Below, in pieces: positions 1 to 64,000 of a DNA stretch of 64,000 nt. The notes below the pieces were generated by a model. That model did not search any database. It saw nothing but the letters and a program-made list of their open reading frames with translations, and was not told the origin of the DNA. Location: assembly GCA_017439185.1 (NCBI GenBank), contig JAFRTM010000020.1:1-64000 (forward strand). The letters are read 5' to 3'. Position numbers and translations under genes: made by a program. Within the stretch, counting starts at the first letter, position 1. Each line of letters begins with the position of its first letter. This DNA is from Bacteroidales bacterium (lineage in GTDB: Bacteria; Bacteroidota; Bacteroidia; Bacteroidales; P3).

Positions 1-46
1 CCACTTATCAACATTAAACATATCCACTTATCAACATTAAACATAT
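1..46. repeat. 23-bp perfect tandem direct repeat
   Basis: Positions 1-23 and 24-46 are identical. Each copy contains TTATCAACA, one base from the DnaA-box consensus TTATNCACA. The repeat lies directly upstream of the DUF6266 gene and may continue beyond the window edge. Its period (23) is close to, but not exactly, twice the 11-bp period of the arrays elsewhere in the window. No function can be assigned from the sequence. Confidence 0.85.
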
Positions 47-61
47 CAACACCCAACCCCC

Positions 62-826
62 ATGGCAACAAACACATCCCTCATCCACTTCTCCGGCGCC
101 CTCGGCCCCCTCATCGGCTACACCGTCCGCGGCCACCGCTACCTCCGCTCCATGCCCGCCCACGTCCGCAACCCACGCACACCCGCCCAGCAGGCCCACC
201 GCTCCCACTTCTCCCTCGTCTCCACCTTCATCCACACCCTCGGCCCCATCTACAAGCTCGGCTACCGCTACCATAACCCCGACCTCTCCCCACGAGCCAA
301 CCTCTTCCACCACATCTTCTACGACGCCGTAAACCCCACTACCCTCACCCTCGACCCCGCCAAAGTCCTCATCTCCCGCGGCACCCTCCCAACCTTCCAA
401 CCCACAGCCATAACCCACACATCCTCAACCATCACCCTCCGCTGGTCCCTCACCCAAGGCACACCCCAAGACCAGCTCCACCTCCTCCTCTACAACGTCT
501 CCCAAGCCACCTCACGCCCCTACTACAACGCCGCCTCCCGCGCCACCGCCCGCCTCACCATCCCCCTCCCCGCCAACTGGGACCCCTCCGACCACATCAT
601 CCTCTACGCCTTCTGGCACAACCCCGCCACCCACTCCAACTCCGACTCCACCATACCCCTCCAACTAAATTCCCCCAACAATCAAGACGAATACAATCAA
701 CAACTTACCCACCTCTCCCAAACCCTCACCCACTCCCACCGCCACCCCATAACACCCAAGCTCCTCGCCAAACTCCACAAAACCACCACACCTACCACCT
801 CCGACCCCCACTCCCCTCCCGATTAA
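62..826 (+). CDS. DUF6266 family protein, C-rich coding strand
   Basis: A 254-residue protein of the Bacteroidota DUF6266 family, function unknown. It aligns by eye with the 213-residue protein at 56424-57065: both have a short N-terminal HxSGxLG / HGQLGK-like stretch, then TPAQQ, then a basic F(S)xVSxxIHxxGxxYxxGY segment and an F(x)2xxxDAV motif. The C-terminal 45 residues (QQLTHLSQTLTHS onward) are polar, His/Thr/Pro-rich and have no counterpart in the paralog. Codon choice is extreme: the coding strand is dominated by C and poor in G, unlike dprA next door. There is no signal peptide. Start ATG 62 follows the 23-bp tandem repeat with no visible Shine-Dalgarno. The long antisense ORF over 14-418 is a by-product of this skew. 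Confidence 0.8.
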   Translation: MATNTSLIHFSGALGPLIGYTVRGHRYLRSMPAHVRNPRTPAQQAHRSHFSLVSTFIHTLGPIYKLGYRYHNPDLSPRANLFHHIFYDAVNPTTLTLDPAKVLISRGTLPTFQPTAITHTSSTITLRWSLTQGTPQDQLHLLLYNVSQATSRPYYNAASRATARLTIPLPANWDPSDHIILYAFWHNPATHSNSDSTIPLQLNSPNNQDEYNQQLTHLSQTLTHSHRHPITPKLLAKLHKTTTPTTSDPHSPPD

Positions 827-855
827 ACAGGGAAAGATGTTAAATTTGTTTGGGA

Positions 856-888
856 TTGTTGTGGGGTTGAAAATTATTTGTATCTTTG
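856..888 (+). promoter_or_regulatory. Bacteroidota-type promoter for dprA
   Basis: TATCTTTG at 881-888 matches the -7 consensus TAnnTTTG. A TTG at 856-858 could serve as the -33 element, though the 22-bp spacing is slightly long. Transcription would start near 895 and leave a leader of about 58 nt before the GTG start of dprA. Confidence 0.6.
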
Positions 889-952
889 CACTTTCAAATT
901 GTGCCGGGACTAACTTGTGGTGTCGTACTTAAATTGATAAAATTGTATTGTC

Positions 953-2044
953 GTGCTTTATAAAGTTGCTTTATCGATGGTGCCTGGTATTGGCTGCAGG
1001 GTTTACCGGCAGCTGCTGGAGGTCTGCGGAGATCCGAAGGAGATTTTCAGGATGGGCCACCGGGAGCTGAGGGAGCTGTTCGGAAGGCATGAGGAGACGA
1101 TTGGGGCGATAGAGAGTGGGGCGACGCTGAAAAGGGCCGAGGAGGAGCTGAGGTTTGCGGAGAGGTACGGTGTGGACATCCTGTTCTGCCGCGACGAGGA
1201 GTATCCCCAGCGGCTGAACCGGGCGGACTGTGCGGACACGCCGGTGATTCTTTACCGGAAGGGGAAGTGCGACTTGAACGGGCGTTATTCGGTCGGAATC
1301 GTGGGGACGCGGAAGGCAACAGTATATGGGAAGGAGACGGCGGAGCGTATTGTGAAGGACCTGAAACGTGAGGGCCTGACGGTGGTGAGCGGGCTGGCTT
1401 ACGGCATCGACACTGCGTCGCACCGGGCGTCGGTGGCCAACGGCGTGGCTACGGTGGGTGTGCTGGGGCATGGCCTGGACATGATTTACCCGTCGCAGAA
1501 CCGGAGCCTGGCGGCCGAGATAGTGGAGAAGGGCGGTGCGCTGGTGAGCGAGTATATGAGCGGCACGAAGATCAATCCGGCGAATTTTCCGGCGAGGAAC
1601 AGGATCATAGCGGCGCTTTCGGACGCGGTAATAGTGGTGGAGGCGTCGGAGAAGGGCGGCGCGCTGATCACCGCCAACATAGCGAACAGCTACCACCGCG
1701 ACGTGTTTGCTGTGCCCGGGCGGTTGGAGGACACCTATTCGAGAGGGTGCCTGGGGCTGGTGGCCGGGAATCGGGCTACGCTGTACAGCAGTGCGAAGGA
1801 GTTTTGCTATGCCATGAGGTGGGAGGAGCCGGCGGGAGGCGGTGAGCAGCAGGAGCTGTTTGCCACGCTGAACGAGGAGGAGAGGGAGATGGCACGGCTG
1901 CTGGAAGAGGAAGGGATGATGACGATAGACGAAATTTATGCAAAAACGACGTTACCTTTGCCTAAAATTGCGAAAATATTGATGGAAATGGAGTTCAAAA
2001 GTGCGGTAAAATGCCTGCCGGGCAAGAGATATAAGATAATGTAA
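953..2044 (+). CDS. dprA: DNA-processing protein DprA
   Basis: DprA/Smf family, 363 residues. In other bacteria it loads RecA onto incoming single-stranded DNA during transformation; in Bacteroidota its cellular role is less clear. Residues 1-70 form a small helical N-terminal domain starting LYKVALSMVPGIG. The Rossmann-like core follows, with GIVGTRKATVYG (~117), SGLAYGIDTASHRAS (~150), GVLGHGLDMIYPSQN (~172) and the family signature FPARNRIIAALSDAVIVVEA (~216). A winged-helix-like C-terminus (residues 300-363) ends at KRYKIM. The start is GTG 953: an in-frame TAA lies at 938 and the next ATG (977) would remove the conserved LYK start. It stands alone, with its own promoter, 118 bp before atpD. 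Confidence 0.95.
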   Translation: MLYKVALSMVPGIGCRVYRQLLEVCGDPKEIFRMGHRELRELFGRHEETIGAIESGATLKRAEEELRFAERYGVDILFCRDEEYPQRLNRADCADTPVILYRKGKCDLNGRYSVGIVGTRKATVYGKETAERIVKDLKREGLTVVSGLAYGIDTASHRASVANGVATVGVLGHGLDMIYPSQNRSLAAEIVEKGGALVSEYMSGTKINPANFPARNRIIAALSDAVIVVEASEKGGALITANIANSYHRDVFAVPGRLEDTYSRGCLGLVAGNRATLYSSAKEFCYAMRWEEPAGGGEQQELFATLNEEEREMARLLEEEGMMTIDEIYAKTTLPLPKIAKILMEMEFKSAVKCLPGKRYKIM

Positions 2045-2113
2045 AACAGATTATTAAAAAAATTGTTAATAAAAAAAGTGAGAAAAATGAGGCGAGAAAT
2101 GAATATTTTTTCG

Positions 2114-2121
2114 TAATTTCG
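2114..2121 (+). promoter_or_regulatory. weak -7 box upstream of atpD
   Basis: TAATTTCG differs by one base from TAnnTTTG and lies 41 bp before the atpD start in an AT-rich gap. No -33 TTTG is visible at the expected distance. It is a plausible promoter for the atpD run, but weak. Confidence 0.3.
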
Positions 2122-2141
2122 CAGTCTCAATTCAGTATTGA

Positions 2142-3677
<1,536 letters not shown>

Positions 3678-3689
3678 GAGAAGGAACGA

Positions 3690-3717
3690 GGGAGTGTGCC
3701 GTTTCCGGCACATTCCC
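3690..3717 (+). other. strong intercistronic hairpin between atpD and atpC
   Basis: A 12-bp stem, GGGAGTGTGCCG paired with CGGCACATTCCC (one G-T wobble), closes a 4-nt TTTC loop. No U-run follows, so it is a poor intrinsic terminator. It could instead stabilise the 3' end of the atpD message or partly attenuate downstream transcription. Confidence 0.75.
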
Positions 3718-3749
3718 CTATACCTTATATATAATAAAAGGACAGGGGT

Positions 3750-3986
3750 ATGAACGTAAGAATAATAAAACCCGACGAGACATTGTATGAAGGAAGCGCC
3801 AAGCTGTTGCAGCTGCCTGGCACCAACGGACTATTCGAGATTATGGAGCACCACGCCCCCATCATCTCGGCACTGAAGAAAGGAGTGCTGAGAATGGTAC
3901 TGAACGACGGAAGCGAGAAGACCTACGACATAAGAGGAGGAGTAATCAAGGGACAACAAGACGACATATTGATAATGGTACAATGA
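3750..3986 (+). CDS. atpC: ATP synthase epsilon subunit, short form
   Basis: 78 residues covering only the N-terminal beta-sandwich of epsilon: MNVRIIKPDETLYEG, then GLFEIMEHHAPIISALKKG, ending in a DDILIMVQ strand. The C-terminal helical hairpin that inhibits ATP hydrolysis in longer homologues (about 130 residues) is absent. Short epsilons of this kind are known in Bacteroidota, so this is probably the natural length and not a truncation. An AGGGG-like ribosome site lies just upstream. The stop overlaps the next start (ATGA, 3983-3986), suggesting translational coupling. Confidence 0.93.
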   Translation: MNVRIIKPDETLYEGSAKLLQLPGTNGLFEIMEHHAPIISALKKGVLRMVLNDGSEKTYDIRGGVIKGQQDDILIMVQ

Positions 3987-5287
3987 AAGGTGAGAAGAAG
4001 AGGTCGCCATTGTTCATACAAGGCGTATTGCTCGACGAGCAAAAAGTAGACATACTGATAGAAGATTCCCGGATTGCCGGCATCGACGCAAAGTTGGAAA
4101 TGCCGGCTTCTGCTTTATTAATTGACGGGAGAGGGAAGGCTGTGTTTCCCACCTTTGTTAATATGCACACCCATGCCGCGATGACCCTTTTCAGGGGATT
4201 CGGCGACGACCATCCGTTGCAGGAGTGGTTGCAGGAGTGGATATGGCCCAACGAGAAGAACCTGACCGAGGAGATAATCTATTGGGGAACCCGCCTCGCC
4301 TGCCTGGAGATGATAAAGAGCGGCACTACTGCCTTTGCCGACATGTATTTCCACCTGCCGGCAGCTGCCAAGGCAGTGGAAGAGTCGGGAATAAGAGCCC
4401 TGCTGGGCTATACCGTGTTCGACTTCGGCGACCCCGCGACCGCAGCGAAAGTCAAAGATGAGGTGGCCGAGTGGCACTGCAGAATAAGCAAAGAGACTGG
4501 CAGCGGACGGGTATGTTACGGTTTGGCACCCCATGCCCCCTACACTGTATCCGACAAGACGCTGAGCTGGCTTGCAGACTATGCTGCAGAGAACGGTCTG
4601 AAGTACCACATACACATGTCCGAGACGGAGAGCGAGGTAGAAAACTCGATAGCACAACACGGCAAAAGACCCTACGAACACCTCCACGACCTGGGAATAC
4701 TGCAGAAGACCGGCGACCGTTTTATCGGAGCGCACAGTCTGCACCTGACAGAGGAAGAGGCCGAGATGGTAGGCCGCAACCGCTGCAACGTGGTGCACAA
4801 CCCCAACTCTAACCTCAAACTCGGTTCGGGATTCAAGTTCCTGTACCAAGAGCTGAGCCAAGCCGGCTGCAATGTCTCATTAGGTACCGACGGATGCTCG
4901 AGCAGCAACAACCTCGACATGCTGGAAGCCACCAAGACCATGGCACTGCTGCAGAAAGGATGGAGAGGAGACCCCACTACCATGCCCGCAAGAGAAGCTC
5001 TGGAAGTGGCTAGCCGCAACGGCTACCGAGCCCTCGGACTTGACGGAGGGCAGCTGAGAGCAGGCGCCCTTGCCGACCTGATGCTGGTGGACATAAACAA
5101 CGTAGCCTTCCTGCCTCATAACGACAACACCCTTTCTAACCTCATATATGCTGCCCACTCCGACGCAATTGACACGGTGATATGCAATGGACGGATTGTG
5201 ATGGAAGGTCGCAGAGTGGCCGACGAAGATGAGATAATGAAAAATGCCGATAAGATGGTCGGTGAACTGATAAAGCACAGACCCTGA
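3983..5287 (+). CDS. MTA/SAH deaminase-like amidohydrolase
   Basis: Metal-dependent amidohydrolase of 434 residues resembling 5-methylthioadenosine/S-adenosylhomocysteine deaminases (MtaD) and related aminohydrolases. The metal ligands are visible: HTH in FVNMHTHAAMTLFRG (~residue 53), HMSETE (~210), GAHSLHLTEEE (~247) and the Asp of LGTDGCSSSNNLDML (~300). The PHAPYTVSD segment (~175) is typical of this subgroup. It would deaminate a purine nucleoside such as MTA or SAH, but substrate cannot be fixed from sequence because guanine deaminase and chlorohydrolase relatives share the scaffold. It overlaps atpC by 4 bp and is followed after 1 bp by the binding protein, so all are probably on one transcript. 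Confidence 0.85.
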   Translation: MKGEKKRSPLFIQGVLLDEQKVDILIEDSRIAGIDAKLEMPASALLIDGRGKAVFPTFVNMHTHAAMTLFRGFGDDHPLQEWLQEWIWPNEKNLTEEIIYWGTRLACLEMIKSGTTAFADMYFHLPAAAKAVEESGIRALLGYTVFDFGDPATAAKVKDEVAEWHCRISKETGSGRVCYGLAPHAPYTVSDKTLSWLADYAAENGLKYHIHMSETESEVENSIAQHGKRPYEHLHDLGILQKTGDRFIGAHSLHLTEEEAEMVGRNRCNVVHNPNSNLKLGSGFKFLYQELSQAGCNVSLGTDGCSSSNNLDMLEATKTMALLQKGWRGDPTTMPAREALEVASRNGYRALGLDGGQLRAGALADLMLVDINNVAFLPHNDNTLSNLIYAAHSDAIDTVICNGRIVMEGRRVADEDEIMKNADKMVGELIKHRP

Positions 5288-5288
5288 G

Positions 5289-6920
5289 ATGGAGAAGATA
5301 CGGCATGCGACAATAGTGATGATGGTAAGCCTGCTGGCAGTAGGGTGCCGAGTGCCCGACAACAGCGACCGCATGATATTCAGATATAACGAGTCGGCTG
5401 GAATAGGGACCCTCGACCCCGCATACGCCAAAGACCAGGCTCTCATCTGGGGTTGCTCGCAGATATACAACGGCTTGATACAGCTGGACACGATGTTGCG
5501 GCCGATGCCGTCGATAGCCAAAGAGTGGAGCATCTCGGAAGACGGCAAGACCTATACCTTCAGGCTGCGCGACGACGTATATTTCCACAAAAGCGAGCTG
5601 TTCGGCACCGCCGACTCCTCACGAAGAGTGGTGGCCGGCGACGTGCTATACAGCTACAACCGAATATTAGACCCCAAGGTAGCCTCGCCAGGACTGTGGA
5701 TATTCAACGAAGTGGCTGAAGACGGCTTCCAGGCTCCCGACGACAGCACCTTCGTGATACACCTGAAACAGCCGTTCAGCCCCTTCCTGTCGCTATTGGC
5801 GATGCCCTACTGCTCTGTAGTGCCCCACGAGGTGGTAGAACACTACGGCACAGACTTCAGACAGCACCCCTGCGGCACTGGTCCGTTCAAGATGCAGATG
5901 TGGAAAGAGGGTGTAAAGCTGGTACTGAGGAAAAACGAACATTACTTCGAGCGAGACGAAGAGGGCAATCCTCTCCCCTACCTCGACGCGGTGGCGGTAA
6001 CCTTTATTGTGGACAAACAGACCGCCTTCCTGGAATTTGTAAAAGGGAACCTCGACTTTATGAACTCTATAGCCCCAAGCTACAAAGACGAGATATTGAC
6101 CGCCAAAGGAGGTCTGAGAGATAAATATGCCGACCGGATAACGCTGACCAGCACCCCGTTCCTAAATACCGAATACTTGGGATTTTTGATGGACGGAGAC
6201 GACAATCCTATGAAAGACAAGCGGATTAGACAAGCCATAAACTATGGATTCGACCGCCGCAAAATGATAAAATACATGCGAAACGATGTGGGAAGAGCCG
6301 GATGCCAAGGCTTTATCCCCTATGGACTACCTGGTTATGACAGTACGGCACAATTCGGATACGACTATAATGTAGAAAAAGCCAAACAGCTGCTGAGCGA
6401 GGCTGGATATCCCGGAGGGAAAGGACTGCCCACGCTGAAACTTGCCACGACCTCCACCTATCTGGACCTGTGCAAATATATACAGCAGCAGTTGGGAATA
6501 CTGGGACTCGACGTTAAAGTGGAGGTAAATCCACCGGCAGCGCTGAGAGAACAGATAGCCCAGTCGAAGAGCAGTTGGTTCAGAGGAAGTTGGATTGCCG
6601 ACTATCCCGACGCAGAAAACTACCTGTCTCTATTCTATTCACCCAACCATTGTCCCGTAGGACCAAACTACACCCACTTTACGAGTCCGAAATTCGATAG
6701 GCTATACGAACGGGCCAAAGCAGAGGTAGATGACAGCATTAGGCTTAGGATCTACCGCGAGATGGACAGCCTGATAATGGACGAAGCACCCGTCATGGTA
6801 CTTTATTACGACCAAGTATTGCATTTTACCCAGAAGAACGTCAGCGGACTGAGAAGCAACGCCATGAACACCTTGGACTTGCGCCGAGTGAAGATAGACA
6901 ACAGCCCCAAGAAAAGATAA
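5289..6920 (+). CDS. ABC-transporter family 5 substrate-binding lipoprotein
   Basis: Oligopeptide/nickel-type extracellular binding protein (SBP_bac_5), 543 residues. An N-terminal lipoprotein signal ends in the lipobox LAVGC (Cys ~20). The mature protein carries the family pattern: NGLIQLDTMLRPMPSIAKEW (~65), the YTFRLRDDVYFH segment (~96), NPMKDKRIRQAINYGFDR (~315) and a C-terminal EAPVMVLYYDQVLHF. No permease or ATPase genes adjoin it, so its transporter must be elsewhere or it acts alone. It starts 1 bp after the amidohydrolase stop and ends 3 bp before mutL. Confidence 0.88.
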   Translation: MEKIRHATIVMMVSLLAVGCRVPDNSDRMIFRYNESAGIGTLDPAYAKDQALIWGCSQIYNGLIQLDTMLRPMPSIAKEWSISEDGKTYTFRLRDDVYFHKSELFGTADSSRRVVAGDVLYSYNRILDPKVASPGLWIFNEVAEDGFQAPDDSTFVIHLKQPFSPFLSLLAMPYCSVVPHEVVEHYGTDFRQHPCGTGPFKMQMWKEGVKLVLRKNEHYFERDEEGNPLPYLDAVAVTFIVDKQTAFLEFVKGNLDFMNSIAPSYKDEILTAKGGLRDKYADRITLTSTPFLNTEYLGFLMDGDDNPMKDKRIRQAINYGFDRRKMIKYMRNDVGRAGCQGFIPYGLPGYDSTAQFGYDYNVEKAKQLLSEAGYPGGKGLPTLKLATTSTYLDLCKYIQQQLGILGLDVKVEVNPPAALREQIAQSKSSWFRGSWIADYPDAENYLSLFYSPNHCPVGPNYTHFTSPKFDRLYERAKAEVDDSIRLRIYREMDSLIMDEAPVMVLYYDQVLHFTQKNVSGLRSNAMNTLDLRRVKIDNSPKKR

Positions 6921-6923
6921 GAG

Positions 6924-8762
6924 ATGTCAGACATAATTAACATACTGCCCGATAACGTAGCCAACCAGATAGCCGCCGGCGAGGTGGTAGACCGTCCCGC
7001 CTCGGCTGTGAAGGAGCTAATAGAAAACGCCATCGATGCCGGTGCCTCGACAATACAGCTTATAGTAAAAGACGCTGGACGCACGCTGATACAAGTGATA
7101 GACAACGGATGCGGCATGAGCGACAGCGATGCACGACTCTGCTTTGAACGTCATGCCACCAGTAAAATACACCAAGCCGACGACCTCTTTGCCATACGCA
7201 CCATGGGATTCCGGGGCGAAGCCCTGGCAAGCATTGCCGCAATAGCCCAGGTGGAGCTCAAGACCCGTATGCACGATGAAGAGCTGGGGACCTGTGTGGA
7301 GATAGAAGGTTGCACCATAAAAAGCCAGCAGCCCTGCAGTTGCTCCCCCGGGACTTCGTTCTCGGTCAAGAACCTGTTCTTCAACGTACCCGCCCGCCGC
7401 AACTTTCTCAAGAAAGACTCGATAGAGCTGAGCCATATAGAAGAGGTGTTCCGCCGGATAGTGATGACCCACTGCGACATCTCGTTCAGCTTCCACAGCA
7501 ACGGCAAACTGCTTTATGACCTGCATGCCTGCAATATGCTACAAAGGATATGCCAGATATTCGGCCAGCAGTATGCAGAGAGGCTCTATCCCGTAGATGA
7601 GAGTAGCGACGTGGTAACCGTAAAAGGATATGTAGGGAAGCCCGAATATGTACGCAAGACACGCGGCGAGCAGTACCTGTTCGTCAATGGGCGATACATA
7701 AAACATCCGGCCTTGAGTGCCGCCGTAGAGCGAGCCTACACAAACCTGATTCCCGACCGGCTGTATCCGAGCTATTTCCTAACATTGTCGGTTGACCCGT
7801 CAAGAATTGACGTGAACATACACCCGACAAAGACCGAAGTTAAATTTGTAGACGAGCAGGCGATGTTCGCAATACTGAGGGCGGCTGCGCGCAAAGCCAT
7901 AGGACAGTTCTCCCTCGCCACAGAGATAGAGTTCAACCCCTCGACAGAGATACGGTTTGACGAAATCCCGCCCGTTTCCAATAACTACACCCCTCCGATA
8001 CCTACCATCAACTATACCCCCAACTACAATCCCTTCAACGAAACGCCCTCCAGCGGAACCAAAAGAACAGGAGGAAGTCAGCGTCAGACAGACAAATGGG
8101 AGTCATTCTATGGCAGCAGCAAGAAGGAAAGCACGGTAGAAGCAGAGTTGCCCCTCGAAGCGCCCAAAGAGACGACTTCCAACGAACTGCCGAGCGATAT
8201 GGTATGCCTGCAGGTAAAAAACAGATATATCGCCTGTGCCACCCAAGCGGGGCTGCTGCTCATAGACCAGCAGCGGGCACACGAACGTATCATCTATGAG
8301 AGGTTCGCCAATGCCGAAAACGACTTACCAGCCCAGCAGCTGATGTTTCCGCTGAACTTCACCCTCTCCCCTGCCGACTCCGACCTTCTAGGCGAATTGG
8401 TTGACGACCTGCACCACAACGGATTTGCCATAGAGAGAATGGACAACAGCAACACCTTCGTCGTTACCGCCACCCCTGCCGATTTCGACGAGAACGACCT
8501 GCAAGGATTCTTCGAGGAGATGGTTACCGACTACAAAGGCTGCATGATGCAGAAGTTCGGCGACCGTAACCACTCGCTCTGCCGCAGTATAGCCCGCCGG
8601 ATGGCAGTGAAGAGCGGACGGGAGCTGAAGTTACAGGAGATGCAGCAGATAGTGGCAGACTTGATGAAATGCACCTCCCCTGCCCTCTCGCCCGACGGAG
8701 ACCCGGTGATTGCCATAGTCAACGAAGAACGGCTTGCCAACATAATGAAAGGAAAAATCTGA
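6924..8762 (+). CDS. mutL: DNA mismatch repair protein MutL
   Basis: 612 residues. The GHKL ATPase domain is clear: NQIAAGEVVDRPASAVKELI with the catalytic Glu, DNGCGM (~55), TMGFRGEALASI (~95) and GTSFSVKNLFFNVPARR (~143). The transducer domain runs to about residue 330. A Pro/Thr/Asn-rich linker (~350-400, several YTP repeats) leads to the dimerisation domain (~430-612). The place where endonuclease-type MutL has DQHAxxE reads DQQRAHERIIYE, with the His and Ala replaced, so nicking activity is uncertain. It couples MutS mismatch recognition to downstream repair in the cytoplasm. It is followed by a rhomboid gene. Confidence 0.97.
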   Translation: MSDIINILPDNVANQIAAGEVVDRPASAVKELIENAIDAGASTIQLIVKDAGRTLIQVIDNGCGMSDSDARLCFERHATSKIHQADDLFAIRTMGFRGEALASIAAIAQVELKTRMHDEELGTCVEIEGCTIKSQQPCSCSPGTSFSVKNLFFNVPARRNFLKKDSIELSHIEEVFRRIVMTHCDISFSFHSNGKLLYDLHACNMLQRICQIFGQQYAERLYPVDESSDVVTVKGYVGKPEYVRKTRGEQYLFVNGRYIKHPALSAAVERAYTNLIPDRLYPSYFLTLSVDPSRIDVNIHPTKTEVKFVDEQAMFAILRAAARKAIGQFSLATEIEFNPSTEIRFDEIPPVSNNYTPPIPTINYTPNYNPFNETPSSGTKRTGGSQRQTDKWESFYGSSKKESTVEAELPLEAPKETTSNELPSDMVCLQVKNRYIACATQAGLLLIDQQRAHERIIYERFANAENDLPAQQLMFPLNFTLSPADSDLLGELVDDLHHNGFAIERMDNSNTFVVTATPADFDENDLQGFFEEMVTDYKGCMMQKFGDRNHSLCRSIARRMAVKSGRELKLQEMQQIVADLMKCTSPALSPDGDPVIAIVNEERLANIMKGKI

Positions 8763-8790
8763 TTATAGAATCTATTTAAGAAATAAAGAT

Positions 8791-9462
8791 ATGGCCACAT
8801 ATTCACCTCAAGGATTTTCGATGTTCCCCAAAGGAGTAAAAAATCTCCTTATAATAAACATACTGATATTTATTGCCACATGGGTGGCAGAGATGAGAGG
8901 GCTCGGGCACCTGGTAGACCCGCTGTGTCTCTATCCCCTAAAGATAGGGTACTTGCACCCCTTCACCTATACCATGGGATTCCACTTCTGGCAGCCGTTT
9001 ACCTATATGTTTCTACATGCCGGATGGGACCATCTGTTCTTCAATATGTTTGCGCTCTGGATGTTTGGATATATACTGGAGAACTATTGGGGAACCCGCC
9101 GTTTCCTTATATTCTATATCCTCTGCGGCATCGGAGCCGCCATTACACACATGGCGATGAGCATTCTGCTGAACATGCCGCCAGTGCCTACCGTAGGAGC
9201 CTCGGGAGCCATATACGGAATACTGCTGGCCTTCGGCATGATGTTCCCCAACGAGAGGATATACCTTTATTTCCTGCTACCCATCAAAGCCAAATGGTTT
9301 GTGATAATATATGCCCTCATTGAGTTGTTTGAGGGAGTGTTCAGGAGCGGCGACGGAGTGGCACATTTCGCCCACCTTGGAGGAATGCTGGTAGGACTGA
9401 TACTGATTCTGCTGTGGCGTCAACGTGAGAAACGGCAAGACCGATGGAGGAGAGACTACTAA
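8791..9462 (+). CDS. rhomboid family intramembrane serine protease
   Basis: Six-TM rhomboid of 223 residues. The catalytic serine is in GASGAIYG (~residue 138) and the catalytic histidine in AHLGGMLVG (~192). The HAGWDHLFFNMFALWMFG motif (~76), which contributes the oxyanion-site His/Asn, is present. It cleaves transmembrane segments within the inner membrane; substrates are unknown. The C-terminal tail RQREKRQDRWRRDY is highly basic and should face the cytoplasm. It sits 28 bp after mutL and 4 bp before rarD. Confidence 0.95.
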   Translation: MATYSPQGFSMFPKGVKNLLIINILIFIATWVAEMRGLGHLVDPLCLYPLKIGYLHPFTYTMGFHFWQPFTYMFLHAGWDHLFFNMFALWMFGYILENYWGTRRFLIFYILCGIGAAITHMAMSILLNMPPVPTVGASGAIYGILLAFGMMFPNERIYLYFLLPIKAKWFVIIYALIELFEGVFRSGDGVAHFAHLGGMLVGLILILLWRQREKRQDRWRRDY

Positions 9463-9466
9463 TAGT

Positions 9467-10351
9467 ATGAGCGAGTATAGGAAAGGACTGCTTTTAGGCT
9501 TTCTCTGTTACCTTATATGGGGATTGTTCCCCTTGTATTGGAAACTGCTGGAGACGGTCGATTCGATAGAGATATTGGCTCACCGTATCGTGTGGTCATG
9601 TCTCTTTATGGTGATACTCTTCTGTGTGGTTCAGCGGCACAGGTTGCGCGACTTCATAAAGAAGAAGCACCATTGGCCTATGCTGCTGCTCACCGGCTGC
9701 CTCATCACGTTCAACTGGGGATTGTATATCTGGGCGATAAACCATCACTATATATTGGAGAGTTCGCTGGGCTATTATATCAACCCGCTGCTCAACGTGC
9801 TTCTTGGAACCGTGTTTCTGAGAGAGCGACTGACGGTGCCCCAAATAATAGCCTTGGTGCTGGCGGCAGCCGGAGTGCTCTATTTCACGGTTGACTATGG
9901 GCGTTTTCCTATTATCTCAATAGCCCTCGCCACCTCCTTCGCCATATATGGGCTGCTGAAGAAGAAGATGGGGCTTGACGCCACCGCCGCACTCACGGTG
10001 GAGACGATATGGATAACGCCTGTTGCCCTTGGATATATAGTATGGCTTGTGGCACATGGAGAGAGTGCATTATGCACTTTCGACCTGCCGATATACCTGC
10101 TGCTGTTGGGAGCCGGAGTGGTTACCGCTGTGCCGCTGCTGCTTTTCGGCATGTCGGCATGCAGGATACCGCTGAGCACGTTGGGATTTATACAATATGT
10201 GTCGCCCACGGGGCAGTTTCTGATAGGGGTATTGGTTTATAGGGAGACGTTCACGACGGCCCACCTGATATGTTTCGGATGTATCTGGATTGGTCTTACC
10301 ATCTACACTATAGACCTCGTCAGGACTTTGCGCAAGAGTCCTGCGGCATAA
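9467..10351 (+). CDS. rarD: RarD-type EamA family transporter
   Basis: 294 residues, ten predicted TM helices in two EamA halves, inner membrane. The opening KGLLLGFLCYLIWGLFPLYW followed by EILAHRIVWS is characteristic of the RarD subfamily (named for a chloramphenicol-sensitivity phenotype; true substrate unknown). ATG 9467 was chosen because a GGAGGAGAG ribosome site (9446-9454) lies at suitable distance and the protein then starts MSEYRKGLLLG. An upstream in-frame start at 9425 would overlap the rhomboid gene and add a non-conserved segment. It is the last gene of the rightward run. Confidence 0.88.
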   Translation: MSEYRKGLLLGFLCYLIWGLFPLYWKLLETVDSIEILAHRIVWSCLFMVILFCVVQRHRLRDFIKKKHHWPMLLLTGCLITFNWGLYIWAINHHYILESSLGYYINPLLNVLLGTVFLRERLTVPQIIALVLAAAGVLYFTVDYGRFPIISIALATSFAIYGLLKKKMGLDATAALTVETIWITPVALGYIVWLVAHGESALCTFDLPIYLLLLGAGVVTAVPLLLFGMSACRIPLSTLGFIQYVSPTGQFLIGVLVYRETFTTAHLICFGCIWIGLTIYTIDLVRTLRKSPAA

Positions 10352-10377
10352 ACCATAGACTTGTGTGGTGATCGGGA

Positions 10378-11859
10378 TTAGCGGCCGCTGTTGAGGAAGA
10401 AAGTTTTCTGTTCTTCCTGCTTCTTGGGTTGCCAGGGAGGATTGACAAGGAGACCGGAAGCCGGCGAGGGAGTGACGCTATACTGCTTCTTGCCTTCGGG
10501 ATTGATGAGTACGAAGGTGGGGTAACTTACCACGCCGTAGCGTTCGAGGAGTTTGTAATTTCCATTATAGTGGAGCCAGGTCCAGTTGTAGCGGCTTCCC
10601 CGTTTGGAGTTTTTGAGGAAGTGGTACATCTTCTGGAATTCGCGGTCACAGCATACGGTGACGAACTCCACATTCTTGCTTTTGGCGTATATGCTGTCGC
10701 GGAAATGTGCGAGAGTCTCGATTTCCTTGAGAGAGTTGGGGTCGCCGACACGCACGAAAGAGAGGTAAATCCACTTGCCGTTGAACTTGGTGAGCGGTGC
10801 GACCATACGTTTCTCGACATCGGGGAGCTCGAAAGGCTGGACCTCGTTGCCTTTGGCGTAGCGGCCGAAAGTATGGAGAAGGTTGGTAATGAGGAGGCGG
10901 TGTTCGGGAAATTTGGTACGGACCTTGATAGTCTCGAGAGAGGCAGCCACCTTTTCGGGTTTATAGTAGCGGCGGTTGTAGAAACTCTCTTTGAGAGCCT
11001 GTATGGCCACCAGCTCACGAACCTGCTCGTTGCGGAGGAGCGGGTCAAGACCGATGGAGTCGAGATAGACAGACACCTTGCCGTTGTTGACGAGGCGCGA
11101 GAGCTGATAGACGTTGCAGTAGCGGTTGCCGGCGGAGAGGCTGTTGGCGAAGACCGTGAAGAAGAGAGACATGTAGTTTTCGTCGTAGTAGAGGATGGGC
11201 TTGTCGGCGATGTATTCGTTGTACATATTGCGACGAGAGGCGAAGTGCATCTTGAACTTCATCTCGGCGAGGGAGAAACGTTTGTAGCGGTTGAAGAAGT
11301 CGTTGCGGGAGTCGGGCAGGCGTTTGTTGACGAGCATGACGAGCGTGTCGAAATAGACGCGCTGAGGGCGGTAGCGCTGGTCGAGACGGTAACGGTTGGC
11401 GGTAACGAAGCTGTCAACGAGGTTGTCGAAAGCGTTGAGTTTGAGGTTAACTTCGTCCTTGGGGAGATTCTCGAAGCCTACGGGGAGAGCTTCGGGAGAG
11501 AGATGTACGTTTTTGCGTTCGTCGATAGACCAGTCGAACTTGGGGATATAGATTTCGTAGGTGCGGCCCGGCTCGACATAGAAAGACTGGGAGTAGTTTT
11601 CGATTTGGAGGAACACTTGGGTGGTGTAGTTGGCGTACATCTTCAGCTCGAAGGTGGTGCCGGTCTTGATTAGGGCCTCGTCGACGAGGACTTCGGTACG
11701 GGTGAGTTGGTCACTGTAACGGTAGAGCTCTATGGTTTTACCATTTGCGTTGGCGGCAGTCCCCCGAATCTTGATGTTGGGTTGCTGAGCCACCAGCGTG
11801 AAAGTTGCCAGCAAAGCGGTCACAAACGGTAATAATATCTTCATAGTGTTACGAATCAT
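10378..11859 (-). CDS. exported thioredoxin-fold protein lacking the CXXC motif
   Basis: 493 residues with a signal peptide (KILLPFVTALLATFTLVAQ). An N-terminal beta-rich domain (~25-120: IKIRGTAANANGKTIELYR) resembles the DUF4369-like domain that often precedes TlpA-type thioredoxins in Bacteroidota. The middle is helical. Residues ~350-460 look like a thioredoxin fold: GKWIYLSFVRV, then FVTVCCDREF and YGVVSYPTFVLINPEGK, with the cis-Pro loop YPTF intact. Where TlpA has WCxxC this protein has SFVRVGDPNS and no cysteine, so a redox role is unlikely. A second in-frame ATG at 11844 (MKILLPF) is an equally good start. It is convergent with rarD. Confidence 0.7.
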   Translation of the reverse strand: MIRNTMKILLPFVTALLATFTLVAQQPNIKIRGTAANANGKTIELYRYSDQLTRTEVLVDEALIKTGTTFELKMYANYTTQVFLQIENYSQSFYVEPGRTYEIYIPKFDWSIDERKNVHLSPEALPVGFENLPKDEVNLKLNAFDNLVDSFVTANRYRLDQRYRPQRVYFDTLVMLVNKRLPDSRNDFFNRYKRFSLAEMKFKMHFASRRNMYNEYIADKPILYYDENYMSLFFTVFANSLSAGNRYCNVYQLSRLVNNGKVSVYLDSIGLDPLLRNEQVRELVAIQALKESFYNRRYYKPEKVAASLETIKVRTKFPEHRLLITNLLHTFGRYAKGNEVQPFELPDVEKRMVAPLTKFNGKWIYLSFVRVGDPNSLKEIETLAHFRDSIYAKSKNVEFVTVCCDREFQKMYHFLKNSKRGSRYNWTWLHYNGNYKLLERYGVVSYPTFVLINPEGKKQYSVTPSPASGLLVNPPWQPKKQEEQKTFFLNSGR

Positions 11860-12010
11860 AGTTTATATATAACGACACATTATATAATATATTGTGTGAG
11901 GTTATATTTTTTTGATAAAAAAATTAACTTTTGCGCGAGACGGGAGGGAAAGGCGTCGCTTTTGGTTGGATTGTATGTGCTTCAGGAATAGTTATATAAT
12001 AGTCTATTGG

Positions 12011-12054
12011 TTTTGCTCCCGTTTTGCTCCCCTATTGTTCCCGTTTTGGGTAAC
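12011..12054. repeat. 11-bp-period tandem array A
   Basis: Successive 11-bp units read TTTTGCTCCCG, TTTTGCTCCCC, TATTGTTCCCG and TTTTGGGTAAC. The second unit (12022-12032) is identical to the first unit of the array at 46258, 34 kb away. It belongs to the same family as the arrays at 16811, 27118, 39768, 46258 and 57798. Confidence 0.75.
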
Positions 12055-12167
12055 GCCGATACGGGGACATGTTAGATATGAGGCAAAGACGACTTCAGGA
12101 CCTTGGTGATTGATAAACCGAAACGGGTTCCGAAGATTGAGCCTAAATAAATATATATGTAAAAATA

Positions 12168-12197
12168 TTGCTTTATTAAAAATTATTCGTATCTTTG
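12168..12197 (+). promoter_or_regulatory. promoter for the T9SS cargo gene
   Basis: TTG at 12168-12170, a 19-bp spacer, then TATCTTTG at 12190-12197: a full Bacteroidota -33/-7 promoter. Transcription should begin about 5-8 bp downstream, near 12203. This argues against the ATG at 12202 as a translation start and for ATG 12223. Confidence 0.75.
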
Positions 12198-12222
12198 CAA
12201 AATGTTTCAGTCGTCACAGACT

Positions 12223-15200
12223 ATGAGGAGAACTACGGCCATAATTCTATTACTGTGTGCATTAACCGCCCAAACGCAACTGTGGGCACACAGCCACAGC
12301 GACACGCTCGGTATAGGGCGCAGGATAGAGTTTGTGCATAACGCAGGGCAATGGGACGAGCGGGTGAGATATGTGGCGCAGATGGGAAAGGCGGCGTTGT
12401 TTCTGGAGAACAACTCGCTGATGATAGCGGTGAGAGAGGTGGTGACGCAGAAAGAGGGCTCGCCGTTCCACCACGACATCATGGGGAGCAAGGCCCACGC
12501 CTACCGTATGACCTTCGAGGGGGCCAACGCGAGGCCCGAGATAGAGGGAGTGGGGCAGCTGCCGTCGTACAGCAACTACTACACCAGCCGCGACCCGGGG
12601 AAGTGGCGCAGTCATGTGAGGTCGTACGCCTCGGTGAACTACAGAGGGCTTTATGAGGGTATAGACCTGCATGTATATAGTGCCTCGCGGATGCTGAAAT
12701 ATGACTTTATCGTGGCGCCCAATGCCCGTCCGAGCGACATAGTGATAGCCTACGAAGGACAGGACGGACTGAAACTGCACGACGGGAACCTGACGGTGAA
12801 GACGAGTGTGACGAACATAGTGGAGGTGAAGCCGTACGCCTACCAGATAATAGGTAAAGACACGGTAGAAGTGGCGGCAGCATATAAACTGAGAAACAAG
12901 CGATTGACGTTTGAGATAGGGAACTACGACCGGCGATATCCGCTGGTGATAGACCCCCAGCTGTATTTTTCGACCTATACCGGCTCGACGGCAGACAACT
13001 GGGGTACCACGGCGACCTACGACTCGCACAAGAACACATATACGGCCGGACTGGTGTTCGCCCTCGGATACCCGACCTCAACGGGTGCCTACAGTGCGGC
13101 GTTCAGCGGAAATGTCGATGTGGGAATCTTCAAGTTCGACACCACGGGCAGCGAGAGGATGTATGCCACGTACCTGGGAGGCTCGTTTGCCGATATGCCC
13201 CACAGCCTTTTTGTGAACACATTTGACGAGCTGATAGTGTTCGGCACCACCGGCTCGGAGGACTTCCCGGTGACCGAAGGAGCGTTTATGACCCAATTTG
13301 TGGGAGGAGAAGAAATATCGTATATAGACTACAACAGCTATTACCACCACATGTACTATCCCACGGGGAGCGACATCTTCGTGAGCCGGTTCAGCAGTGA
13401 CGGCACGCAGTTGCTCGCCTCGACATTTGTGGGAGGCTCGGGAAATGACGGACTCAATTACCGTTCCCGCTACAACACCAGCTATGTGACCATCATGCAG
13501 GGCAACGACTCGCTGTACTACAACTACGGCGACGGAGTGAGAGGCGAGCTGATCACCGACGACATGAACAACGTGTATGTGGGTACTACGACGATGTCGG
13601 CCGACTTTCCCGTATCGGAGAACTGCCTGCAGCCCAACCGCTGGGGGAGCCAGGACGGAGTTGTATTCAAGCTGGACTATAACCTGCAAAACCTGCTGTG
13701 GAGCACCTACCTCGGAGGAAGCGGCGACGACGCGATATACTCGATAGACGTGGACCGCGACTACAACCTGCTGGTGTGCGGCGGTACGACCTCGCACAAC
13801 TTCCCGACGACCGCGTCGGCCTATCAACCCAACTACGGAGGAGGTTCTACAGACGGATTTGTGGCAAAGATATCGTATAACGGAGACCAGCTGATGCACT
13901 CGACCTACTTCGGCTCGGACAAATATGACCAGTGCTATTTCGTGAGGACCGGCAAAAGAGACGAAGTGTTCATCTTCGGGCAGACCAAGGCCACGGGAAA
14001 CACGATGATATACAACGCCAACTACAACACCCCCGGAGCCGGGATGTTGCTGGCGAGGTTGGCCGCCAACCTTACGTCGCGAGTGTGGAGCACCGTGTTC
14101 GGCACGCCACTGGGGACGCCCAACCTCTCCCCTACCGCCTTTGCCGCCGACATCTGCAACAGGATATACGCAGCCGGCTGGGGACGAGACTTTGTGGGAT
14201 ACAACGGAGTGACCTGGGGCTCGGCCGGCACCGCCAACATGGAGGTTACGTCCAACGCATACCAAAGTCAGACCGACGGGCAGGACTTCTACATAATAAG
14301 TATGGACGAATACGCCAACGAGGTAGATTATGCCACCTTCTTCGGAGAATACCATGCGACGAGTGCCGACAGGGGAGCCGACCACGTGGACGGAGGAACC
14401 AGCCGATTCGACAAGATGAGCACCATCTACCAATCGGTATGCGGCAGCTGCGGCGGCACCAACAGCTTTCCGATAACCGACAACGCATGGTCAGCGACCA
14501 ACAACAGCTACAACTGCAACAACGCGATATTCAGGATGAATATACACAGCGACTACCCCGTGGCAGAGTTTCTGACACCGCCAGCCATCTGCTACCCCCA
14601 GTCGTACACCTTCCAAAATACCGGGCGAGGAACTTCGTACCTATGGGATTTCGGCGACGGGAGCACCTCGCATGTGACAAACCCAACGCATACATACGCA
14701 CAACCCGGCACCTATACCGTGAGACTTGTAGCCTTTTTGGAAGGAGGATGCCGAGGAACCGACACGGCGATACACGACGTGGTGGTGCTGAGCAACGGAA
14801 GCCACTCGGCCGAACCGACATACACATGCACCGCGACGCCGATACACATAGGCATCACCCCGATGCTGGGTTGCACCTACCAATGGATAAGAGGCAACGT
14901 GTCAGACCCGAGAGTGGCCAATCCCATGGTGAGCGAAAGCGGAATATATGTGCTACAGATAGACGGAGGAGTGTGCGTGGAGCTCGACACATTCGAAGTT
15001 CACTTTGTAGATTTGATAGACACCGTGCTGACCACCGACCCCAACTGTCCGGGAGGGAGCGACGGGAGAGCCCAAGCCATACTGAGCAGCGACGCCTGCC
15101 AACCGATAACCTACCAATGGGGCAGCCAGAGCAGCTCCTCGGCGACACTCACGGGGCTGCCGGCCGGGACATATCACCTGATAGTGAGCGATGCCCACTG

Positions 15201-15951
15201 CACGGCGACAAAAGACTTCAGGATAGTTGACCCACCGATAATGCAGCTGCACAAAGAGACCGTCAACGAGCTGTGCAACGACACCTGCACGGCATGGATA
15301 AGGGTGTGGAGCGAAGTGAGCGACACCGTATTGTCGAACCTCTGTCCCGGAACCTATATAGTGGAAATGGACGACAGTCACGGCTGTCCCTACTACGACA
15401 CCACAGAAGTAATCAGGGTGCAGTCGTTCAGCAATATGCACGTATGGGCCGACGACACGACGATATTCCGCACCGAGAACACCCACCTGCATGTCACAGA
15501 CCTGCCCAACAGCCGGTACAACTGGACACCGACGGAGACCTTGGGAAGCCCCTACGCGGCGAACACAGCGGCAAGACCCGAAGACACGACGATGTACTAC
15601 GTCACGGTGACAGACAGTGCCGGATGCACGTGGAGTGACAGCATACTGATAAACTGCATAGACGTAAACTGCGGCAAACCAAATGTGTTTATCCCCAACG
15701 CCTTTACCCCCAACGACGACGGGAAGAACGACAAGCTGTGTTTCTCGGGCGAGTGGATAACCGACTTCTACATCGCCATATTCTCACGCTGGGGCGAGTT
15801 GCTCTACGAGAGCCACGACCTGACCGAATGCTGGGACGGACGATACAAAGGGAACCTCTGTCTGCCGGGAGTATATGCCTACACCTGCAGGATAACCTGC
15901 GAAGCCGGATTCAAGGGAGAGTTCAAAGGAGACATAACACTGATACGATAA
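12223..15951 (+). CDS. T9SS type B secreted giant protein with SBBP and PKD repeats
   Basis: About 1,242 residues from ATG 12223; the ATG at 12202 lies on top of the predicted transcription start. Order of parts: signal peptide MRRTTAIILLLCALTAQTQ; an N-terminal domain beginning FVHNAGQWDERVRYVAQMGK; beta-propeller-like SBBP repeats (~residues 240-650) marked by STYLGGSGDDAIYSIDVD and STFVGGSGNDG; a PKD domain (LWDFGDGSTSHVTNPTHTY, ~805-845); further Ig-like domains rich in Cys; and a C-terminal gliding-motility (type B) sorting domain (~1150-1242) starting IPNAFTPNDDGKNDKLCF and ending KGDITLIR. It should be exported by Sec, cross the outer membrane through the type 9 system and stay at or beyond the cell surface, perhaps in adhesion. 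A UspA-like gene follows after 11 bp. Confidence 0.9.
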   Translation: MRRTTAIILLLCALTAQTQLWAHSHSDTLGIGRRIEFVHNAGQWDERVRYVAQMGKAALFLENNSLMIAVREVVTQKEGSPFHHDIMGSKAHAYRMTFEGANARPEIEGVGQLPSYSNYYTSRDPGKWRSHVRSYASVNYRGLYEGIDLHVYSASRMLKYDFIVAPNARPSDIVIAYEGQDGLKLHDGNLTVKTSVTNIVEVKPYAYQIIGKDTVEVAAAYKLRNKRLTFEIGNYDRRYPLVIDPQLYFSTYTGSTADNWGTTATYDSHKNTYTAGLVFALGYPTSTGAYSAAFSGNVDVGIFKFDTTGSERMYATYLGGSFADMPHSLFVNTFDELIVFGTTGSEDFPVTEGAFMTQFVGGEEISYIDYNSYYHHMYYPTGSDIFVSRFSSDGTQLLASTFVGGSGNDGLNYRSRYNTSYVTIMQGNDSLYYNYGDGVRGELITDDMNNVYVGTTTMSADFPVSENCLQPNRWGSQDGVVFKLDYNLQNLLWSTYLGGSGDDAIYSIDVDRDYNLLVCGGTTSHNFPTTASAYQPNYGGGSTDGFVAKISYNGDQLMHSTYFGSDKYDQCYFVRTGKRDEVFIFGQTKATGNTMIYNANYNTPGAGMLLARLAANLTSRVWSTVFGTPLGTPNLSPTAFAADICNRIYAAGWGRDFVGYNGVTWGSAGTANMEVTSNAYQSQTDGQDFYIISMDEYANEVDYATFFGEYHATSADRGADHVDGGTSRFDKMSTIYQSVCGSCGGTNSFPITDNAWSATNNSYNCNNAIFRMNIHSDYPVAEFLTPPAICYPQSYTFQNTGRGTSYLWDFGDGSTSHVTNPTHTYAQPGTYTVRLVAFLEGGCRGTDTAIHDVVVLSNGSHSAEPTYTCTATPIHIGITPMLGCTYQWIRGNVSDPRVANPMVSESGIYVLQIDGGVCVELDTFEVHFVDLIDTVLTTDPNCPGGSDGRAQAILSSDACQPITYQWGSQSSSSATLTGLPAGTYHLIVSDAHCTATKDFRIVDPPIMQLHKETVNELCNDTCTAWIRVWSEVSDTVLSNLCPGTYIVEMDDSHGCPYYDTTEVIRVQSFSNMHVWADDTTIFRTENTHLHVTDLPNSRYNWTPTETLGSPYAANTAARPEDTTMYYVTVTDSAGCTWSDSILINCIDVNCGKPNVFIPNAFTPNDDGKNDKLCFSGEWITDFYIAIFSRWGELLYESHDLTECWDGRYKGNLCLPGVYAYTCRITCEAGFKGEFKGDITLIR

Positions 15952-15962
15952 CAGAGACTGCG

Positions 15963-16799
15963 ATGCCTAAGAAAGACCAATTTGTGATAGCCTACCTTGC
16001 CGACCTGGAGAACTGCCAGGCGGTGGTGGAATATGCAAAGAAACTGGCGGCCTTTCTCAAGAAAGGCATCATCCTGCTATACATCTGCGACAGACGGTAC
16101 ACAAAGCGCTCGCAGCAAGAGGCATTGGAGAAAGTGCTGGAGATAGAGAGCAAGATGGCGGCACAGGATGTAAGACATTGTGTGCTGAGCGGAAAGACCA
16201 AAGAGATAATAAATGTGCTGCCGACGTTGCTAAACGGGGTGGTGTGCGTGGCCGGAGTAGATAGGCATGCGCGGCTGTTCTCCCCTACCCGGCCTTTCAA
16301 CGTAATACACGATTTCGCACAATGCAAGATAGCCTACCTAACGGTACAAGCCATTCCACCCGAAGGAGAGGCCTTCGGCGATGTGGCGCTGAGGATAGAC
16401 TACCTCAAAGAAAGCAAGGAAAAGCTGATATGGTCGAGCTATTTCGCGAGGTTCAACAAGAGCAGGCTCCATGTGCTGCACGAGAATTACCGCGATGCCG
16501 GGCTGAAGAACAAATATGAAAACAATATGTTGTTCCTGCAGAAGTTCTATGCCAGCGTTTGCATCGGATGCGAGGAACATGTGATACCGTCGGTGGCCAA
16601 TTTCCAAGACATGAGTGCGGTGAAGTATGCCGCCGAGAACGGATACGGGCTTGCCATCTGCCTGACGACCGACACGAGAGAAAGAGACATACTGGACTGG
16701 TTTATCGGTGCTCAGGAATATAGGGTGGTGCGGAACAAATACAAGTTGCCGATATTGTTCCTAAACCCGAGAGACGACTTGTATGTGTTGTGCGACTAA
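15963..16799 (+). CDS. UspA-like protein with C-terminal extension
   Basis: 278 residues. The N-terminal ~140 residues begin FVIAYLADLENCQAVVEYAK followed by KGIILLYI, the usual opening of a universal stress protein: strand, then an amphipathic helix, then a second strand. The C-terminal half (IDYLKESKEKLIWSSYFARF onward) may be a second, degenerate Usp-like domain ending KLPILFLNPR. The canonical ATP-binding GxxGxxG(S/T) is not visible, so nucleotide binding is doubtful. ATG 15963 lies 11 bp after the stop of the T9SS gene, so the two are probably cotranscribed. Cytoplasmic; precise role unknown. Confidence 0.65.
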   Translation: MPKKDQFVIAYLADLENCQAVVEYAKKLAAFLKKGIILLYICDRRYTKRSQQEALEKVLEIESKMAAQDVRHCVLSGKTKEIINVLPTLLNGVVCVAGVDRHARLFSPTRPFNVIHDFAQCKIAYLTVQAIPPEGEAFGDVALRIDYLKESKEKLIWSSYFARFNKSRLHVLHENYRDAGLKNKYENNMLFLQKFYASVCIGCEEHVIPSVANFQDMSAVKYAAENGYGLAICLTTDTRERDILDWFIGAQEYRVVRNKYKLPILFLNPRDDLYVLCD

Positions 16800-16810
16800 C
16801 GGCAGAAAAT

Positions 16811-16854
16811 CACCTAGCACTCAACTAGGACACAACTAGGACACAACTAGGACA
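16811..16854. repeat. 11-bp-period tandem array B
   Basis: One degenerate unit (CACCTAGCACT) followed by three perfect copies of CAACTAGGACA. It lies between the UspA-like gene and the terminator at 16881. On the minus strand the repeated core reads TAGTTG, the GTTG core shared with the other 11-bp arrays. Confidence 0.85.
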
Positions 16855-16880
16855 TTGGTTGCACTTGAAAAAAACAAGAA

Positions 16881-16914
16881 AAAGGCTCGCCAAAAATGAC
16901 GAGCCTTTATTTTA
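16881..16914. terminator. bidirectional terminator between convergent genes
   Basis: AAAGGCTCG (16881-16889) pairs with CGAGCCTTT (16900-16908) around a 10-nt loop. T-rich sequence follows on the plus strand, and the complementary tract (A-rich 16868-16883 on the plus strand) supplies the U-run on the minus strand. It separates the rightward UspA-like gene from the leftward T9SS gene ending at 16928. Confidence 0.85.
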
Positions 16915-16927
16915 GATTAGATGTTTT

Positions 16928-19900
16928 CTACCTGAGGACTTCGACGACGCCGGTGCGCTGAGCGCTGCCGGTATAGCCATGAGCATTGAAATAGTAGAAA
17001 TAGGTGCCAGCTGGAGCCCGCTCGGCGGCCGGATCCCAATACTCCTCATCCAACGATATGTTGTTTCGGGAATATACCAATATGCCCCAGCGGTTGTAGA
17101 TGGAGAGGCTGTTGTTAGGATAAGCCAGACCATCGACAAGGCTCTTGATCACAAAACGGTCGTTGATGCCGTCGCCATTGGCGGTGATGACACTTGGAAA
17201 CTGGAGGAAGTCCTGGACAACCATAATGGGAACCTCGACGCTGTCCTGGCATACGATGAGAGTTCCATTTTGGTCATAGTTGTCGGTATGAGCCAGGAGC
17301 TTGACGAGATAGGTGCCTGCCTTGGGATTGTTCCAAGTGTAGTTGACGTCCTGATCCATGCTGTAATAGTAGCCGCCATCCTGGTCGTAGTAGATGGACC
17401 ATTCGTAGATGTTGTTCGGCACCATAGGCTCGGTCTGGTTGGTCAGCTGAACCGTGGGATTGAGAACTGTCGGATATTGCGGTTCCCATGTAAACTGAGC
17501 GTCGGGAGTGTAAAACGACCAAATGTACTGAGGCTTGGTTATACTATCAACACAACCGAAGTCGGTAGTCACCACTTGAGTCACATCGAACAAGCCAGGA
17601 GAATATGTGTGGATCGGTCTGCGAGCTTGAGAGGTGAAGCCATCACCGAAACGCCAGAGGAAGGAGTAGCCATAGGTAGAGGTGTCGAGGAACTGGACCT
17701 CGAACGGCGAGCAACCGGCTGCCGGCATAATATTGGTGGTAAAGCCAGGGATTGGCATAGGCTTAGACTGAACAAGGACTGTGTCGGAAGCCTTACATGC
17801 CAGACCGTAGCGAGAGTTAGTCACGGTGACTATGTAGTTGGTGTCGGTACTTAGGTTTGGAGTTGTATTGATCTGAACCGTAGTCTCGCCAAAAGGCAGC
17901 CACGAGTAGGAGAAGTCGCCGTCGTGAGGATCGGTGGCGTCGAGCATAACGCTCAACGGGTCGCAAACAGCGGTGTCGGGGCCCAGATTAGGTTCGGGGA
18001 CCCAAGCCGTCTTGATGAAAGTGTTGGTATCCCAAACGCAGCCGAACTCGTCATAAACATGGACATCGAGTGGAAACTCACCGGCGGTGCCAGGAGTGGA
18101 GATGTAGGCGACGGAGTCATTTACGTTGTTACATACCATTCCGACAGCGTCGGGAGACGGAGCCCAGCGAATTGAATCAATACCTACAATATATTCACAA
18201 TTATGATTATTACTAACGCCACATATATCCAAAGACCAACTAAATACCCAACCATTATCTCGTGACAAGTGATCACATATTTCAATCTCCCATGTACCAT
18301 TCATCGGGCATCCTATCAGTTGAGAAAAATCATCTGCTGGCATATAATAGTTAATCTTTTCTTCGTGATTACTGGGTAATTTTGTTGAAAAGGTTTGTGT
18401 TCCACACGTTGAATCAGCATTAACATAAGGGGACGGAATGGGATCAAAGTCATAGGTCACAGACACTTCATAGCCATTACTTGCAAGGTAATGAGGGGGT
18501 GCATTGGTAACTGTTGTCGTGGTATTAGCCGGGAGACCTGTAACTAATGTATAATCGGCATTGCGACTAAAACAATACTCTAAACCAACGCCAAACATAT
18601 TTGCAACGGTATCACAATCACTCCCGTTATTCATATGGTCATACGATAGAAAAGAGGCACCCCCGTATGGGTAGCCAGTAAAGGTACCTCCTCCTCCACT
18701 AGTTCCTGACGGATAGCCACTAGGACTAGAATAATATTTCAAAACTGCTGTTCCTTGTGTAGGACACTTTAACTTCAAATCGTAGTCTCCCATATACGTA
18801 TGCTCATAAGTCACACATACAGAACAGATATCAGCAGCGGATTGTATTGTTTTCCCTGCAGGAAATTCTGAAAATTCCACTGGAGCCGAATAACAATTAG
18901 CACTACCTGTTCCACATCGTGGTCCATCAGGAATAAATGTCCTACAATCATATGTTTTTGAGACTATATCACTTGGTTGCGGATCCAATTGGAGATCAGC
19001 CTCGACTATTGAATCGGATGATATCACCGTTTTTAACAACAGACTATCATTATTACATATAGAAGCCAAATTGTCGGTTATAGAACGTATGGGATTACTG
19101 GCAACTCGAACTGTCACTGCCGCATTTACCAAAGATGTACAACCTGCTTCATCAGTAATGTTTAATATAATGTCGTAACAAGTCCTATTTGGAAATTCAT
19201 CAACTGAAAATACCGTTTCATTATTACCTTCCAATGAACGTCCAGCTGATTCTTCCCAACTAAACGTTGAAGTTGCATCAGATGGATTGTAATAGCCTGT
19301 GGTATGTGTGTATATACCATAGCCCAATACTATAATACCTTCCCCAGCACATAAGTTTGCGCTTTTATAATAATCCGAGACCAACCCCGTTGTGCTATCA
19401 ATTATCGGCACATCAACAAACACCCCCGTATCTGTTACTATTCCATCTTTTATCTTATAAAATGTTTGTTCAATAACCGGTGTTATAAATTCACAAGGCT
19501 CGGCACACTCTGCTGCAACAACAAACCCTGCCCCAATAAATTGATCATTATTAGTTTTATATCTTAGAGTTAACGCATTAGACGTGTTGTATCTTGATGT
19601 AAAGTAACGAGTATTTAATATATTTTGTCTATTATTTGCTCTTAGGATAATCGTTGCGTTAGTATCTGGACCATCATAAATATATAATGTATCCGTTGGA
19701 TGAATGTCAAACTGATCAAAACGCAAAGACAGCCGACTAGGTGCATCACATGAATTCATTATAGTTATCCAATAATCAACACCTGCCGAATACTCGCCAT
19801 TGGGGCCCGCACCATCATCATCTATTGCAAGTCCGACAGCTGGAATATCCACTGTATCACCACACGTTTCTGCATTTAGGATTGTGTGGACTAGACCCTG

Positions 19901-19960
19901 CGAATAGGCAATGCCCGAGAGGCAGAGGATGCTTACGATAAATGTGATAATTTTTTTCAT
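16928..19960 (-). CDS. T9SS type B secreted giant protein with CUB-like, P-domain and PKD modules
   Basis: 1,010 residues with signal peptide KKIITFIVSILCLSGIAYS. A CUB-like domain (~30-150) includes LSLRFDQFDIHPTDTLYIYD. A proprotein-convertase P-domain-like stretch (~365-585) runs from VTYEHTYMGDYDLKLKCPT to TWEIEICDHLSRDNGWVFSW. Ig-like sequence follows, then a PKD domain (FLWRFGDGFTSQARRPIHTY, ~760). The C-terminal gliding-motility domain (~915-1010) begins FPSVITANGDGINDRFVIKS and ends RTGVVEVLR. It is a surface or released T9SS cargo. Residues 1 to ~597 (18170-19960) are clearly more AT-rich than the rest. The gene begins 12 bp after the small exported protein that overlaps rnfE, so it may be the tail of the rnf transcript. 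Confidence 0.88.
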   Translation of the reverse strand: MKKIITFIVSILCLSGIAYSQGLVHTILNAETCGDTVDIPAVGLAIDDDGAGPNGEYSAGVDYWITIMNSCDAPSRLSLRFDQFDIHPTDTLYIYDGPDTNATIILRANNRQNILNTRYFTSRYNTSNALTLRYKTNNDQFIGAGFVVAAECAEPCEFITPVIEQTFYKIKDGIVTDTGVFVDVPIIDSTTGLVSDYYKSANLCAGEGIIVLGYGIYTHTTGYYNPSDATSTFSWEESAGRSLEGNNETVFSVDEFPNRTCYDIILNITDEAGCTSLVNAAVTVRVASNPIRSITDNLASICNNDSLLLKTVISSDSIVEADLQLDPQPSDIVSKTYDCRTFIPDGPRCGTGSANCYSAPVEFSEFPAGKTIQSAADICSVCVTYEHTYMGDYDLKLKCPTQGTAVLKYYSSPSGYPSGTSGGGGTFTGYPYGGASFLSYDHMNNGSDCDTVANMFGVGLEYCFSRNADYTLVTGLPANTTTTVTNAPPHYLASNGYEVSVTYDFDPIPSPYVNADSTCGTQTFSTKLPSNHEEKINYYMPADDFSQLIGCPMNGTWEIEICDHLSRDNGWVFSWSLDICGVSNNHNCEYIVGIDSIRWAPSPDAVGMVCNNVNDSVAYISTPGTAGEFPLDVHVYDEFGCVWDTNTFIKTAWVPEPNLGPDTAVCDPLSVMLDATDPHDGDFSYSWLPFGETTVQINTTPNLSTDTNYIVTVTNSRYGLACKASDTVLVQSKPMPIPGFTTNIMPAAGCSPFEVQFLDTSTYGYSFLWRFGDGFTSQARRPIHTYSPGLFDVTQVVTTDFGCVDSITKPQYIWSFYTPDAQFTWEPQYPTVLNPTVQLTNQTEPMVPNNIYEWSIYYDQDGGYYYSMDQDVNYTWNNPKAGTYLVKLLAHTDNYDQNGTLIVCQDSVEVPIMVVQDFLQFPSVITANGDGINDRFVIKSLVDGLAYPNNSLSIYNRWGILVYSRNNISLDEEYWDPAAERAPAGTYFYYFNAHGYTGSAQRTGVVEVLR

Positions 19961-19972
19961 GGCTTTATATTT

Positions 19973-20419
19973 TTAATCTTTGTTTTTAACTTCGGCATCG
20001 GTACGCTTGAAAGTATCGCCAATAGAATAGACTCCGAGATATTTATAGGTAGAATGCGGAGTGTGGAAATATATTGTACTATGATAGTTCTGATACTGGA
20101 ACTCATCAAAGTTGTAGGCGTAATAGCTCAGCTTTGTGAGGTCAACCTGGAAGTTGTCCTTCGGATGCTCGCCAGTGCGCTTGAAGGTCAAGTCGCAGAT
20201 GTTGTAAACCTTAGCCCCTGCCGGCACCTCGTTGGTAAGGAAGAACGAGTTTTTGGAGAAGGTGCAATACCAAGCTATCTTCGCTTCAGACATGCTGGAG
20301 AGCTTCACCATATTGTAGTTCACATGAGGAAGGACAATATCCTTGCAGTCCTGAGCCTTCACAGAGAAACCCGTTGCCACCAAAGCGGCTATAGCCATTG
20401 CATATATAACTTTTTTCAT
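19973..20419 (-). CDS. small exported protein overlapping rnfE
   Basis: 148 residues; not recognised. Signal peptide MKKVIYAMAIAALVATGFS with cleavage near VKAQ-D; mature protein about 125 residues, rich in Tyr, Lys and Asp, with three cysteines (QDCKDIV, AWYCTF, YNICDL). ATG 20419 is chosen because it overlaps the rnfE stop (ATGA) and gives a proper signal peptide; a longer ORF to 20542 would overlap rnfE heavily. It occupies the position where rnfA normally follows rnfE but has no resemblance to RnfA, which is a six-TM protein of about 190 residues. Confidence 0.7.
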   Translation of the reverse strand: MKKVIYAMAIAALVATGFSVKAQDCKDIVLPHVNYNMVKLSSMSEAKIAWYCTFSKNSFFLTNEVPAGAKVYNICDLTFKRTGEHPKDNFQVDLTKLSYYAYNFDEFQYQNYHSTIYFHTPHSTYKYLGVYSIGDTFKRTDAEVKNKD

Positions 20420-21015
20420 GCTTTCGAAGTTTTTTTGTTTTGAATATATCTTACAAGCGCCATCAGCAGTCCCAAGCAGATGAAACCGCCCGGAGGGAGG
20501 ATGAAGAGGAGCATGCCGTCGGCCTCGCCGATGAATTTCCAACCAAATACCGAGCCGGTGCCCAAGATCTCGCGGACCATGCCGACGAGTGTGAGAGCCC
20601 AGGTGAAACCGAGACCCATGAAGAGACCGTCGAGTGCGGAGTGCCAGATGTTGTTTTTAGAAGCGAAAGCCTCGGCACGGCCAAGAACGATGCAGTTCAC
20701 CACGATGAGGGGGATGAAGAGTCCCAGAGTTTCATACAGAGCCGGCAAGAATCCTTGCATGACGAGCTGTACGATAGTTACGAATGTTGCGATAACCACT
20801 ATGAACGCCGGAATTCTCACCTTGTCAGGTATAACGCTTTTCAGGAGAGAGATGACAATATTGGACATCAGCAACACAAAAGTGGTTGCGAGGCCCATAC
20901 TCATACCGTTAACCGCCGACGTGGTCGTTGCCAAAGTGGGGCACATACCCAACACCAAGACCCATGTGGGGTTTTCCTTTATCAGACCATTTTTGATAAT
21001 ATCTTTAGCTTTCAT
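20416..21015 (-). CDS. rnfE: Rnf complex subunit RnfE
   Basis: 199-residue inner-membrane subunit of the ferredoxin:NAD+ oxidoreductase (RnfE/RsxE, related to NqrD). Six TM helices. The N-terminal KNGLIKENPTWVLVLGMCPTL contains the family's conserved Cys near the first membrane span, and VNCIVLGRAEAFASKN is a strong signature, with the matching half-helix Cys at VNC. Together with RnfA it should hold an intramembrane Fe-S cluster. It starts 12 bp after rnfG, and its stop overlaps the start of the small exported protein. Confidence 0.96.
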   Translation of the reverse strand: MKAKDIIKNGLIKENPTWVLVLGMCPTLATTTSAVNGMSMGLATTFVLLMSNIVISLLKSVIPDKVRIPAFIVVIATFVTIVQLVMQGFLPALYETLGLFIPLIVVNCIVLGRAEAFASKNNIWHSALDGLFMGLGFTWALTLVGMVREILGTGSVFGWKFIGEADGMLLFILPPGGFICLGLLMALVRYIQNKKTSKA

Positions 21016-21027
21016 ATTTCTAGATGT

Positions 21028-21594
21028 TTATTGTTCAACAACGACCTTGTAAGCCTTATAAGCCTCGTCCAAAGCGCCACAGAAAGCGCGAGAAGTAATG
21101 GTGGAGCCACTTATGGCATCGACCTCACCTCCGTCTTTCTTCACGGTAAGTTTAGACTCGCCAGGATTCTTGCCGACCACACAGCCCTTTCCGCCGTTCT
21201 GGAACCAAGTGTCGGCCTTTGCACCGAGACCGGGAGTTTCGGCAGTTTCCAATATGCTGTATCCGACAATGGTGCCAGCCATATCGAAACCATACATAAC
21301 TTTCAACCTTCCGCCAAAGCCTTTGTCGCTGAACGACTCGACGGCCACGCCGACCAACTCGCCAGCGTCGTTAAATGCCTTGTGGCACATATAACCGTTC
21401 ACCGTCAGAGTGTCGGTTTTCGCGAATTCCGGCAACACCGCCTTGATAGCCTCTTCGGTTTTTGCCTTCTGCGCATTTTCTATAGGCTCTTCAGTTACCA
21501 CTTTCACGAGAGCGAGCAGCCCCGCCGCCACCACGGCGATAACCGTAAGCGACAGGAACATATTGAGTAGGCTTGACTTTGCTTTCTTTGCCAT
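21028..21594 (-). CDS. rnfG: Rnf complex subunit RnfG
   Basis: 188-residue periplasmic-facing subunit with one N-terminal TM helix (NMFLSLTVIAVVAAGLLALV). The FMN-binding domain is shown by GFGGRLKVMYGFDMAGTIVG and by the covalent-FMN site DAISGSTITSRAFCGAL (~165), where the second Thr-position of SGSTITS is expected to carry FMN. It passes electrons between RnfC/B and RnfD in the Na+- or H+-translocating complex. Between rnfD and rnfE in the usual order. Confidence 0.95.
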   Translation of the reverse strand: MAKKAKSSLLNMFLSLTVIAVVAAGLLALVKVVTEEPIENAQKAKTEEAIKAVLPEFAKTDTLTVNGYMCHKAFNDAGELVGVAVESFSDKGFGGRLKVMYGFDMAGTIVGYSILETAETPGLGAKADTWFQNGGKGCVVGKNPGESKLTVKKDGGEVDAISGSTITSRAFCGALDEAYKAYKVVVEQ

Positions 21595-21634
21595 AATATT
21601 AATAATATATGTATTCTTTAATTATATATCTTAC

Positions 21635-22627
21635 TTATTTTGCGAAGCGTTTAGGCTTGATGTAACGGTTGATGAGAGGAGTCACGGCGTTCATCAGAAG
21701 GATTGCGAAGGAGACACCTTCGGGATAAGCACCCCAGTTACGGATGATGATGGTGAGCAGTCCACAACCGAAACCGAACAGCAACTGTCCCCATTTCGAC
21801 ATCGGGGAAGTAACCATATCGGTAGCCATAAAGCAGGCACCGAGGAGCAGACCGCCGGTGAGGATGGTTGTCAACGGGTCAACGAACTTCTCGGGATTCA
21901 CCAACCATAAGATACCACTGAATATGGCAGCGGTGAGGATGAACGACACGGGAATATGCCATGTGATGACCTTCCTACATAGGAGGTATATAGCACCTAT
22001 GATAATAGCCAATGCACAAACCTCGCCGAACGAGCCACCGATGTGGCCGAGGAATATGTTGAGGAGCGACGGCATATCGTTGCTTGCCATTATGTCGCTT
22101 AGCTTCTGACCATTCATGAGTCCTTCCTTGATCACTCCCAGGGGAGTTGCACCAGTGGTAGTGTCGAGACTCATCGGGAACCATTTCCCGACGGTGGGCC
22201 AGGTAGTCATCTGGACCGGGAACGAGATGAGGAGAAACACACGTCCCACAAGAGCCGGGTTGAAGGGGTTCTTGCCCAATCCGCCGAAACTCATCTTGCC
22301 GATTCCAATAGCCACCAACGCACCAATCGCCACGATCCATATCATAGAGGCGGTTGCCGGCACGTTAAACGCAAGGAGCAATCCCGTGACAATCGCCGAG
22401 CCATCCCACAAGGTGGTTGGCACCTTCATGATAAACTTTTCTATAAGCCACTGGAAAAGGCAGCAGCAGGCCACCGACACAAGACTTATCAGCAGTGCAT
22501 TGAGTCCGAAATAGGCGATGCCCACGAGCAACATCGGCACCAGCGCCAAGTTTACGCGCCACATAATTTTCTTGGTGCTCTCGTCGCTGTGGACGTGTGG
22601 GGAACCAGATATGCTAAGAGGTTTCAT
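21635..22627 (-). CDS. rnfD: Rnf complex subunit RnfD
   Basis: 330-residue polytopic inner-membrane protein, about ten TM helices. It opens LSISGSPHVHSDESTKKIMW, typical of RnfD. The covalent FMN motif is TTGATPLGVIKEG (~residue 160), with a Thr in TGAT as attachment site. NPFNPALVGRVFLL (~132) is a further family signature. It belongs to the ion-translocating core. A 49-bp gap separates it from rnfC. Confidence 0.96.
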   Translation of the reverse strand: MKPLSISGSPHVHSDESTKKIMWRVNLALVPMLLVGIAYFGLNALLISLVSVACCCLFQWLIEKFIMKVPTTLWDGSAIVTGLLLAFNVPATASMIWIVAIGALVAIGIGKMSFGGLGKNPFNPALVGRVFLLISFPVQMTTWPTVGKWFPMSLDTTTGATPLGVIKEGLMNGQKLSDIMASNDMPSLLNIFLGHIGGSFGEVCALAIIIGAIYLLCRKVITWHIPVSFILTAAIFSGILWLVNPEKFVDPLTTILTGGLLLGACFMATDMVTSPMSKWGQLLFGFGCGLLTIIIRNWGAYPEGVSFAILLMNAVTPLINRYIKPKRFAK

Positions 22628-22676
22628 ATTTGTTATATTTGTTTTACTTCGTTGTTATATTTATTTGTCACCAATT

Positions 22677-24011
22677 TTAACGTTTCTGCTTGGCAGCCAA
22701 TATGCCACGGTATTTGTTCTTGCCCAGACGGATCTCGTCGGTGAGAGGCTTGTTGGCCGGGCAGGAGAAGAAGCAGCAACCACACTCGATGCAGTCGAGA
22801 ATATTGTTCTTGCCAGCCTCCTCGAAACGGCCGTTCTTCACCAAAGAGCTGAACAGATAAGGTTCCAGACCCATCGGGCAGGCGTTCATACATTTTCCGC
22901 AGCGAATGCAATTGGTCTCCGTATTACGGCAGGCCTCGCTCTCGTCAAACACCAAAACGCTTGAAGCACCTTTAGTGGTGGGCGCGTCGAGGTTGCACAC
23001 AGCTTTACCCATCATAGGGCCACCACTGATAACCTTACCGGTATTCTCCGGGAGTTCGCCAATGGAATGCTTTATAATATCGTTATAGGTTATACCGATA
23101 CGCACCTGATAGTTGTGCTGGCTGGGAAGTTTCTTTCCGGTAACAGTGAGTATGTTCTCAATGAGCGGTTTGTTTTTCTGAATAGCCTCATACACCGCAA
23201 ACGTGGTGCCGACATTGCTTACCACGCAACCCACATCGATAGGGAGTTTGCCGCTGGGGACTTTTCTGCCGGTCACCGCATTGATGAGCTGTTTTTCTGC
23301 TCCCTGCGGATATTTGAGTTTCAGAGGCACCACTTCGATACCCTGGAACTTGGCGGCCATCTCACGCATAACGCGAATCGGCTCGGGCTTGTTGTTTTCG
23401 ATACCGATATAGGCACAAGGGACACCCAATGCCTTGCGCAGGATGGAGATGCCAATGCAGATTTCTTCGGCGTGCTCGAGCATCACGCGGTGGTCAGAGG
23501 TCAGATAGGGTTCGCATTCCACTGCGTTGATGATAAGATACTCGGCCTTTTTGCCGTCGGGAACGCTGTATTTTATATGAGCCGGGAAGGTAGCGCCGCC
23601 CAAACCGACGATACCCATCTCCTTGAGTTTGGCCACAATCTCTTTGGGCTCGAGGTTGCACTCGCGCTTGATATCGGGTGTACGGTCGATTGATTCCATC
23701 CACTCGTCGCCTTCGACATCAATATAGATTGCCGGTTTGGCCAGGCCGAAGGGGTCTTTGCAAGTGTCAATCTTGGTAACCGTGCCGGAAACCGGAGAAT
23801 GGACATTGGCGCACATAAAAGCCTGAGCCTCGCCAATGAGTTGCCCAACTTTCACCTTATCGCCCTTAGCCACTACCGGTGTTGCCGGAGCGCCAAGGTG
23901 CTGGTTCATTAACACCACCACTTTCTCAGGCAGGGGCATCTGCTCGATCACTGCCTCGGTTGAAATCTTGTTGTCGTGCGGGTGAACGCCACCCATTGCA
24001 AATGTCTTCAT
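22677..24011 (-). CDS. rnfC: Rnf complex subunit RnfC
   Basis: 444 residues, peripheral cytoplasmic subunit that binds NAD(H) and FMN. The N-terminus begins GGVHPHDNKISTE. The nucleotide-binding stretch GLGGATFPAHIKYSV (~135) and AVECEPYLTSDHRVMLE (~163) are conserved. Two 4Fe-4S motifs lie near the C-terminus: CIRCGKCMNACPMG (~370) and CIECGCCFFSCPANKP (~410). The stop is followed after 49 bp by rnfD; the start is 1 bp after rnfB. The protein is of the short type with no long Ala/Lys-rich tail. Confidence 0.97.
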   Translation of the reverse strand: MKTFAMGGVHPHDNKISTEAVIEQMPLPEKVVVLMNQHLGAPATPVVAKGDKVKVGQLIGEAQAFMCANVHSPVSGTVTKIDTCKDPFGLAKPAIYIDVEGDEWMESIDRTPDIKRECNLEPKEIVAKLKEMGIVGLGGATFPAHIKYSVPDGKKAEYLIINAVECEPYLTSDHRVMLEHAEEICIGISILRKALGVPCAYIGIENNKPEPIRVMREMAAKFQGIEVVPLKLKYPQGAEKQLINAVTGRKVPSGKLPIDVGCVVSNVGTTFAVYEAIQKNKPLIENILTVTGKKLPSQHNYQVRIGITYNDIIKHSIGELPENTGKVISGGPMMGKAVCNLDAPTTKGASSVLVFDESEACRNTETNCIRCGKCMNACPMGLEPYLFSSLVKNGRFEEAGKNNILDCIECGCCFFSCPANKPLTDEIRLGKNKYRGILAAKQKR

Positions 24012-24012
24012 A

Positions 24013-24945
24013 TCAATTAGTATGTGGCAAGTTGTTATTCAATTCTACTTTTTCGGCCATCGGTGCGACAGATTCCGTTATTGTAGCCTTCGGTGCATTG
24101 AGTTCCTCGGCGGGCTTCGGTTTCACCGGAGTGAAGTTCTCCGCGACCATTGCGCCAGTAGGACACTCGTTAACACATTTACCGCAGGCAATACAAACGG
24201 TGTAGTCAACGTATGCCAAATTATTTTCAATCTTTATAGCTTCTTTAGGACAAACCTTGGCGCATTTTCCGCAGCCTATGCAAGCATTGTCGCAAGTCTT
24301 GCGGGCCATGGCACCCTTTTCCTTATTTACGCAATTCACATAAACCCTACGGTTTTTCCTGCCCTTGTTGCGAAGTTCGATAATACCACGGGGGCAAGCC
24401 TTGACACAGGCGCCGCAGGCGGTACATTTCTCTTCATCCACCAAAGGAGCACCGGTCACTGGATCCATGGACAGAGCATCGAACTGACAAGCAGCCGCAC
24501 AGTTTCCGAGACCGAGGCAACCAAAAGCACAGCCGTTCTCGCCCATGTACAAGCTGCCCGCGAAGGAGCAATCCTTGAGACCATCGTACCGTACTTGACG
24601 TCTCTCGCCAGTGAAACATGCCGCACATCTGACAACAGCCACCTGCGGCTCAGACGCTTCAGCAGTCTGACCGAGGAGAGCCGCAACCTTTTCCATTACC
24701 GCATTACCGCCGGCAGGGCATTTGAGGCCTTCCATATTGCCTTGTTTCACGAACGCCTCGGCAAGGGCACGGCAGCCAGCCTTGCCGCAACCGCCACAAT
24801 TGGCGCCGGGCAACACTTCGGCAATCTCATCAATGAGGGGATCTTCCACCACTTTGAACTTCTGCGCTACGAAGTACAGCACAACAGCGAACACTATTCC
24901 TAGTATTCCGAGTACTGCTACAGCTAAAAGAATTTGCGTTGTCAT
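24013..24945 (-). CDS. rnfB: Rnf complex subunit RnfB
   Basis: 310-residue electron-entry subunit that accepts electrons from ferredoxin. One N-terminal TM helix (AVAVLGILGIVFAVVLYFVA), then the four-Cys cluster ANCGGCGKAGCRALAEAF with a downstream Cys (LKCPAGG). CCs follow in RCAACFTG and GCAFGCLGLGNCAAAC, then three ferredoxin-type motifs: CTACGACVKACPRG, CIGCGKCAKVCPKEA and CIACGKCVNECPTG. A 40-residue polar tail ends the protein. First gene of the cluster, with a -7 box at 24998-25005 and a leader of about 45 nt. Confidence 0.97.
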   Translation of the reverse strand: MTTQILLAVAVLGILGIVFAVVLYFVAQKFKVVEDPLIDEIAEVLPGANCGGCGKAGCRALAEAFVKQGNMEGLKCPAGGNAVMEKVAALLGQTAEASEPQVAVVRCAACFTGERRQVRYDGLKDCSFAGSLYMGENGCAFGCLGLGNCAAACQFDALSMDPVTGAPLVDEEKCTACGACVKACPRGIIELRNKGRKNRRVYVNCVNKEKGAMARKTCDNACIGCGKCAKVCPKEAIKIENNLAYVDYTVCIACGKCVNECPTGAMVAENFTPVKPKPAEELNAPKATITESVAPMAEKVELNNNLPHTN

Positions 24946-25191
24946 TTCTCTTTAATTATCAATATTTTCGTTTTGTGGATAATCTTTATTCGAATTGCAA
25001 AGATACGAATTTTATTTATATTTATGAATATAAAATATAAAAAGATTTGAAAAGTTATCAACACACCTATGATTCTCAACGATTTACATATTGAAAAAAA
25101 ATCTCATTCCAATAGTTTTTTTAATACATTTCCGCTTATGCCATACAATATTTCAAAACTCATTACGTTATTTTAATCGAAAATCAAGGCA
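24946..25191. other. divergent rnfB-ogt gap with DnaA-box-like sites and AT-rich stretch
   Basis: A perfect DnaA-box sequence, TTATCCACA, lies on the minus strand at 24974-24982. A near match, TTATCAACA, lies on the plus strand at 25055-25063. Between them are the rnfB -7 box (24998-25005), an 8-bp inverted repeat TTTATATT/AATATAAA (25015-25034) and an almost pure A/T run. It could be a DnaA-regulated promoter; there is no dnaA gene nearby and two boxes are too few to call an origin. Confidence 0.45.
24998..25005 (-). promoter_or_regulatory. -7 box for the rnf operon
   Basis: CAAAGATA on the plus strand reads TATCTTTG on the minus strand, a perfect -7 element. The expected start of transcription is about 45 bp before the rnfB start codon. 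No clear -33 TTTG is seen; an A/T inverted repeat sits there instead. Confidence 0.65.
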
Positions 25192-25668
25192 ATGATTTAC
25201 AGCGACCGATACAAAAGTCCTATGGGAGAAATTGTGCTGGCCAGCGACGGTTTGCACCTCACCGGTTTATATTTTATAGGGAACCGGTTTACGCCGCCCG
25301 AGCTTGAACTAATTACTCCCAACCATACTCTCGACATATTTCACATGACATTTGAATGGCTGGACACATATTTCGGAGGCAGAATCCCCACCAGCAAACC
25401 AATGCTACTGCCCGCCGGCAGTCCATTTCAACTTGCCGTGTGGAGCCATTTAATGGAAATACCTTATGGGACGACGATTTCGTACGGAAGTCTTGCACAG
25501 GAATTGGGGACAAAGTCGGCTCGGGCTGTCGGTTCTGCAGTTGGGAGAAACCCGATATCGCTAATCATTCCGTGCCACCGAGTCATCAACGCCAACGGGG
25601 AGATTGGCGGCTACGCTTGCGGGACAGAGTTGAAATGCAGACTACTGAAGTTGGAGAAAGCAATCTAA
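25192..25668 (+). CDS. ogt: methylated-DNA-protein-cysteine methyltransferase
   Basis: 158 residues. Repairs O6-alkylguanine by moving the alkyl group to its own cysteine. The active site is IIPCHRVINANGEIGGYACG (~residue 125). The DNA-binding wing is PYGTTISYGSLAQELGTKSA (~88-107) with AVGSAVGRNPISL. The N-terminal domain is short, as in Ogt-type enzymes without the Ada methylphosphotriester domain. ATG 25192 gives the usual MIYSDRYKSPMGEI start. It diverges from rnfB. Confidence 0.95.
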   Translation: MIYSDRYKSPMGEIVLASDGLHLTGLYFIGNRFTPPELELITPNHTLDIFHMTFEWLDTYFGGRIPTSKPMLLPAGSPFQLAVWSHLMEIPYGTTISYGSLAQELGTKSARAVGSAVGRNPISLIIPCHRVINANGEIGGYACGTELKCRLLKLEKAI

Positions 25669-25710
25669 GCTTTCTTTTTTATTTTTTTCCATAATTAAAT
25701 ATTTTTTTTG

Positions 25711-25718
25711 TATATTTG
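25711..25718 (+). promoter_or_regulatory. -7 box for the DUF2147 gene
   Basis: TATATTTG matches TAnnTTTG. It lies 70 bp upstream of the DUF2147 start in an AT-rich gap after ogt. Confidence 0.55.
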
Positions 25719-25788
25719 CATTTTTATGTCCTAAATGCCGATTGTAACAATTGACTAATTAACAGTACAAAAAGAGACAAAAGAAACG

Positions 25789-26247
25789 ATGGTGAGAATC
25801 CTAATATTGCTACTGACTACATTTTTCAGCATATCTATTGGCGTCGCACCAACCATGATGAACGACAATGGGGACAATATAGTCGGACACTACGAAGGAT
25901 GGCACGGAAAGGAGCACTTCAAGACCAAGATAGTGAAGCTGACCGACGGCACTTACCGCTGTCATATAACCTGGTCGGAATTCATAATGGACAAAAACGG
26001 CAAGAAACGCCTGGACACGAAGAATCCCGATAAAAGGCTAAGACAAAAAGCGCTCGACGAAATTGTAATATTTTCCGGCCTAAGATACGACAAGGCGGCG
26101 AAAGAATGGAACGGAGCCCGGATTTATGACCCGAGAAGTGGATGTAGTTTTAAGATGAACGCCAAATTTATGGATGACGGACGGTTGAGGATAAACGGGA
26201 GTGTGATGGGAATCAGCGAGAAGGTGTATTGGAAAAAGATAAAATAG
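25789..26247 (+). CDS. DUF2147-like exported protein
   Basis: 152 residues. N-terminal signal peptide (VRILILLLTTFFSISIGV). The mature part matches the DUF2147 pattern: IVGHYEGWHGKEHFKTKIVK, ITWSEFIMDKNGKKRLDTKN, then NPDKRLRQKALDEIVIFSGL and RIYDPRSGCSFKMNAKF, ending in SVMGISEKVYWKK. DUF2147 proteins form small periplasmic beta-barrels of unknown function, common in Bacteroidota. It is followed 16 bp later by the pyridoxal-kinase-like gene, so the pair is probably cotranscribed. Confidence 0.82.
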   Translation: MVRILILLLTTFFSISIGVAPTMMNDNGDNIVGHYEGWHGKEHFKTKIVKLTDGTYRCHITWSEFIMDKNGKKRLDTKNPDKRLRQKALDEIVIFSGLRYDKAAKEWNGARIYDPRSGCSFKMNAKFMDDGRLRINGSVMGISEKVYWKKIK

Positions 26248-26263
26248 AGAGAGCAGACGGGCG

Positions 26264-27070
26264 ATGAAAAACATACTCCTGATAAACGATGTTGTTGGCG
26301 GCAGCCACGTTGGAATGTGTGCCATGCTTCCGATTCTGACAAAGATGGGGCACAGCGTATTCAACTTGCCGACGGCATTGGTATCAAATACATTGGACTA
26401 CGGAGATTACGAGGTGCTTGAGACCACAAAATACATGAGTGGGACAATAGAGGTGTGGAGACGTCTCGGATTTTCGTTTGACGGAGTTATAACCGGGCTA
26501 ATGTTCAGTCCCCAGCAAGCGGCAGTGGTGAGAGAATACTGCAGGGAATTGAGAAACCAGGGCGCATTTATAATGGTTGACCCAATAATGGGAGACGGCG
26601 GAAGACCTTATAACGGAATTGGGGAGACCCAGATGAAGTTGATGCGGCAAATGATGGAGGTTTGTGACCTTGCCGTTCCCAACCTTACCGAGGCGTGTCT
26701 GCTTGCTGGAGTTCCGTATAAAAATGAGGGATTCAACAAATGCGAATTGATTGATATCCAACAGCGTATTCATAGACTTGGAGCCGAATCAATAGTTATC
26801 ACGTCAGCTCTGATGGACGGCAAAAACTGTGTATCGGTAAGCGGATGGGACTGCTGCTGGAATGTGCCGTATAAGCAGTTGCCTGCGGCATTTCACGGCA
26901 CCGGGGATATTTTTTCGGCTTTGCTGTTAGGAAGCCTAATGTCGGGTAAGGCATTGCGCGAGGCCACAGAGTATGCCATAAGCGTGGTCAGCAGTCTTAT
27001 AGAACGGAATATGGGACAGCAGGATCCTTGCCGGGGAATACCGATAGAGGCTTGTCTGGATTTGATTTGA
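26264..27070 (+). CDS. pyridoxal/pyridoxamine kinase-like protein
   Basis: 268 residues of the PdxK/PdxY branch of the ribokinase fold. INDVVGGSHVGMCAMLPIL (~7-26) binds substrate, VDPIMGDGGRPYNG (~105) is the middle signature, VPNLTEACLLAG (~137) precedes the nucleotide site, and FHGTGDIFSALLLG (~210) carries the anion hole and catalytic Asp. It would phosphorylate pyridoxal or pyridoxamine in B6 salvage, using ATP. A hydroxymethylpyrimidine kinase role is less likely. It ends at the 11-bp array C. Confidence 0.82.
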   Translation: MKNILLINDVVGGSHVGMCAMLPILTKMGHSVFNLPTALVSNTLDYGDYEVLETTKYMSGTIEVWRRLGFSFDGVITGLMFSPQQAAVVREYCRELRNQGAFIMVDPIMGDGGRPYNGIGETQMKLMRQMMEVCDLAVPNLTEACLLAGVPYKNEGFNKCELIDIQQRIHRLGAESIVITSALMDGKNCVSVSGWDCCWNVPYKQLPAAFHGTGDIFSALLLGSLMSGKALREATEYAISVVSSLIERNMGQQDPCRGIPIEACLDLI

Positions 27071-27117
27071 CAAAATTGGGTTTATTGGTGCCAAAAGCCA
27101 TCGTGGAGTTCCTCCAC

Positions 27118-27216
27118 ATTTGCTCCATAGTTGGTCCATGGTTGAGATATGGTTGATATATGTTTGATTCATGTTTTGGCCGTGGCATATAGGAGGCATA
27201 TAGGAGGCACATTCGA
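27118..27216. repeat. 11-bp-period tandem array C (nine units)
   Basis: Nine consecutive 11-bp units. They include GGTTGAGATAT then GGTTGATATAT (27140-27161) and two identical GGCATATAGGA units (27184-27205). The units drift gradually along the array, so neighbours are most alike. It fills the gap between two convergent genes and contains no ORF of note. It is the longest clear example of the 11-bp family in the window. Confidence 0.88.
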
Positions 27217-27248
27217 TATTTATTCGGGAGGATAAAGTGAAGGTTTGG

Positions 27249-27276
27249 TTGTAAAATATAAGACTTTATTTTACAA
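27249..27276. terminator. AT-only hairpin at the convergent junction
   Basis: TTGTAAAATA (27249-27258) pairs perfectly with TATTTTACAA (27267-27276). The right arm covers the mtaB stop codon. It is a plausible weak terminator for mtaB, but an A/T stem is a poor intrinsic terminator. Confidence 0.4.
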
Positions 27277-28516
27277 TATTGTCTTCGGTTATGATGGCGG
27301 AGGTTATGGTGTTTGGTGTGGCGGAAGAAGTTGCGGTGCTGAGACGTATGTAGTTGTCTGTATAGCCATAGAGTTGCCCATCATGGTCTGTATGTTCCCA
27401 AAGGACTGGCCGGGAGGAGCCGATCTGGGAGCGATGGAAGGCGAGGAGAAGTTCGTCCGACAGGAGATGAAGGAGATTTGAGCGGCGATGCTGTTCCTGG
27501 GGAGGGATGGCAGGTTTTATCTTGAGAGCGGCAGTGTTTGGCCGTTGGGAGTATGTGAAAACGTGGAGGTAGGAAATAGGAATAGAGTGGAGAAAGGCGA
27601 TGCTGTCTTCAAAATCCTGAGGACTTTCGCCGTTGAAAGCCGCAATAATATCGGCCGCAATGCAGGCATGCGGCATCGCCTGCTTTATGGAGAGAATGAG
27701 ACGGGAGTATTCTGCAGTAGTATAACGGCGGCGCATAAGACGGAGAGTGTTGTCATTGGCCGCCTGAAGGGGGATATGGAAATGAGGCATGAAGGCGCGC
27801 GACCGGGCCACAAATTCAACCATCTTTGGGGTAAGCAGATTGGGTTCTATGCTGCTAATACGGTAACGAGGGATAGAAGTTTCGTTGTCAAGAATCTTCA
27901 AGAGGTCGAGTAGCGACTCACCGCGTTCCTGACCGAATGTACCGGTGTTGACTCCAGTAAGTACAATCTCATTGATACCAGACTGAGCGATGCGGTTAGC
28001 CGCCTGGAGGACTTGGTCGATGGTGGCGCTGTGGGCCCGCCCTCGAGCGAATGGGATGGCGCAATAGGAGCAAAAATAGTCACATCCATCCTGAATTTTA
28101 AGGAAGGCACGAGTGCGCTGTTCGAGGTTGTAAGCGATTGGGAAGATGCCGTCCTGGTGGTGTTTGGCAGGGAACTGCGCTGACTGCAGGATATAATCGG
28201 GCAAGAGATGTTTCGAGTCGTTCGGCAAGACTTTTTCCACACCAGGAATTAGGGAAAGAGTGCTAGCCGCGAGAGTGGCATAGCATCCTATTATAAAAAT
28301 CTTGGCATTGGGATTAAGCCGGTGAGCCGAATGAATAGCCGTGCGGCATTTGCGTTCGGCGGTGGATGTAACAGTGCAGGTGTTTATGACATAGAAATCA
28401 GCCGGAGCCGGCCATTCGACAACGGAAAAACAATCACGGGGTAACTGAGCGAGGAGATGTGCAGTCTCGGCAAAATTAAGTTTACACCCAAGAGTGTGAG
28501 CGGCTAATGTAAACAT
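27266..28516 (-). CDS. mtaB: tRNA t6A37 methylthiotransferase MtaB
   Basis: 416 residues from ATG 28516. Radical-SAM MiaB-like enzyme that methylthiolates t6A at position 37 of ANN-decoding tRNAs. UPF0004 domain at the N-terminus (AAHTLGCKLNFAETAHLLAQ, with Cys at INTCTVT and IIGCYAT) binds the auxiliary cluster. The SAM cluster motif is DGCDYFCSYCAIPFARG (~145), and a TRAM-like C-terminus follows. An upstream TTG at 28537 would also be in frame but lies at the stop of the previous gene and adds a non-conserved stretch. It follows the MORN gene closely, so they are probably cotranscribed. Confidence 0.92.
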   Translation of the reverse strand: MFTLAAHTLGCKLNFAETAHLLAQLPRDCFSVVEWPAPADFYVINTCTVTSTAERKCRTAIHSAHRLNPNAKIFIIGCYATLAASTLSLIPGVEKVLPNDSKHLLPDYILQSAQFPAKHHQDGIFPIAYNLEQRTRAFLKIQDGCDYFCSYCAIPFARGRAHSATIDQVLQAANRIAQSGINEIVLTGVNTGTFGQERGESLLDLLKILDNETSIPRYRISSIEPNLLTPKMVEFVARSRAFMPHFHIPLQAANDNTLRLMRRRYTTAEYSRLILSIKQAMPHACIAADIIAAFNGESPQDFEDSIAFLHSIPISYLHVFTYSQRPNTAALKIKPAIPPQEQHRRSNLLHLLSDELLLAFHRSQIGSSRPVLWEHTDHDGQLYGYTDNYIRLSTATSSATPNTITSAIITEDNIVK

Positions 28517-28537
28517 CGGAGCAGAGAGAAGAGGCAA

Positions 28538-29575
28538 TTATTCGCCAGGGATAACACCTTGCTGCTCATTGAAGCGAGCTTGTATAAGCTTGAGGCAGTC
28601 TTCGTCAGGAAATACGACAAATGAGGGGTTGGGGTTGAGTTTCAGAATATCACGGCCTTCGCTGTCTTTAGTAAGACCTTCGATGCACGATATAGCTGCG
28701 ATTACCTTGTTTTTGCGATTGACATAGGAAAACAACTCATCGCCAAGACGCTGGTAGAGGTCGTCAGGATTTTCGGTAGCAGTAAATGACGAGCCATCAG
28801 TAAGGGTGACAAGGACCTTTTTGTTTTGCTGTCCCACAGGGACAAGGTAGGCAATGCGATAAATGCTGTAGTAGTGAGCCGTCTTGCCTTCCAGGATGAG
28901 AATCTTGCGATCAATAAAATAACCTTTCTGCCAAGTCTCGTCGATAGTTTTAAGTCCGTTAGAGTAATATATGCTATGGCCATCTTTGGCGCCTGCCACA
29001 TAAGTGCACTCGTGCGAAAGGCGACCAAAATCGTCATATTCCTTAAGTTCTCCATCTAATACACCGTTGTTGTAGTTACCCGTGAGGTAGGCTTTTTCAC
29101 CCGTAAGTTTCCACCAACGGCCTTGTTTTTTACCATCTTTCCAATACTGGACCTCTGCCGTGTCGCCTTTAGAAGTAAAGACCACATGCAAACCATCTTT
29201 GACTCCTACACGGTAGTTGGCGATTTTCACCAGGTTGCCTTTTTCACTGAAATAGCGCCACTCACCATCGCGATTGTGCTGGAAATACGAGCCCTGGGCT
29301 AGTTTCCTTCCTTTTTCGTCAAAAGCCTCATGGCTGCAACGTTTGCCATCTTCGCCCTCCCAAGTATTGCGGAGTCGAATGGTGCCATCGCCATAGTAGT
29401 ATTCAAATACACCGACCTCTTTACCATCTTTGAAGTTCCCTTCAAAAATTTTATGGCCCTGTTTGTCCGTTTTTAACCAATGTCCCTGCTTACGACCTTG
29501 TTTATCTACAATATTTTGAGCGGTCACAGAAACGCCTAATAATATGAACGACAATAAGATAATGCGATATTTCAT
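28538..29575 (-). CDS. exported MORN-repeat protein
   Basis: 345 residues. Signal peptide MKYRIILLSFILLGVSVTAQ. A chain of MORN/YwqK-type repeats runs through residues ~30-215, each of the form (G)NFKDGKEVGVFEYYYGDG or GNYNNGVLDGELKEYDD. The last 120 residues (from TIDETWQKGY) are non-repetitive and end ARFNEQQGVIPGE. Probably periplasmic or outer-membrane associated; function unknown. It diverges from the TonB receptor and resembles the larger MORN protein at 33426. Confidence 0.82.
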   Translation of the reverse strand: MKYRIILLSFILLGVSVTAQNIVDKQGRKQGHWLKTDKQGHKIFEGNFKDGKEVGVFEYYYGDGTIRLRNTWEGEDGKRCSHEAFDEKGRKLAQGSYFQHNRDGEWRYFSEKGNLVKIANYRVGVKDGLHVVFTSKGDTAEVQYWKDGKKQGRWWKLTGEKAYLTGNYNNGVLDGELKEYDDFGRLSHECTYVAGAKDGHSIYYSNGLKTIDETWQKGYFIDRKILILEGKTAHYYSIYRIAYLVPVGQQNKKVLVTLTDGSSFTATENPDDLYQRLGDELFSYVNRKNKVIAAISCIEGLTKDSEGRDILKLNPNPSFVVFPDEDCLKLIQARFNEQQGVIPGE

Positions 29576-29600
29576 AATTTTGCCTATTTATTTCAAAAGG

Positions 29601-29608
29601 CAAAGATA
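29601..29608 (-). promoter_or_regulatory. -7 box for the MORN/mtaB pair
   Basis: CAAAGATA on the plus strand gives TATCTTTG on the minus strand, 26 bp upstream of the MORN start codon. No clear -33 is visible. Confidence 0.6.
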
Positions 29609-29625
29609 CAATATTTTTTTTAATT

Positions 29626-32106
29626 ATGCGTTTTTTTATAGTGAAAACATATTTTACATATATAGCCATACTCCTATTGTCGCTATTTGGCAGAGCATTC
29701 ATGCCAGAAACGATGGGTCAAGGATTATTGGAAGGATATGTAACAGATACTGAGAACAAGGCACTGGAGATGGTGACCGTGGCAGCAAAAAGCGGAGACC
29801 AAACGAAGAGCTGTACAACAGATGAGAAAGGATACTACAAAATCAATTTAGAGGAAGGGGAATGGACTATAATATTCAGACAAGCAGGTTTTCTAGAATT
29901 CCAACAGAAGATACAGATTAGTGCGGCTGGAAAGACATCGCTCAATTGTACACTAAAAACGACAAAGGAGGTAGGAGTGCTGAAAGCCGCCGAGGTAACC
30001 GCAGACAGGAGCGGGAGCGGCACATTTACCAGCATAGACCTCGAAAAGATTGAAAATGTAGCCGGACCCACCGAAGGAGTTGAAGCACTACTGAAAACCT
30101 TGCCCGACGTAGCCAGCAACAACGAGCTGTCATCACAATACTCAGTACGAGGAGGCTCGTTTGACGAGAACCTGGTGTATATCAACGGAGTAGAAATATA
30201 TAGGCCACAGTTGGTTCGTAGCGGACAACAAGAGGGAATGAGCATTATCAATCCCGACATGGTTGACCATTTGATGTTCTCTCCAGGCGGTTTTGAATCG
30301 CGATACGACGACAAGATGTCATCGGTGTTGGACATTAGTTATAAACGGCCTAGAAAATTCTCCGCTAAACTTTCCGGCTCACTTCTGGGCGCATCGGCCT
30401 TCGTGGAAGGGACTGCCAAACGATTCTATTATTCAGCCGGATTCAGACAACACAGCAACCGATATATCTTTTCCACCCTCGACACCAAAGGACACTACAG
30501 CACATCCTATACCGATTTTCAAACGGTCATGGGATATTCTGTCAACGATAAATTAGACCTGACGTTCCTGGGAATATGGACTCGAAACCGATACAGCCTG
30601 ATACCCGAAAGCCAAACCACAACGTTCGGCTCGTTTATGGAATCGCTGCAGTTAGACGTATATTTCGACGGGCAGGAACGAGACTCTTACAATACCCTGC
30701 TTGGTAGCCTAACCGCAGACTACCATCCTAACGAAGACTTCAACATCAAATGGAGTATCTCGGCTCAGCAAAACAACGAGAAAGAACTCTATGACATCCA
30801 GGACCAATATTGGCTGTACGAACTCGCCCTCGGTTCGGCCAGTGGAGAAGTAAACAAATTCGACCGTGGAGTCGGCACATTTCTGGAACACGCTCGCAAC
30901 TACCTAAATACCGGCATATATAGCACCGAAGCCATAGCCACCCACTATGCCCGGCTGGGATCATGGAAATGGGGCATAAAGATGCAGATGGAGAGAATCC
31001 ACGACCGAGTCAACGAATGGAAATGGGTAGATTCCGCCGGATACTCAATGCCACTCCCACGAGAGACATGGGGAGACTCTGCCAATATTCCATACACCCC
31101 ACTGCTGCAGTTTGTGTGCAAAGCCGACAACACAATCTATAACGTAAGAGCAATGGCCTTTGTCCAACGCGAACTAAATTGGGTAACACGAAAAAACACC
31201 GACTTACGATTGCTTGCAGGCGTGCGCGCACAATACTATTCAATATTATCAGCCGGCACAATCCATTCCCAACCGTTGATTTCGCCCCGGCTCAATTTTA
31301 ACATACGGCCCAACACAAAAGCACGCCTACTTTTCCGTTTAGCTGCCGGTGTATATCAGCAACCGCCATTCTACCGCGAGATGAGACGGCTGGACGGCTC
31401 ACTCAACCTTGATCTCCATGCTCAACGCAGCTACCAGGCCATGCATTCCATAGACTGGGACTTTGCTCTATGGCACAAGCCATTCCGCCTCACAGCCGAC
31501 ATCTATTACAAATATATAGACAATCTGGTGCCATACACGGTAGAAAACCTGAGAGTACGCTATGCCGCACAAAATATTGGCACCGGATATGCCTACGGTC
31601 TAAGTTTGAGGCTCAACGGAGAATTTGTAGAAGGACTTGAAAGTTGGGCCAGCATATCGTTAATGCAGACCCGTGAAAAATGGTTCACCGACAGTTATGG
31701 CTGGACTCCACGCCCAACAGACCAATTGTTCTCATTCAAAATGTTTCTACAAGACTACCTACCCAAAATGCCTTGGTGGAGGATGAGTTTAAGTCTTGTG
31801 GTAGGAACTGGCACTCCCGTATCATTTCCCTATCAAGTCGACCGCTCACAAATCCATCGTCTACCCACCTATTTCCGCGTAGACTGGGGCAACTCCGTTC
31901 AACTTTCCCGGTTTAAAAAACTTGCAAACACCAAATTTTTCAGGACAATCGACGACATAGCCATAGGCATTGACATTTTTAACCTTTTCAATTACCACAA
32001 CGTGGTTTCTTACCTATGGGTCGCCGATTACCAGAACACATACTATCCTGTACCCAACTACCTGACTGGCCGACAAATAAATGCGAAAATCACAATATCT
32101 TTCTAA
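29626..32106 (+). CDS. TonB-dependent outer-membrane receptor
   Basis: 826 residues. Signal peptide to about 30, then a carboxypeptidase-D regulatory-like domain (~37-115: GYVTDTENKALEMVTVAAKS), the plug (~130-240: QYSVRGGSFDENLVYINGVE and GGFESRYDDKMSSVLDISYK) and a 22-strand barrel ending NAKITISF, with a terminal Phe as expected for BamA recognition. No SusD partner adjoins, so it is not a typical glycan SusCD pair. It would take up a substrate with TonB energy; substrate unknown. It is followed after 13 bp by the M16-like gene and then a MORN protein. Confidence 0.92.
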   Translation: MRFFIVKTYFTYIAILLLSLFGRAFMPETMGQGLLEGYVTDTENKALEMVTVAAKSGDQTKSCTTDEKGYYKINLEEGEWTIIFRQAGFLEFQQKIQISAAGKTSLNCTLKTTKEVGVLKAAEVTADRSGSGTFTSIDLEKIENVAGPTEGVEALLKTLPDVASNNELSSQYSVRGGSFDENLVYINGVEIYRPQLVRSGQQEGMSIINPDMVDHLMFSPGGFESRYDDKMSSVLDISYKRPRKFSAKLSGSLLGASAFVEGTAKRFYYSAGFRQHSNRYIFSTLDTKGHYSTSYTDFQTVMGYSVNDKLDLTFLGIWTRNRYSLIPESQTTTFGSFMESLQLDVYFDGQERDSYNTLLGSLTADYHPNEDFNIKWSISAQQNNEKELYDIQDQYWLYELALGSASGEVNKFDRGVGTFLEHARNYLNTGIYSTEAIATHYARLGSWKWGIKMQMERIHDRVNEWKWVDSAGYSMPLPRETWGDSANIPYTPLLQFVCKADNTIYNVRAMAFVQRELNWVTRKNTDLRLLAGVRAQYYSILSAGTIHSQPLISPRLNFNIRPNTKARLLFRLAAGVYQQPPFYREMRRLDGSLNLDLHAQRSYQAMHSIDWDFALWHKPFRLTADIYYKYIDNLVPYTVENLRVRYAAQNIGTGYAYGLSLRLNGEFVEGLESWASISLMQTREKWFTDSYGWTPRPTDQLFSFKMFLQDYLPKMPWWRMSLSLVVGTGTPVSFPYQVDRSQIHRLPTYFRVDWGNSVQLSRFKKLANTKFFRTIDDIAIGIDIFNLFNYHNVVSYLWVADYQNTYYPVPNYLTGRQINAKITISF

Positions 32107-32119
32107 CATTACATCAATT

Positions 32120-33418
32120 ATGGCAAAAAACAAACTTCTCCCCTCCCCTGCTACACTTTCCAGTTTACAACCCACCCAACACCACAACTCTGCCAATATT
32201 CCAATTTACTTGTTTCCTTCCTCGTCAGTAGATATTCTGAAGATAGATTTCATATTCGAAGCCGGCCCTGCCTATCAGAGCAAAAAACTCTGCGCCTCGC
32301 TCGTCAATTGCCTTATAGGAGAAGCGACCCTTCGCCATACTTCCCAAGAAATTGCCGAATACATAGACTCTCATGGCATTATACTAGATCGTCATACCGA
32401 CACCTACACAGCAACGATATCCGTATACGTCCTAAGCAAGTTTGCCCTTGACTTCCTACCATTGCTCCACGAAATTATAACCGAACCTCTTTTTACGCCT
32501 ACAGATCTGCAGGTAGTACTCTCGAAAAGGAAACACGTATTACTACTTGCACAACAAAAGACAGCCTCAGTGGCACGCAATATATTCTATAAAAACATAT
32601 ATGGAGAGGAACACCCCGAAGGCCGCTATGCCATTCCCGAAGATGCAGACAAAATTACCATTGACGACATAAAAGAATTTCATAAGAGATTCTATACCAC
32701 AGAAAATCAGAGTATCACCATTTCCGGAAACTTTAGTGACACTTTTCTTGCCACATTCACAGAACTATTTTGTACCACAAATACCCTGTCAAATCCGCCA
32801 TTAAGACAACTATCTTCTTGTGATTTCCCAATTCCTACTACTTTCGAGCACAGACTGACAGAGGAAATACCAACCGCCGTACAGACCACCTTACGACTGG
32901 GATTTAGATTAGACAACGACTGGGATTCTCCCGAATATTACCGATTTCTAATTCTTTCCACCATTCTCGGTGGATATTTTGGGTCTCGACTCATGTCCTC
33001 GATACGAGAAGAGAAAGGCTACACCTACGGCATAAGATCATCCCTGCTACTTATGCGCGGAACCAATGCATTTTTCATTGCCTCCGATGTCGATGGAGCA
33101 AGAGCATCCGAAGCCCTAAGCGATATTTATAAAGAAATTCACCGACTTACAGAAGAAGCGCCCACACAGGAAGAGCTCGATTTGGTAGTCAATTATCTGG
33201 CAGGGGACTTCCTCCGCTCAATTGACGGCATTTTCGAACGTGCCGAACGATTCAACACAATGCGAGCCCTCCTTGTAGATGACAGATATACCAATCACCT
33301 CATATCAACACTAGATACCATAACACCTATACACATTCTGGAACTAGCCAATCAATTCTTCACTCCCGACAAATTTACCGAAGTAATAACCGGTAACCTC
33401 GACTCATTCTCCAAATAG
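32120..33418 (+). CDS. M16-like peptidase homologue lacking the zinc-binding motif
   Basis: 432 residues. The overall M16 (insulinase/processing peptidase) layout is present: an N-terminal half with SQEIAEYIDSHGIILDRHTD and a C-terminal half with RLMSSIREEKGYTYGIRSSL, the R/Y motif. The HxxEH zinc site expected near residue 65 is missing: the segment reads ASLVNCLIGEATLRHTS. It is therefore probably not a peptidase on its own; homologues of this kind act as partner subunits or chaperone-like proteins. It has no signal peptide from ATG 32120. An earlier in-frame ATG at 32081 overlaps the TonB gene and is less likely. Third gene of a MORN-TonB-M16-MORN group. Confidence 0.8.
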   Translation: MAKNKLLPSPATLSSLQPTQHHNSANIPIYLFPSSSVDILKIDFIFEAGPAYQSKKLCASLVNCLIGEATLRHTSQEIAEYIDSHGIILDRHTDTYTATISVYVLSKFALDFLPLLHEIITEPLFTPTDLQVVLSKRKHVLLLAQQKTASVARNIFYKNIYGEEHPEGRYAIPEDADKITIDDIKEFHKRFYTTENQSITISGNFSDTFLATFTELFCTTNTLSNPPLRQLSSCDFPIPTTFEHRLTEEIPTAVQTTLRLGFRLDNDWDSPEYYRFLILSTILGGYFGSRLMSSIREEKGYTYGIRSSLLLMRGTNAFFIASDVDGARASEALSDIYKEIHRLTEEAPTQEELDLVVNYLAGDFLRSIDGIFERAERFNTMRALLVDDRYTNHLISTLDTITPIHILELANQFFTPDKFTEVITGNLDSFSK

Positions 33419-33425
33419 TAACGTA

Positions 33426-35702
33426 ATGACATCAACCGTCCGACTATTTCTCGCTCTCCTGCTCCTATTGGCGCCTATAAAAGCCATCTCGCAGCAACTG
33501 CTTGGTGTAGAGGATTTCTCTAAACTCTTAATTGATTATAATAATGGGGCAGCCTCGCTGCCACGAGGGTGGGATGAAGAATTCATATTTTCCGACTCTA
33601 TTGGACTTTCCTGCCAAGTAGCAATGCTTGGCAAAACTGGAGCACTCTGTCGTGGACGACTTGCAGCCGTAAGATTAGAAGAAGGGAACTTCTCTCTACA
33701 ATATTATATGTATGACGAGCGGCTTGCCGTTGCCTTCGAACAATCACTTGCCGATGAAGGATACACTATGGTTGAGACTGCGGAGAACCTCTTTTCAGAA
33801 GAGCGAACCTATAGACGATCCCCCTATGATAGGTGTATTCGGTTTGTCCGCATACAAAATACTGCCCGATATAACGAACCCGAGCGGTTATGGATTGCCA
33901 CAACGGGAGACTTCCGCTGTGGTACCACTCAAGGGTTTCAATACTGCACCTCTATTGACCACAAAGGTTTTAGTCATACTTATTCAACAGAAGGAGACAA
34001 GATACAAGGTCCATACCGGATATTCGACACACTAGGACACCTGGTATTTTCTGTCACATACGAAAACGGACAAGCAGAAGGCGAGGCATACCACTACACT
34101 TCAACCGGAGAGACTTATATTATCGAGCGATATGCCAACGACCTTCTACACGGCGAACGTCAAGTCCTCTCACCAAGCGGAAGTGTGCTTTCAAGGGAAC
34201 TATGGACAATGGGCTGGAATACCCGCCATGAGGAAGGCAAAACCATAAGCCGCTTTACATACCATAACCGAGCCAAACAATGGAAGGATAGTGTCGTGCG
34301 AATATTCGACTCACACGATAGACTATTAGAAGAACACTTAACCACTACTACCCCGTCACAAGTCCGACTTTCACACAAAGTATATAAAACTTATAAAGAT
34401 ACTTCACTTATTGTATTTGCAGAATACACAACAATACAACAGCCCGCGTCTGCCTTCAGTGAGAAATACGCATGGATGCGAGTCCTCGGTATCACCGAAG
34501 GTGCACTATACGACACTGTTCGTACTTTATTAAGCAACGAGCTCAAAAACACCAACGACAGCCTATTTCGAGACTCCCTCGCCAACGGTTGGACCATAGA
34601 CTACAGTTACGACAGCAACGGGCAACCCACCCAAAGAATAATACGATCATATATACTCGGACATCTCGAAGCCATGAGAGTTTTCGCAGGAACGGGCGAA
34701 AAGATGCCTCTACATCACTCTGCCGCATTCCGCGGCAACCTCTGCGTGATCCGTGACAGCAAAGGTAAAATCACCGCTAAAGGCTCAGTGGCAGGTGACA
34801 AGAAACACGGCAAGTGGCAGTATTTCTCCGACCCTAAAAACAAAAAGCCTTATATTCAATGTTTCTACCACTACGGGGAGCTTGACAGCCTATACACGCA
34901 AACACTCTCCTTTGATTCTGCCACAGACTCTTGGACCCCAATAAAGCTCCAATGCCACTATAGCCGCGGCACTCTACACGGAGAATATCTGCTTGCCGAC
35001 CAAAACAAGAGGGTTATTAGTCAAGGCAATTATCTCTTCGGAAAAAAGGAAGGATTATGGAAAGAAGCTGACTCATCATACACATGGACCGCCAACTATA
35101 AAAATGGTCTCCGTGACGGCATCCAATCGTTATACACAACATCAGACATACTTTTCCGACAAGCAACATTCTCAAACGACATCTTACTCTCAGTCTCCGA
35201 ATTCGACACTACCACCAATGGAGTCATTTCTCAATACAAGATACAACGAACAAACCAAGGGACTTTTTTGCAACATGGCACAGTGACTAACGATACAATA
35301 AGGCTCCTTACCTATCGCATACCGCAACATCTTGTCATCGCCACTGCAAATCCTCACACACTCGATTCAATCATATCTCACACTTATACCGACGGGGCTG
35401 TGCTCGTCGGGTCTGCTTCCGACTCCACCAAGGTATATATAACAGGCACACTCTTACGCGATAGACATATTGGGACTTGGACATATACCGATTACGACCA
35501 AGAAGTCATTCTGCAAGTTGACTATGACCGTAACCATCCCGACATTATACGACGCGAATTTTACAGAGATCTCAATAGGCAGCCCTATTCAGGTCCTTAC
35601 ACTTTTCATGGAGACCTCCTCTATAACACTAAATTTACACCTGAGTTTCGCCAAATAGATAACGGGGAACGCATTGGAGGTTTCGGCAAAGCCACACACT
35701 AA
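33426..35702 (+). CDS. large exported MORN-repeat protein
   Basis: 758 residues, signal peptide TVRLFLALLLLLAPIKAIS. Several MORN/YwqK-like stretches: GPYRIFDTLGHLVFSVTYEN with GQAEGEAYHY (~200), GSVAGDKKHGKWQYFSDP (~450), GNYLFGKKEGLWKEADS (~530) and NYKNGLRDGIQSLY. It lies 7 bp after the M16-like gene, so TonB receptor, M16-like and MORN genes look like one operon. Its function is unknown, but its link with an outer-membrane receptor suggests an envelope role. Confidence 0.8.
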   Translation: MTSTVRLFLALLLLLAPIKAISQQLLGVEDFSKLLIDYNNGAASLPRGWDEEFIFSDSIGLSCQVAMLGKTGALCRGRLAAVRLEEGNFSLQYYMYDERLAVAFEQSLADEGYTMVETAENLFSEERTYRRSPYDRCIRFVRIQNTARYNEPERLWIATTGDFRCGTTQGFQYCTSIDHKGFSHTYSTEGDKIQGPYRIFDTLGHLVFSVTYENGQAEGEAYHYTSTGETYIIERYANDLLHGERQVLSPSGSVLSRELWTMGWNTRHEEGKTISRFTYHNRAKQWKDSVVRIFDSHDRLLEEHLTTTTPSQVRLSHKVYKTYKDTSLIVFAEYTTIQQPASAFSEKYAWMRVLGITEGALYDTVRTLLSNELKNTNDSLFRDSLANGWTIDYSYDSNGQPTQRIIRSYILGHLEAMRVFAGTGEKMPLHHSAAFRGNLCVIRDSKGKITAKGSVAGDKKHGKWQYFSDPKNKKPYIQCFYHYGELDSLYTQTLSFDSATDSWTPIKLQCHYSRGTLHGEYLLADQNKRVISQGNYLFGKKEGLWKEADSSYTWTANYKNGLRDGIQSLYTTSDILFRQATFSNDILLSVSEFDTTTNGVISQYKIQRTNQGTFLQHGTVTNDTIRLLTYRIPQHLVIATANPHTLDSIISHTYTDGAVLVGSASDSTKVYITGTLLRDRHIGTWTYTDYDQEVILQVDYDRNHPDIIRREFYRDLNRQPYSGPYTFHGDLLYNTKFTPEFRQIDNGERIGGFGKATH

Positions 35703-35712
35703 TACTAATAAG

Positions 35713-35740
35713 AAGAGGCACTTTTTGAGTGCCTCTTTTA
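35713..35740. terminator. bidirectional intrinsic terminator
   Basis: AAGAGGCACT (35713-35722) pairs perfectly with AGTGCCTCTT (35728-35737) around TTTTG, followed by T-rich sequence. It ends the TonB/M16/MORN transcript and may also serve the leftward ECF cluster ending at 35769. Confidence 0.88.
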
Positions 35741-35768
35741 TGTCTGTCATATTTAATCTTATACTTGT

Positions 35769-36227
35769 TTAAGGGTGTATGAAATGGCGCATTTGTTGTT
35801 GTAATTGCCTTTGGCGCCGCTCCAATTCGATGTTGCGATGGAGTTCCTCAAGTTGTTCAGGAGTGAGAATTGCATCCATCTTCATCTTTATACGATACTT
35901 TTCTTGGTCAATTTTTGCATAGAGAGCCGACCTCTGACAATAAAGAGGGAAGAGATCGTCACTGCGGTCTCCCGCCATACGATAGTAGATCATAATACTC
36001 TCGTGCAACTCCTTCATTTCTCGACGGTAGCCTTCTATGGTGGTGCGACCTTCGGCTGCAATCTTCTTAAGTTCTGCCTTCTGTTTGTCACTGAGATTGG
36101 TTACGAAACGGGAAATATCAGGAGGAGAATAGGGACGTTCATAATTCTCGGGTTCCTGCGCCATTCCCAAAGGCATAACAACCAATAGTAATACTACCAA
36201 CGCTAAAATATTCCTTATGTTTTTCAT
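35769..36227 (-). CDS. Spy/CpxP-like periplasmic protein
   Basis: 152 residues from ATG 36227. Signal peptide MKNIRNILALVVLLLVVMPL. The mature part is mostly charged amphipathic helix: LSDKQKAELKKIAAEGRTTI through AILTPEQLEELHRNIELERR to a Gln/Arg-rich end. The LTPEQ motif and size fit the Spy/CpxP-like periplasmic chaperone or metal-sensor helical family, though the match is weak. It is the last gene of an ECF sigma cluster and could be a stress target or sensor for it. An upstream in-frame start at 36263 is possible but gives a poor signal peptide. Confidence 0.65.
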   Translation of the reverse strand: MKNIRNILALVVLLLVVMPLGMAQEPENYERPYSPPDISRFVTNLSDKQKAELKKIAAEGRTTIEGYRREMKELHESIMIYYRMAGDRSDDLFPLYCQRSALYAKIDQEKYRIKMKMDAILTPEQLEELHRNIELERRQRQLQQQMRHFIHP

Positions 36228-36277
36228 CAGACTACTCGGAATCAAGAATAATACAAAAGCCAATAATAATTCAGTTA

Positions 36278-36631
36278 CTATTCGTCCAAACCCAAGAGGA
36301 TGTCAATATCGTCGGGATCGTAATAGACCACATCGGCAGGCGGATTGCTATAGACTGCACTAATAAATCCGCTGAGGCGAGAGTTGTCTGCGCCCTTGGC
36401 TTGAGAGGGGCTTCCGTTGCCTACCATCATAACGAGGACTGCAACAGCGGCTGCTATCGAGCCTGTGGCTCCTATGGTCCAACCAATGCGGCGATGCGTA
36501 CGCACGGCCTGACGATGCTTTTCCTCTGCTATTTCCACACCTTCCATCACAGCGTCCACCACATCTATTGTGTGGGGGTAGCGGAGGTCTTTGATTTCTG
36601 TGAGCATTTGCTCTAATTCTGTATTTTTCAT
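36278..36631 (-). CDS. probable anti-sigma factor with one TM helix
   Basis: 117 residues: a charged N-terminal region (~1-48) with HTIDVVDAVMEGVEIAEEKH, one TM helix (IGATGSIAAAVAVLVMMVGN, ~51-70) and a short periplasmic tail that ends DIDILLGLDE. The start overlaps the ECF sigma stop by 4 bp (ATGA), the usual arrangement for an anti-sigma gene. No ZAS zinc motif is visible, so the assignment rests on context and topology. Confidence 0.6.
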   Translation of the reverse strand: MKNTELEQMLTEIKDLRYPHTIDVVDAVMEGVEIAEEKHRQAVRTHRRIGWTIGATGSIAAAVAVLVMMVGNGSPSQAKGADNSRLSGFISAVYSNPPADVVYYDPDDIDILLGLDE

Positions 36632-37158
36632 TGTGTCAACATTTTTCTTAAGTTATTCTTGGCTCTGAAGATCAGGCTTTCAACTTTCGAAAGGCTCCAA
36701 TTCATCTCGGCTGCTATATCGTTATATGACTTGTCTTCGAACGCGAAGAGCACCAAGGCCGTCCGTTGTTCCTCATTCAGGTGGAGGAGTGCAGCCTGTA
36801 ACTGCTGCATCTTCTCGTTATGGATGATGGCTTCTTCGGCATTGCGGTCTTCGCTTCTGACATCGAACTGTACTTCGTCGTCTTCAGGCACTATCCTCTT
36901 TTGCCTCGCCAACATCTTTGACACCACGTTTACGGTTATCCTGTATATGAATGTACTCAGCTTTGATTGGTTGCGAAAACGCGGTAGCGCTGTGTACAAT
37001 TCGACGAACACCTGCTGTGTGACCTCATCCACCTCCAATTTGTTGCCGCAGAGCTTGTAGCACAGGTTTGCGACATTTGCTTGATGCTCCTTCACAATTT
37101 CGGCAAAGCGTTCGCGGTTACCGTTCAGTATGTCCTGTATGAGTTCCTGTTCGCTCAC
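36628..37158 (-). CDS. ECF-type RNA polymerase sigma factor
   Basis: 176 residues. Region 2 is YKLCGNKLEVDEVTQQVFVE followed by FRNQSKLSTFIYRITVNVVS. Region 4 is LNEEQRTALVLFAFEDKSYN with IAAEMNWSLSKVESLIFRAK. It directs RNA polymerase to a stress regulon, under control of the neighbouring putative anti-sigma protein. It lies 59 bp after der, which is upstream on the same strand. Confidence 0.93.
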   Translation of the reverse strand: MSEQELIQDILNGNRERFAEIVKEHQANVANLCYKLCGNKLEVDEVTQQVFVELYTALPRFRNQSKLSTFIYRITVNVVSKMLARQKRIVPEDDEVQFDVRSEDRNAEEAIIHNEKMQQLQAALLHLNEEQRTALVLFAFEDKSYNDIAAEMNWSLSKVESLIFRAKNNLRKMLTQ

Positions 37159-37217
37159 TTGTCATTATATTTGTACGCTAAACTTGCGTTTTATTGCACA
37201 TTTTATAAAATATTTTT

Positions 37218-38525
37218 TTATTTAGCACGGAAAAAGATGTTCAGAGGCACGCCGTGGAAGTCCCACATTTCACGCATCCTATTCTCTACGAAGCGTTTAT
37301 AGGGATCACGGACATATTGTGGAAGGTTGCAGAAAAAGACGAACTGCGGATATGCTGTGGGCAATTGCGTAATATATTTTATTTTCACCCACTTGCCCTT
37401 GACCGAAGGAGGCGGATTTTGCTCTTTCACTATGGGCAGAAGCATCTCGTTGAGCTCTGCGGTAGGGATACGGCGACTGCGGGCTTCGCGCACGGCTTTT
37501 GCTGTCTCGAGCACTTTATATATCCGCTGTTTGTTAATTACAGATGTGAAAACAATAGGCACATCGTCAAAGGGGGCAATGCGGCTCTTGAGCAGTTCTT
37601 CGAACTGTTTGTGGGTGTGGGTGTCCTTTTCCACAAGGTCCCACTTGTTGACCACTAAAACAACACCTTTATTGTTGCGCTGTATAAGAGAGAAAATGTT
37701 AAGGTCTTGCTGTTCGAGGCCTTGTGAGGCGTCGAGCATAAGGATACAGACATCGCTGTTTTCTATTGCCCTTATGCTGCGCATCACGGAGTAGAACTCG
37801 AGATTTTCCTCAACCTTGCTTTTCTTACGCAGACCTGCCGTATCTACAAAGTTAAAGTCGAAGCCGAACAGGTTGTAGTGGGTAAATATGCTGTCGCGGG
37901 TAGTTCCTGCGATAGGAGTTACGATATTGCGTTCCTGCCCCGTTATAGCGTTAATAAAGGAACTCTTCCCTACGTTAGGACGTCCGACCACGGCAATACG
38001 GGGAAGGTCGTCTGTCGGTTCGGTTGTGCCTTCGTCGAAATCGGCCACAACTGCGTCAAGGAGGTCGCCCGTCCCACTACCGCTAATACCTGCGATAGGG
38101 TAAATCTCGCCCAATCCTAAGGAGTAGAACTCAGACACATTGTTTACCACATTGCTGTCATCTACCTTATTGGCCACGAGCAGCACTTTTTTCTTGCACT
38201 TGCGCAGCATTGCAGCCACATCCTCGTCCATAGGAGTCAGTCCCTCACGCACATCGACGAGGAAGAGTATTACATCGGCTTCTTCGACGGCGAGTGCCAC
38301 TTGACGACGTATTTCCTGCTCAAAAGTGTCGTCGCCCCCCATCACATAACCGCCCGTATCGATTACCGAGAACTGCTTGCCGTTCCAATCGCTGTGTCCA
38401 TACTGACGGTCACGAGTTACGCCGCTTGTGCTGTCCACTATGGCCTGACGGCTTGCGGTAAGACGGTTAAAGAGAGTGCTCTTCCCCACATTAGGACGTC
38501 CGACTATTGCTACTATGTTGCTCAT
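37218..38525 (-). CDS. der: ribosome biogenesis GTPase Der
   Basis: 435 residues with two tandem GTPase domains and a KH-like C-terminal domain. First G1 motif is [12 protein letters not shown] (~9), with DTGG (~56) and NKVD (~118). The second is [12 protein letters not shown] (~180), with [10 protein letters not shown] (~228) and NKWD (~295). Essential for 50S assembly. The C-terminus has [20 protein letters not shown], typical of the KH-like domain. It is followed by the ECF sigma gene and preceded by a TPR gene. Confidence 0.98.
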
Positions 38526-38567
38526 TTTGTATTGATTAATGCCTGAGTTATTAAATATGGGTTGTTT

Positions 38568-39713
38568 CTACCACGTAGCGCCCTTTTTTACCAACCACTG
38601 CTGAGCCTTCTTGTTGCCGAGTTTGGCGGCCTTCTTGTATGAGTTGAGTTCCCGTTGGGCATTGCCTTGCCGTTGGTAGAGTTCCGCCATCAGACAGTAC
38701 GTTTCGTGGTCCTTTGCGTTGATCAGGACTGCTTTCTGATAGGCGTGAAGAGCTTTGGGGTAGTCGCCTTTGTCGGAATATGTCTTGCCCATGCCCTTAA
38801 AGCCATTAGGGTCGTCGGGGGCTATGCGAGTGGCTTTTTTGTGGTAGGCGATGGCTCGGTCGTAGTCGGCCTTGCTGTTGTATATCTCGCCCAAGCGGTT
38901 GTATGCCTTGACATAGAGCGAGTCCATGTCTATAATTGTCTCATAGCACGAAATGGCCTTTTGTTTTTCGCCCTTCAACATATACGCCCAACCCATACAA
39001 TAATATAGTTTTACGCTCTTGGGTTCCTTTTGCAGTCCTTTGCGGAGTTGGATGAGGGCGCTTTCATAGTTGTTGCGGAGGCAGAACATGGTGCCAAGGT
39101 TGGCGTAAGAGTCGATATTGTCGGGATTTTGAGCAAGGGCTTTTTTGAAGTAGGAGATCGCATCGGCATCGTTGCCACGGTTATAGGCGATGATGCCTGC
39201 CACGTTGTAAGGACGGTCATCCTTGGGGTCGGTTTCTTGAGCCCTTTTAGCCCAAGTGAGAGCGTTGGTGTGGCTTCCCCGCGAGTTAAAGACCAAGGCC
39301 ATAGAGGCCATGGCGCTTGCTGATTTGGGGTTGAGCTCTATGGCTTTTTGTGCTGCCTGTTCGGCGCCGTCGAAGTCTTCGAGTTCTGTGAGGCAGTAGG
39401 CGAGATGTTCATAGGCTACGGCGGAGTTTGCGTCGAGAGAGACGGCCTGACGGAAGAGGTCTACGGCTCGACGGTACATCTCTTTCTTCTCTACGAGTTT
39501 GGCGAGTGCGATGTATGCGTCGGCTCCTGCGGAGGGAAGCGCAACGGCGTTCTCGTAGTAGCCTTGTGCGAGGTCGGGGAGTTTTAGTTGCTCGGCATTG
39601 CGACCTTTAGCCATAAGACTTGTATAGAGAGTGTCGGGCTCGTCCTGTGCATAGGCAATCACGCTTGACAACAAGGAGAGGAATAGTGCCGATATGTATA
39701 ATGTTTGTTTCAT
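38568..39713 (-). CDS. exported TPR protein
   Basis: 381 residues: signal peptide MKQTLYISALFLSLLSSVIA, then about nine tetratricopeptide repeats (for example DAYIALAKLVEKKEMYRRAV and AYEHLAYCLTELEDFDGAEQ). The C-terminus AKLGNKKAQQWLVKKGATW is a partial Sel1-like repeat. A scaffolding role in the periplasm is likely; partner unknown. Promoter -7 box at 39761-39768, inside the flank of 11-bp array D. Confidence 0.88.
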   Translation of the reverse strand: MKQTLYISALFLSLLSSVIAYAQDEPDTLYTSLMAKGRNAEQLKLPDLAQGYYENAVALPSAGADAYIALAKLVEKKEMYRRAVDLFRQAVSLDANSAVAYEHLAYCLTELEDFDGAEQAAQKAIELNPKSASAMASMALVFNSRGSHTNALTWAKRAQETDPKDDRPYNVAGIIAYNRGNDADAISYFKKALAQNPDNIDSYANLGTMFCLRNNYESALIQLRKGLQKEPKSVKLYYCMGWAYMLKGEKQKAISCYETIIDMDSLYVKAYNRLGEIYNSKADYDRAIAYHKKATRIAPDDPNGFKGMGKTYSDKGDYPKALHAYQKAVLINAKDHETYCLMAELYQRQGNAQRELNSYKKAAKLGNKKAQQWLVKKGATW

Positions 39714-39760
39714 TGTGTGACTTGATACGGGATTTGAGCGAGGGTGTCGTTCCTATATAT

Positions 39761-39768
39761 CAAAGATA
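39761..39768 (-). promoter_or_regulatory. -7 box for the TPR gene
   Basis: CAAAGATA on the plus strand is TATCTTTG on the minus strand, 47 bp before the TPR start. The upstream promoter region is occupied by the 11-bp array starting at 39768. Confidence 0.6.
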
Positions 39769-39866
39769 TGGTTGAGACGTGTTTGCTATATGTTTTCTTA
39801 ATTGCAGGTTAATATCAACTTAATATCAAGTTCGTGTTTCGTTCGTGTTTTGTTTATGTCGGGAAC
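39768..39866. repeat. 11-bp-period tandem array D (nine units)
   Basis: Units in 11-bp register include ATATCAACTTA then ATATCAAGTTC (39812-39833) and GTGTTTCGTTC then GTGTTTTGTTT (39834-39855). It fills the gap between the ctp stop (39871) and the TPR promoter, so it covers the place where upstream promoter elements would be. Confidence 0.75.
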
Positions 39867-39870
39867 GGTT

Positions 39871-41460
39871 CTATTTTGAGAACTCTTCGAGGGCAGCTTT
39901 GTAAGTGTTGTCAACGTGGCGCATCACACGGTAGTAGTATTCCGAGCCATAGAGGAACTTGGCCACTTGGGCCTTGAGAATTTCGTGCTGATAGGCAGCG
40001 GTGTGGGCAACGCGTTCGGGTTCGGATGCTTCTTTTTCGAGGTCACGCTCTATCTCTTTGGACTTGGCGTATGCTTCCATTTCCGCATCGAGGTTATAGG
40101 AATCGTAGCGAGCGAGGAAATCTTCGAAGGTTATGTTGGAGAACTCGTGTCTATGCTTGTTGGCCCAAATGAGCGGAAAGTCGGAGATGACACCCTTTTT
40201 GCGGAGTTGGAGGTAGTAGTCGGTGAGATGGGTGGTGTCCATAGGCACGAATCGGTCGGGGACGATTCCGCCACCGCCATAGACGGCACGACCTTTGTCG
40301 GTATGATAGACAAGGGTAGAGTCGATGTGGATAGAGTCGGCAGAGACGAGTTCGCCATGGCTGTAGCGTTGCGATATGTCGTTGCGATAGGCGTCGGAAC
40401 CCTTGTCGTAAGGTTTTTGGATGCAACGTCCCGAAGGTGTATAGTAGCGTGCGGTGGTCAGGCGAATCTGAGAACCGTCTTTAAGGTTGAACACTTTCTG
40501 AACCAATCCTTTTCCGAAGGAGCGACGACCGACTATGGTGCCTCGGTCGTGGTCCTGTATGCACCCCGAAAGGATTTCGCTTGCCGAGGCGGAGTTCTCG
40601 TCAATCATCACCACGAGTTTGCCCGAACGGAAGGAGCCGCGACCGTTGGTCTTGAAGTTCTGCCGTTTCTGAGCACGTCCTTCGGTGTAAACTATCAGAT
40701 TGTTTGCGGGAAGGAATTCGTTGGCGAGAGAGGTGGCGATGTCGAGGTAGCCGCCCGTATTGCCACGCAAGTCGAGGAGCAGAGCCTTCATTCCCTGACG
40801 ACGGAGGACATCGATTGCCTGATGGACTTCGCTCGCACTTGTACGGGCAAAGCGAGAGAGGGAGATATATCCTATGGTGTCGTTGACCATGAAGTAGTTT
40901 TCAACCGAGCGGATGGGGACACGGTCACGGACGACGGCGAAGGTCTCCGTAGTGCCGTTGAGGTGCAAAACTGTGATATTGACAGTTGAGCCTTTCTCAC
41001 CCCTAAGGTGGTTGGACACGAAGGTGTTGTTCACCGAATCGCCCACAGCGGGCTTGCCATCAATGGCGGTAATCTTGTCGCCTTTCGAAAGACCCGTCTT
41101 CTCGGAAGGGCCTCCCTTGATGATATCCACGATGACGATAGTGTCGCTTAGGATTTGGAAGGATATTCCGACACCTTCGAAATTGCCTTGGAGGTTCTCG
41201 TTGGCACGCTGAACGTCACGTGCTGCGATATAGAGGCTATGAGGGTCGAGTTTGTTGAGCATAGCCTTGATTGCCTCTTCGCTGATAGAGTTGAGGTCGG
41301 GCGATTCGACATACCTCTCCCCTATCAGTTGCCACACCTCGTGGAAACGGTTAATCGCCACCGTGGTGTCAGCCTTACGGCTACGTTTGTGTTTCTGAGC
41401 ATCGGCAGGAGTTGCGGCGAAGAGCAACGCAACAAGCACTAACAAGGGAAAGTATTTCAT
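39871..41460 (-). CDS. S41 family C-terminal processing peptidase
   Basis: 529 residues, signal peptide MKYFPLLVLVALLFAATPADA. PDZ domain (~92-165: FEGVGISFQILSDTIVIVDI). Protease core with the catalytic Ser in ENSASASEILSG (~290) and Lys in RRSFGKGLVQKVF (~317), plus LLDLRGNTGGYLDIATSLAN. A helical C-terminus of about 110 residues follows. It cleaves periplasmic or envelope proteins near their C-termini (CtpA/Prc-like). It is 51 bp after the deformylase gene on the same strand. Confidence 0.95.
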   Translation of the reverse strand: MKYFPLLVLVALLFAATPADAQKHKRSRKADTTVAINRFHEVWQLIGERYVESPDLNSISEEAIKAMLNKLDPHSLYIAARDVQRANENLQGNFEGVGISFQILSDTIVIVDIIKGGPSEKTGLSKGDKITAIDGKPAVGDSVNNTFVSNHLRGEKGSTVNITVLHLNGTTETFAVVRDRVPIRSVENYFMVNDTIGYISLSRFARTSASEVHQAIDVLRRQGMKALLLDLRGNTGGYLDIATSLANEFLPANNLIVYTEGRAQKRQNFKTNGRGSFRSGKLVVMIDENSASASEILSGCIQDHDRGTIVGRRSFGKGLVQKVFNLKDGSQIRLTTARYYTPSGRCIQKPYDKGSDAYRNDISQRYSHGELVSADSIHIDSTLVYHTDKGRAVYGGGGIVPDRFVPMDTTHLTDYYLQLRKKGVISDFPLIWANKHRHEFSNITFEDFLARYDSYNLDAEMEAYAKSKEIERDLEKEASEPERVAHTAAYQHEILKAQVAKFLYGSEYYYRVMRHVDNTYKAALEEFSK

Positions 41461-41511
41461 AGACTATATGTTTTTTCGGTGTAACGTACTGCGTTGATGA
41501 AGATTTGTGAC

Positions 41512-42591
41512 TTACTTGTCCTCGGCGGCGGCAAGGATGGCAGCCAACTGTTCCTCGGGAGTGTTGAACCCTGCGTCGAACATTTCTACGCTGCGCTTCA
41601 GGTCTTCGGTGAGCGGGTGGTTGGGGTAGTCGGCGATCAACTGCTGATAGGTAGTCTTTGCGTCGTCGTAGCGTCCCATCTGCTCCAAAGTCTGCCCTTT
41701 CTGAATAAGGCAGTCGGACAATTGCTCGAAGCCGCTGTATTCGAGAGCTCGGTCGAAGAAGGAGAGGCTGCGCTCGTATTCGCCCACTATTTTTGCCACA
41801 CATCCTGCCTTGTAGAGGTAGTTGGGAGCCAACGAGTCTTCACCCCATTGGTCGGCAAACGACTCATAATAGCCGATGAGACTGTCGGCGACTTGTTTGT
41901 CGTTGATGTAGTCGAGACCCATCGGGTCGTGCTGACCTTCGAAAGCCTCAATGACGGCAACCTGTTTGTCGCGTTTCTGCTGCTGCGAGGTGCAGGCTGC
42001 CAAAGTTATAAGAGTACCTGCCAAAAGGAGAACCATCGGCAGTTTCATCCTGTAGAGAGTCTTCACTTTTCCGTTCATAACGTTGTTTATCTTGCGTTTA
42101 ATCATCGTTTTGCGTAATGGGCTAAGCCTGTCGGTAAACACTTTGCCCTCGAGGTGGTCAATCTCGTGCTGAGCTATACGTGCAGTCATACCGTGGAGTT
42201 CTTCGGTGCGGAGGTTGAAGTCGGCGTCGTAATATTTGACTATGATACCTTCGTTTCTCAGGACGTCCTCGTGGATGTCGGGAATAGAGAGACAACCTTC
42301 GTTGAAGTACTCCTTGTCGCCGACAAACTCCAATATCTCGGGGTTGATCATCACAAGTTCTATTGCTTGGTCGGCATATTTCTTAGTTTCTTCGTCATAG
42401 GGATGGTAACCGATGGTGAGAAGGCGAATGGAGAGTCCGATCTGAGGAGCTGCGAGACCTACGCCGTCGGCTTCATACATCGTCTCAAACATGTCGCCAA
42501 TCAGTTTCTTGAGGTCGGGATATTCAGCGGTAATCGGTTCCGCCACTTTGCGCAACACAGGGTTTCCGAGAGGTATTATTGGATATATCAT
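41512..42591 (-). CDS. def: peptide deformylase fused to a TPR lipoprotein
   Basis: 359 residues in one open frame. Residues 1-~178 are a complete peptide deformylase: GVGLAAPQIG (motif 1, ~43), EGCLSIP (motif 2, Cys ~98) and QHEIDHLEG (motif 3, zinc ligands ~140). From Met 182 (codon at 42046-42048) the sequence reads MKLPMVLLLAGTLITLAAC, a textbook lipoprotein signal with lipobox LAAC, followed by about 160 residues of TPR-like repeats. Related genomes are expected to have def and a TPR lipoprotein as separate genes. Either the stop has been lost and the protein is a membrane-spanning fusion, or the second part is also made from the internal ATG. The deformylase removes formyl from new polypeptides. 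Confidence 0.88.
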   Translation of the reverse strand: MIYPIIPLGNPVLRKVAEPITAEYPDLKKLIGDMFETMYEADGVGLAAPQIGLSIRLLTIGYHPYDEETKKYADQAIELVMINPEILEFVGDKEYFNEGCLSIPDIHEDVLRNEGIIVKYYDADFNLRTEELHGMTARIAQHEIDHLEGKVFTDRLSPLRKTMIKRKINNVMNGKVKTLYRMKLPMVLLLAGTLITLAACTSQQQKRDKQVAVIEAFEGQHDPMGLDYINDKQVADSLIGYYESFADQWGEDSLAPNYLYKAGCVAKIVGEYERSLSFFDRALEYSGFEQLSDCLIQKGQTLEQMGRYDDAKTTYQQLIADYPNHPLTEDLKRSVEMFDAGFNTPEEQLAAILAAAEDK

Positions 42592-42603
42592 CGTGTTAGA
42601 GTG

Positions 42604-43014
42604 TTATATTCTTTGCATATAGGATTGCAGGATGACGGTGGCAGCGACGGTGTCGATGAGAGCCTTGTCCTGCCGTTTCTTTTTCTTCAGCCCGCTGTCA
42701 ATCATCGATTGGAAAGCGATTTTGGAGGTAAAGCGCTCGTCTTCACGCTCAATGGTTTTGTCGGGAAAGAGTTCTGTGAGTTTCTTCACGAACGGCTCGA
42801 TGAGTTGAGCCGATTCGGATGGGGTATTGTCCATGTGCTTAGGCTCGCCTACAACTATCACATCCACCGCCTCGCGGGAGAAGTAGTCTTTGAGCCACTG
42901 CATGAGTTTAGGGGTTTCGACGGTGCAGAGACCCGTGGCAATGATACGCTCGGGGTCGCTTACAGCGATGCCTGTGCGTTTCTTTCCGTAGTCTATTGCC
43001 ATGAGTCTGCCCAT
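42604..43014 (-). CDS. ruvX: RuvX/YqgF Holliday-junction resolvase-like nuclease
   Basis: 136 residues, RNase H-like fold. The start MGRLMAIDYGKKRTGIAVSD holds the first catalytic Asp; DVIVVGEP (~51) and EDERFTSKIA (~90) and the C-terminal DTVAATVILQSYM (~122) carry the others. YqgF proteins process the 5' end of 16S pre-rRNA. It ends 12 bp before the def-TPR gene. Confidence 0.95.
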   Translation of the reverse strand: MGRLMAIDYGKKRTGIAVSDPERIIATGLCTVETPKLMQWLKDYFSREAVDVIVVGEPKHMDNTPSESAQLIEPFVKKLTELFPDKTIEREDERFTSKIAFQSMIDSGLKKKKRQDKALIDTVAATVILQSYMQRI

Positions 43015-43054
43015 TGCGATATGTCGTTGCTGACTTTTTACCCTAATTTGTAGA

Positions 43055-43080
43055 GAAAGCGGAACTTTTGTTCCGCTTTC
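43055..43080. terminator. perfect hairpin downstream of the tRNA gene
   Basis: GAAAGCGGAAC (43055-43065) pairs perfectly with GTTCCGCTTTC (43070-43080) around a TTTT loop. It lies 7 bp after the tRNA 3' end and 40 bp upstream of ruvX. A U-run is lacking on the minus strand, so it may be a processing or partial termination signal. Confidence 0.7.
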
Positions 43081-43087
43081 CTACTTG

Positions 43088-43161
43088 TGGTCCCTCTTGG
43101 GCTCGAACCAAGGACCCACTGATTATGAGTCAGTTGCTCTAACCGACTGAGCTAAGGGACC
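43088..43161 (-). tRNA. tRNA with CAU anticodon, probably tRNA-Ile2
   Basis: A 74-nt cloverleaf on the minus strand: acceptor GGTCCCT/AGGGACC with discriminator A; D-arm GCTC/GAGC; anticodon arm ACTGA-CTCATAA-TCAGT, anticodon CAT; T-arm CTTGG-TTCGAGC-CCAAG. The 3' CCA is not encoded. CAT can be elongator Met or Ile2 (lysidine at C34, reads AUA). The C4-G69 and C5-G68 acceptor pairs agree with TilS recognition in E. coli tRNA-Ile2 and not with elongator Met, so Ile2 is favoured. Confidence 0.9.
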
Positions 43162-43187
43162 TAATTTCTCCCGTTTGAAATCGAGTG

Positions 43188-43218
43188 CAAAGATACGAAG
43201 TTTTTTTTTATTGACAAA
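43188..43218 (-). promoter_or_regulatory. complete promoter for the tRNA gene
   Basis: Minus strand: TTTG at 43215-43218, a 19-bp spacer, then TATCTTTG at 43188-43195. This is the clearest -33/-7 pair in the window and lies 26 bp before the tRNA 5' end. Confidence 0.85.
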
Positions 43219-43226
43219 CTTTTTTG

Positions 43227-43631
43227 TTATTTTTCTTCAATTTTTTCTTTTTCCTTGCCTTCCCGCTTTACAAAAAGAGCCAAAGCGACGGTCTCATATA
43301 CGAGATGAACCACATAGCAGACGCTGAATGCTATGAGAGCTATTTTGGCGTTGTGGGGGTCTTTGAGGTGGGTGAACATCCAAATGCCTATGACCATGAG
43401 GTGGAGGAAGAGTACGCCCATGGTGATGCCGAGGAAGTTTTTGATGAAATCCCTCGGCGACTTGCGCATGCTTGCCACTATCGCCCAATGCTCCAAGCCT
43501 GTAATCACGCCGAAATAGAGCGCTATTATGGGCATTATCATCAGGAACTCGCCGCCGCACCACAGGAGGGCAAAACTTGCCAAGACAAGGACTGCGGTGA
43601 GTGCCAAAAGGGAAATATAGTATCTCTTCAT
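43227..43631 (-). CDS. four-TM membrane protein
   Basis: 134 residues with four hydrophobic segments (about 8-30, 33-50, 68-90, 98-120), a basic loop SMRKSPRDFIKNF between TM2 and TM3, and a highly charged C-terminal tail KREGKEKEKIEEK. No family recognised. It starts 13 bp after pyrI on the same strand, so it is at the end of the pyrBI transcript. Confidence 0.65.
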   Translation of the reverse strand: MKRYYISLLALTAVLVLASFALLWCGGEFLMIMPIIALYFGVITGLEHWAIVASMRKSPRDFIKNFLGITMGVLFLHLMVIGIWMFTHLKDPHNAKIALIAFSVCYVVHLVYETVALALFVKREGKEKEKIEEK

Positions 43632-43644
43632 GGTTTACTGTTGG

Positions 43645-44106
43645 CTATTCGCAGAAACGTATTGTCTCTTTGGTGGTAAATTTCTCGCAGTAATGGCACT
43701 TGAGTTTGAGGTTCTCTTTGTCCACCACGTCGAACTTGGTAGGCACCACTTCGGCATTGGTAATGCACTTGGGGTTGGCGCAGCGTACGAAGTTTTCAAT
43801 ATGGTCGGGCATTTCGGCTTCGATTTTTTCCACCACTTCGTAGTTTTTAATGGTTATAATGGTTGCCATTGGTGCCACGAGGGATATTTTGGAGAGTTCT
43901 TCTCGGGTGAAGTATTTGTTTTTTACTTTTATGATACCTTTGCGGATGAACTTCTGACTACCGAGGTAGTTACCGATGAGGACTTCGTCTTCGTATTTTT
44001 CGAGTCCGAGGATGTGTGCCACTTGGTAGACTACGGTGGTAGGTATATGGTCTATTACCGTTCCGTTTTCGATACGGGGAACTACGAGTTCTTTCTTGCT
44101 GTCCAT
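43645..44106 (-). CDS. pyrI: aspartate carbamoyltransferase regulatory chain
   Basis: 153 residues. N-terminal allosteric nucleotide-binding domain (ENGTVIDHIPTTVVYQVAHI) and C-terminal zinc domain with four cysteines: CANPKCITN (~107) and LKCHYCEKF (~134). It binds CTP or ATP and adjusts the activity of PyrB. A 66-nt spacer filled by 7-bp repeats separates it from pyrB. Confidence 0.96.
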   Translation of the reverse strand: MDSKKELVVPRIENGTVIDHIPTTVVYQVAHILGLEKYEDEVLIGNYLGSQKFIRKGIIKVKNKYFTREELSKISLVAPMATIITIKNYEVVEKIEAEMPDHIENFVRCANPKCITNAEVVPTKFDVVDKENLKLKCHYCEKFTTKETIRFCE

Positions 44107-44114
44107 GTTATTCT

Positions 44115-44170
44115 AATTGAAAATTGAGAATTGAAAATTGAAAATTGTGACCTGTGAACCGTGAACTGAG
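44115..44170. repeat. 7-bp-period array between pyrB and pyrI
   Basis: Eight heptamers in register: AATTGAA, AATTGAG, AATTGAA, AATTGAA, AATTGTG, ACCTGTG, AACCGTG, AACTGAG. It fills nearly the whole spacer, so the repeat replaces any normal ribosome-binding context for pyrI. Similar heptamer arrays lie at 47295 and 56203. Confidence 0.8.
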
Positions 44171-44172
44171 GA

Positions 44173-45090
44173 TTATCTTACGCCGAGGATTGCTGCCATA
44201 AGAGCCTGACGGACATAGACGCCGTTTTGGGCTTGGCGGAAATAGTAGGCGTAAGGAGTCTTGTCCACGTCGACGGTGATCTCGTTGACTCTCGGCAGCG
44301 GGTGGAGCACTCGCATGTTGTCCTTGCAGCCTTTGAGCATGTCGGCGGTGAGGATGCAGGAGTCTTTAACACGTTCGTATTCCATGGGGTCAGGGAAGCG
44401 TTCGCGCTGCACACGGGTCATATATATGATGTCGGCGACGGGGACCACGTCTTTGATGTCGGTATATTGGTAGTATTTGAGACCTGCGTTCTTGACGCTC
44501 ATCTTCACGCTGCTCGGGAGTTTCAGCTCTTCGGGACTGACGAGGTGGAAGGTGGCGTTGAAGTTGCACATGGCCTGCACGAGGCTGTGAACCGTTCTGC
44601 CGTATTTCAGGTCACCGACACAGGCGATGTTGAGGTTGTCCAAGCGACCCTGAGTCTTGCGGATGCTGTAGAGGTCGAGCATACACTGTGTGGGGTGTTG
44701 GTTGGCGCCGTCGCCTGCGTTGATGACGGGGACTGTGCTTACCTCGCTTGCATAGCGGCTGCTACCCTCTTTGGGGTTACGCATCACGATGAGGTCGGCA
44801 TAGGAGGAGACCATCACGATGGTGTCGTGCAGCGACTCGCCCTTTTGGACACTTGTGCCACCAGGGTCCGAGAATCCGATGATTCTCGCCCCCAATTGGT
44901 TCGCTGCACTCTCGAAGGAGAGCCTTGTCCTTGTGGAGGGCTCGAAGAAGAGAGTTGCGACGACCTTGTCGCTCAGGATTTTCTGTTTGGGGTTCTTCTC
45001 GAACTCCTCGGCGATGTCCAACACCTCGATGTACTCGTCTTTCGAGAAGTCGGTGATGCTGATTAGATTACGACCTTTTAATGTGCTCAT
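44173..45090 (-). CDS. pyrB: aspartate carbamoyltransferase catalytic chain
   Basis: 305 residues. Carbamoyl-phosphate site FFEPSTRTRLSFESA (~49-63), GDGANQHPTQCMLDL (~128-142) and the aspartate-domain signatures LKYGRTVHSL and HPLPRVNEI. It makes carbamoyl aspartate, the first committed pyrimidine step, and should associate with PyrI. A -7 box lies at 45134-45141. It is cotranscribed with pyrI and the four-TM protein. Confidence 0.98.
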   Translation of the reverse strand: MSTLKGRNLISITDFSKDEYIEVLDIAEEFEKNPKQKILSDKVVATLFFEPSTRTRLSFESAANQLGARIIGFSDPGGTSVQKGESLHDTIVMVSSYADLIVMRNPKEGSSRYASEVSTVPVINAGDGANQHPTQCMLDLYSIRKTQGRLDNLNIACVGDLKYGRTVHSLVQAMCNFNATFHLVSPEELKLPSSVKMSVKNAGLKYYQYTDIKDVVPVADIIYMTRVQRERFPDPMEYERVKDSCILTADMLKGCKDNMRVLHPLPRVNEITVDVDKTPYAYYFRQAQNGVYVRQALMAAILGVR

Positions 45091-45133
45091 ATTGTGTATT
45101 TTTTATTTCTTTTCCACGTAACATTTCCGATTG

Positions 45134-45141
45134 CAAAGATA
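45134..45141 (-). promoter_or_regulatory. -7 box for pyrBI
   Basis: TATCTTTG on the minus strand, 44 bp before the pyrB start codon. The leader is too short for a classical attenuator and no terminator hairpin lies in it. Confidence 0.65.
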
Positions 45142-45185
45142 CGTATATTCTTTCATTCGTAGAAAAAAACTTTTCAACCGAGTGT

Positions 45186-46193
45186 TCATAAATCCTTCTT
45201 ACCCTCTAAGGCAGGGGCGAAGGAGGGGTTGATGGCGAGGGCTTTGTCGTAGTATTCTGCCGCCTCGCTTTTGTTGCCGTTGAGGGCGTAGGCGCAGGCG
45301 AGGTTGGCGAGGGCTTCGATGTAGTTGGGGTCACACTCCACCGCCCTTTTCAGGTACTCGATAGCCTGAGGGTAGTCGCCATAGTGGAACATCTCGATGT
45401 AGCCGAGGTTGTGCCAAGCGTAGGGGTTGTTGGCGTCGAGGTCCAAGAGGTTCTTGTAGTGTTCCTCGGCTTTCTCCATCTTGCCTTGGTTTTGGTAGAA
45501 CATCGCCAACGAGTAAAGGACATTGGTGTTGGAGGGGTCGAGACGGAGGGCAGTGGCGAGGTATTCGAGAGCCAAGGGGTTGCCGCGGTCGGCGTATTCG
45601 TTGCCGAGTTCCTCGTAGGCACGGGGATAGTCGGGGTAGAGGTTGGTGAGTTTGCGGAAGTAGGACGCTGCCTTTGCCGTGTCTCCCGTTTCCTTGTAGA
45701 TAAAACCTTTCAGTTCGAGAGCTGTTCGGTTGTTAGGGTCGGCAGCCGTCACCTGACTGAGGTGGTCCATCGCACGGTCGTAGTCTTTCGAATAGAAGGC
45801 GATTTCGCCGAGTTTCAGCCACGCCTCGCGGTCGTTCTTGTCCATCTGCGTGACACGCTCGATTGCGGAATAGGAACCGTCCATGCGTCCGAGGCGGAAA
45901 TAGGTGTCGCCCAAAAGCATAAAATATTCCTTCTTGCCGTCGTCGAGGGAAGTGGCCTTCTCCAAGTCGGCGATTGCCTCGTTGTAGCGTTCGAGGTTCA
46001 CATAGACCTTGGCGCGCTCATAGAGCAGGTCGGCGTCCTTCGGCTTCTTCTTTATCTTGATGTCGAGGACTTCCAAACGCTCGCTGTCGCTCATCGTTTC
46101 CGACGGTTTCTTGCCGCCACAAGCGACTGTGCCGAACATCAGCGTCACCGTCACCACCGTCACCGCAATCTGTCTTAACAATATTCTATTCAT
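45186..46193 (-). CDS. TPR lipoprotein
   Basis: 335 residues from ATG 46193. Lipoprotein signal: MNRILLRQIAVTVVTVTLMF then GTVAC as lipobox (Cys ~25). About eight TPRs cover residues 55-335 (DADLLYERAKVYVNLERYNE and AYEELGNEYADRGNPLALEY are examples). Likely anchored to a periplasmic membrane face and a scaffold. The start at 46193 was chosen over 46235 because it gives a compact signal peptide. It lies upstream of the pyrB promoter on the same strand. Confidence 0.85.
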   Translation of the reverse strand: MNRILLRQIAVTVVTVTLMFGTVACGGKKPSETMSDSERLEVLDIKIKKKPKDADLLYERAKVYVNLERYNEAIADLEKATSLDDGKKEYFMLLGDTYFRLGRMDGSYSAIERVTQMDKNDREAWLKLGEIAFYSKDYDRAMDHLSQVTAADPNNRTALELKGFIYKETGDTAKAASYFRKLTNLYPDYPRAYEELGNEYADRGNPLALEYLATALRLDPSNTNVLYSLAMFYQNQGKMEKAEEHYKNLLDLDANNPYAWHNLGYIEMFHYGDYPQAIEYLKRAVECDPNYIEALANLACAYALNGNKSEAAEYYDKALAINPSFAPALEGKKDL

Positions 46194-46257
46194 ATTCCTT
46201 ATTATATACATATCTATATTATATATAGTCTCCACAGCTTATATCTGACTCTACTCC

Positions 46258-46378
46258 TTTTGCTCCCCTTTTGCTCTCCTTCTGTTCACCTTTTGTGCAA
46301 CAACCACATTACTACTACCATTAACCAACCATTAACCAACCTTTACTCAACCTTTAACCAACCTTTAACCGTTCCACT
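46258..46378. repeat. 11-bp-period tandem array E, entering the dus 3' end
   Basis: Eleven units in 11-bp register. It begins TTTTGCTCCCC, TTTTGCTCTCC (46258-46279) and ends ACCAACCATTA, ACCAACCTTTA, CTCAACCTTTA, ACCAACCTTTA, ACCGTTCCACT (46324-46378). The first unit is identical to a unit of array A. The right-hand units lie inside dus and encode its last residues LKVG, the stop codon included (46354-46356). Confidence 0.85.
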
Positions 46379-47289
46379 TCCTGTTCCACTCCTTTTTTGA
46401 ACTCTTCGTAGCCTTCGAGCCGCAGGAGTTCCCTTGCGCGGCTTTCCACGACGCCCAAACTCCTGTAAGCCAAGCACCAATACTCCTTCATCTTGCGCAC
46501 ACGGGGTTGGTCGGCGGGGAAGACACGGACAATCTCGTCCATCAAGTCCTGCACCATGTCGGCAGCCCTTTTGCGGCTGTCGCACTCCTCGCCTCTTATC
46601 TTCAACGGCAGGGAGGGATCGTAGAGGACTCCGCGGCCAATCATGACGTCATGTACGCCGAAGCGTTGGACAATGGAGTTGTAATCCTCGGCGGTGCAGA
46701 TGTCGCCATTGTATATGACCTTGTGGCGCAAGCGTTTGAGGCATTCGCCGAAGCGCTGAAGGTCGGGGGTTCCGCCATACTGCTGCTTGCCCGTTCGGGG
46801 ATGGATGGTGACGCTCTTCAGGTCGTAGGCGTTGAGGACGTCTATCACCCTTTCCGACTCGTCGCCGCTTCGGTGCCCGATCCTCATCTTCACGCTCAAA
46901 GCCACTCCCACCCTCGCGGTGACGTAGCGCAAGACCTCGTCGATCTCGTCGGGGAAAGGGAGTATGCCGCTGCCACGGTGCTTGGCGGCCACCCGCCGCA
47001 TGGGGCAGCCGATATTCCAATTGACTTCGTCGTAGCCCAACTTCTGCAAACCTTCCGCCATCACCACAAACTCTTCCTTTTCCTTGCCCAAGAGCTGCGG
47101 CACCACCCGCATGCTTCCCACGTTGTTCTCGGGCAGGACGTCGTCCAACTGCTCGTCGCTCGCCACCGTGCCGTGGGTCAGCGACAGGAACGGCGACACC
47201 GCATAGTCCAACGCCTTGGGGAAATGCCGCTCATAGACTCTACGGAAGAGCACTTCGGTCAATCCCTGCATTGGGGCGAGAATGAGCAT
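46354..47289 (-). CDS. dus: tRNA-dihydrouridine synthase
   Basis: 311 residues, FMN TIM-barrel. APMQGLTEVLFRRVYER at the N-terminus, EVNWNIGCPMRRVAAKHRG (~92) with the catalytic Cys, KMRIGHRSG (~145), TIHPRTGKQQYGG (~172), and GRGVLYDPSL. It reduces uridines in tRNA D-loops. The last codons lie in the 11-bp array E, so the C-terminal tail ERLKVG is set by repeat sequence. A 7-bp array precedes it. Confidence 0.95.
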   Translation of the reverse strand: MLILAPMQGLTEVLFRRVYERHFPKALDYAVSPFLSLTHGTVASDEQLDDVLPENNVGSMRVVPQLLGKEKEEFVVMAEGLQKLGYDEVNWNIGCPMRRVAAKHRGSGILPFPDEIDEVLRYVTARVGVALSVKMRIGHRSGDESERVIDVLNAYDLKSVTIHPRTGKQQYGGTPDLQRFGECLKRLRHKVIYNGDICTAEDYNSIVQRFGVHDVMIGRGVLYDPSLPLKIRGEECDSRKRAADMVQDLMDEIVRVFPADQPRVRKMKEYWCLAYRSLGVVESRARELLRLEGYEEFKKGVEQEVERLKVG

Positions 47290-47294
47290 GGGAG

Positions 47295-47357
47295 AGTTTT
47301 GAGTTTTAAGTTTTGAGTTATGAGTTATGAGTTCTAAGTTGTGAGTTATAAACTGAC
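47295..47357. repeat. 7-bp-period array upstream of dus
   Basis: Nine heptamers: AGTTTTG, AGTTTTA, AGTTTTG, AGTTATG twice, AGTTCTA, AGTTGTG, AGTTATA, AACTGAC. The same unit set and order (AGTTATG twice, AGTTCTA, AGTTATA) recurs at 56203. It fills the gap between FKBP (ends 47360) and dus (starts 47289). Confidence 0.88.
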
Positions 47358-47359
47358 CA

Positions 47360-48271
47360 CTATTTCACTGAGAGTACTTCAATTTCGAGGACCAAGGGGG
47401 TGTAGGCTTGCACTATGGGCTGAGCGCCCTGCTCGCCGTAAGCCATGGACGAGGGGATGAGGAGAGTGAGTTTGGATCCCTCCTTCCTGCCGTCCAAGCC
47501 GACCATCCACCCCTCGATGAGGGCGAGGTCGCCTACCTTGTAGGTGAGCGGCGAATAGCCTTTGCCTGCCACAACCGACTTCTCGGCTTCCGCCACCGAC
47601 TTCTTGCTCGTGTCGAAGAGGAATCCGTCGATAGTGCGGCAGACGTAATCGACCGTGACGGTCTTGCCTTTCTTCACCGCCTTGCCTTTGCCCTGCTCGG
47701 TGACCAACGCCATGACGCCCCCTTTCAGCTCCACCCACGGACCCGAGTGGTTGTTGAGGTACATCTCGATGAGATGGGGCTCGGCGGCTTTGCGTTGGCG
47801 CACCTCCGCCAAATACTGTTCCTGCTCCAACGCCAAGTCGTTGGGAGTGAGGATGTCGTCGATTTTCAGGGTATAGAAAAGCCTCATGCCTTTGCCTGCC
47901 ACATAGGAGGAGGGCATCTGCTCGGGGGTGACGTATTTAGCCATCTCGTCGGCACTCACGCCGAAGACCGCCACGTCGCCACGGTGCATCAGGAGGAGAC
48001 CCTCGGTGAGGTCGCCGCCGAAGGTGTAGTTGCCCACCTGAGTGAGGCGCTGAGGCTTGCCGCTGTTGCTCATAAGGGTGTCGCCTTCGAAGACGAGAGT
48101 CATCTCGCCCACGACAATATCGCCCCTCTGCACCTTCTGAGCGGCGGGATTGGACTTCTCGAAACGGTACATGAGACCGTTTTCGGTGATGTCGAAAAGA
48201 CGTTTTTCCTGAGCGGAGGCAGTCAACGCCATGCCCGCCACAAGGGCTATCACTGCTAATATTCGTTTCAT
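47360..48271 (-). CDS. exported FKBP-type peptidyl-prolyl isomerase
   Basis: 303 residues from ATG 48271. Signal peptide MKRILAVIALVAGMALTASA. Two FKBP-like units: an N-terminal one (~30-150: VQRGDIVVGEMTLVFEGDTL) that is degenerate, and a canonical C-terminal one (~200-303: KTVTVDYVCRTIDGFLFDTS, then EGWMVGLDGRKEGSKLTLLI and SMAYGEQG). It would isomerise Xaa-Pro bonds in the periplasm. The start at 48313 would overlap valS. Confidence 0.88.
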   Translation of the reverse strand: MKRILAVIALVAGMALTASAQEKRLFDITENGLMYRFEKSNPAAQKVQRGDIVVGEMTLVFEGDTLMSNSGKPQRLTQVGNYTFGGDLTEGLLLMHRGDVAVFGVSADEMAKYVTPEQMPSSYVAGKGMRLFYTLKIDDILTPNDLALEQEQYLAEVRQRKAAEPHLIEMYLNNHSGPWVELKGGVMALVTEQGKGKAVKKGKTVTVDYVCRTIDGFLFDTSKKSVAEAEKSVVAGKGYSPLTYKVGDLALIEGWMVGLDGRKEGSKLTLLIPSSMAYGEQGAQPIVQAYTPLVLEIEVLSVK

Positions 48272-48306
48272 ATCTGTCTGCGCTATCTGATTAGTAATTG
48301 TGACCA

Positions 48307-50934
48307 CTAACATCCGAAGGCTTTCAGCTGAGCCTTGAGGGCTTCAATCTTCTGTTCGGCGTCGGCTTTCTTCTTGCGCTCGTTGTTGACCACCGCTTCG
48401 GGGGCTCCGTTGACGAACTTCTCGTTGGAGAGCTTCTTCATGACGCTCGCCAAGAAGCCTTCGGCGTAGGCGAGTTCCCCTTTCAGTTTCTCGACCTCGG
48501 CAGCCACGTCGATGTTGGAGCTCATAGGCACGTAGTATTCGGTGGTGCCGACCATGAGGCTCACCGCTCCGTCCATCTTCTCTTCCACCGCCTCGATTTT
48601 GCCCACGTTGGCGAGTTTCATGACGATGCCGTCGAACTGCGAAGGATGCTGCCCTTTGACGTAGAGGTCCAAGGACTCCTTGGGCGACAAGCCCTTGCTG
48701 TTCCTGATGCCGCGGACTCCTGCTATGAGTTCACGGGTGCGGTCGAAGTCGTCGAGCATCCGTTGGTCGTAGAACACGCTCATCGGGTAGTGCTGCAGCA
48801 TGATGGTGGCGCTTTCGCAACGTTCTTTCAGCAGGTGCCATATCTCCTCGGTCACGAACGGCATGAAGGGGTGCAGGATGCACATGAGGCGTTCGAAGAT
48901 GCCGAGAGTAGCCGAGTAGGTCTCACGGTCTACGGGCGAGCCGTAGGCGGGCTTCACCATCTCGAGGAACCACGAGCAGAAGTCGTCCCACACAAGTTTG
49001 TAACTCTTCATGAGAGCCTCGCTGAGACGGTAGTGGTCGAAGTCGTATTCTATGCCTTCCAAGACAGCCGCCATGCGCTGTTCCATCCATTGGATGCTCT
49101 TGGCGTTGTCGTCGCTCTGCTGCAGTTCGTCGCTCACCGTCCATCCTTTGACCAAACGCAGGGCGTTCCAAATCTTGTTGGCGAAGTTGCGTCCCTGTTC
49201 GCAGATGCTCTCGTCGAAGGGGAGGTCGTTGCCCGCAGGGGCGGTGAGGAGCATTCCCATGCGCACTCCGTCGGCGCCGTATTTTTCAATCAGTCCGATG
49301 GGGTCGGGGCTGTTGCCGAGGCTCTTGCTCATCTTCCTGCCGAGCTTGTCGCGCACTATGCCTGTGAAATAGACGTGCCTGAAGGGCACCTCTTTCCTGT
49401 ATTCCTCGCCTGCCATAATCATCCTTGCCACCCAAAAGAAAATGATGTCGGGAGCGGTGATGAGGTCGTCGGTGGGGTAATAGTATTTGATTTCCTCGTT
49501 GTCGGGGTTGCGGATGCCGTCGAAGAGGGATATGGGCCACAGCCAACTGCTGAACCACGTGTCGAGGACGTCTTCGTCCTGACGGAGGTCTTCGGCTTTG
49601 ACGGTGCTGCCGAACTTCTCCTGAGCCAAGCGCAGAGCCTCTTCGGCAGTCTCAGCCACTATGGTCTCCTGTCTGCCCTCGATGTCGAGGTAGTAGGCGG
49701 GAATGCGCTGACCCCACCACAGTTGGCGGCTGATGCACCAATCCTTTATGTTTTCGAGCCAATGGCGGTAGGTGTTCTTGAACTTCTCGGGGTGGAACTG
49801 AATGGTGTCGTCCTCCACCACCTCGAGGGCTTTCTTCGCCACCTCGGTCATGCTCATAAACCACTGTGCCGAGAGTTTGGGTTCAATGACGGCGTCGGTA
49901 CGCTCGGAGTGCCCCACCTTGTTCACATAGTCCTCTATCTTCTCGATGAGACCCTGCTCGTCGAGGTCTTTGACTATCTGCTTGCGGCAGGCGAAGCGGT
50001 CCATGCCGACGTATTTGCCCCCTTCGCTGTTGAGGGTGCCGTTGTCGTTGAAGATGTCAATCGACGGCAGTCCGTACTTCATTCCGAGGTTGTAGTCGTT
50101 GATGTCGTGGGCAGGAGTAATCTTCAAGGCGCCTGTGCCGAACTCACGGTCGACGTACTCGTCCATGATGATGGGCACCACACGACCTACGGAGGGCACT
50201 ATGACCTTCTTGCCTTTGAGCCACGAGTAGCGCTCGTCCTCGGGGTGCACACACACCGCCGTGTCGCCCAAGATGGTCTCGGGACGGGTGGTGGCTACCA
50301 CTATATACTTGTCCTCCCCTTCCACGAAGTAGCGAAGGTAGTAGAGTTTGCTCTGACTCTCTTTGTAGATGACCTCCTCGTCGCTGACGGCGGTGAGAGC
50401 CTTGGGGTCCCAATTCACCATCCTCACTCCGCGGTAGATCAGTCCCTTGCGGTAGAGGTCGCAGAACACCCTTATGACGCTTTCGTAGCGTATGGGGTCC
50501 ATGGTGAAGGCGGTACGGTCCCAATCGCAACTTGCACCCAAGCGCCTCAGCTGCTTGAGTATTATGCCGCCATGCTCCTCTTTCCACTCCCATGCATATT
50601 TCATGAACTCTTCCCTGTCAAGGCTTCGCTTGTCTATACCCCTCTCTTTCAGCATGTTGACAACTTTCGCCTCGGTGGCTATGCTTGCGTGGTCCGTGCC
50701 TGGTACCCAACAGGCGTTGCGTCCCATCATGCGGGCACGGCGCACGAGGACATCCTGAATGGTGTTGTTGAGCATGTGTCCCATGTGCAGCACTCCCGTC
50801 ACATTGGGCGGCGGTATCACCACCACATAGGGTCTCCTGTTGTCGGGCTCGCTGTGGAATATTTTCTTCTCCAACCAAAACTTATACCATTTTTCCTCCA
50901 CCTCGGCAGGGGCATAATGCGGTGCTATCTCCAT
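48307..50934 (-). CDS. valS: valyl-tRNA synthetase
   Basis: 875 residues, class I. HIGH-like motif [15 protein letters not shown] (~42), the KMSKS motif [16 protein letters not shown] (~533), editing domain with [13 protein letters not shown] (~210), and a C-terminal coiled coil ([20 protein letters not shown]) that binds tRNA. -7 box at 50980-50987. It ends 35 bp upstream of FKBP. Confidence 0.98.
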
Positions 50935-50979
50935 AATTATTATATTTTTATATTATTTTTTCTATAATAAACAATCGGG

Positions 50980-50987
50980 CAAAGATA
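50980..50987 (-). promoter_or_regulatory. -7 box for valS
   Basis: TATCTTTG on the minus strand (plus-strand CAAAGATA), 46 bp before the valS start, in an AT-rich gap. Confidence 0.65.
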
Positions 50988-51083
50988 CACAATTATTTTT
51001 AATTGGACGTTTTTTTCGTTCAATTTTTGTAATTTGCCTGATAAGAAGTGTTCCCTGCACCCTTCCTGCAGGGTCTTTGGGCT

Positions 51084-51842
51084 CTATGAGTCTTCCCTGA
51101 CGTCTGCCGCTACCACCCCTATTTGCGCCGTGATGCTCACTCCGCGGTTGTTGTCTATTCGGTACTGCCACTTGCCGCCGTCTTCTGCCTTCTGTCTGTA
51201 CACTGCCACCTCCTCCCCTCGGCGGGTCTCGGCGAGGAAGTCTATCTCCAAGTCGCACACTGCCGTGCCATCGGGGCGCAGGTCGTCTATCCACTTCACA
51301 TATTCGCTGTTGTTCACATGGCGGGTGTGGTCAAGCATCGAAGGTTTTACCTTGAAGGAGTCCACCTTGTCGGCGTCGGCGAAGGGTTGCAGGCGCAGTT
51401 TGGCGAGCCTCTGCTTGTCTGTGGCGCACTCGGTGTGGTGCACATAACCCTCCATTATGCTGTCCAAGCGGCATACCCTGCGGGCTGTAAAGTCTATCAC
51501 AACCCAATAGGCCGAGGCGGTGGCGAGGACGTTGCCCTCGTGGTCGAACACGCGGTAGTCACGGGCGTTGAAAAGCCCGTCGTTGCCTCTCGACCACGTG
51601 GAGAACTGCACGACCTCGCCATAGGCGGGCATCCTCTCTATCACGTAGTACATCCTGCTCAGCACCCATGCCTTGTCCTTCGCTATGAGGTCGAAGTAGC
51701 TTATATGGGTGAGTATCGTGTGTTCCTCCGCCACGGTCTGCATCAGGCGTGAGAGTCCCCACAGCGAGAGGCGGTCGTCCTCGTCGCAGAGGTACGACTC
51801 TATCTTGTAACTGTTCGTATATACGTTCCTGTCGTCTATCAT
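51084..51842 (-). CDS. acyl-ACP thioesterase
   Basis: 252 residues, double hot-dog fold of the plant FatA/FatB-like bacterial family. N-terminal half YLCDEDDRLSLWGLSRLMQT with AWVLSRMYYVIERMP; C-terminal half DHTRHVNNSEYVKWIDDLRP, which contains the Asn/His region expected for the active site. It releases fatty acids from ACP. The gene is 33 bp downstream of argS. Confidence 0.92.
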   Translation of the reverse strand: MIDDRNVYTNSYKIESYLCDEDDRLSLWGLSRLMQTVAEEHTILTHISYFDLIAKDKAWVLSRMYYVIERMPAYGEVVQFSTWSRGNDGLFNARDYRVFDHEGNVLATASAYWVVIDFTARRVCRLDSIMEGYVHHTECATDKQRLAKLRLQPFADADKVDSFKVKPSMLDHTRHVNNSEYVKWIDDLRPDGTAVCDLEIDFLAETRRGEEVAVYRQKAEDGGKWQYRIDNNRGVSITAQIGVVAADVREDS

Positions 51843-51875
51843 CGCTTTAAGGTTTAATATCGCAAATGCCGTCCC

Positions 51876-53660
51876 CTACATCCTCTCAGGCACCTCGATG
51901 CCGAGGATGTCCATGGTGTTGCGCAAGGCGGTCGCCACCGTGTCGCACAGGGCAATCCTGAAACTGCGCACCTCGGTGTTCGGTTCCCTCAGTATCGGGG
52001 TGTCCTGATAGAAGGAATTGAACGCCTTGGCGAGGTCGTAGGCGTAGTTTGCCACCTGTGCAGGACTCATAGCCTCGGAAGCCTGTTCTATGACCGTCGG
52101 CATGGTGTGGAGCAGTTTCACCACCTCGCGCTCTTTCTCCTGCAGGGCTATGCCTGCCCACTCTCCGTTCCGCTCCGTCTGCTCCCCTCCCCTTCTCACT
52201 ATGCTCCTGATGCGGGCGTGGGTGTATTGGATGAACGGTCCCGTGTTGCCGTTGAAGTCTATGCTTTCGGCGGGATTGAACAGCATGTTCTTGGTGGGGT
52301 CCACTTTCAGTATGAAGTATTTGAGGGCTCCGAGTGCGAGGATATGGTAGAGGTGGGTGCGTTCCGCTTCGGAGAGTTCGTCGTTTTTGCCGTGTGCCTC
52401 GCTCATCTCCTTGGCGGTCTGCTCCATTTGGTCTATGAGGTCGTCGGCGTCCACCACGGTGCCTTCCCTCGACTTCATCTTGCCGTTGGGCAATTCCACC
52501 ATGCCGTAACTCAGGTGATAGACCTTCTCTGCCCACGGGAATCCCAACTTGGAGAGGACTATCTTGAGCACCTTGAAATGGTAGTCTTGCTCGTTTCCTA
52601 CGACGTATATGAGCCTCTCGGCGCCGAAGTCCTCGTGACGCAGCAGTGCCGTGCCGAGGTCTTGGGTCATATATACCGACGTGCCGTCGCTGCGGAGGAG
52701 GAGTTTTTGGTCCAAGCCGTCGGCGGCGAGGTCTATCCACACCGAGCCGTCTTCCTTGCGGAAAAACACCCCTTTCTCCAATCCCTTCTGCACCAACTCC
52801 TTGCCGAGGAGGTAGGTCTCGCTTTCGTGATAGACCTTGTCGAAGGCTATGCCGAGGCGGTTGTAGGTCTCGTCGAATCCTGCATAAACCCACCCGTTCA
52901 TCGTCTCCCACAGGGTGCGCACCTCCTTGTCGCCCTCTTCCCACTTCTTCAACATAGCCTGCGCCTCTTTCATCAGGGGCGACTCTTTCTTGGCTTTCTC
53001 TTCCTCCATCCCTTCCGCCACCATGGCGGCAACCTCTTCCTTATAGTGCTTGTCGAACTCCACATAGTATTTGCCCACCAAGTGGTCGCCTTTCATGCCC
53101 GACGTCTCGGGGGTCTCGCCGTTGCCGTAGCGCTGCCACGCCAACATGCTCTTGCATATATGTATTCCCCTGTCGTTCACGAGGTTCACCTTCTTCACGT
53201 TGTGTCCTCCCACGGCGAGGAGACGGCTGACGCTCCATCCGAGGAGGTTGTTGCGTATGTGACCGAGATGCAGCGGCTTGTTGGTATTGGGGCTTGAATA
53301 CTCTATCACCACGGGAGCTGCCCCTTCGGCGGCTTGCTTCAAGCCGTAGGTGCCGTTGCCTGTTATCGCTGCCACGAAGTCGGTCCAATAGCGGTCGGCT
53401 ATCGTAAGGTTCAGGAAACCTTTCACCACGTTGTATTCGCTCACCTCCTCCACGTTCTTCTGCAGCCACTCCCCTATCTCGCCACCCACTGCCTCGGGCG
53501 ACTTCCTCGCCGCCTTCACATACGGGAACACCACCAAGGTGATGTCGCCTGCAAACTCTTTCTTTGTTCCCTGCAGCAGTATTTTTTCACTCTCCACCTC
53601 TATTCCGTACATCTCTCTAAGGCTTTTGCTTATAGCCTTTTGCAGTTTTTCTTCTATCAT
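51876..53660 (-). CDS. argS: arginyl-tRNA synthetase
   Basis: 594 residues from ATG 53660. Start MIEEKLQKAISKSLREMYG is the usual ArgS opening; the longer ORF (to 53774) adds a hydrophobic stretch and would run over the promoter. ATP-site signature NKPLHLGHIRNNLLG (HLGH, ~125), and the C-terminal DALR anticodon domain with GPFIQYTHARIRSIVRR (~480). It is followed by the acyl-ACP thioesterase. Confidence 0.97.
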   Translation of the reverse strand: MIEEKLQKAISKSLREMYGIEVESEKILLQGTKKEFAGDITLVVFPYVKAARKSPEAVGGEIGEWLQKNVEEVSEYNVVKGFLNLTIADRYWTDFVAAITGNGTYGLKQAAEGAAPVVIEYSSPNTNKPLHLGHIRNNLLGWSVSRLLAVGGHNVKKVNLVNDRGIHICKSMLAWQRYGNGETPETSGMKGDHLVGKYYVEFDKHYKEEVAAMVAEGMEEEKAKKESPLMKEAQAMLKKWEEGDKEVRTLWETMNGWVYAGFDETYNRLGIAFDKVYHESETYLLGKELVQKGLEKGVFFRKEDGSVWIDLAADGLDQKLLLRSDGTSVYMTQDLGTALLRHEDFGAERLIYVVGNEQDYHFKVLKIVLSKLGFPWAEKVYHLSYGMVELPNGKMKSREGTVVDADDLIDQMEQTAKEMSEAHGKNDELSEAERTHLYHILALGALKYFILKVDPTKNMLFNPAESIDFNGNTGPFIQYTHARIRSIVRRGGEQTERNGEWAGIALQEKEREVVKLLHTMPTVIEQASEAMSPAQVANYAYDLAKAFNSFYQDTPILREPNTEVRSFRIALCDTVATALRNTMDILGIEVPERM

Positions 53661-53681
53661 TGTTACATATTTTTTCAAATG

Positions 53682-53689
53682 CAAAAATA
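53682..53689 (-). promoter_or_regulatory. -7 box for argS
   Basis: TATTTTTG on the minus strand, fitting TAnnTTTG, 22 bp before the argS ATG. It supports the start at 53660 rather than the longer ORF. Confidence 0.6.
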
Positions 53690-53732
53690 CAAAATAATTT
53701 TTATTCATTATTATTATTAAAGAAAAAAGTGT

Positions 53733-53740
53733 TACCTTTG
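53733..53740 (+). promoter_or_regulatory. -7 box for hppA
   Basis: TACCTTTG on the plus strand, 43 bp before the hppA start. It faces away from the argS promoter 44 bp to the left. Confidence 0.6.
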
Positions 53741-53782
53741 CAACTGCAAATAAAATAAGAGAAAAATATAACAATACTGATA

Positions 53783-56200
53783 ATGAAAAAGATAACGCTT
53801 ACAATGGCAACGCTTCTCTTGCCCTTTTTAACATTTGCAAGCGAAGCAGACCTCGCAATGCCGCAAGGCTTTGCCTCCTCGCCCGACGCACAAATCCTCT
53901 ATTGGGGCTTTGCCATCGTCATCTTGGGACTCATCTTCGGCTTTTGGCAGTTCCTGCGGGTGCGCAAACTCAAAGCCCACTCCTCGATGTTGGAAATCGG
54001 CAACGTGATTTTCAAGACCTGCTCGACCTATCTCCGTCAGCAGGGCAAGTTCCTCATCCTCCTCTTCCTCTTCATCGGTGCAGCCATAGCGCTCTATTTC
54101 GGCGTACTCAGCCACATGCCTTTCGGCAGCGTGATGCTCGTCTTGGCGTGGACCGTGGTGGGAATCCTCGGCTCCTACGGCGTGGCATGGTTCGGGGTGC
54201 GTATGAACACCTACGCCAACGCCCGCATGGCTTTCGCCTCCCTCAGGCGTAAACCCCTCGACCTCCTCAACATACCCCTGCGTGCAGGCATGTCGATAGG
54301 CATAGTCCTCATCTGCGTAGAACTCGTGCTGATGCTCGTCATCCTGATGTTCATGCCCGAGAACCTTGCAGGCAGCTGCTTCATAGGCTTCGCCATCGGC
54401 GAGAGCCTCGGCGCCTCCGCCCTCCGCATCGCAGGCGGCATCTTCACCAAGATTGCCGACATCGGAAGCGACCTCATGAAGGTGGTCTTCAAGATTGGGG
54501 AGGATGACCCCCGCAATCCGGGGGTCATCGCCGACTGCACAGGCGACAATGCAGGCGACAGCATCGGACCCACCGCCGACGGTTTCGAGACCTACGGCGT
54601 CACGGGCGTCGCCCTCGTCTCCTTCATACTCCTCGCCGTACCCGACCTCGACATGCAGGTGAAACTCCTCGTGTGGATTTTCGTCATGCGTATCCTCGGC
54701 ATCATCGCCTCCGTCCTCGCCTACTACATCAACGGCGCCATCGCCAAGGCTAAATACAACCGTGCCGACGACATCAACTTCGAGGCACCCCTCACCTCTC
54801 TCGTGTGGATTACCTCCATCCTCAGCATCTGCGGCACCTTCCTCGCCTCCTACTTCATCCTCAACACCGCCTCGGTCAACGCCCTCGTACCCAACCTGTG
54901 GCTCGCCCTGAGCATCATCATCTCCTGCGGCACCCTCGGCGCTGCGCTCATCCCCGAGTTCACCAAACTCTTCACCTCCCCCACCTCCAAGCACGTCAAA
55001 GAGGTGGTCAAAGCCTCCGAGCAGGGCGGCGCTTCGCTCAACATACTCAGCGGTCTCGTGGCAGGCAACATGGGCGGCTTTTGGACGGGTCTCGTCTTCT
55101 TCGTCCTCATGGTGATAGCCTACTTCGCCTCCACCGCCTTCAACATCGAGCCCGTCTTCGGCGTCTATTATAGCATATTCGCCTTCGGTCTCGTAGCCTT
55201 CGGCATGTTGGGCATGGGTCCCGTCACCATCGCGGTAGATTCCTACGGTCCCGTCACCGACAACGCACAGAGCGTCTATGAGCTCTCCCTCATCGAGGAC
55301 GACATCGAGAAGACCACCCGCGAGGTCGAGAGCGAGTTCGGATTCAAGCCCGACTTCGAAAAAGCCAAGTACTACCTCGAAGCCAACGACGGAGCAGGCA
55401 ACACCTTCAAGGCAACCGCCAAGCCCGTCCTCATAGGCACCGCCGTCGTAGGCGCCACCACCATGATTTTCTCCCTCATCCTCATGATTCAGAAGACCCT
55501 CGACATCGAGCCCTCCACCATCCTCAACCTCCTCAACCCCTACTCCATCCTCGGCTTCATCCTCGGCGGCTGCGTCATCTTTTGGTTCACGGGCGCAAGC
55601 ATGCAGGCTGTCACCACAGGCGCCAACCGTGCCGTGGAGTATATCAAGCAGAACATCAAGCTCGACCCCAACGCTCCCAAGAAAGCCGACACCGCCAAGT
55701 CGCAGGAAGTCGTCAAGATATGCACCAACTACGCTCAGCGCGGCATGATAAACATCTTCATCGCCATCTTCTGCTTCGCCCTCGCCTTCGCCTGCCTCTC
55801 CTCCCCCGCCTCCATCGGCGGCAACAACGCCGTGTGCCTCTTCATCTCCTACCTCATCGCCATCGCCGTCTTCGGTCTCTTCCAAGCCGTCTTCATGGCT
55901 AACGCAGGCGGCGCTTGGGACAACGCCAAGAAGGTCGTCGAGGTCGATATGAAAGCCAAGGGAACACCCCTCCACGACGCCTCCGTGGTCGGCGACACCG
56001 TCGGAGACCCCTTCAAGGACACCTCCTCCGTGGCACTCAACCCCATCATCAAGTTCACCACCCTCTTCGGCGTCCTCGCCATGGAGATAGCCATCAGCGA
56101 AGGCTTCCGCAACATCGCACCCTACGTAGGCATTGCGCTCCTCCTCGTGGCTCTCTTCTTCGTCTACCGCTCCTTCTACGGCATGAGGATTAAGAAGTGA
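53783..56200 (+). CDS. hppA: membrane-bound pyrophosphatase
   Basis: 805 residues, about 16 TM helices. PPi and Mg sites: EDDPRNPGVIADCTGDNAGD (~235-255), DGFETYGVTGVAL, GPVTDNAQSVYELS (~490) and GDTVGDPFKDTSSVALNPI (~735). It hydrolyses pyrophosphate and pumps H+ and/or Na+ across the inner membrane. Bacteroidota homologues include Na+- or Na+/H+-pumping types; this cannot be settled by eye. Its coding strand is strongly C-rich at third positions. It ends directly before the 7-bp array at 56203. Confidence 0.97.
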   Translation: MKKITLTMATLLLPFLTFASEADLAMPQGFASSPDAQILYWGFAIVILGLIFGFWQFLRVRKLKAHSSMLEIGNVIFKTCSTYLRQQGKFLILLFLFIGAAIALYFGVLSHMPFGSVMLVLAWTVVGILGSYGVAWFGVRMNTYANARMAFASLRRKPLDLLNIPLRAGMSIGIVLICVELVLMLVILMFMPENLAGSCFIGFAIGESLGASALRIAGGIFTKIADIGSDLMKVVFKIGEDDPRNPGVIADCTGDNAGDSIGPTADGFETYGVTGVALVSFILLAVPDLDMQVKLLVWIFVMRILGIIASVLAYYINGAIAKAKYNRADDINFEAPLTSLVWITSILSICGTFLASYFILNTASVNALVPNLWLALSIIISCGTLGAALIPEFTKLFTSPTSKHVKEVVKASEQGGASLNILSGLVAGNMGGFWTGLVFFVLMVIAYFASTAFNIEPVFGVYYSIFAFGLVAFGMLGMGPVTIAVDSYGPVTDNAQSVYELSLIEDDIEKTTREVESEFGFKPDFEKAKYYLEANDGAGNTFKATAKPVLIGTAVVGATTMIFSLILMIQKTLDIEPSTILNLLNPYSILGFILGGCVIFWFTGASMQAVTTGANRAVEYIKQNIKLDPNAPKKADTAKSQEVVKICTNYAQRGMINIFIAIFCFALAFACLSSPASIGGNNAVCLFISYLIAIAVFGLFQAVFMANAGGAWDNAKKVVEVDMKAKGTPLHDASVVGDTVGDPFKDTSSVALNPIIKFTTLFGVLAMEIAISEGFRNIAPYVGIALLLVALFFVYRSFYGMRIKK

Positions 56201-56202
56201 AG

Positions 56203-56244
56203 AGTCATAAGTTATGAGTTATGAGTTTTGAGTTCTAAGTTATA
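56203..56244. repeat. 7-bp-period array after hppA
   Basis: Six heptamers: AGTCATA, AGTTATG twice, AGTTTTG, AGTTCTA, AGTTATA. It begins 3 bp after the hppA stop. Unit composition and order match those at 47295, about 8.9 kb away. Confidence 0.88.
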
Positions 56245-56263
56245 AGAAAATTGAAAATAGAGA

Positions 56264-56298
56264 AAGGGAGAGCCGATAAGGGTTCTCCCTTCTTTTTT
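56264..56298 (+). terminator. intrinsic terminator of hppA
   Basis: AAGGGAGAGCC pairs with GGTTCTCCCTT (one wobble) around GATAAG, followed by CTTTTTTG. A good rho-independent terminator. Confidence 0.9.
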
Positions 56299-56303
56299 GC
56301 CCC

Positions 56304-56348
56304 TTAGACCAATTAGACCTATTAGTCCTATTAGACCTATTAGTCCTA
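56304..56348. repeat. 9-bp-period array
   Basis: Five 9-bp units: TTAGACCAA, TTAGACCTA, TTAGTCCTA, TTAGACCTA, TTAGTCCTA. It lies between the hppA terminator and the DUF6266 3' remnant, whose TAG stop is in the last unit. Confidence 0.88.
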
Positions 56349-56366
56349 TTCAGCCACGAAGAAGTT
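56346..56366 (-). pseudogene. 3' remnant of a DUF6266 gene
   Basis: On the minus strand this reads KNFFVAE then TAG, copying the last codons (VNFFVAE, TGA) of the DUF6266 gene at 56424. The similarity stops after about seven codons, where a long perfect hairpin begins. It looks like a leftover from recombination or duplication among DUF6266 genes. Confidence 0.55.
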
Positions 56367-56390
56367 TTTTCCTGCGGAAAAGACTTCTTC
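56358..56390. repeat. long hairpin with 15-bp stem
   Basis: The left arm, 56358-56372, begins GAAGAAGT; the right arm, 56376-56390, ends ACTTCTTC. They pair over 15 bp with one G-T wobble around a 3-nt loop TGC. A second hairpin (GAGGAGCTCAAG / CTTGGCTCCTC, 56399-56425) follows and overlaps the DUF6266 stop codon. It may be a terminator for the leftward genes or a small palindromic insertion. Confidence 0.75.
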
Positions 56391-56423
56391 TTGCCTCAGA
56401 GGAGCTCAAGCGAGCTTGGCTCC

Positions 56424-57065
56424 TCATTCGGCTACGAAGAAGTTTACCAACTGCGAGTCCGAGCAGCTCCCGTCCGCCTTCTTCCAAAAGATGTAGTTAT
56501 ACACCGTATCACCTGCCCATGCGGTCGAATACTGCACTTGGCAAGCTTCCGCCTCACGTGTAGCCACGTCTTCGAACAGCATGCTGACGCCCTTGGTGGG
56601 GTTATATAGATTGATACAGATTTTGTCGGTGCTTTCAGCGTCGCCCTGTCCGCTGTTGTCAGTCCAACTGTAACTACACTTGTGCTGCGCACCAAGTACA
56701 GAGCAAGTCATCGAGTAGGTAGGCAGCAAGAGACCTCTTGCCACTTTCACCTTCTCGTAATCGACGGTATAGCCGTCAGACATATTGCCTGTGACGGCGT
56801 CGTCCCACAGGTTTTGAAAGAACATGCCGTGTTGGGAGCGTGAGGAGTCGACGTTTTTGTAGCCGATGCGGTAGACGCCGCCAATCTTGTGGATTAGTTT
56901 GGAGACGAAGGAGAACTTAGCGCGTGTTTCCTGCTGAGCGGGTGTGTTGGCGTCGGAGAAGGAGCAGGGGTAGACGCGTAGGTAGTGTTTGTCACGGACC
57001 TTGTAACCGACAATCTGCTTGCCGAGTTGTCCGTGAATGCGAATTAAATCGAGTTGTTTTGACAT
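56424..57065 (-). CDS. DUF6266 family protein
   Basis: 213 residues, paralog of the protein at 62-826. IHGQLGKQIVGYKVRDKHYL at the start, then NTPAQQETRAKFSFVSKLIH and QNLWDDAV; the C-terminal half is beta-rich with Trp-rich ends (YNYIFWKKADG) and closes FFVAE. Codon use is moderate, unlike the paralog. No signal peptide. DUF6266 proteins are common in Bacteroidota accessory DNA and their function is unknown. It is followed by two hairpins and a remnant of its own 3' end. Confidence 0.85.
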   Translation of the reverse strand: MSKQLDLIRIHGQLGKQIVGYKVRDKHYLRVYPCSFSDANTPAQQETRAKFSFVSKLIHKIGGVYRIGYKNVDSSRSQHGMFFQNLWDDAVTGNMSDGYTVDYEKVKVARGLLLPTYSMTCSVLGAQHKCSYSWTDNSGQGDAESTDKICINLYNPTKGVSMLFEDVATREAEACQVQYSTAWAGDTVYNYIFWKKADGSCSDSQLVNFFVAE

Positions 57066-57101
57066 TGTGTTAAGTTTTTTTTGGTTATTATTAAAGGGGT
57101 G

Positions 57102-57115
57102 GCGGCGGTTGCCGC
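57102..57115 (-). terminator. short GC hairpin upstream of DUF6266
   Basis: GCGGC (57102-57106) pairs with GCCGC (57111-57115) around GGTT. On the minus strand it follows the frameshifted gene and precedes a T-poor stretch, so termination is only a possibility. Confidence 0.35.
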
Positions 57116-57132
57116 GGTGGGGTTTGGGTTGA

Positions 57133-57754
57133 TTAGGTGTCGGGGTTGTCGATGATGGTGCGTTGGAACCACTCGTCGTCGAGGTAGATGGGGTTACTGC
57201 CGAGGTCGATGGCTCTTATGTTTGTGAGTTTGTAGGAGCGGAAACGGAGTTGGTGTTCGGGGGGTATGCCGAGAGAGTCTTGACGGTGGTCGGAGTGAGG
57301 GGGGGGTGGGGCGGAAGAAGGAGAGGACGTCACGGAGTTGGTCGCCGAGGAGGAGGTGACCGTCGAGGTAATGGCGGTATTGGACTGAGGTATTTTCGTA
57401 GGTGTTGGCTTTGAGATAGAATTGGGATGGGTCGGAGTGGAGGGTTTCGAAGTAGCGGTTATAATAGTCGAAGGGGCAGGGATGGTGTTGGAACTGAGCA
57501 GGGTCGGAGAGGGAGGGTTGCCAAGAGGGGTTGTAGCGCTGCTGGAGGGCGGTCTCGATGGCTTTCCAATCGCAGCCGAGGCGTGGGTTGGTGATGATTT
57601 GCTGTTCGATGACGCGTCCGTAGTAGGGGTTTGCGCGCTTGTACATTTTGGGTTCGCGCTCGTAGGTGATGCGGTAGCCGAAGCGTGCGGGTTTTAGGGC
57701 TTGGCTGATGTGGTCGGCGAGTTGCAGTTGGGATGTGAATTGTGTTTTGTACAT
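57133..57754 (-). pseudogene. hypothetical protein gene interrupted at a C8 tract
   Basis: No family recognised. From ATG 57754 the frame runs to the sequence FFRPTPP (~residue 152) and then, at eight consecutive C (57299-57306 on the plus strand is G8), leaves its natural frame and continues as Arg/Pro/Thr-rich nonsense to 57194. The other frame carries a normal-looking continuation: HSDHRQDSLGIPPEHQLRFR to ERTIIDNPDT-like end at 57133. With C7 the two parts join as one protein of about 206 residues. The first part has a Tyr/Arg-rich N-terminus, YRITYEREPKMYKRANPYYG. Either phase variation at the C tract, a true mutation or an assembly error. The coding strand is C-rich, like the gene at 62-826. 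Confidence 0.75.
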
Positions 57755-58202
57755 AATGATGTAAATTATTAAGTTATTATATTTATTCCTTATTGTAGGT
57801 TGGGTGCATGTTGGGTGCAGGTTGCTTGGTGGTTGGGTGGTGGTTTATTATAAATATACAACATTTTTTTGAAATTCCAAAATTTTTTTTAATTTTTTTT
57901 AGGAGTACATACTTTAACTTCATGTACTAAAGAAGATAAAATATTCATGTCATGTCATGTATAGTTTCGTTAAGATGTTTTTTATATTATATTAGTAGTT
58001 ATGGAGAAGGACTTATACATGAAGTACCTTACGCCTTGTGGATACAAGACATGTCATGGAAGGTTTTTTCTTTTTCAGCTGAGGTGACTAAAGCTAAAGG
58101 ATGTTAAAAAACCTTAAATTTTAGTGTTTCTTTTTCAAAGTGTGGTAAGTATGTTGTATATTTTGCCTATCTGAAAAAAAACGAACTTAAACGAAGAAAA
58201 CT
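57755..58202. other. AT-rich intergenic region with array F and small inverted repeats
   Basis: It starts with array F (57798-57841). The rest is AT-rich and carries three CATGT steps in tandem (57944-57959), plus an inverted repeat ACTTCATGTA/TACATGAAGT (57917-57926 and 58016-58025). A 28-codon ORF from ATG 58001 (MEKDLYMKYLTPCGYK) ends at a TGA near 58085 and could be a leader peptide. No clear TAnnTTTG box precedes the gene at 58203. Confidence 0.45.
57798..57841. repeat. 11-bp-period tandem array F
   Basis: Units GTTGGGTGCAT, GTTGGGTGCAG, GTTGCTTGGTG and GTTGGGTGGTG. It lies just upstream of the frameshifted gene's start (57754, leftward). The GTTGG core matches arrays C and E (minus strand). 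Confidence 0.85.
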
Positions 58203-58877
58203 ATGACGAAAAGTGATTATTGGGCTTCCTGGCACAGGTTCAGGGAGAACATTACAACGCTTGACCAGGCTACGGCGGAGAACTACTTCAAGCGTTACAT
58301 TTCCAAGCTGGGAATTATCTATGACGGCGACGAGCTCGCAAAGCAGAGTGAAAAGATGAAAAGGGAGTTTGCCTATCTCGTTCGACTGACTGTTAAACCA
58401 GTTGGTAACAACACTCCTTGGGTACGCTTCGCTGACGGCAGGGAGTTCGAGCTTGTTATTCCAGAGAACTTCAAGGTACTGCCCGATTTCAAGGTCCAGT
58501 ACGGGAAAGACTTCGACCGCATTGGCCAGCTGGCGTCGTACGCACAGAGCGCGTCGTCGCTACTGAACAAGGTCAGGGTGGTCCTGCCACAGTATTTCGT
58601 GGCTTACCTTTCTGACTATCTACTCAATCTGAGAATACTGATGAATAACCTCTACTCTGAGAAAGACGAGGCATGGCGCGACGGTAAAATAATCTACGCG
58701 TGGAACAAGGTATGCAACGATGGCTTGGCAATCGAAGCACTATGCGGTGTCTCGCATAGCCTGGCAAGCGACGGAGCCAGCGACACTAGATTGGGTGACG
58801 CTCAAATTAACGACGCATGGGGCACCGATGGAGACGGCAAGGTGTATTATCAAGAAATAATAAATTATAACAAATAA
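58203..58877 (+). CDS. hypothetical protein, accessory region
   Basis: 224 residues, not recognised. No signal peptide. N-terminal helical part (SDYWASWHRFRENITTLDQA) and a middle with DGREFELVIPENFKVLPDFK; LSDYLLNLRILMNNLYSEKD is a probable helix. Trp-rich and acidic towards the end. Six bp later the next gene starts, so they are coupled. Probably phage- or island-derived, but no hallmark gene adjoins. Confidence 0.7.
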   Translation: MTKSDYWASWHRFRENITTLDQATAENYFKRYISKLGIIYDGDELAKQSEKMKREFAYLVRLTVKPVGNNTPWVRFADGREFELVIPENFKVLPDFKVQYGKDFDRIGQLASYAQSASSLLNKVRVVLPQYFVAYLSDYLLNLRILMNNLYSEKDEAWRDGKIIYAWNKVCNDGLAIEALCGVSHSLASDGASDTRLGDAQINDAWGTDGDGKVYYQEIINYNK

Positions 58878-58883
58878 CAAATT

Positions 58884-59411
58884 ATGGAAAATAATTATCT
58901 TAAAGAAGCTGTGTCCTTAATAGAGGGCGCGTTAAAGGAGTACAGGGAGCTAGAAAGTAGCTTTGACAGGATGTGCAGTGACTTGGTGGGGTTTTGCGAC
59001 ATCTGCCCAGACAAGGGCAACAACTGTAATGGATGCAGTCTGAAGCGAAGTTATGATACGGCGTGGAAGTACCACATCGATCACTTGACTATGCCAGAGG
59101 AGGCAAAGGAAAAGATAGAGCCGCTGGGCACACTTGAGGAGGAGGTAGTTTGGACGGTAGGCAAGTGGTTGGAATATAAAGGATATATTATGCATGTCTT
59201 TCATTTAGAAGAACGTGATTTCATTGAGCCAGACATTGCTGGCGGCTGGGATATATGGAAGGACGACAAGTATATCGCGATTATTGAGTCTTTTAGTGAA
59301 TTGAAAAGATTTTTCGGGGAACCGTATGAGAAGAAGGAAGAAGAGGTGCCATACATAACCTTCACGCAGGAAGAACACAACACTGCGCCTGACGAAGAGT
59401 TACCCTTCTAG
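58884..59411 (+). CDS. hypothetical protein with CxxC-x6-CxxC and SSB-like tail
   Basis: 175 residues, not recognised. Cysteines CDICPDKGNNCNGC (~37-50) form CxxC-x6-CxxC, a possible zinc or Fe-S site. The middle has VGKWLEYKGYIMHVFH. It ends PDEELPF, which looks like the acidic SSB C-terminal tip (E. coli DDDIPF; many others DDLPF). This suggests that it competes with or imitates SSB for SSB-binding DNA enzymes. Cytoplasmic; probably from a mobile element. Confidence 0.7.
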   Translation: MENNYLKEAVSLIEGALKEYRELESSFDRMCSDLVGFCDICPDKGNNCNGCSLKRSYDTAWKYHIDHLTMPEEAKEKIEPLGTLEEEVVWTVGKWLEYKGYIMHVFHLEERDFIEPDIAGGWDIWKDDKYIAIIESFSELKRFFGEPYEKKEEEVPYITFTQEEHNTAPDEELPF

Positions 59412-59413
59412 CC

Positions 59414-59545
59414 ATGAAGAAGAAAATCGTCAATATGGTACTGTGGGTCCTCGGAAAGCTGAACTACAACATACCTCCTCAAACACTTCAAGACTTAGAA
59501 CTCCTCCATCACTCGTCCCTCACGAGTCGGACGGCTCTGCCGTAG
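59414..59545 (+). CDS. small ORF, possibly truncated, overlapping the next gene
   Basis: ATG 59414 follows the previous stop by 2 bp; the frame is open to TAG at 59543-59545 (43 codons). It begins MKKKIVNMVLWVLGKLNYNI, with a basic and hydrophobic start. Its last dozen codons run antisense into the 3' end of the leftward surface-protein gene (stop at 59509), so it may be a gene cut off at this junction. Confidence 0.35.
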   Translation: MKKKIVNMVLWVLGKLNYNIPPQTLQDLELLHHSSLTSRTALP

Positions 59546-62496
59546 TGGCGGTAGGCGGGAGTGAGGCTTATGTAGCGGTCGTAGAAGAGGAGCGAGACGG
59601 GGTCGTCGGTGTTGTCGGAAGTCCAATAGGAGCCGTAGTCGTTGGGGTAGGTTATGGCGGTGCCCACTCTCCATCCCGAGGCGGGAAGGAAGAGGCATCC
59701 GCGGTTTTCCAACTCCTCGAACTCGAGGGAGGTGAAGAAGTTGTCGTCGAAGTAGTAGGTGTCGTCGTTGATGCCTTCGGGCACGGCGATGCTGTCGGGG
59801 TGCTCATAGGTGTCGGGGAAGACGATGAGTCCCTGCACCTCGCCCACCGTAGCCTTCACGTAGCGTGGGTTGACGATGCCTTCGAGGTTGGAGGCGGTGG
59901 GGCGGTGGAAGAGGAGGTATTGCCATTCGGCAGCGGAGAGGGTGCGCCACAGACCCGCACGGTTGCCTCCGTTGGTGATGGCGTTGAAGACGCCCCAATC
60001 GGCATAGGCGTTGGAGTCTGTGAGGCTTGCGGTGGAGTCGGCGGCGACGTAGTAGTCGGCGGCTGCCGTGGAGGTGTCGTTGGGGAGGTAGGCGGTGGCG
60101 CCGCTGTTCCATCCCGAGGTGCCGTAGCCGAAGAGGTCGAACATGCCGTGGCGGTAGTGGTCGCCGAAGTCCTCGCCCACATAGTCGGTCTGCACGTTGG
60201 CGAAGCGGAAGTAGCCCTGTTGGGACTCGCCTGTGGCGGTGGCGTGGGAGCGTGTGGGGGTGAACTGCAGGTTGCCGCGGGAGAAGTGTACCCTGTGGTC
60301 GGGAGCGACGGAGAAGAGGGAGGCGAGGCTTCCGAGGCTGTCGAAACTATGGCATTCCTGAGTATAGACGACGACTTCGGGGCTGTAGGCTACGCCGAGG
60401 GGGTTGGCGGCGTAGGCGCGTACGTGGTAGGCGGTGTTGGGTTGAAGCCCTTGGAGGCAGACCCATGTCCATCCCGTGTCGGGAGTGTTGGCTATGTGTT
60501 CGCCGTCGAGGGTGGGGTTGGGCAGGGTGTCCCAACAGATGCCTCGCATGGAGATGGGGAGTTCGCCGTCGTCGCTGACGGTGTATTTGAGGTTGATGGC
60601 GCTCCACCCCGTCGTGAACGTGGTGTCGCAGATGAGGGTCTGTGGGAGAGTGCCGATGGCAATGTTGTAGTCCTGCACGAGGCGCACGGAGAAACCGAGG
60701 TGGCGCTTGAACTGACCCGTCGAGAGCCAATCGTCCCCGAAACCCACATGGTAGCTGAACTCGTCGTAGTCCTCCTTGCCGCGGTTAGCCGAGGCATAGC
60801 GTCCCTGAACGCCCACTTGATAGATGAGGACGTTGGAGCGGTAGCCTGCGGCAGGTATGAACACGCAGCCTGCCGCCTCCATGAGCACCCACTGCTCGAG
60901 GGGATAGAGGTTGTCGGTATAGGAGATGTCGCGGGTGTTCACGCTCACGGGTTCGGGCACCCCTACGGGGTGGAAATAGGAGTCGGGAAAGAGGATGACC
61001 CCCTGCATATCGCCCACCGTAGCCTTCACGTAACGGGGGTTGCTCACGTTGGTGAGGTTGGAGTAGGTGGAACGGTAGTAGAGTACCTCCCACCACTCGC
61101 GCATGAGGAGGGTGCGCCACAGCCCCGCTTGGTTGCCCCCGTTCGAGATGGCGTTGAAGATGCCCCAATCGGCAAAACGGTAGGGACCAATCATCTCGTT
61201 GTCGGGGTCGCCGTTGATGTAGTAGAGGCTGTCGTCAACTGAACTGTCATAGGGATGGTAGTTCTCGGTACCGCCGCTCCATCCGCTTGTGCCCCACGCA
61301 AAGAGGTCTATATATCCGTTGTAGTTGGGTGCCATGTTGGAGTTGTCGCTGCCGATGCAGTCGGCTTGGTTGGCGGCAAAGCGCCAAGTGCCGCTCAGAG
61401 TGCCGCCCGCAGCCACTGCGTGAGAGCCCGAGGCGGAATACTGCAGGTTGCCGATGGAGAAGCGCACAAAGAATCCGTTGCCGATGGAGAAGAGGTTGTT
61501 GGAGGCTCCGATGGCGTTGAAGCCGCCCGCAGGGGTCACTATGTGGCGCACGTTGCCGTAGGCTGTGTCTGTAGCGTTGACGGCGAAGGCACGGTAATGG
61601 TACACATTGCCCGCCGCAAGCCCTTCTATCTCGCAGAGGAACTGCCCGAGACCCCCTTGCGACTCCACCACATTGTCGTCGAGGGTGGGCTCACGATGGC
61701 TCGCCCAACAGATGCCCCGCTTCACGATGGAGGAGCCCCCGTCGATGGCCACCCTGCCGAAGCAACGGGCATAGTCGGCAGCGAGCGAGTCGATGGCGCC
61801 CGTGACAGCGGTGAGGTCGGTGCTCACGAACTCGAGGACTATGAGAGCGTCGGTCTTCTGCGGCTGCGTCTTCATAGTGCTGTACACTATCGTATCGGCA
61901 TGGTACCACAGGGCGGTGTAGCTCAGGATGTCGTTGAGTTGGAAGACACCGCTGTTGTAAGCCTTCCTGTCAGGGACGGCTGAGGAGACAAGGGTGACGC
62001 CGAGATTGTCGCTGCCACCGCCGAGGGAGACGATTTTAGCCACATGGCGCATCTCGGGAGTGCTGACCGAGAGGAAAGCCACTCCCGCCTGCGACAACTC
62101 TACGGCGAGGGAGTAGGTGCCCTGCGAAAGGTCGAGGTCACGGTGAAGAGCCACCTTTCCGTCGGCTCTATAGACCTGCACCGTGACAGGCGAAGGCGAG
62201 GCAAGGGAGAGCAGCGTCTCGCACTTGCCGCTGAAGGGGTTGGGATAGGGTTTGGACAGGGTTGAGACAGGGACGGTAATACTTTCGATGCCCGCATTTT
62301 GGGTGTCGAGGAAAAGCGTGGTGTCGGGGTAGTCAAGGACTTGGCTCCACCCGCGAGTGCGGCTCTGCACGAGCACTTGGTCGAAGGGGTGATAGTCGCC
62401 GTTGGATGCCACCGCCGTGAACTTGACCTCCAAGGTCTGAGCTGCCACCATGGTGGCAGCCATAAAGAGAAGTAACACTAACCGTCTCATAGCCAA
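59509..62496 (-). CDS. large surface protein with two FISUMP-like modules
   Basis: 995 residues, signal peptide RRLVLLLFMAATMVAAQ. Residues ~78-160 (LSKPYPNPFSGKCETLLSLA to VAKIVSLGG) look like a T9SS type A sorting domain, but lie near the N-terminus. After that come two copies of an Fn3-like segment (KRGICWASHREPTLDDNVVE and MRGICWDTLPNPTLDGEHIA), each followed by a FISUMP-like lectin/FGE-type domain: ADWGIFNAISNGGNQAGLWR and ADWGVFNAITNGGNRAGLWR are the matching cores, both ending VRLV. The duplicated module is about 380 residues. The C-terminus RAVRLVRDE has no T9SS domain. Probably a cell-surface adhesin or carbohydrate binder. It starts 16 bp downstream of the lipoprotein gene. Confidence 0.82.
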   Translation of the reverse strand: MAMRRLVLLLFMAATMVAAQTLEVKFTAVASNGDYHPFDQVLVQSRTRGWSQVLDYPDTTLFLDTQNAGIESITVPVSTLSKPYPNPFSGKCETLLSLASPSPVTVQVYRADGKVALHRDLDLSQGTYSLAVELSQAGVAFLSVSTPEMRHVAKIVSLGGGSDNLGVTLVSSAVPDRKAYNSGVFQLNDILSYTALWYHADTIVYSTMKTQPQKTDALIVLEFVSTDLTAVTGAIDSLAADYARCFGRVAIDGGSSIVKRGICWASHREPTLDDNVVESQGGLGQFLCEIEGLAAGNVYHYRAFAVNATDTAYGNVRHIVTPAGGFNAIGASNNLFSIGNGFFVRFSIGNLQYSASGSHAVAAGGTLSGTWRFAANQADCIGSDNSNMAPNYNGYIDLFAWGTSGWSGGTENYHPYDSSVDDSLYYINGDPDNEMIGPYRFADWGIFNAISNGGNQAGLWRTLLMREWWEVLYYRSTYSNLTNVSNPRYVKATVGDMQGVILFPDSYFHPVGVPEPVSVNTRDISYTDNLYPLEQWVLMEAAGCVFIPAAGYRSNVLIYQVGVQGRYASANRGKEDYDEFSYHVGFGDDWLSTGQFKRHLGFSVRLVQDYNIAIGTLPQTLICDTTFTTGWSAINLKYTVSDDGELPISMRGICWDTLPNPTLDGEHIANTPDTGWTWVCLQGLQPNTAYHVRAYAANPLGVAYSPEVVVYTQECHSFDSLGSLASLFSVAPDHRVHFSRGNLQFTPTRSHATATGESQQGYFRFANVQTDYVGEDFGDHYRHGMFDLFGYGTSGWNSGATAYLPNDTSTAAADYYVAADSTASLTDSNAYADWGVFNAITNGGNRAGLWRTLSAAEWQYLLFHRPTASNLEGIVNPRYVKATVGEVQGLIVFPDTYEHPDSIAVPEGINDDTYYFDDNFFTSLEFEELENRGCLFLPASGWRVGTAITYPNDYGSYWTSDNTDDPVSLLFYDRYISLTPAYRHYGRAVRLVRDE

Positions 62497-62512
62497 AGTC
62501 GATTAAGAGCCC

Positions 62513-62959
62513 TTACCGTCTCGTGAGCTTGGCGTGAGAGGGAGCCCAATGACCGAAGTCTTTGTTGGGAACCTTCTCCTCGCTCCTGATGTGCCACACC
62601 ACCGTGTTGTCGCTGCTCGGGGTGATGGTGGCGGTGCCACCGCCGCACCATTCCTCGCTGCTGAAGGTGACGTAGGCGATGTTCTTCTTCACATAGCCCG
62701 TCACCTTGTTGCCGCTGCGCCCGTCGACACGTGCCATCTTGGCGGTGACAGAGTAGTAGGTGCCGCTGATTTGGTCGTCGGTCTGAACCAACTTGACATA
62801 GAAATAGGGCTCGCCCGCTATCTCGGCGTTGATGGCGGAGCCGACATACCATGTGCCGTTGAAGTCGAACAATTTCTTCTTCGAAGAAGAGGAACAGAGC
62901 ATCATGACAGCCACGAGAACGGCTGCTAAAGCGGCTTTGAGGAGTAATGACTTTTTCAT
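62513..62959 (-). CDS. small exported protein or lipoprotein
   Basis: 148 residues from ATG 62959. N-terminus MKKSLLLKAALAAVLVAVMM then LCSSSSKKK, with Cys ~22 in a lipobox-like MMLC. Mature protein is a beta-rich domain: DFNGTWYVGSA, then DDQISGTYYSVTAKMARVDG and WCGGGTATITPSSDNTVVWH. Lipocalin-like shape is possible. It lies between folC and the surface protein on the same strand. Confidence 0.75.
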   Translation of the reverse strand: MKKSLLLKAALAAVLVAVMMLCSSSSKKKLFDFNGTWYVGSAINAEIAGEPYFYVKLVQTDDQISGTYYSVTAKMARVDGRSGNKVTGYVKKNIAYVTFSSEEWCGGGTATITPSSDNTVVWHIRSEEKVPNKDFGHWAPSHAKLTRR

Positions 62960-63010
62960 ATTTCTTGATTTTGTTATTTCTTTATACAATTAGGACGGCA
63001 CAAAACATGG

Positions 63011-64000
63011 TTACCCTTCGGTCTGAGCCGAATAGAGTTTGAGGGCGTCGCCGACGAGGAAGATGCTGCCCGTGATGAGAATGAGGTCGTCGGGCTTGGC
63101 ATAGTATTGTGCGCTTTTCATAGCCTCTTTGACAGATGGGTAGGCTTTGCCTTTGAGACCCGCCTCGGCAGCAGCCTTGGCGAGGTCTTTGGCAGGGAGG
63201 GCACGCTCTACGCTCGGTTGGGTGAAATAGAAACTCGCATCGGAAGGCAGAAGGCGGAGAACGGTGTTGTAGTCCTTGTCGTTGACACAGCCGAAGATGA
63301 TGCGCAACTGACGGTAACTGATGGTCTTGAGCCTTTCCTGCATGGCGGCTATGCCGTCGGCGTTGTGGGCAGTCTCGCATATTATAAGAGGATTGCGCTT
63401 GAGCACTTGCCAACGACCTTGGAGACCCGTGTTGTCAACCACCTTGGCGACACCCTGACGAATCTGCTCCTCGTTGATATTGTAGCCGATGAACGGGAGA
63501 ATCTCGAGGGCTTGGAAGAGGGTGGCAAGGTTCTTGAGCTGATAGGAACCGCCGAGAGGACAACGGAGATTGGAATAGAGAATATTGTCGTTCTTGAGCA
63601 CGTCGAAGGTGAGAGCCGACGGGTCGCCTACAGGATGGGACACTATCTTGTAGCGCTTGTCGGCAAAATCGATAGGGCAGCCGAGTTGCTGAGCCTTGGT
63701 CTCGAAGACCACCTTGGTGTCGGGATGGGTTTCGCCGATGACCACAGGCACCTCGGGCTTGATAATGCCCGCCTTCTCGGTGGCTATCTTGGTAAGAGTG
63801 TCGCCGAGGAACTGAGTGTGGTCAAGCCCTATATTGGTGATGACCGACATCTGAGGGGTAATCACGTTGGTGGAATCCAAACGACCGCCCATACCCGTCT
63901 CTATCACCGCCACATCTACCTCTTCGGAGGCAAAGTAGGAAAACGCCATACCCACGCTCATCTCGAAGAAAGAGAGACCGATACCTTCGAAGGCAATATG
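63011..64000 (-). CDS. folC: folylpolyglutamate/dihydrofolate synthase, 5' end outside the window
   Basis: Partial gene; 329 codons visible, open to base 64000, which begins in the sequence HIAFEGIGLSFFEMSVGMAF. Mur-ligase fold: ETGMGGRLDSTNVI (~45), GLDHTQFLGDT (~65), the ATP-site region is cut off. C-terminal domain: CETAHNADGIAAMQERL (~210) and ITGSIFLVGDA. Adds glutamate to folates. Its N-terminal P-loop lies beyond the right edge. Confidence 0.95.
   Translation of the reverse strand, partial: HIAFEGIGLSFFEMSVGMAFSYFASEEVDVAVIETGMGGRLDSTNVITPQMSVITNIGLDHTQFLGDTLTKIATEKAGIIKPEVPVVIGETHPDTKVVFETKAQQLGCPIDFADKRYKIVSHPVGDPSALTFDVLKNDNILYSNLRCPLGGSYQLKNLATLFQALEILPFIGYNINEEQIRQGVAKVVDNTGLQGRWQVLKRNPLIICETAHNADGIAAMQERLKTISYRQLRIIFGCVNDKDYNTVLRLLPSDASFYFTQPSVERALPAKDLAKAAAEAGLKGKAYPSVKEAMKSAQYYAKPDDLILITGSIFLVGDALKLYSAQTEG

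What the first reader, a model, noticed from the sequence alone, without database searches (positions are those of the whole stretch)
27118..27216. A family of 11-bp-period degenerate tandem repeats in six intergenic regions
Seen directly: arrays at 12011-12054, 16811-16854, 27118-27216, 39768-39866, 46258-46378 and 57798-57841 all keep an 11-bp step although the units change gradually. Many units share a GTTG/TTTG core on one strand. Array A and array E, 34 kb apart, share the unit TTTTGCTCCCC exactly. 11 bp is close to one helical turn, so each unit would present the same face of DNA; or the transcript could present a regularly spaced motif to an RNA-binding protein. They occur in convergent, tandem and divergent gaps, so they do not act as one fixed type of signal. 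I know of no described repeat family with this pattern in Bacteroidota, but could not search.
Basis: partly seen in the sequence, partly recalled or inferred. Interest (0 to 1): 0.85.

Follow-up and report, generated by a model that had tools for sequence, protein, structure and literature searches.

The report
Eleven-base modular repeats between genes
Gaps between genes in this bacterium and in many of its relatives are sprinkled with repeat arrays built from 11-base bricks whose letters differ between species while the brick length stays at 11, so something other than sequence appears to be inherited.

Summary
All six arrays exist, plus a seventh. In 456 kb sampled from the same 2.15-Mb genome there are 45 intergenic period-11 arrays; periods 10, 12 and 13 gave 0, 3 and 1, and resampled sequence about 0.5. 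The arrays are not isolated: 82% of their bases recur at other intergenic sites of the sample. A search with one window array rang in 1 of 119 genus genomes, its own. Fourteen of 18 sampled same-genus genomes carry period-11 arrays (64 in 798 kb), built from other unit vocabularies whose between-genome similarity equals chance. In some species the arrays are long hairpins; one such family (23 copies) shows compensatory base changes. Between two species 88% identical in aligned DNA, arrays sit in the same gaps (8 shared, 3 expected) yet can differ by whole 11-bp units or carry another vocabulary.

Best reading: a genus-wide class of dispersed, non-autonomous intergenic repeats of minisatellite build, which spread within each genome, gain and lose whole units and are overwritten in place, so unit length is inherited while sequence is not. 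The amplifier is unknown; the usual REP transposase was not found in this genome. Helical-phase bending was tested and not supported; a protein reading one unit per turn is not excluded.

The parts
12010..12048 (.). period-11 array, 3.5 units (GTTTTGCTCCC type), divergent gap; one of 6 copies (5 close, 1 weaker) of a ~45-bp element in the 456-kb sample, which share a short flank on one side
16808..16854 (.). period-11 array of CTAGGACACAA units; partial copy of a second family (AACTAGGACAC ... AACTCTATGGT), 11 places in the sample including this one
27107..27176 (.). period-11 array, GTTGCTCCATA drifting to GTTGATATATG to TTTGATTCATG; convergent gap between a phosphomethylpyrimidine-kinase-like gene and a radical-SAM UPF0004 gene
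   Evidence: 25 matches for 27071-27265 in own genome, itself included
27182..27212 (.). continuation with GGCATATAGGA units
39764..39859 (.). period-11 array, ~9 units, begins 11 bp past the stop of an S41 peptidase gene
46254..46299 (.). period-11 array (TTTTGCTCCCC units)
   Evidence: 46240-46380 has 27 matches in own genome, itself included
46315..46370 (.). period-11 array (ACCAACCTTTA units), overlaps the last 17 bp of the dihydrouridine synthase ORF; the orthologous gap is 4 bp in relative L109
57794..57845 (.). period-11 array (AGGTTGGGTGC units), divergent gap
62233..62272 (.). further period-11 array (AGGGTTGGGAC units) not in the finding; gene context unclear

Best explanation
The arrays are members of a genus-wide class of dispersed, non-coding intergenic repeat elements built like minisatellites with an 11-bp unit. 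Shown: they recur at many intergenic sites of one genome, unit vocabularies belong to species or small clades, arrays can differ by whole 11-bp units between close species, and in some species the element is a paired hairpin. Inferred: a trans-acting process (transposition-like copying or recombination between elements) spreads the current vocabulary, local slippage adds and removes whole units, and new vocabulary replaces old units at sites that already hold an array, so unit length passes on while sequence does not. The elements are probably non-autonomous and mostly tolerated, with some families settled at 3' ends and others often in divergent gaps. What copies them is not identified.
For: Dispersal: 2430 of 2952 period-11 bases in the G000 intergenic sample recur at another intergenic site; 733 of 808, 627 of 634 and 495 of 560 in G012, G009, G016; 25 and 27 genome matches for two window arrays. 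Vocabulary: window array found in 1 of 119 genus genomes, its own; unit similarity within genomes 5.62 against 4.90 +- 0.04 permuted, between genomes 4.689 against 4.690 +- 0.009, 94 arrays. Unit dynamics: between G008 and G023 (88% identity, 143 kb of alignments) one gap shows a 33-bp and an 11-bp difference inside conserved flanks; 33 orthologous gaps, arrays in 11 and 9, shared 8, hypergeometric p 1e-4. Adjacent units are most alike. Hairpin: G009 family, 23 copies, 12 doubly changed paired cells against 3.8 +- 1.6, 0 of 500 shuffles as high. Genus-centred: 64 arrays in 798 kb of 18 same-genus genomes, 14 of 18 positive; 0 in 102 kb of the sister genus, 0 in 255 kb of other families, 15 in 1342 kb of named other Bacteroidota.
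Against: No amplifying enzyme was found; Y1 transposase (PF01797) had no match in G000, G009 and G016, at 92-100% completeness. The mosaic class to which most window arrays belong shares no common ends or flanks in the alignments, unlike typical transposed elements, and target-site duplications were not demonstrated. Beyond close species the sites are not kept: an array downstream of S41, Dus and MiaB-like orthologues in 5, 1 and 2 of 29 relatives each (the best 30 loci of 41 genomes were read), no more than some other periods gave there, e.g. period 9 in 6 of 30 for MiaB. The sharpness of 11 against 10, 12 and 13 is explained only by descent, which chance-level similarity between genomes cannot confirm. 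The covariation in G009 rests mainly on one column pair (10 of 12 doubly changed cells).
Confidence: 0.6

Rival explanations
1. The arrays are binding platforms: a DNA-binding protein binds cooperatively, one subunit per helical turn, and its specificity evolves fast, so every species has its own unit but all keep 11 bp.
For: The period is shared without shared sequence and register is kept for six or more units. In G009, identity between elements falls outward from the dyad.95.89.80.58.44.35. Bacterial genomes are said to show a ~11-bp period linked to negatively supercoiled DNA (PMC4132750; start of abstract and passages seen).
Against: No first-harmonic phase bias of G+C within units. Similarity falls with unit distance, as local duplication gives and independent selection of each unit would not. 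No candidate protein was identified or systematically sought.
Confidence: 0.2
2. They act as RNA: transcribed hairpins or terminators at gene ends; 11 bp is one turn of an A-form helix.
For: Compensatory pairing in G009; strong folds in G002, G009, G012, G022, G023 (20 of 22 arrays with z below -3); G016 element between convergent genes in 19 of 28 scored copies and never divergent, and 6 convergent, 3 tandem, 0 divergent of 9 in a contiguous sample; tandem-gap arrays nearer the upstream stop in 41 of 50.
Against: In the window's genome only 2 of 35 arrays fold with z below -3 on the better strand, in G016 0 of 6. G009 elements lie in divergent gaps in 11 of 23 cases, G023 arrays in 10 of 20, where no gene ends. 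The main window array gave z -2.9 with one choice of ends but -1.6 and -0.9 on its two strands with another. A terminator-like match at 27102-27118 is a consensus hit only.
Confidence: 0.12
3. Plain replication slippage: each array arose and drifts on its own, with no spread between sites and no function.
For: Whole-unit length differences; neighbouring units most alike.
Against: Unit vocabularies are shared between distant sites of one genome. Independent slippage would hardly choose 11 (and 7) while leaving 10, 12 and 13 nearly empty.
Confidence: 0.05
4. Chance or assembly artefact.
For: The held genomes are in large part draft assemblies in many contigs, and short tandem repeats can be misassembled.
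Against: 45 arrays against 0.5 expected; two separate genomes (G008, G023) hold near-identical arrays in two orthologous gaps.
Confidence: 0.01

Closest known systems
BrickBuilt MITE of Porphyromonas gingivalis (Klein et al. 2015, PMC4596501; abstract and passages seen)
   Same: Also Bacteroidales; intergenic only; several copies per genome; body is a head-to-tail minisatellite; copies differ in unit number.
   Different: 23-nt unit, described in one species, leader and tail segments with terminal inverted repeats, 19 copies in one strain. Here the unit is 11 bp, vocabularies change between species or clades, the mosaic window arrays have no shared ends, and arrays are more numerous (45 in about a fifth of the genome).
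REP / BIME / REPIN elements with RAYT transposases (PMC3733652 abstract and passages; PMC3116915 abstract)
   Same: Dispersed, high-copy, intergenic; some here are hairpins; the G016 family has the same preference for convergent and tandem gaps.
   Different: REPs are 20-40 bp palindromes and are linked to RAYTs. The window's genome has no Y1 transposase match, its arrays are mostly not palindromic, and the 11-bp tandem build is the defining trait here.
Genome-wide ~11-bp AT periodicity of bacteria (PMC4132750; start of abstract and passages)
   Same: The number 11.
   Different: That is a statistical phasing of A/T, in highly periodic cyanobacteria stemming mostly from coding DNA; here it is tandem sequence repetition confined to intergenic DNA, without first-harmonic G+C phasing.
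Eukaryotic satellite DNA with fixed monomer length and fast sequence turnover (recalled, not searched)
   Same: Unit length conserved, sequence species-specific.
   Different: Scale, organism, and no known chromatin link here.

Membership tests
Bacterial minisatellite / VNTR | head-to-tail units of constant length without spacers | tested here: met
Bacterial minisatellite / VNTR | unit number differs between close relatives by whole units | tested here: met
   G008/G023: a 33-bp and an 11-bp difference in one gap; seen in relatives, not in the window's own species
Bacterial minisatellite / VNTR | polymorphism among strains of one species | not testable with these tools
   one genome per species is held
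REP / BIME / REPIN | palindromic hairpin unit | tested here: not met
   window genome: 2 of 35 arrays with z below -3; met in G002, G009, G012, G022, G023, 20 of 22
REP / BIME / REPIN | RAYT / Y1 transposase in the genome | tested here: not met
   no PF01797 match in G000 (92% complete), nor in array-bearing G008, G009, G014, G016, G017; 21 of 31 genus genomes searched have one
REP / BIME / REPIN | GTAG or CGTC tag at the foot of the palindrome | not tested
   GTAG occurs in several units by eye; no count made
MITE (BrickBuilt type) | terminal inverted repeats / ends shared by the copies | tested here: inconclusive
   mosaic-class copies share no ends; the family of the 12010 array shares a short flank on one side and the 16808 family a longer one, neither checked for inverted ends; G016 copies show an outer inverted repeat by eye
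MITE (BrickBuilt type) | target-site duplication / matching transposase | not tested
   flanks inspected by eye only; only PF01797 was searched
Intrinsic terminator | G+C-rich hairpin followed by a T run at gene 3' ends | tested here: inconclusive
   in the one gap scanned, 26900-27400, one match at 27102-27118 on the minus strand and one inside the kinase gene; 0.5 +- 0.8 expected
Described RNA family | match to an Rfam model at gathering score | tested here: not met
   only a tRNA in the window

The most novel reading that the evidence does not exclude
The 11-bp step itself is the selected trait. A genus-specific machine, either a protein polymer reading one unit per helical turn or an enzyme that writes or copies 11-nt units, keeps the length while its sequence preference changes quickly, so each species or small clade rewrites its intergenic arrays in a new vocabulary at sites already occupied. 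That would be a bacterial counterpart of satellite DNA with a fixed monomer length.
Probability: 0.2. Interest if true: 0.88.

Novelty: new variant of a known kind. Interest (0 to 1): 0.62.

Why it matters
Dispersed intergenic repeats are usually recognised by their sequence. Here the sequence turns over, in several gaps even between species that are 88% identical in aligned DNA, while the unit length stays, over at least 14 sampled genomes of the genus. This makes a specific question testable: what fixes a repeat's unit length when its letters are free? It also warns that such elements are missed by homology searches and need a period scan. If a protein or enzyme fixes the length, it would be a new kind of genome-shaping system in these Bacteroidales.

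Tried and rejected
Bending or wrapping by phased G+C: not supported as a general rule (first harmonic 0.181 against 0.200). In the same test harmonics 3 and 5 of the G+C signal deviate (z 3.0 and -4.0), and harmonics 1 and 2 of purine/pyrimidine (z -2.6 and 2.4), but related arrays are not independent.

RAYT-driven REP: not supported for this genome.

Long-range conservation of sites: not found across the genus; only in the close pair.

Universal terminator: the G016 family (0 of 28 divergent) suggested it, but G009 and G023 are often in divergent gaps.

Rho-type C-rich transcripts: no sense-strand skew.

One ancestral sequence: units of different genomes are no more alike than permuted units. 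The highest pairs are mostly among the G009/G002/G022 group; the G009 element rings in 30 of 119 genus genomes, so there the vocabulary is clade-level rather than strictly species-level.

Copying between the two arms of one hairpin: arm-arm identity within elements is about that between elements in G009, apart from the covarying column. The automatic palindrome search also picked non-array palindromes in G023, G008 and G012; those rows were not used.

Covariation scan of the G016 outer inverted repeat did not find a usable register and is not used.

Papers: the literature was searched; searches returned nothing, and no title or abstract start listed by the others describes an 11-bp intergenic array class. 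Most subscription journals are not held.

Limits: gene calls are my own ORF and hexamer scripts, not a standard annotator, so gap classes carry some error and counts differ slightly between callers. Arrays containing N were dropped but not. A few of the 64 genus arrays are A/T-rich and score just over the cut-off. The 30 G016 and 23 G009 elements are among the best-scoring copies, not a random sample. In one search one locus (L211) had only 154 bp downstream.

Full report
The window is part of a 2.15-Mb genome assembly (G000, 28 contigs, 92% complete; 51% G+C in the window). Its nearest named relatives by valyl-tRNA synthetase (76-87% identical, L109-L116) are uncultured Bacteroidales, several from ruminants (Tb.RUG.96, 87%; reindeer, roe deer and yak MAGs; bacterium P3); after them identity drops to 67% and less. 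The species has no name here.

Observation. All six arrays are real. In a scan of the window with a 33-base frame, period 11 gives seven regions, period 7 three, period 9 one, and periods 8, 10, 12 and 13 none. I then took 392 kb more of the same genome. In intergenic DNA the match rate peaks at lags 11, 22, 33, 44 and 55, with no such peaks in coding DNA. A segment scan found 50 period-11 arrays, 45 of them intergenic by the ORF mask; of the other periods from 5 to 40 only 22 (22 arrays) passed 10 intergenic arrays. Against ten Markov resamples of the same intergenic sequence, 45 arrays stand against a mean of 0.5 and maximum of 2; the real numbers at periods 10, 12 and 13 are 0, 3 and 1, and at 7 and 14 they are 9 and 7. 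The 39 strongest arrays match at lags 11, 22, 33, 44, 55, 66 with .76.65.57.51.45.42; all other lags shown lie between .21 and .36. So register is kept over several units while the letters drift.

The arrays are dispersed repeats. BLAST of 27071-27265 finds 25 places and of 46240-46380 finds 27 places in the own genome, the query site included. In the own sample 2430 of 2952 period-11 intergenic bases recur at another intergenic site; in G012, G009 and G016 the figures are 733 of 808, 627 of 634 and 495 of 560. Several families exist in G000: a ~45-bp element (CAAAACGGGAG units, 6 places), a longer element of about 165 bp whose right part holds 11-mers (AACTAGGACAC ... AACTCTATGGT, 11 places), and a mosaic class in which neighbouring units share part of their letters. 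The mosaic class shows no common ends; the other two do share some flank.

Relatives. Of 18 sampled same-genus genomes 14 have at least one intergenic period-11 array, 64 in 798 kb; G006, G011, G015 and G021 have none in 20-40 kb each. The sister genus has 0 in 102 kb, other families 0 in 255 kb (some samples very small), and 72 named loci outside the genus 15 in 1342 kb. So the feature is concentrated in the genus but not confined to it.

Sequence is not what is conserved. With 94 arrays from up to 16 genomes, unit profiles of different genomes are as alike as permuted ones (mean 4.689 against 4.690 +- 0.009; mean best match 6.41 against 6.37 +- 0.05), while arrays of one genome are far more alike (5.62 against 4.90 +- 0.04). 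The window's array matched 1 of 119 genus genomes, its own. A G009 hairpin element matched 30 of 119, with about 100-140 first-look candidates in five genomes and few in many others, and 0 of 295 genomes drawn from the order. Vocabularies thus belong to species or small clades.

Structure differs by species. In G002, G009, G012, G022 and G023, 20 of 22 arrays fold with z below -3, typically an array followed by its reverse complement; in G000 it is 2 of 35 and in G016 0 of 6. For G009, 23 copies align without gaps to a 28-bp stem. One column pair shows four pair types (8, 5, 3, 2, with 5 unpaired) and carries 10 of the 12 doubly changed cells; shuffles give 3.8 +- 1.6 and slid structures 0-1. 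Identity between copies falls outward from the dyad.95 to .35 over six units. In G016, 30 aligned copies show, by eye, about five 11-bp units enclosed by an outer inverted repeat; the first look gave 238 candidates genome-wide, of which 40 were scored.

Placement also differs. G016 copies: 19 convergent, 9 tandem, 0 divergent of 28 scored (2 more at contig edges), and 6, 3 and 0 of 9 in a contiguous 100-kb sample. G009: 11 divergent, 11 tandem, 1 convergent of 23; G023: 10 divergent, 8 tandem, 1 convergent, 1 in a called gene, of 20. In tandem gaps pooled over 12 genomes, 41 of 50 arrays lie nearer the upstream stop (p 6e-6), which may only reflect avoidance of promoters.

Turnover. Across the genus the sites are not kept: 5, 1 and 2 of 29 relatives have an array downstream of the S41, Dus and MiaB-like orthologues, no more than some other periods gave there. 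In the close pair G008/G023 (88% identity, 143 kb of alignments), 33 orthologous gaps of 60 bp or more were compared: 11 and 9 hold arrays, 8 in common (p 1e-4). By eye, of the eight, two are near-identical, three carry different units, and three are mixed. One gap shows a 33-bp and an 11-bp difference in conserved flanks, i.e. three units and one unit. One G008 element has the G023-type core with another unit type outside it on one arm. In L109 the gap between the Dus and TPR genes is 4 bp, against 118 bp by ORF bounds, largely arrays, in the window.

Mechanism. Shown: dispersal, whole-unit change, difference of vocabulary in the same gap, pairing in one family. Inferred: a copying process acting in trans, plus slippage. 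The decline of similarity with unit distance favours local duplication. What copies the elements is unknown: Y1 transposase (PF01797) had no match in G000 and in five other array-bearing genomes, G008, G009, G014, G016 and G017; other transposase families were not searched. No first-harmonic G+C phasing was found. A cooperative protein remains possible.

Verdict. A real, genus-wide class of intergenic minisatellite-type repeats with fixed unit length and replaceable sequence; nearest in kind are BrickBuilt and REP elements. In the window's genome it fails two defining features of REPs, and MITE ends are unproven. The chief open question is what fixes the number 11.

Noticed in passing
window 44114-44166, 47293-47347, 56179-56264: A second class of arrays with a 7-bp unit (AATTGAA, GAGTTAT/GAGTTTT). 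In relatives 7-bp arrays are as common as 11-bp ones (75 against 64 in 798 kb), and they also occur in other Bacteroidota (33 in 1342 kb).
   Followed up: partly
window 56304-56350: 9-bp array TTAGACCTA, 5.2 copies, near a 7-bp array.
   Followed up: no
C25 of the own genome, loci L009-L020, e.g. 61271-61360 and 106832-106921: A ~165-bp dispersed element with conserved TTTTTTTGAT and TAGGTATCAACTCTATGG; in 5 of the 9 aligned copies it points to a gene start 184-352 bp away, before unrelated genes (pyrH-like, purD-like, peptidase by eye).
   Followed up: partly
G023 C13:25640-25860 and G008 C10:33650-33880: A whole array gap is virtually identical between two species whose aligned DNA averages 88%: recent transfer or strong constraint.
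   Followed up: no
own-genome arrays: A small ridge of similarity at lags 7, 18, 29, 40, 51 (7 modulo 11), and an excess of the third harmonic of the G+C signal, hint at a 4+7 or 4-4-3 sub-structure of the unit.
   Followed up: no
L153 321-374 and 21866-21919; L185 9714-9825; L119 17133-17189: Period-11 arrays also in a few Bacteroidota MAGs outside the genus, one of them with inverted parts by eye.
   Followed up: no
window 12202-15951: 1249-aa gene with homologues in all 24 other genus genomes of the search; in some relatives its upstream gap also holds a period-11 array (L031, L032, L043, L044, L047).
   Followed up: partly
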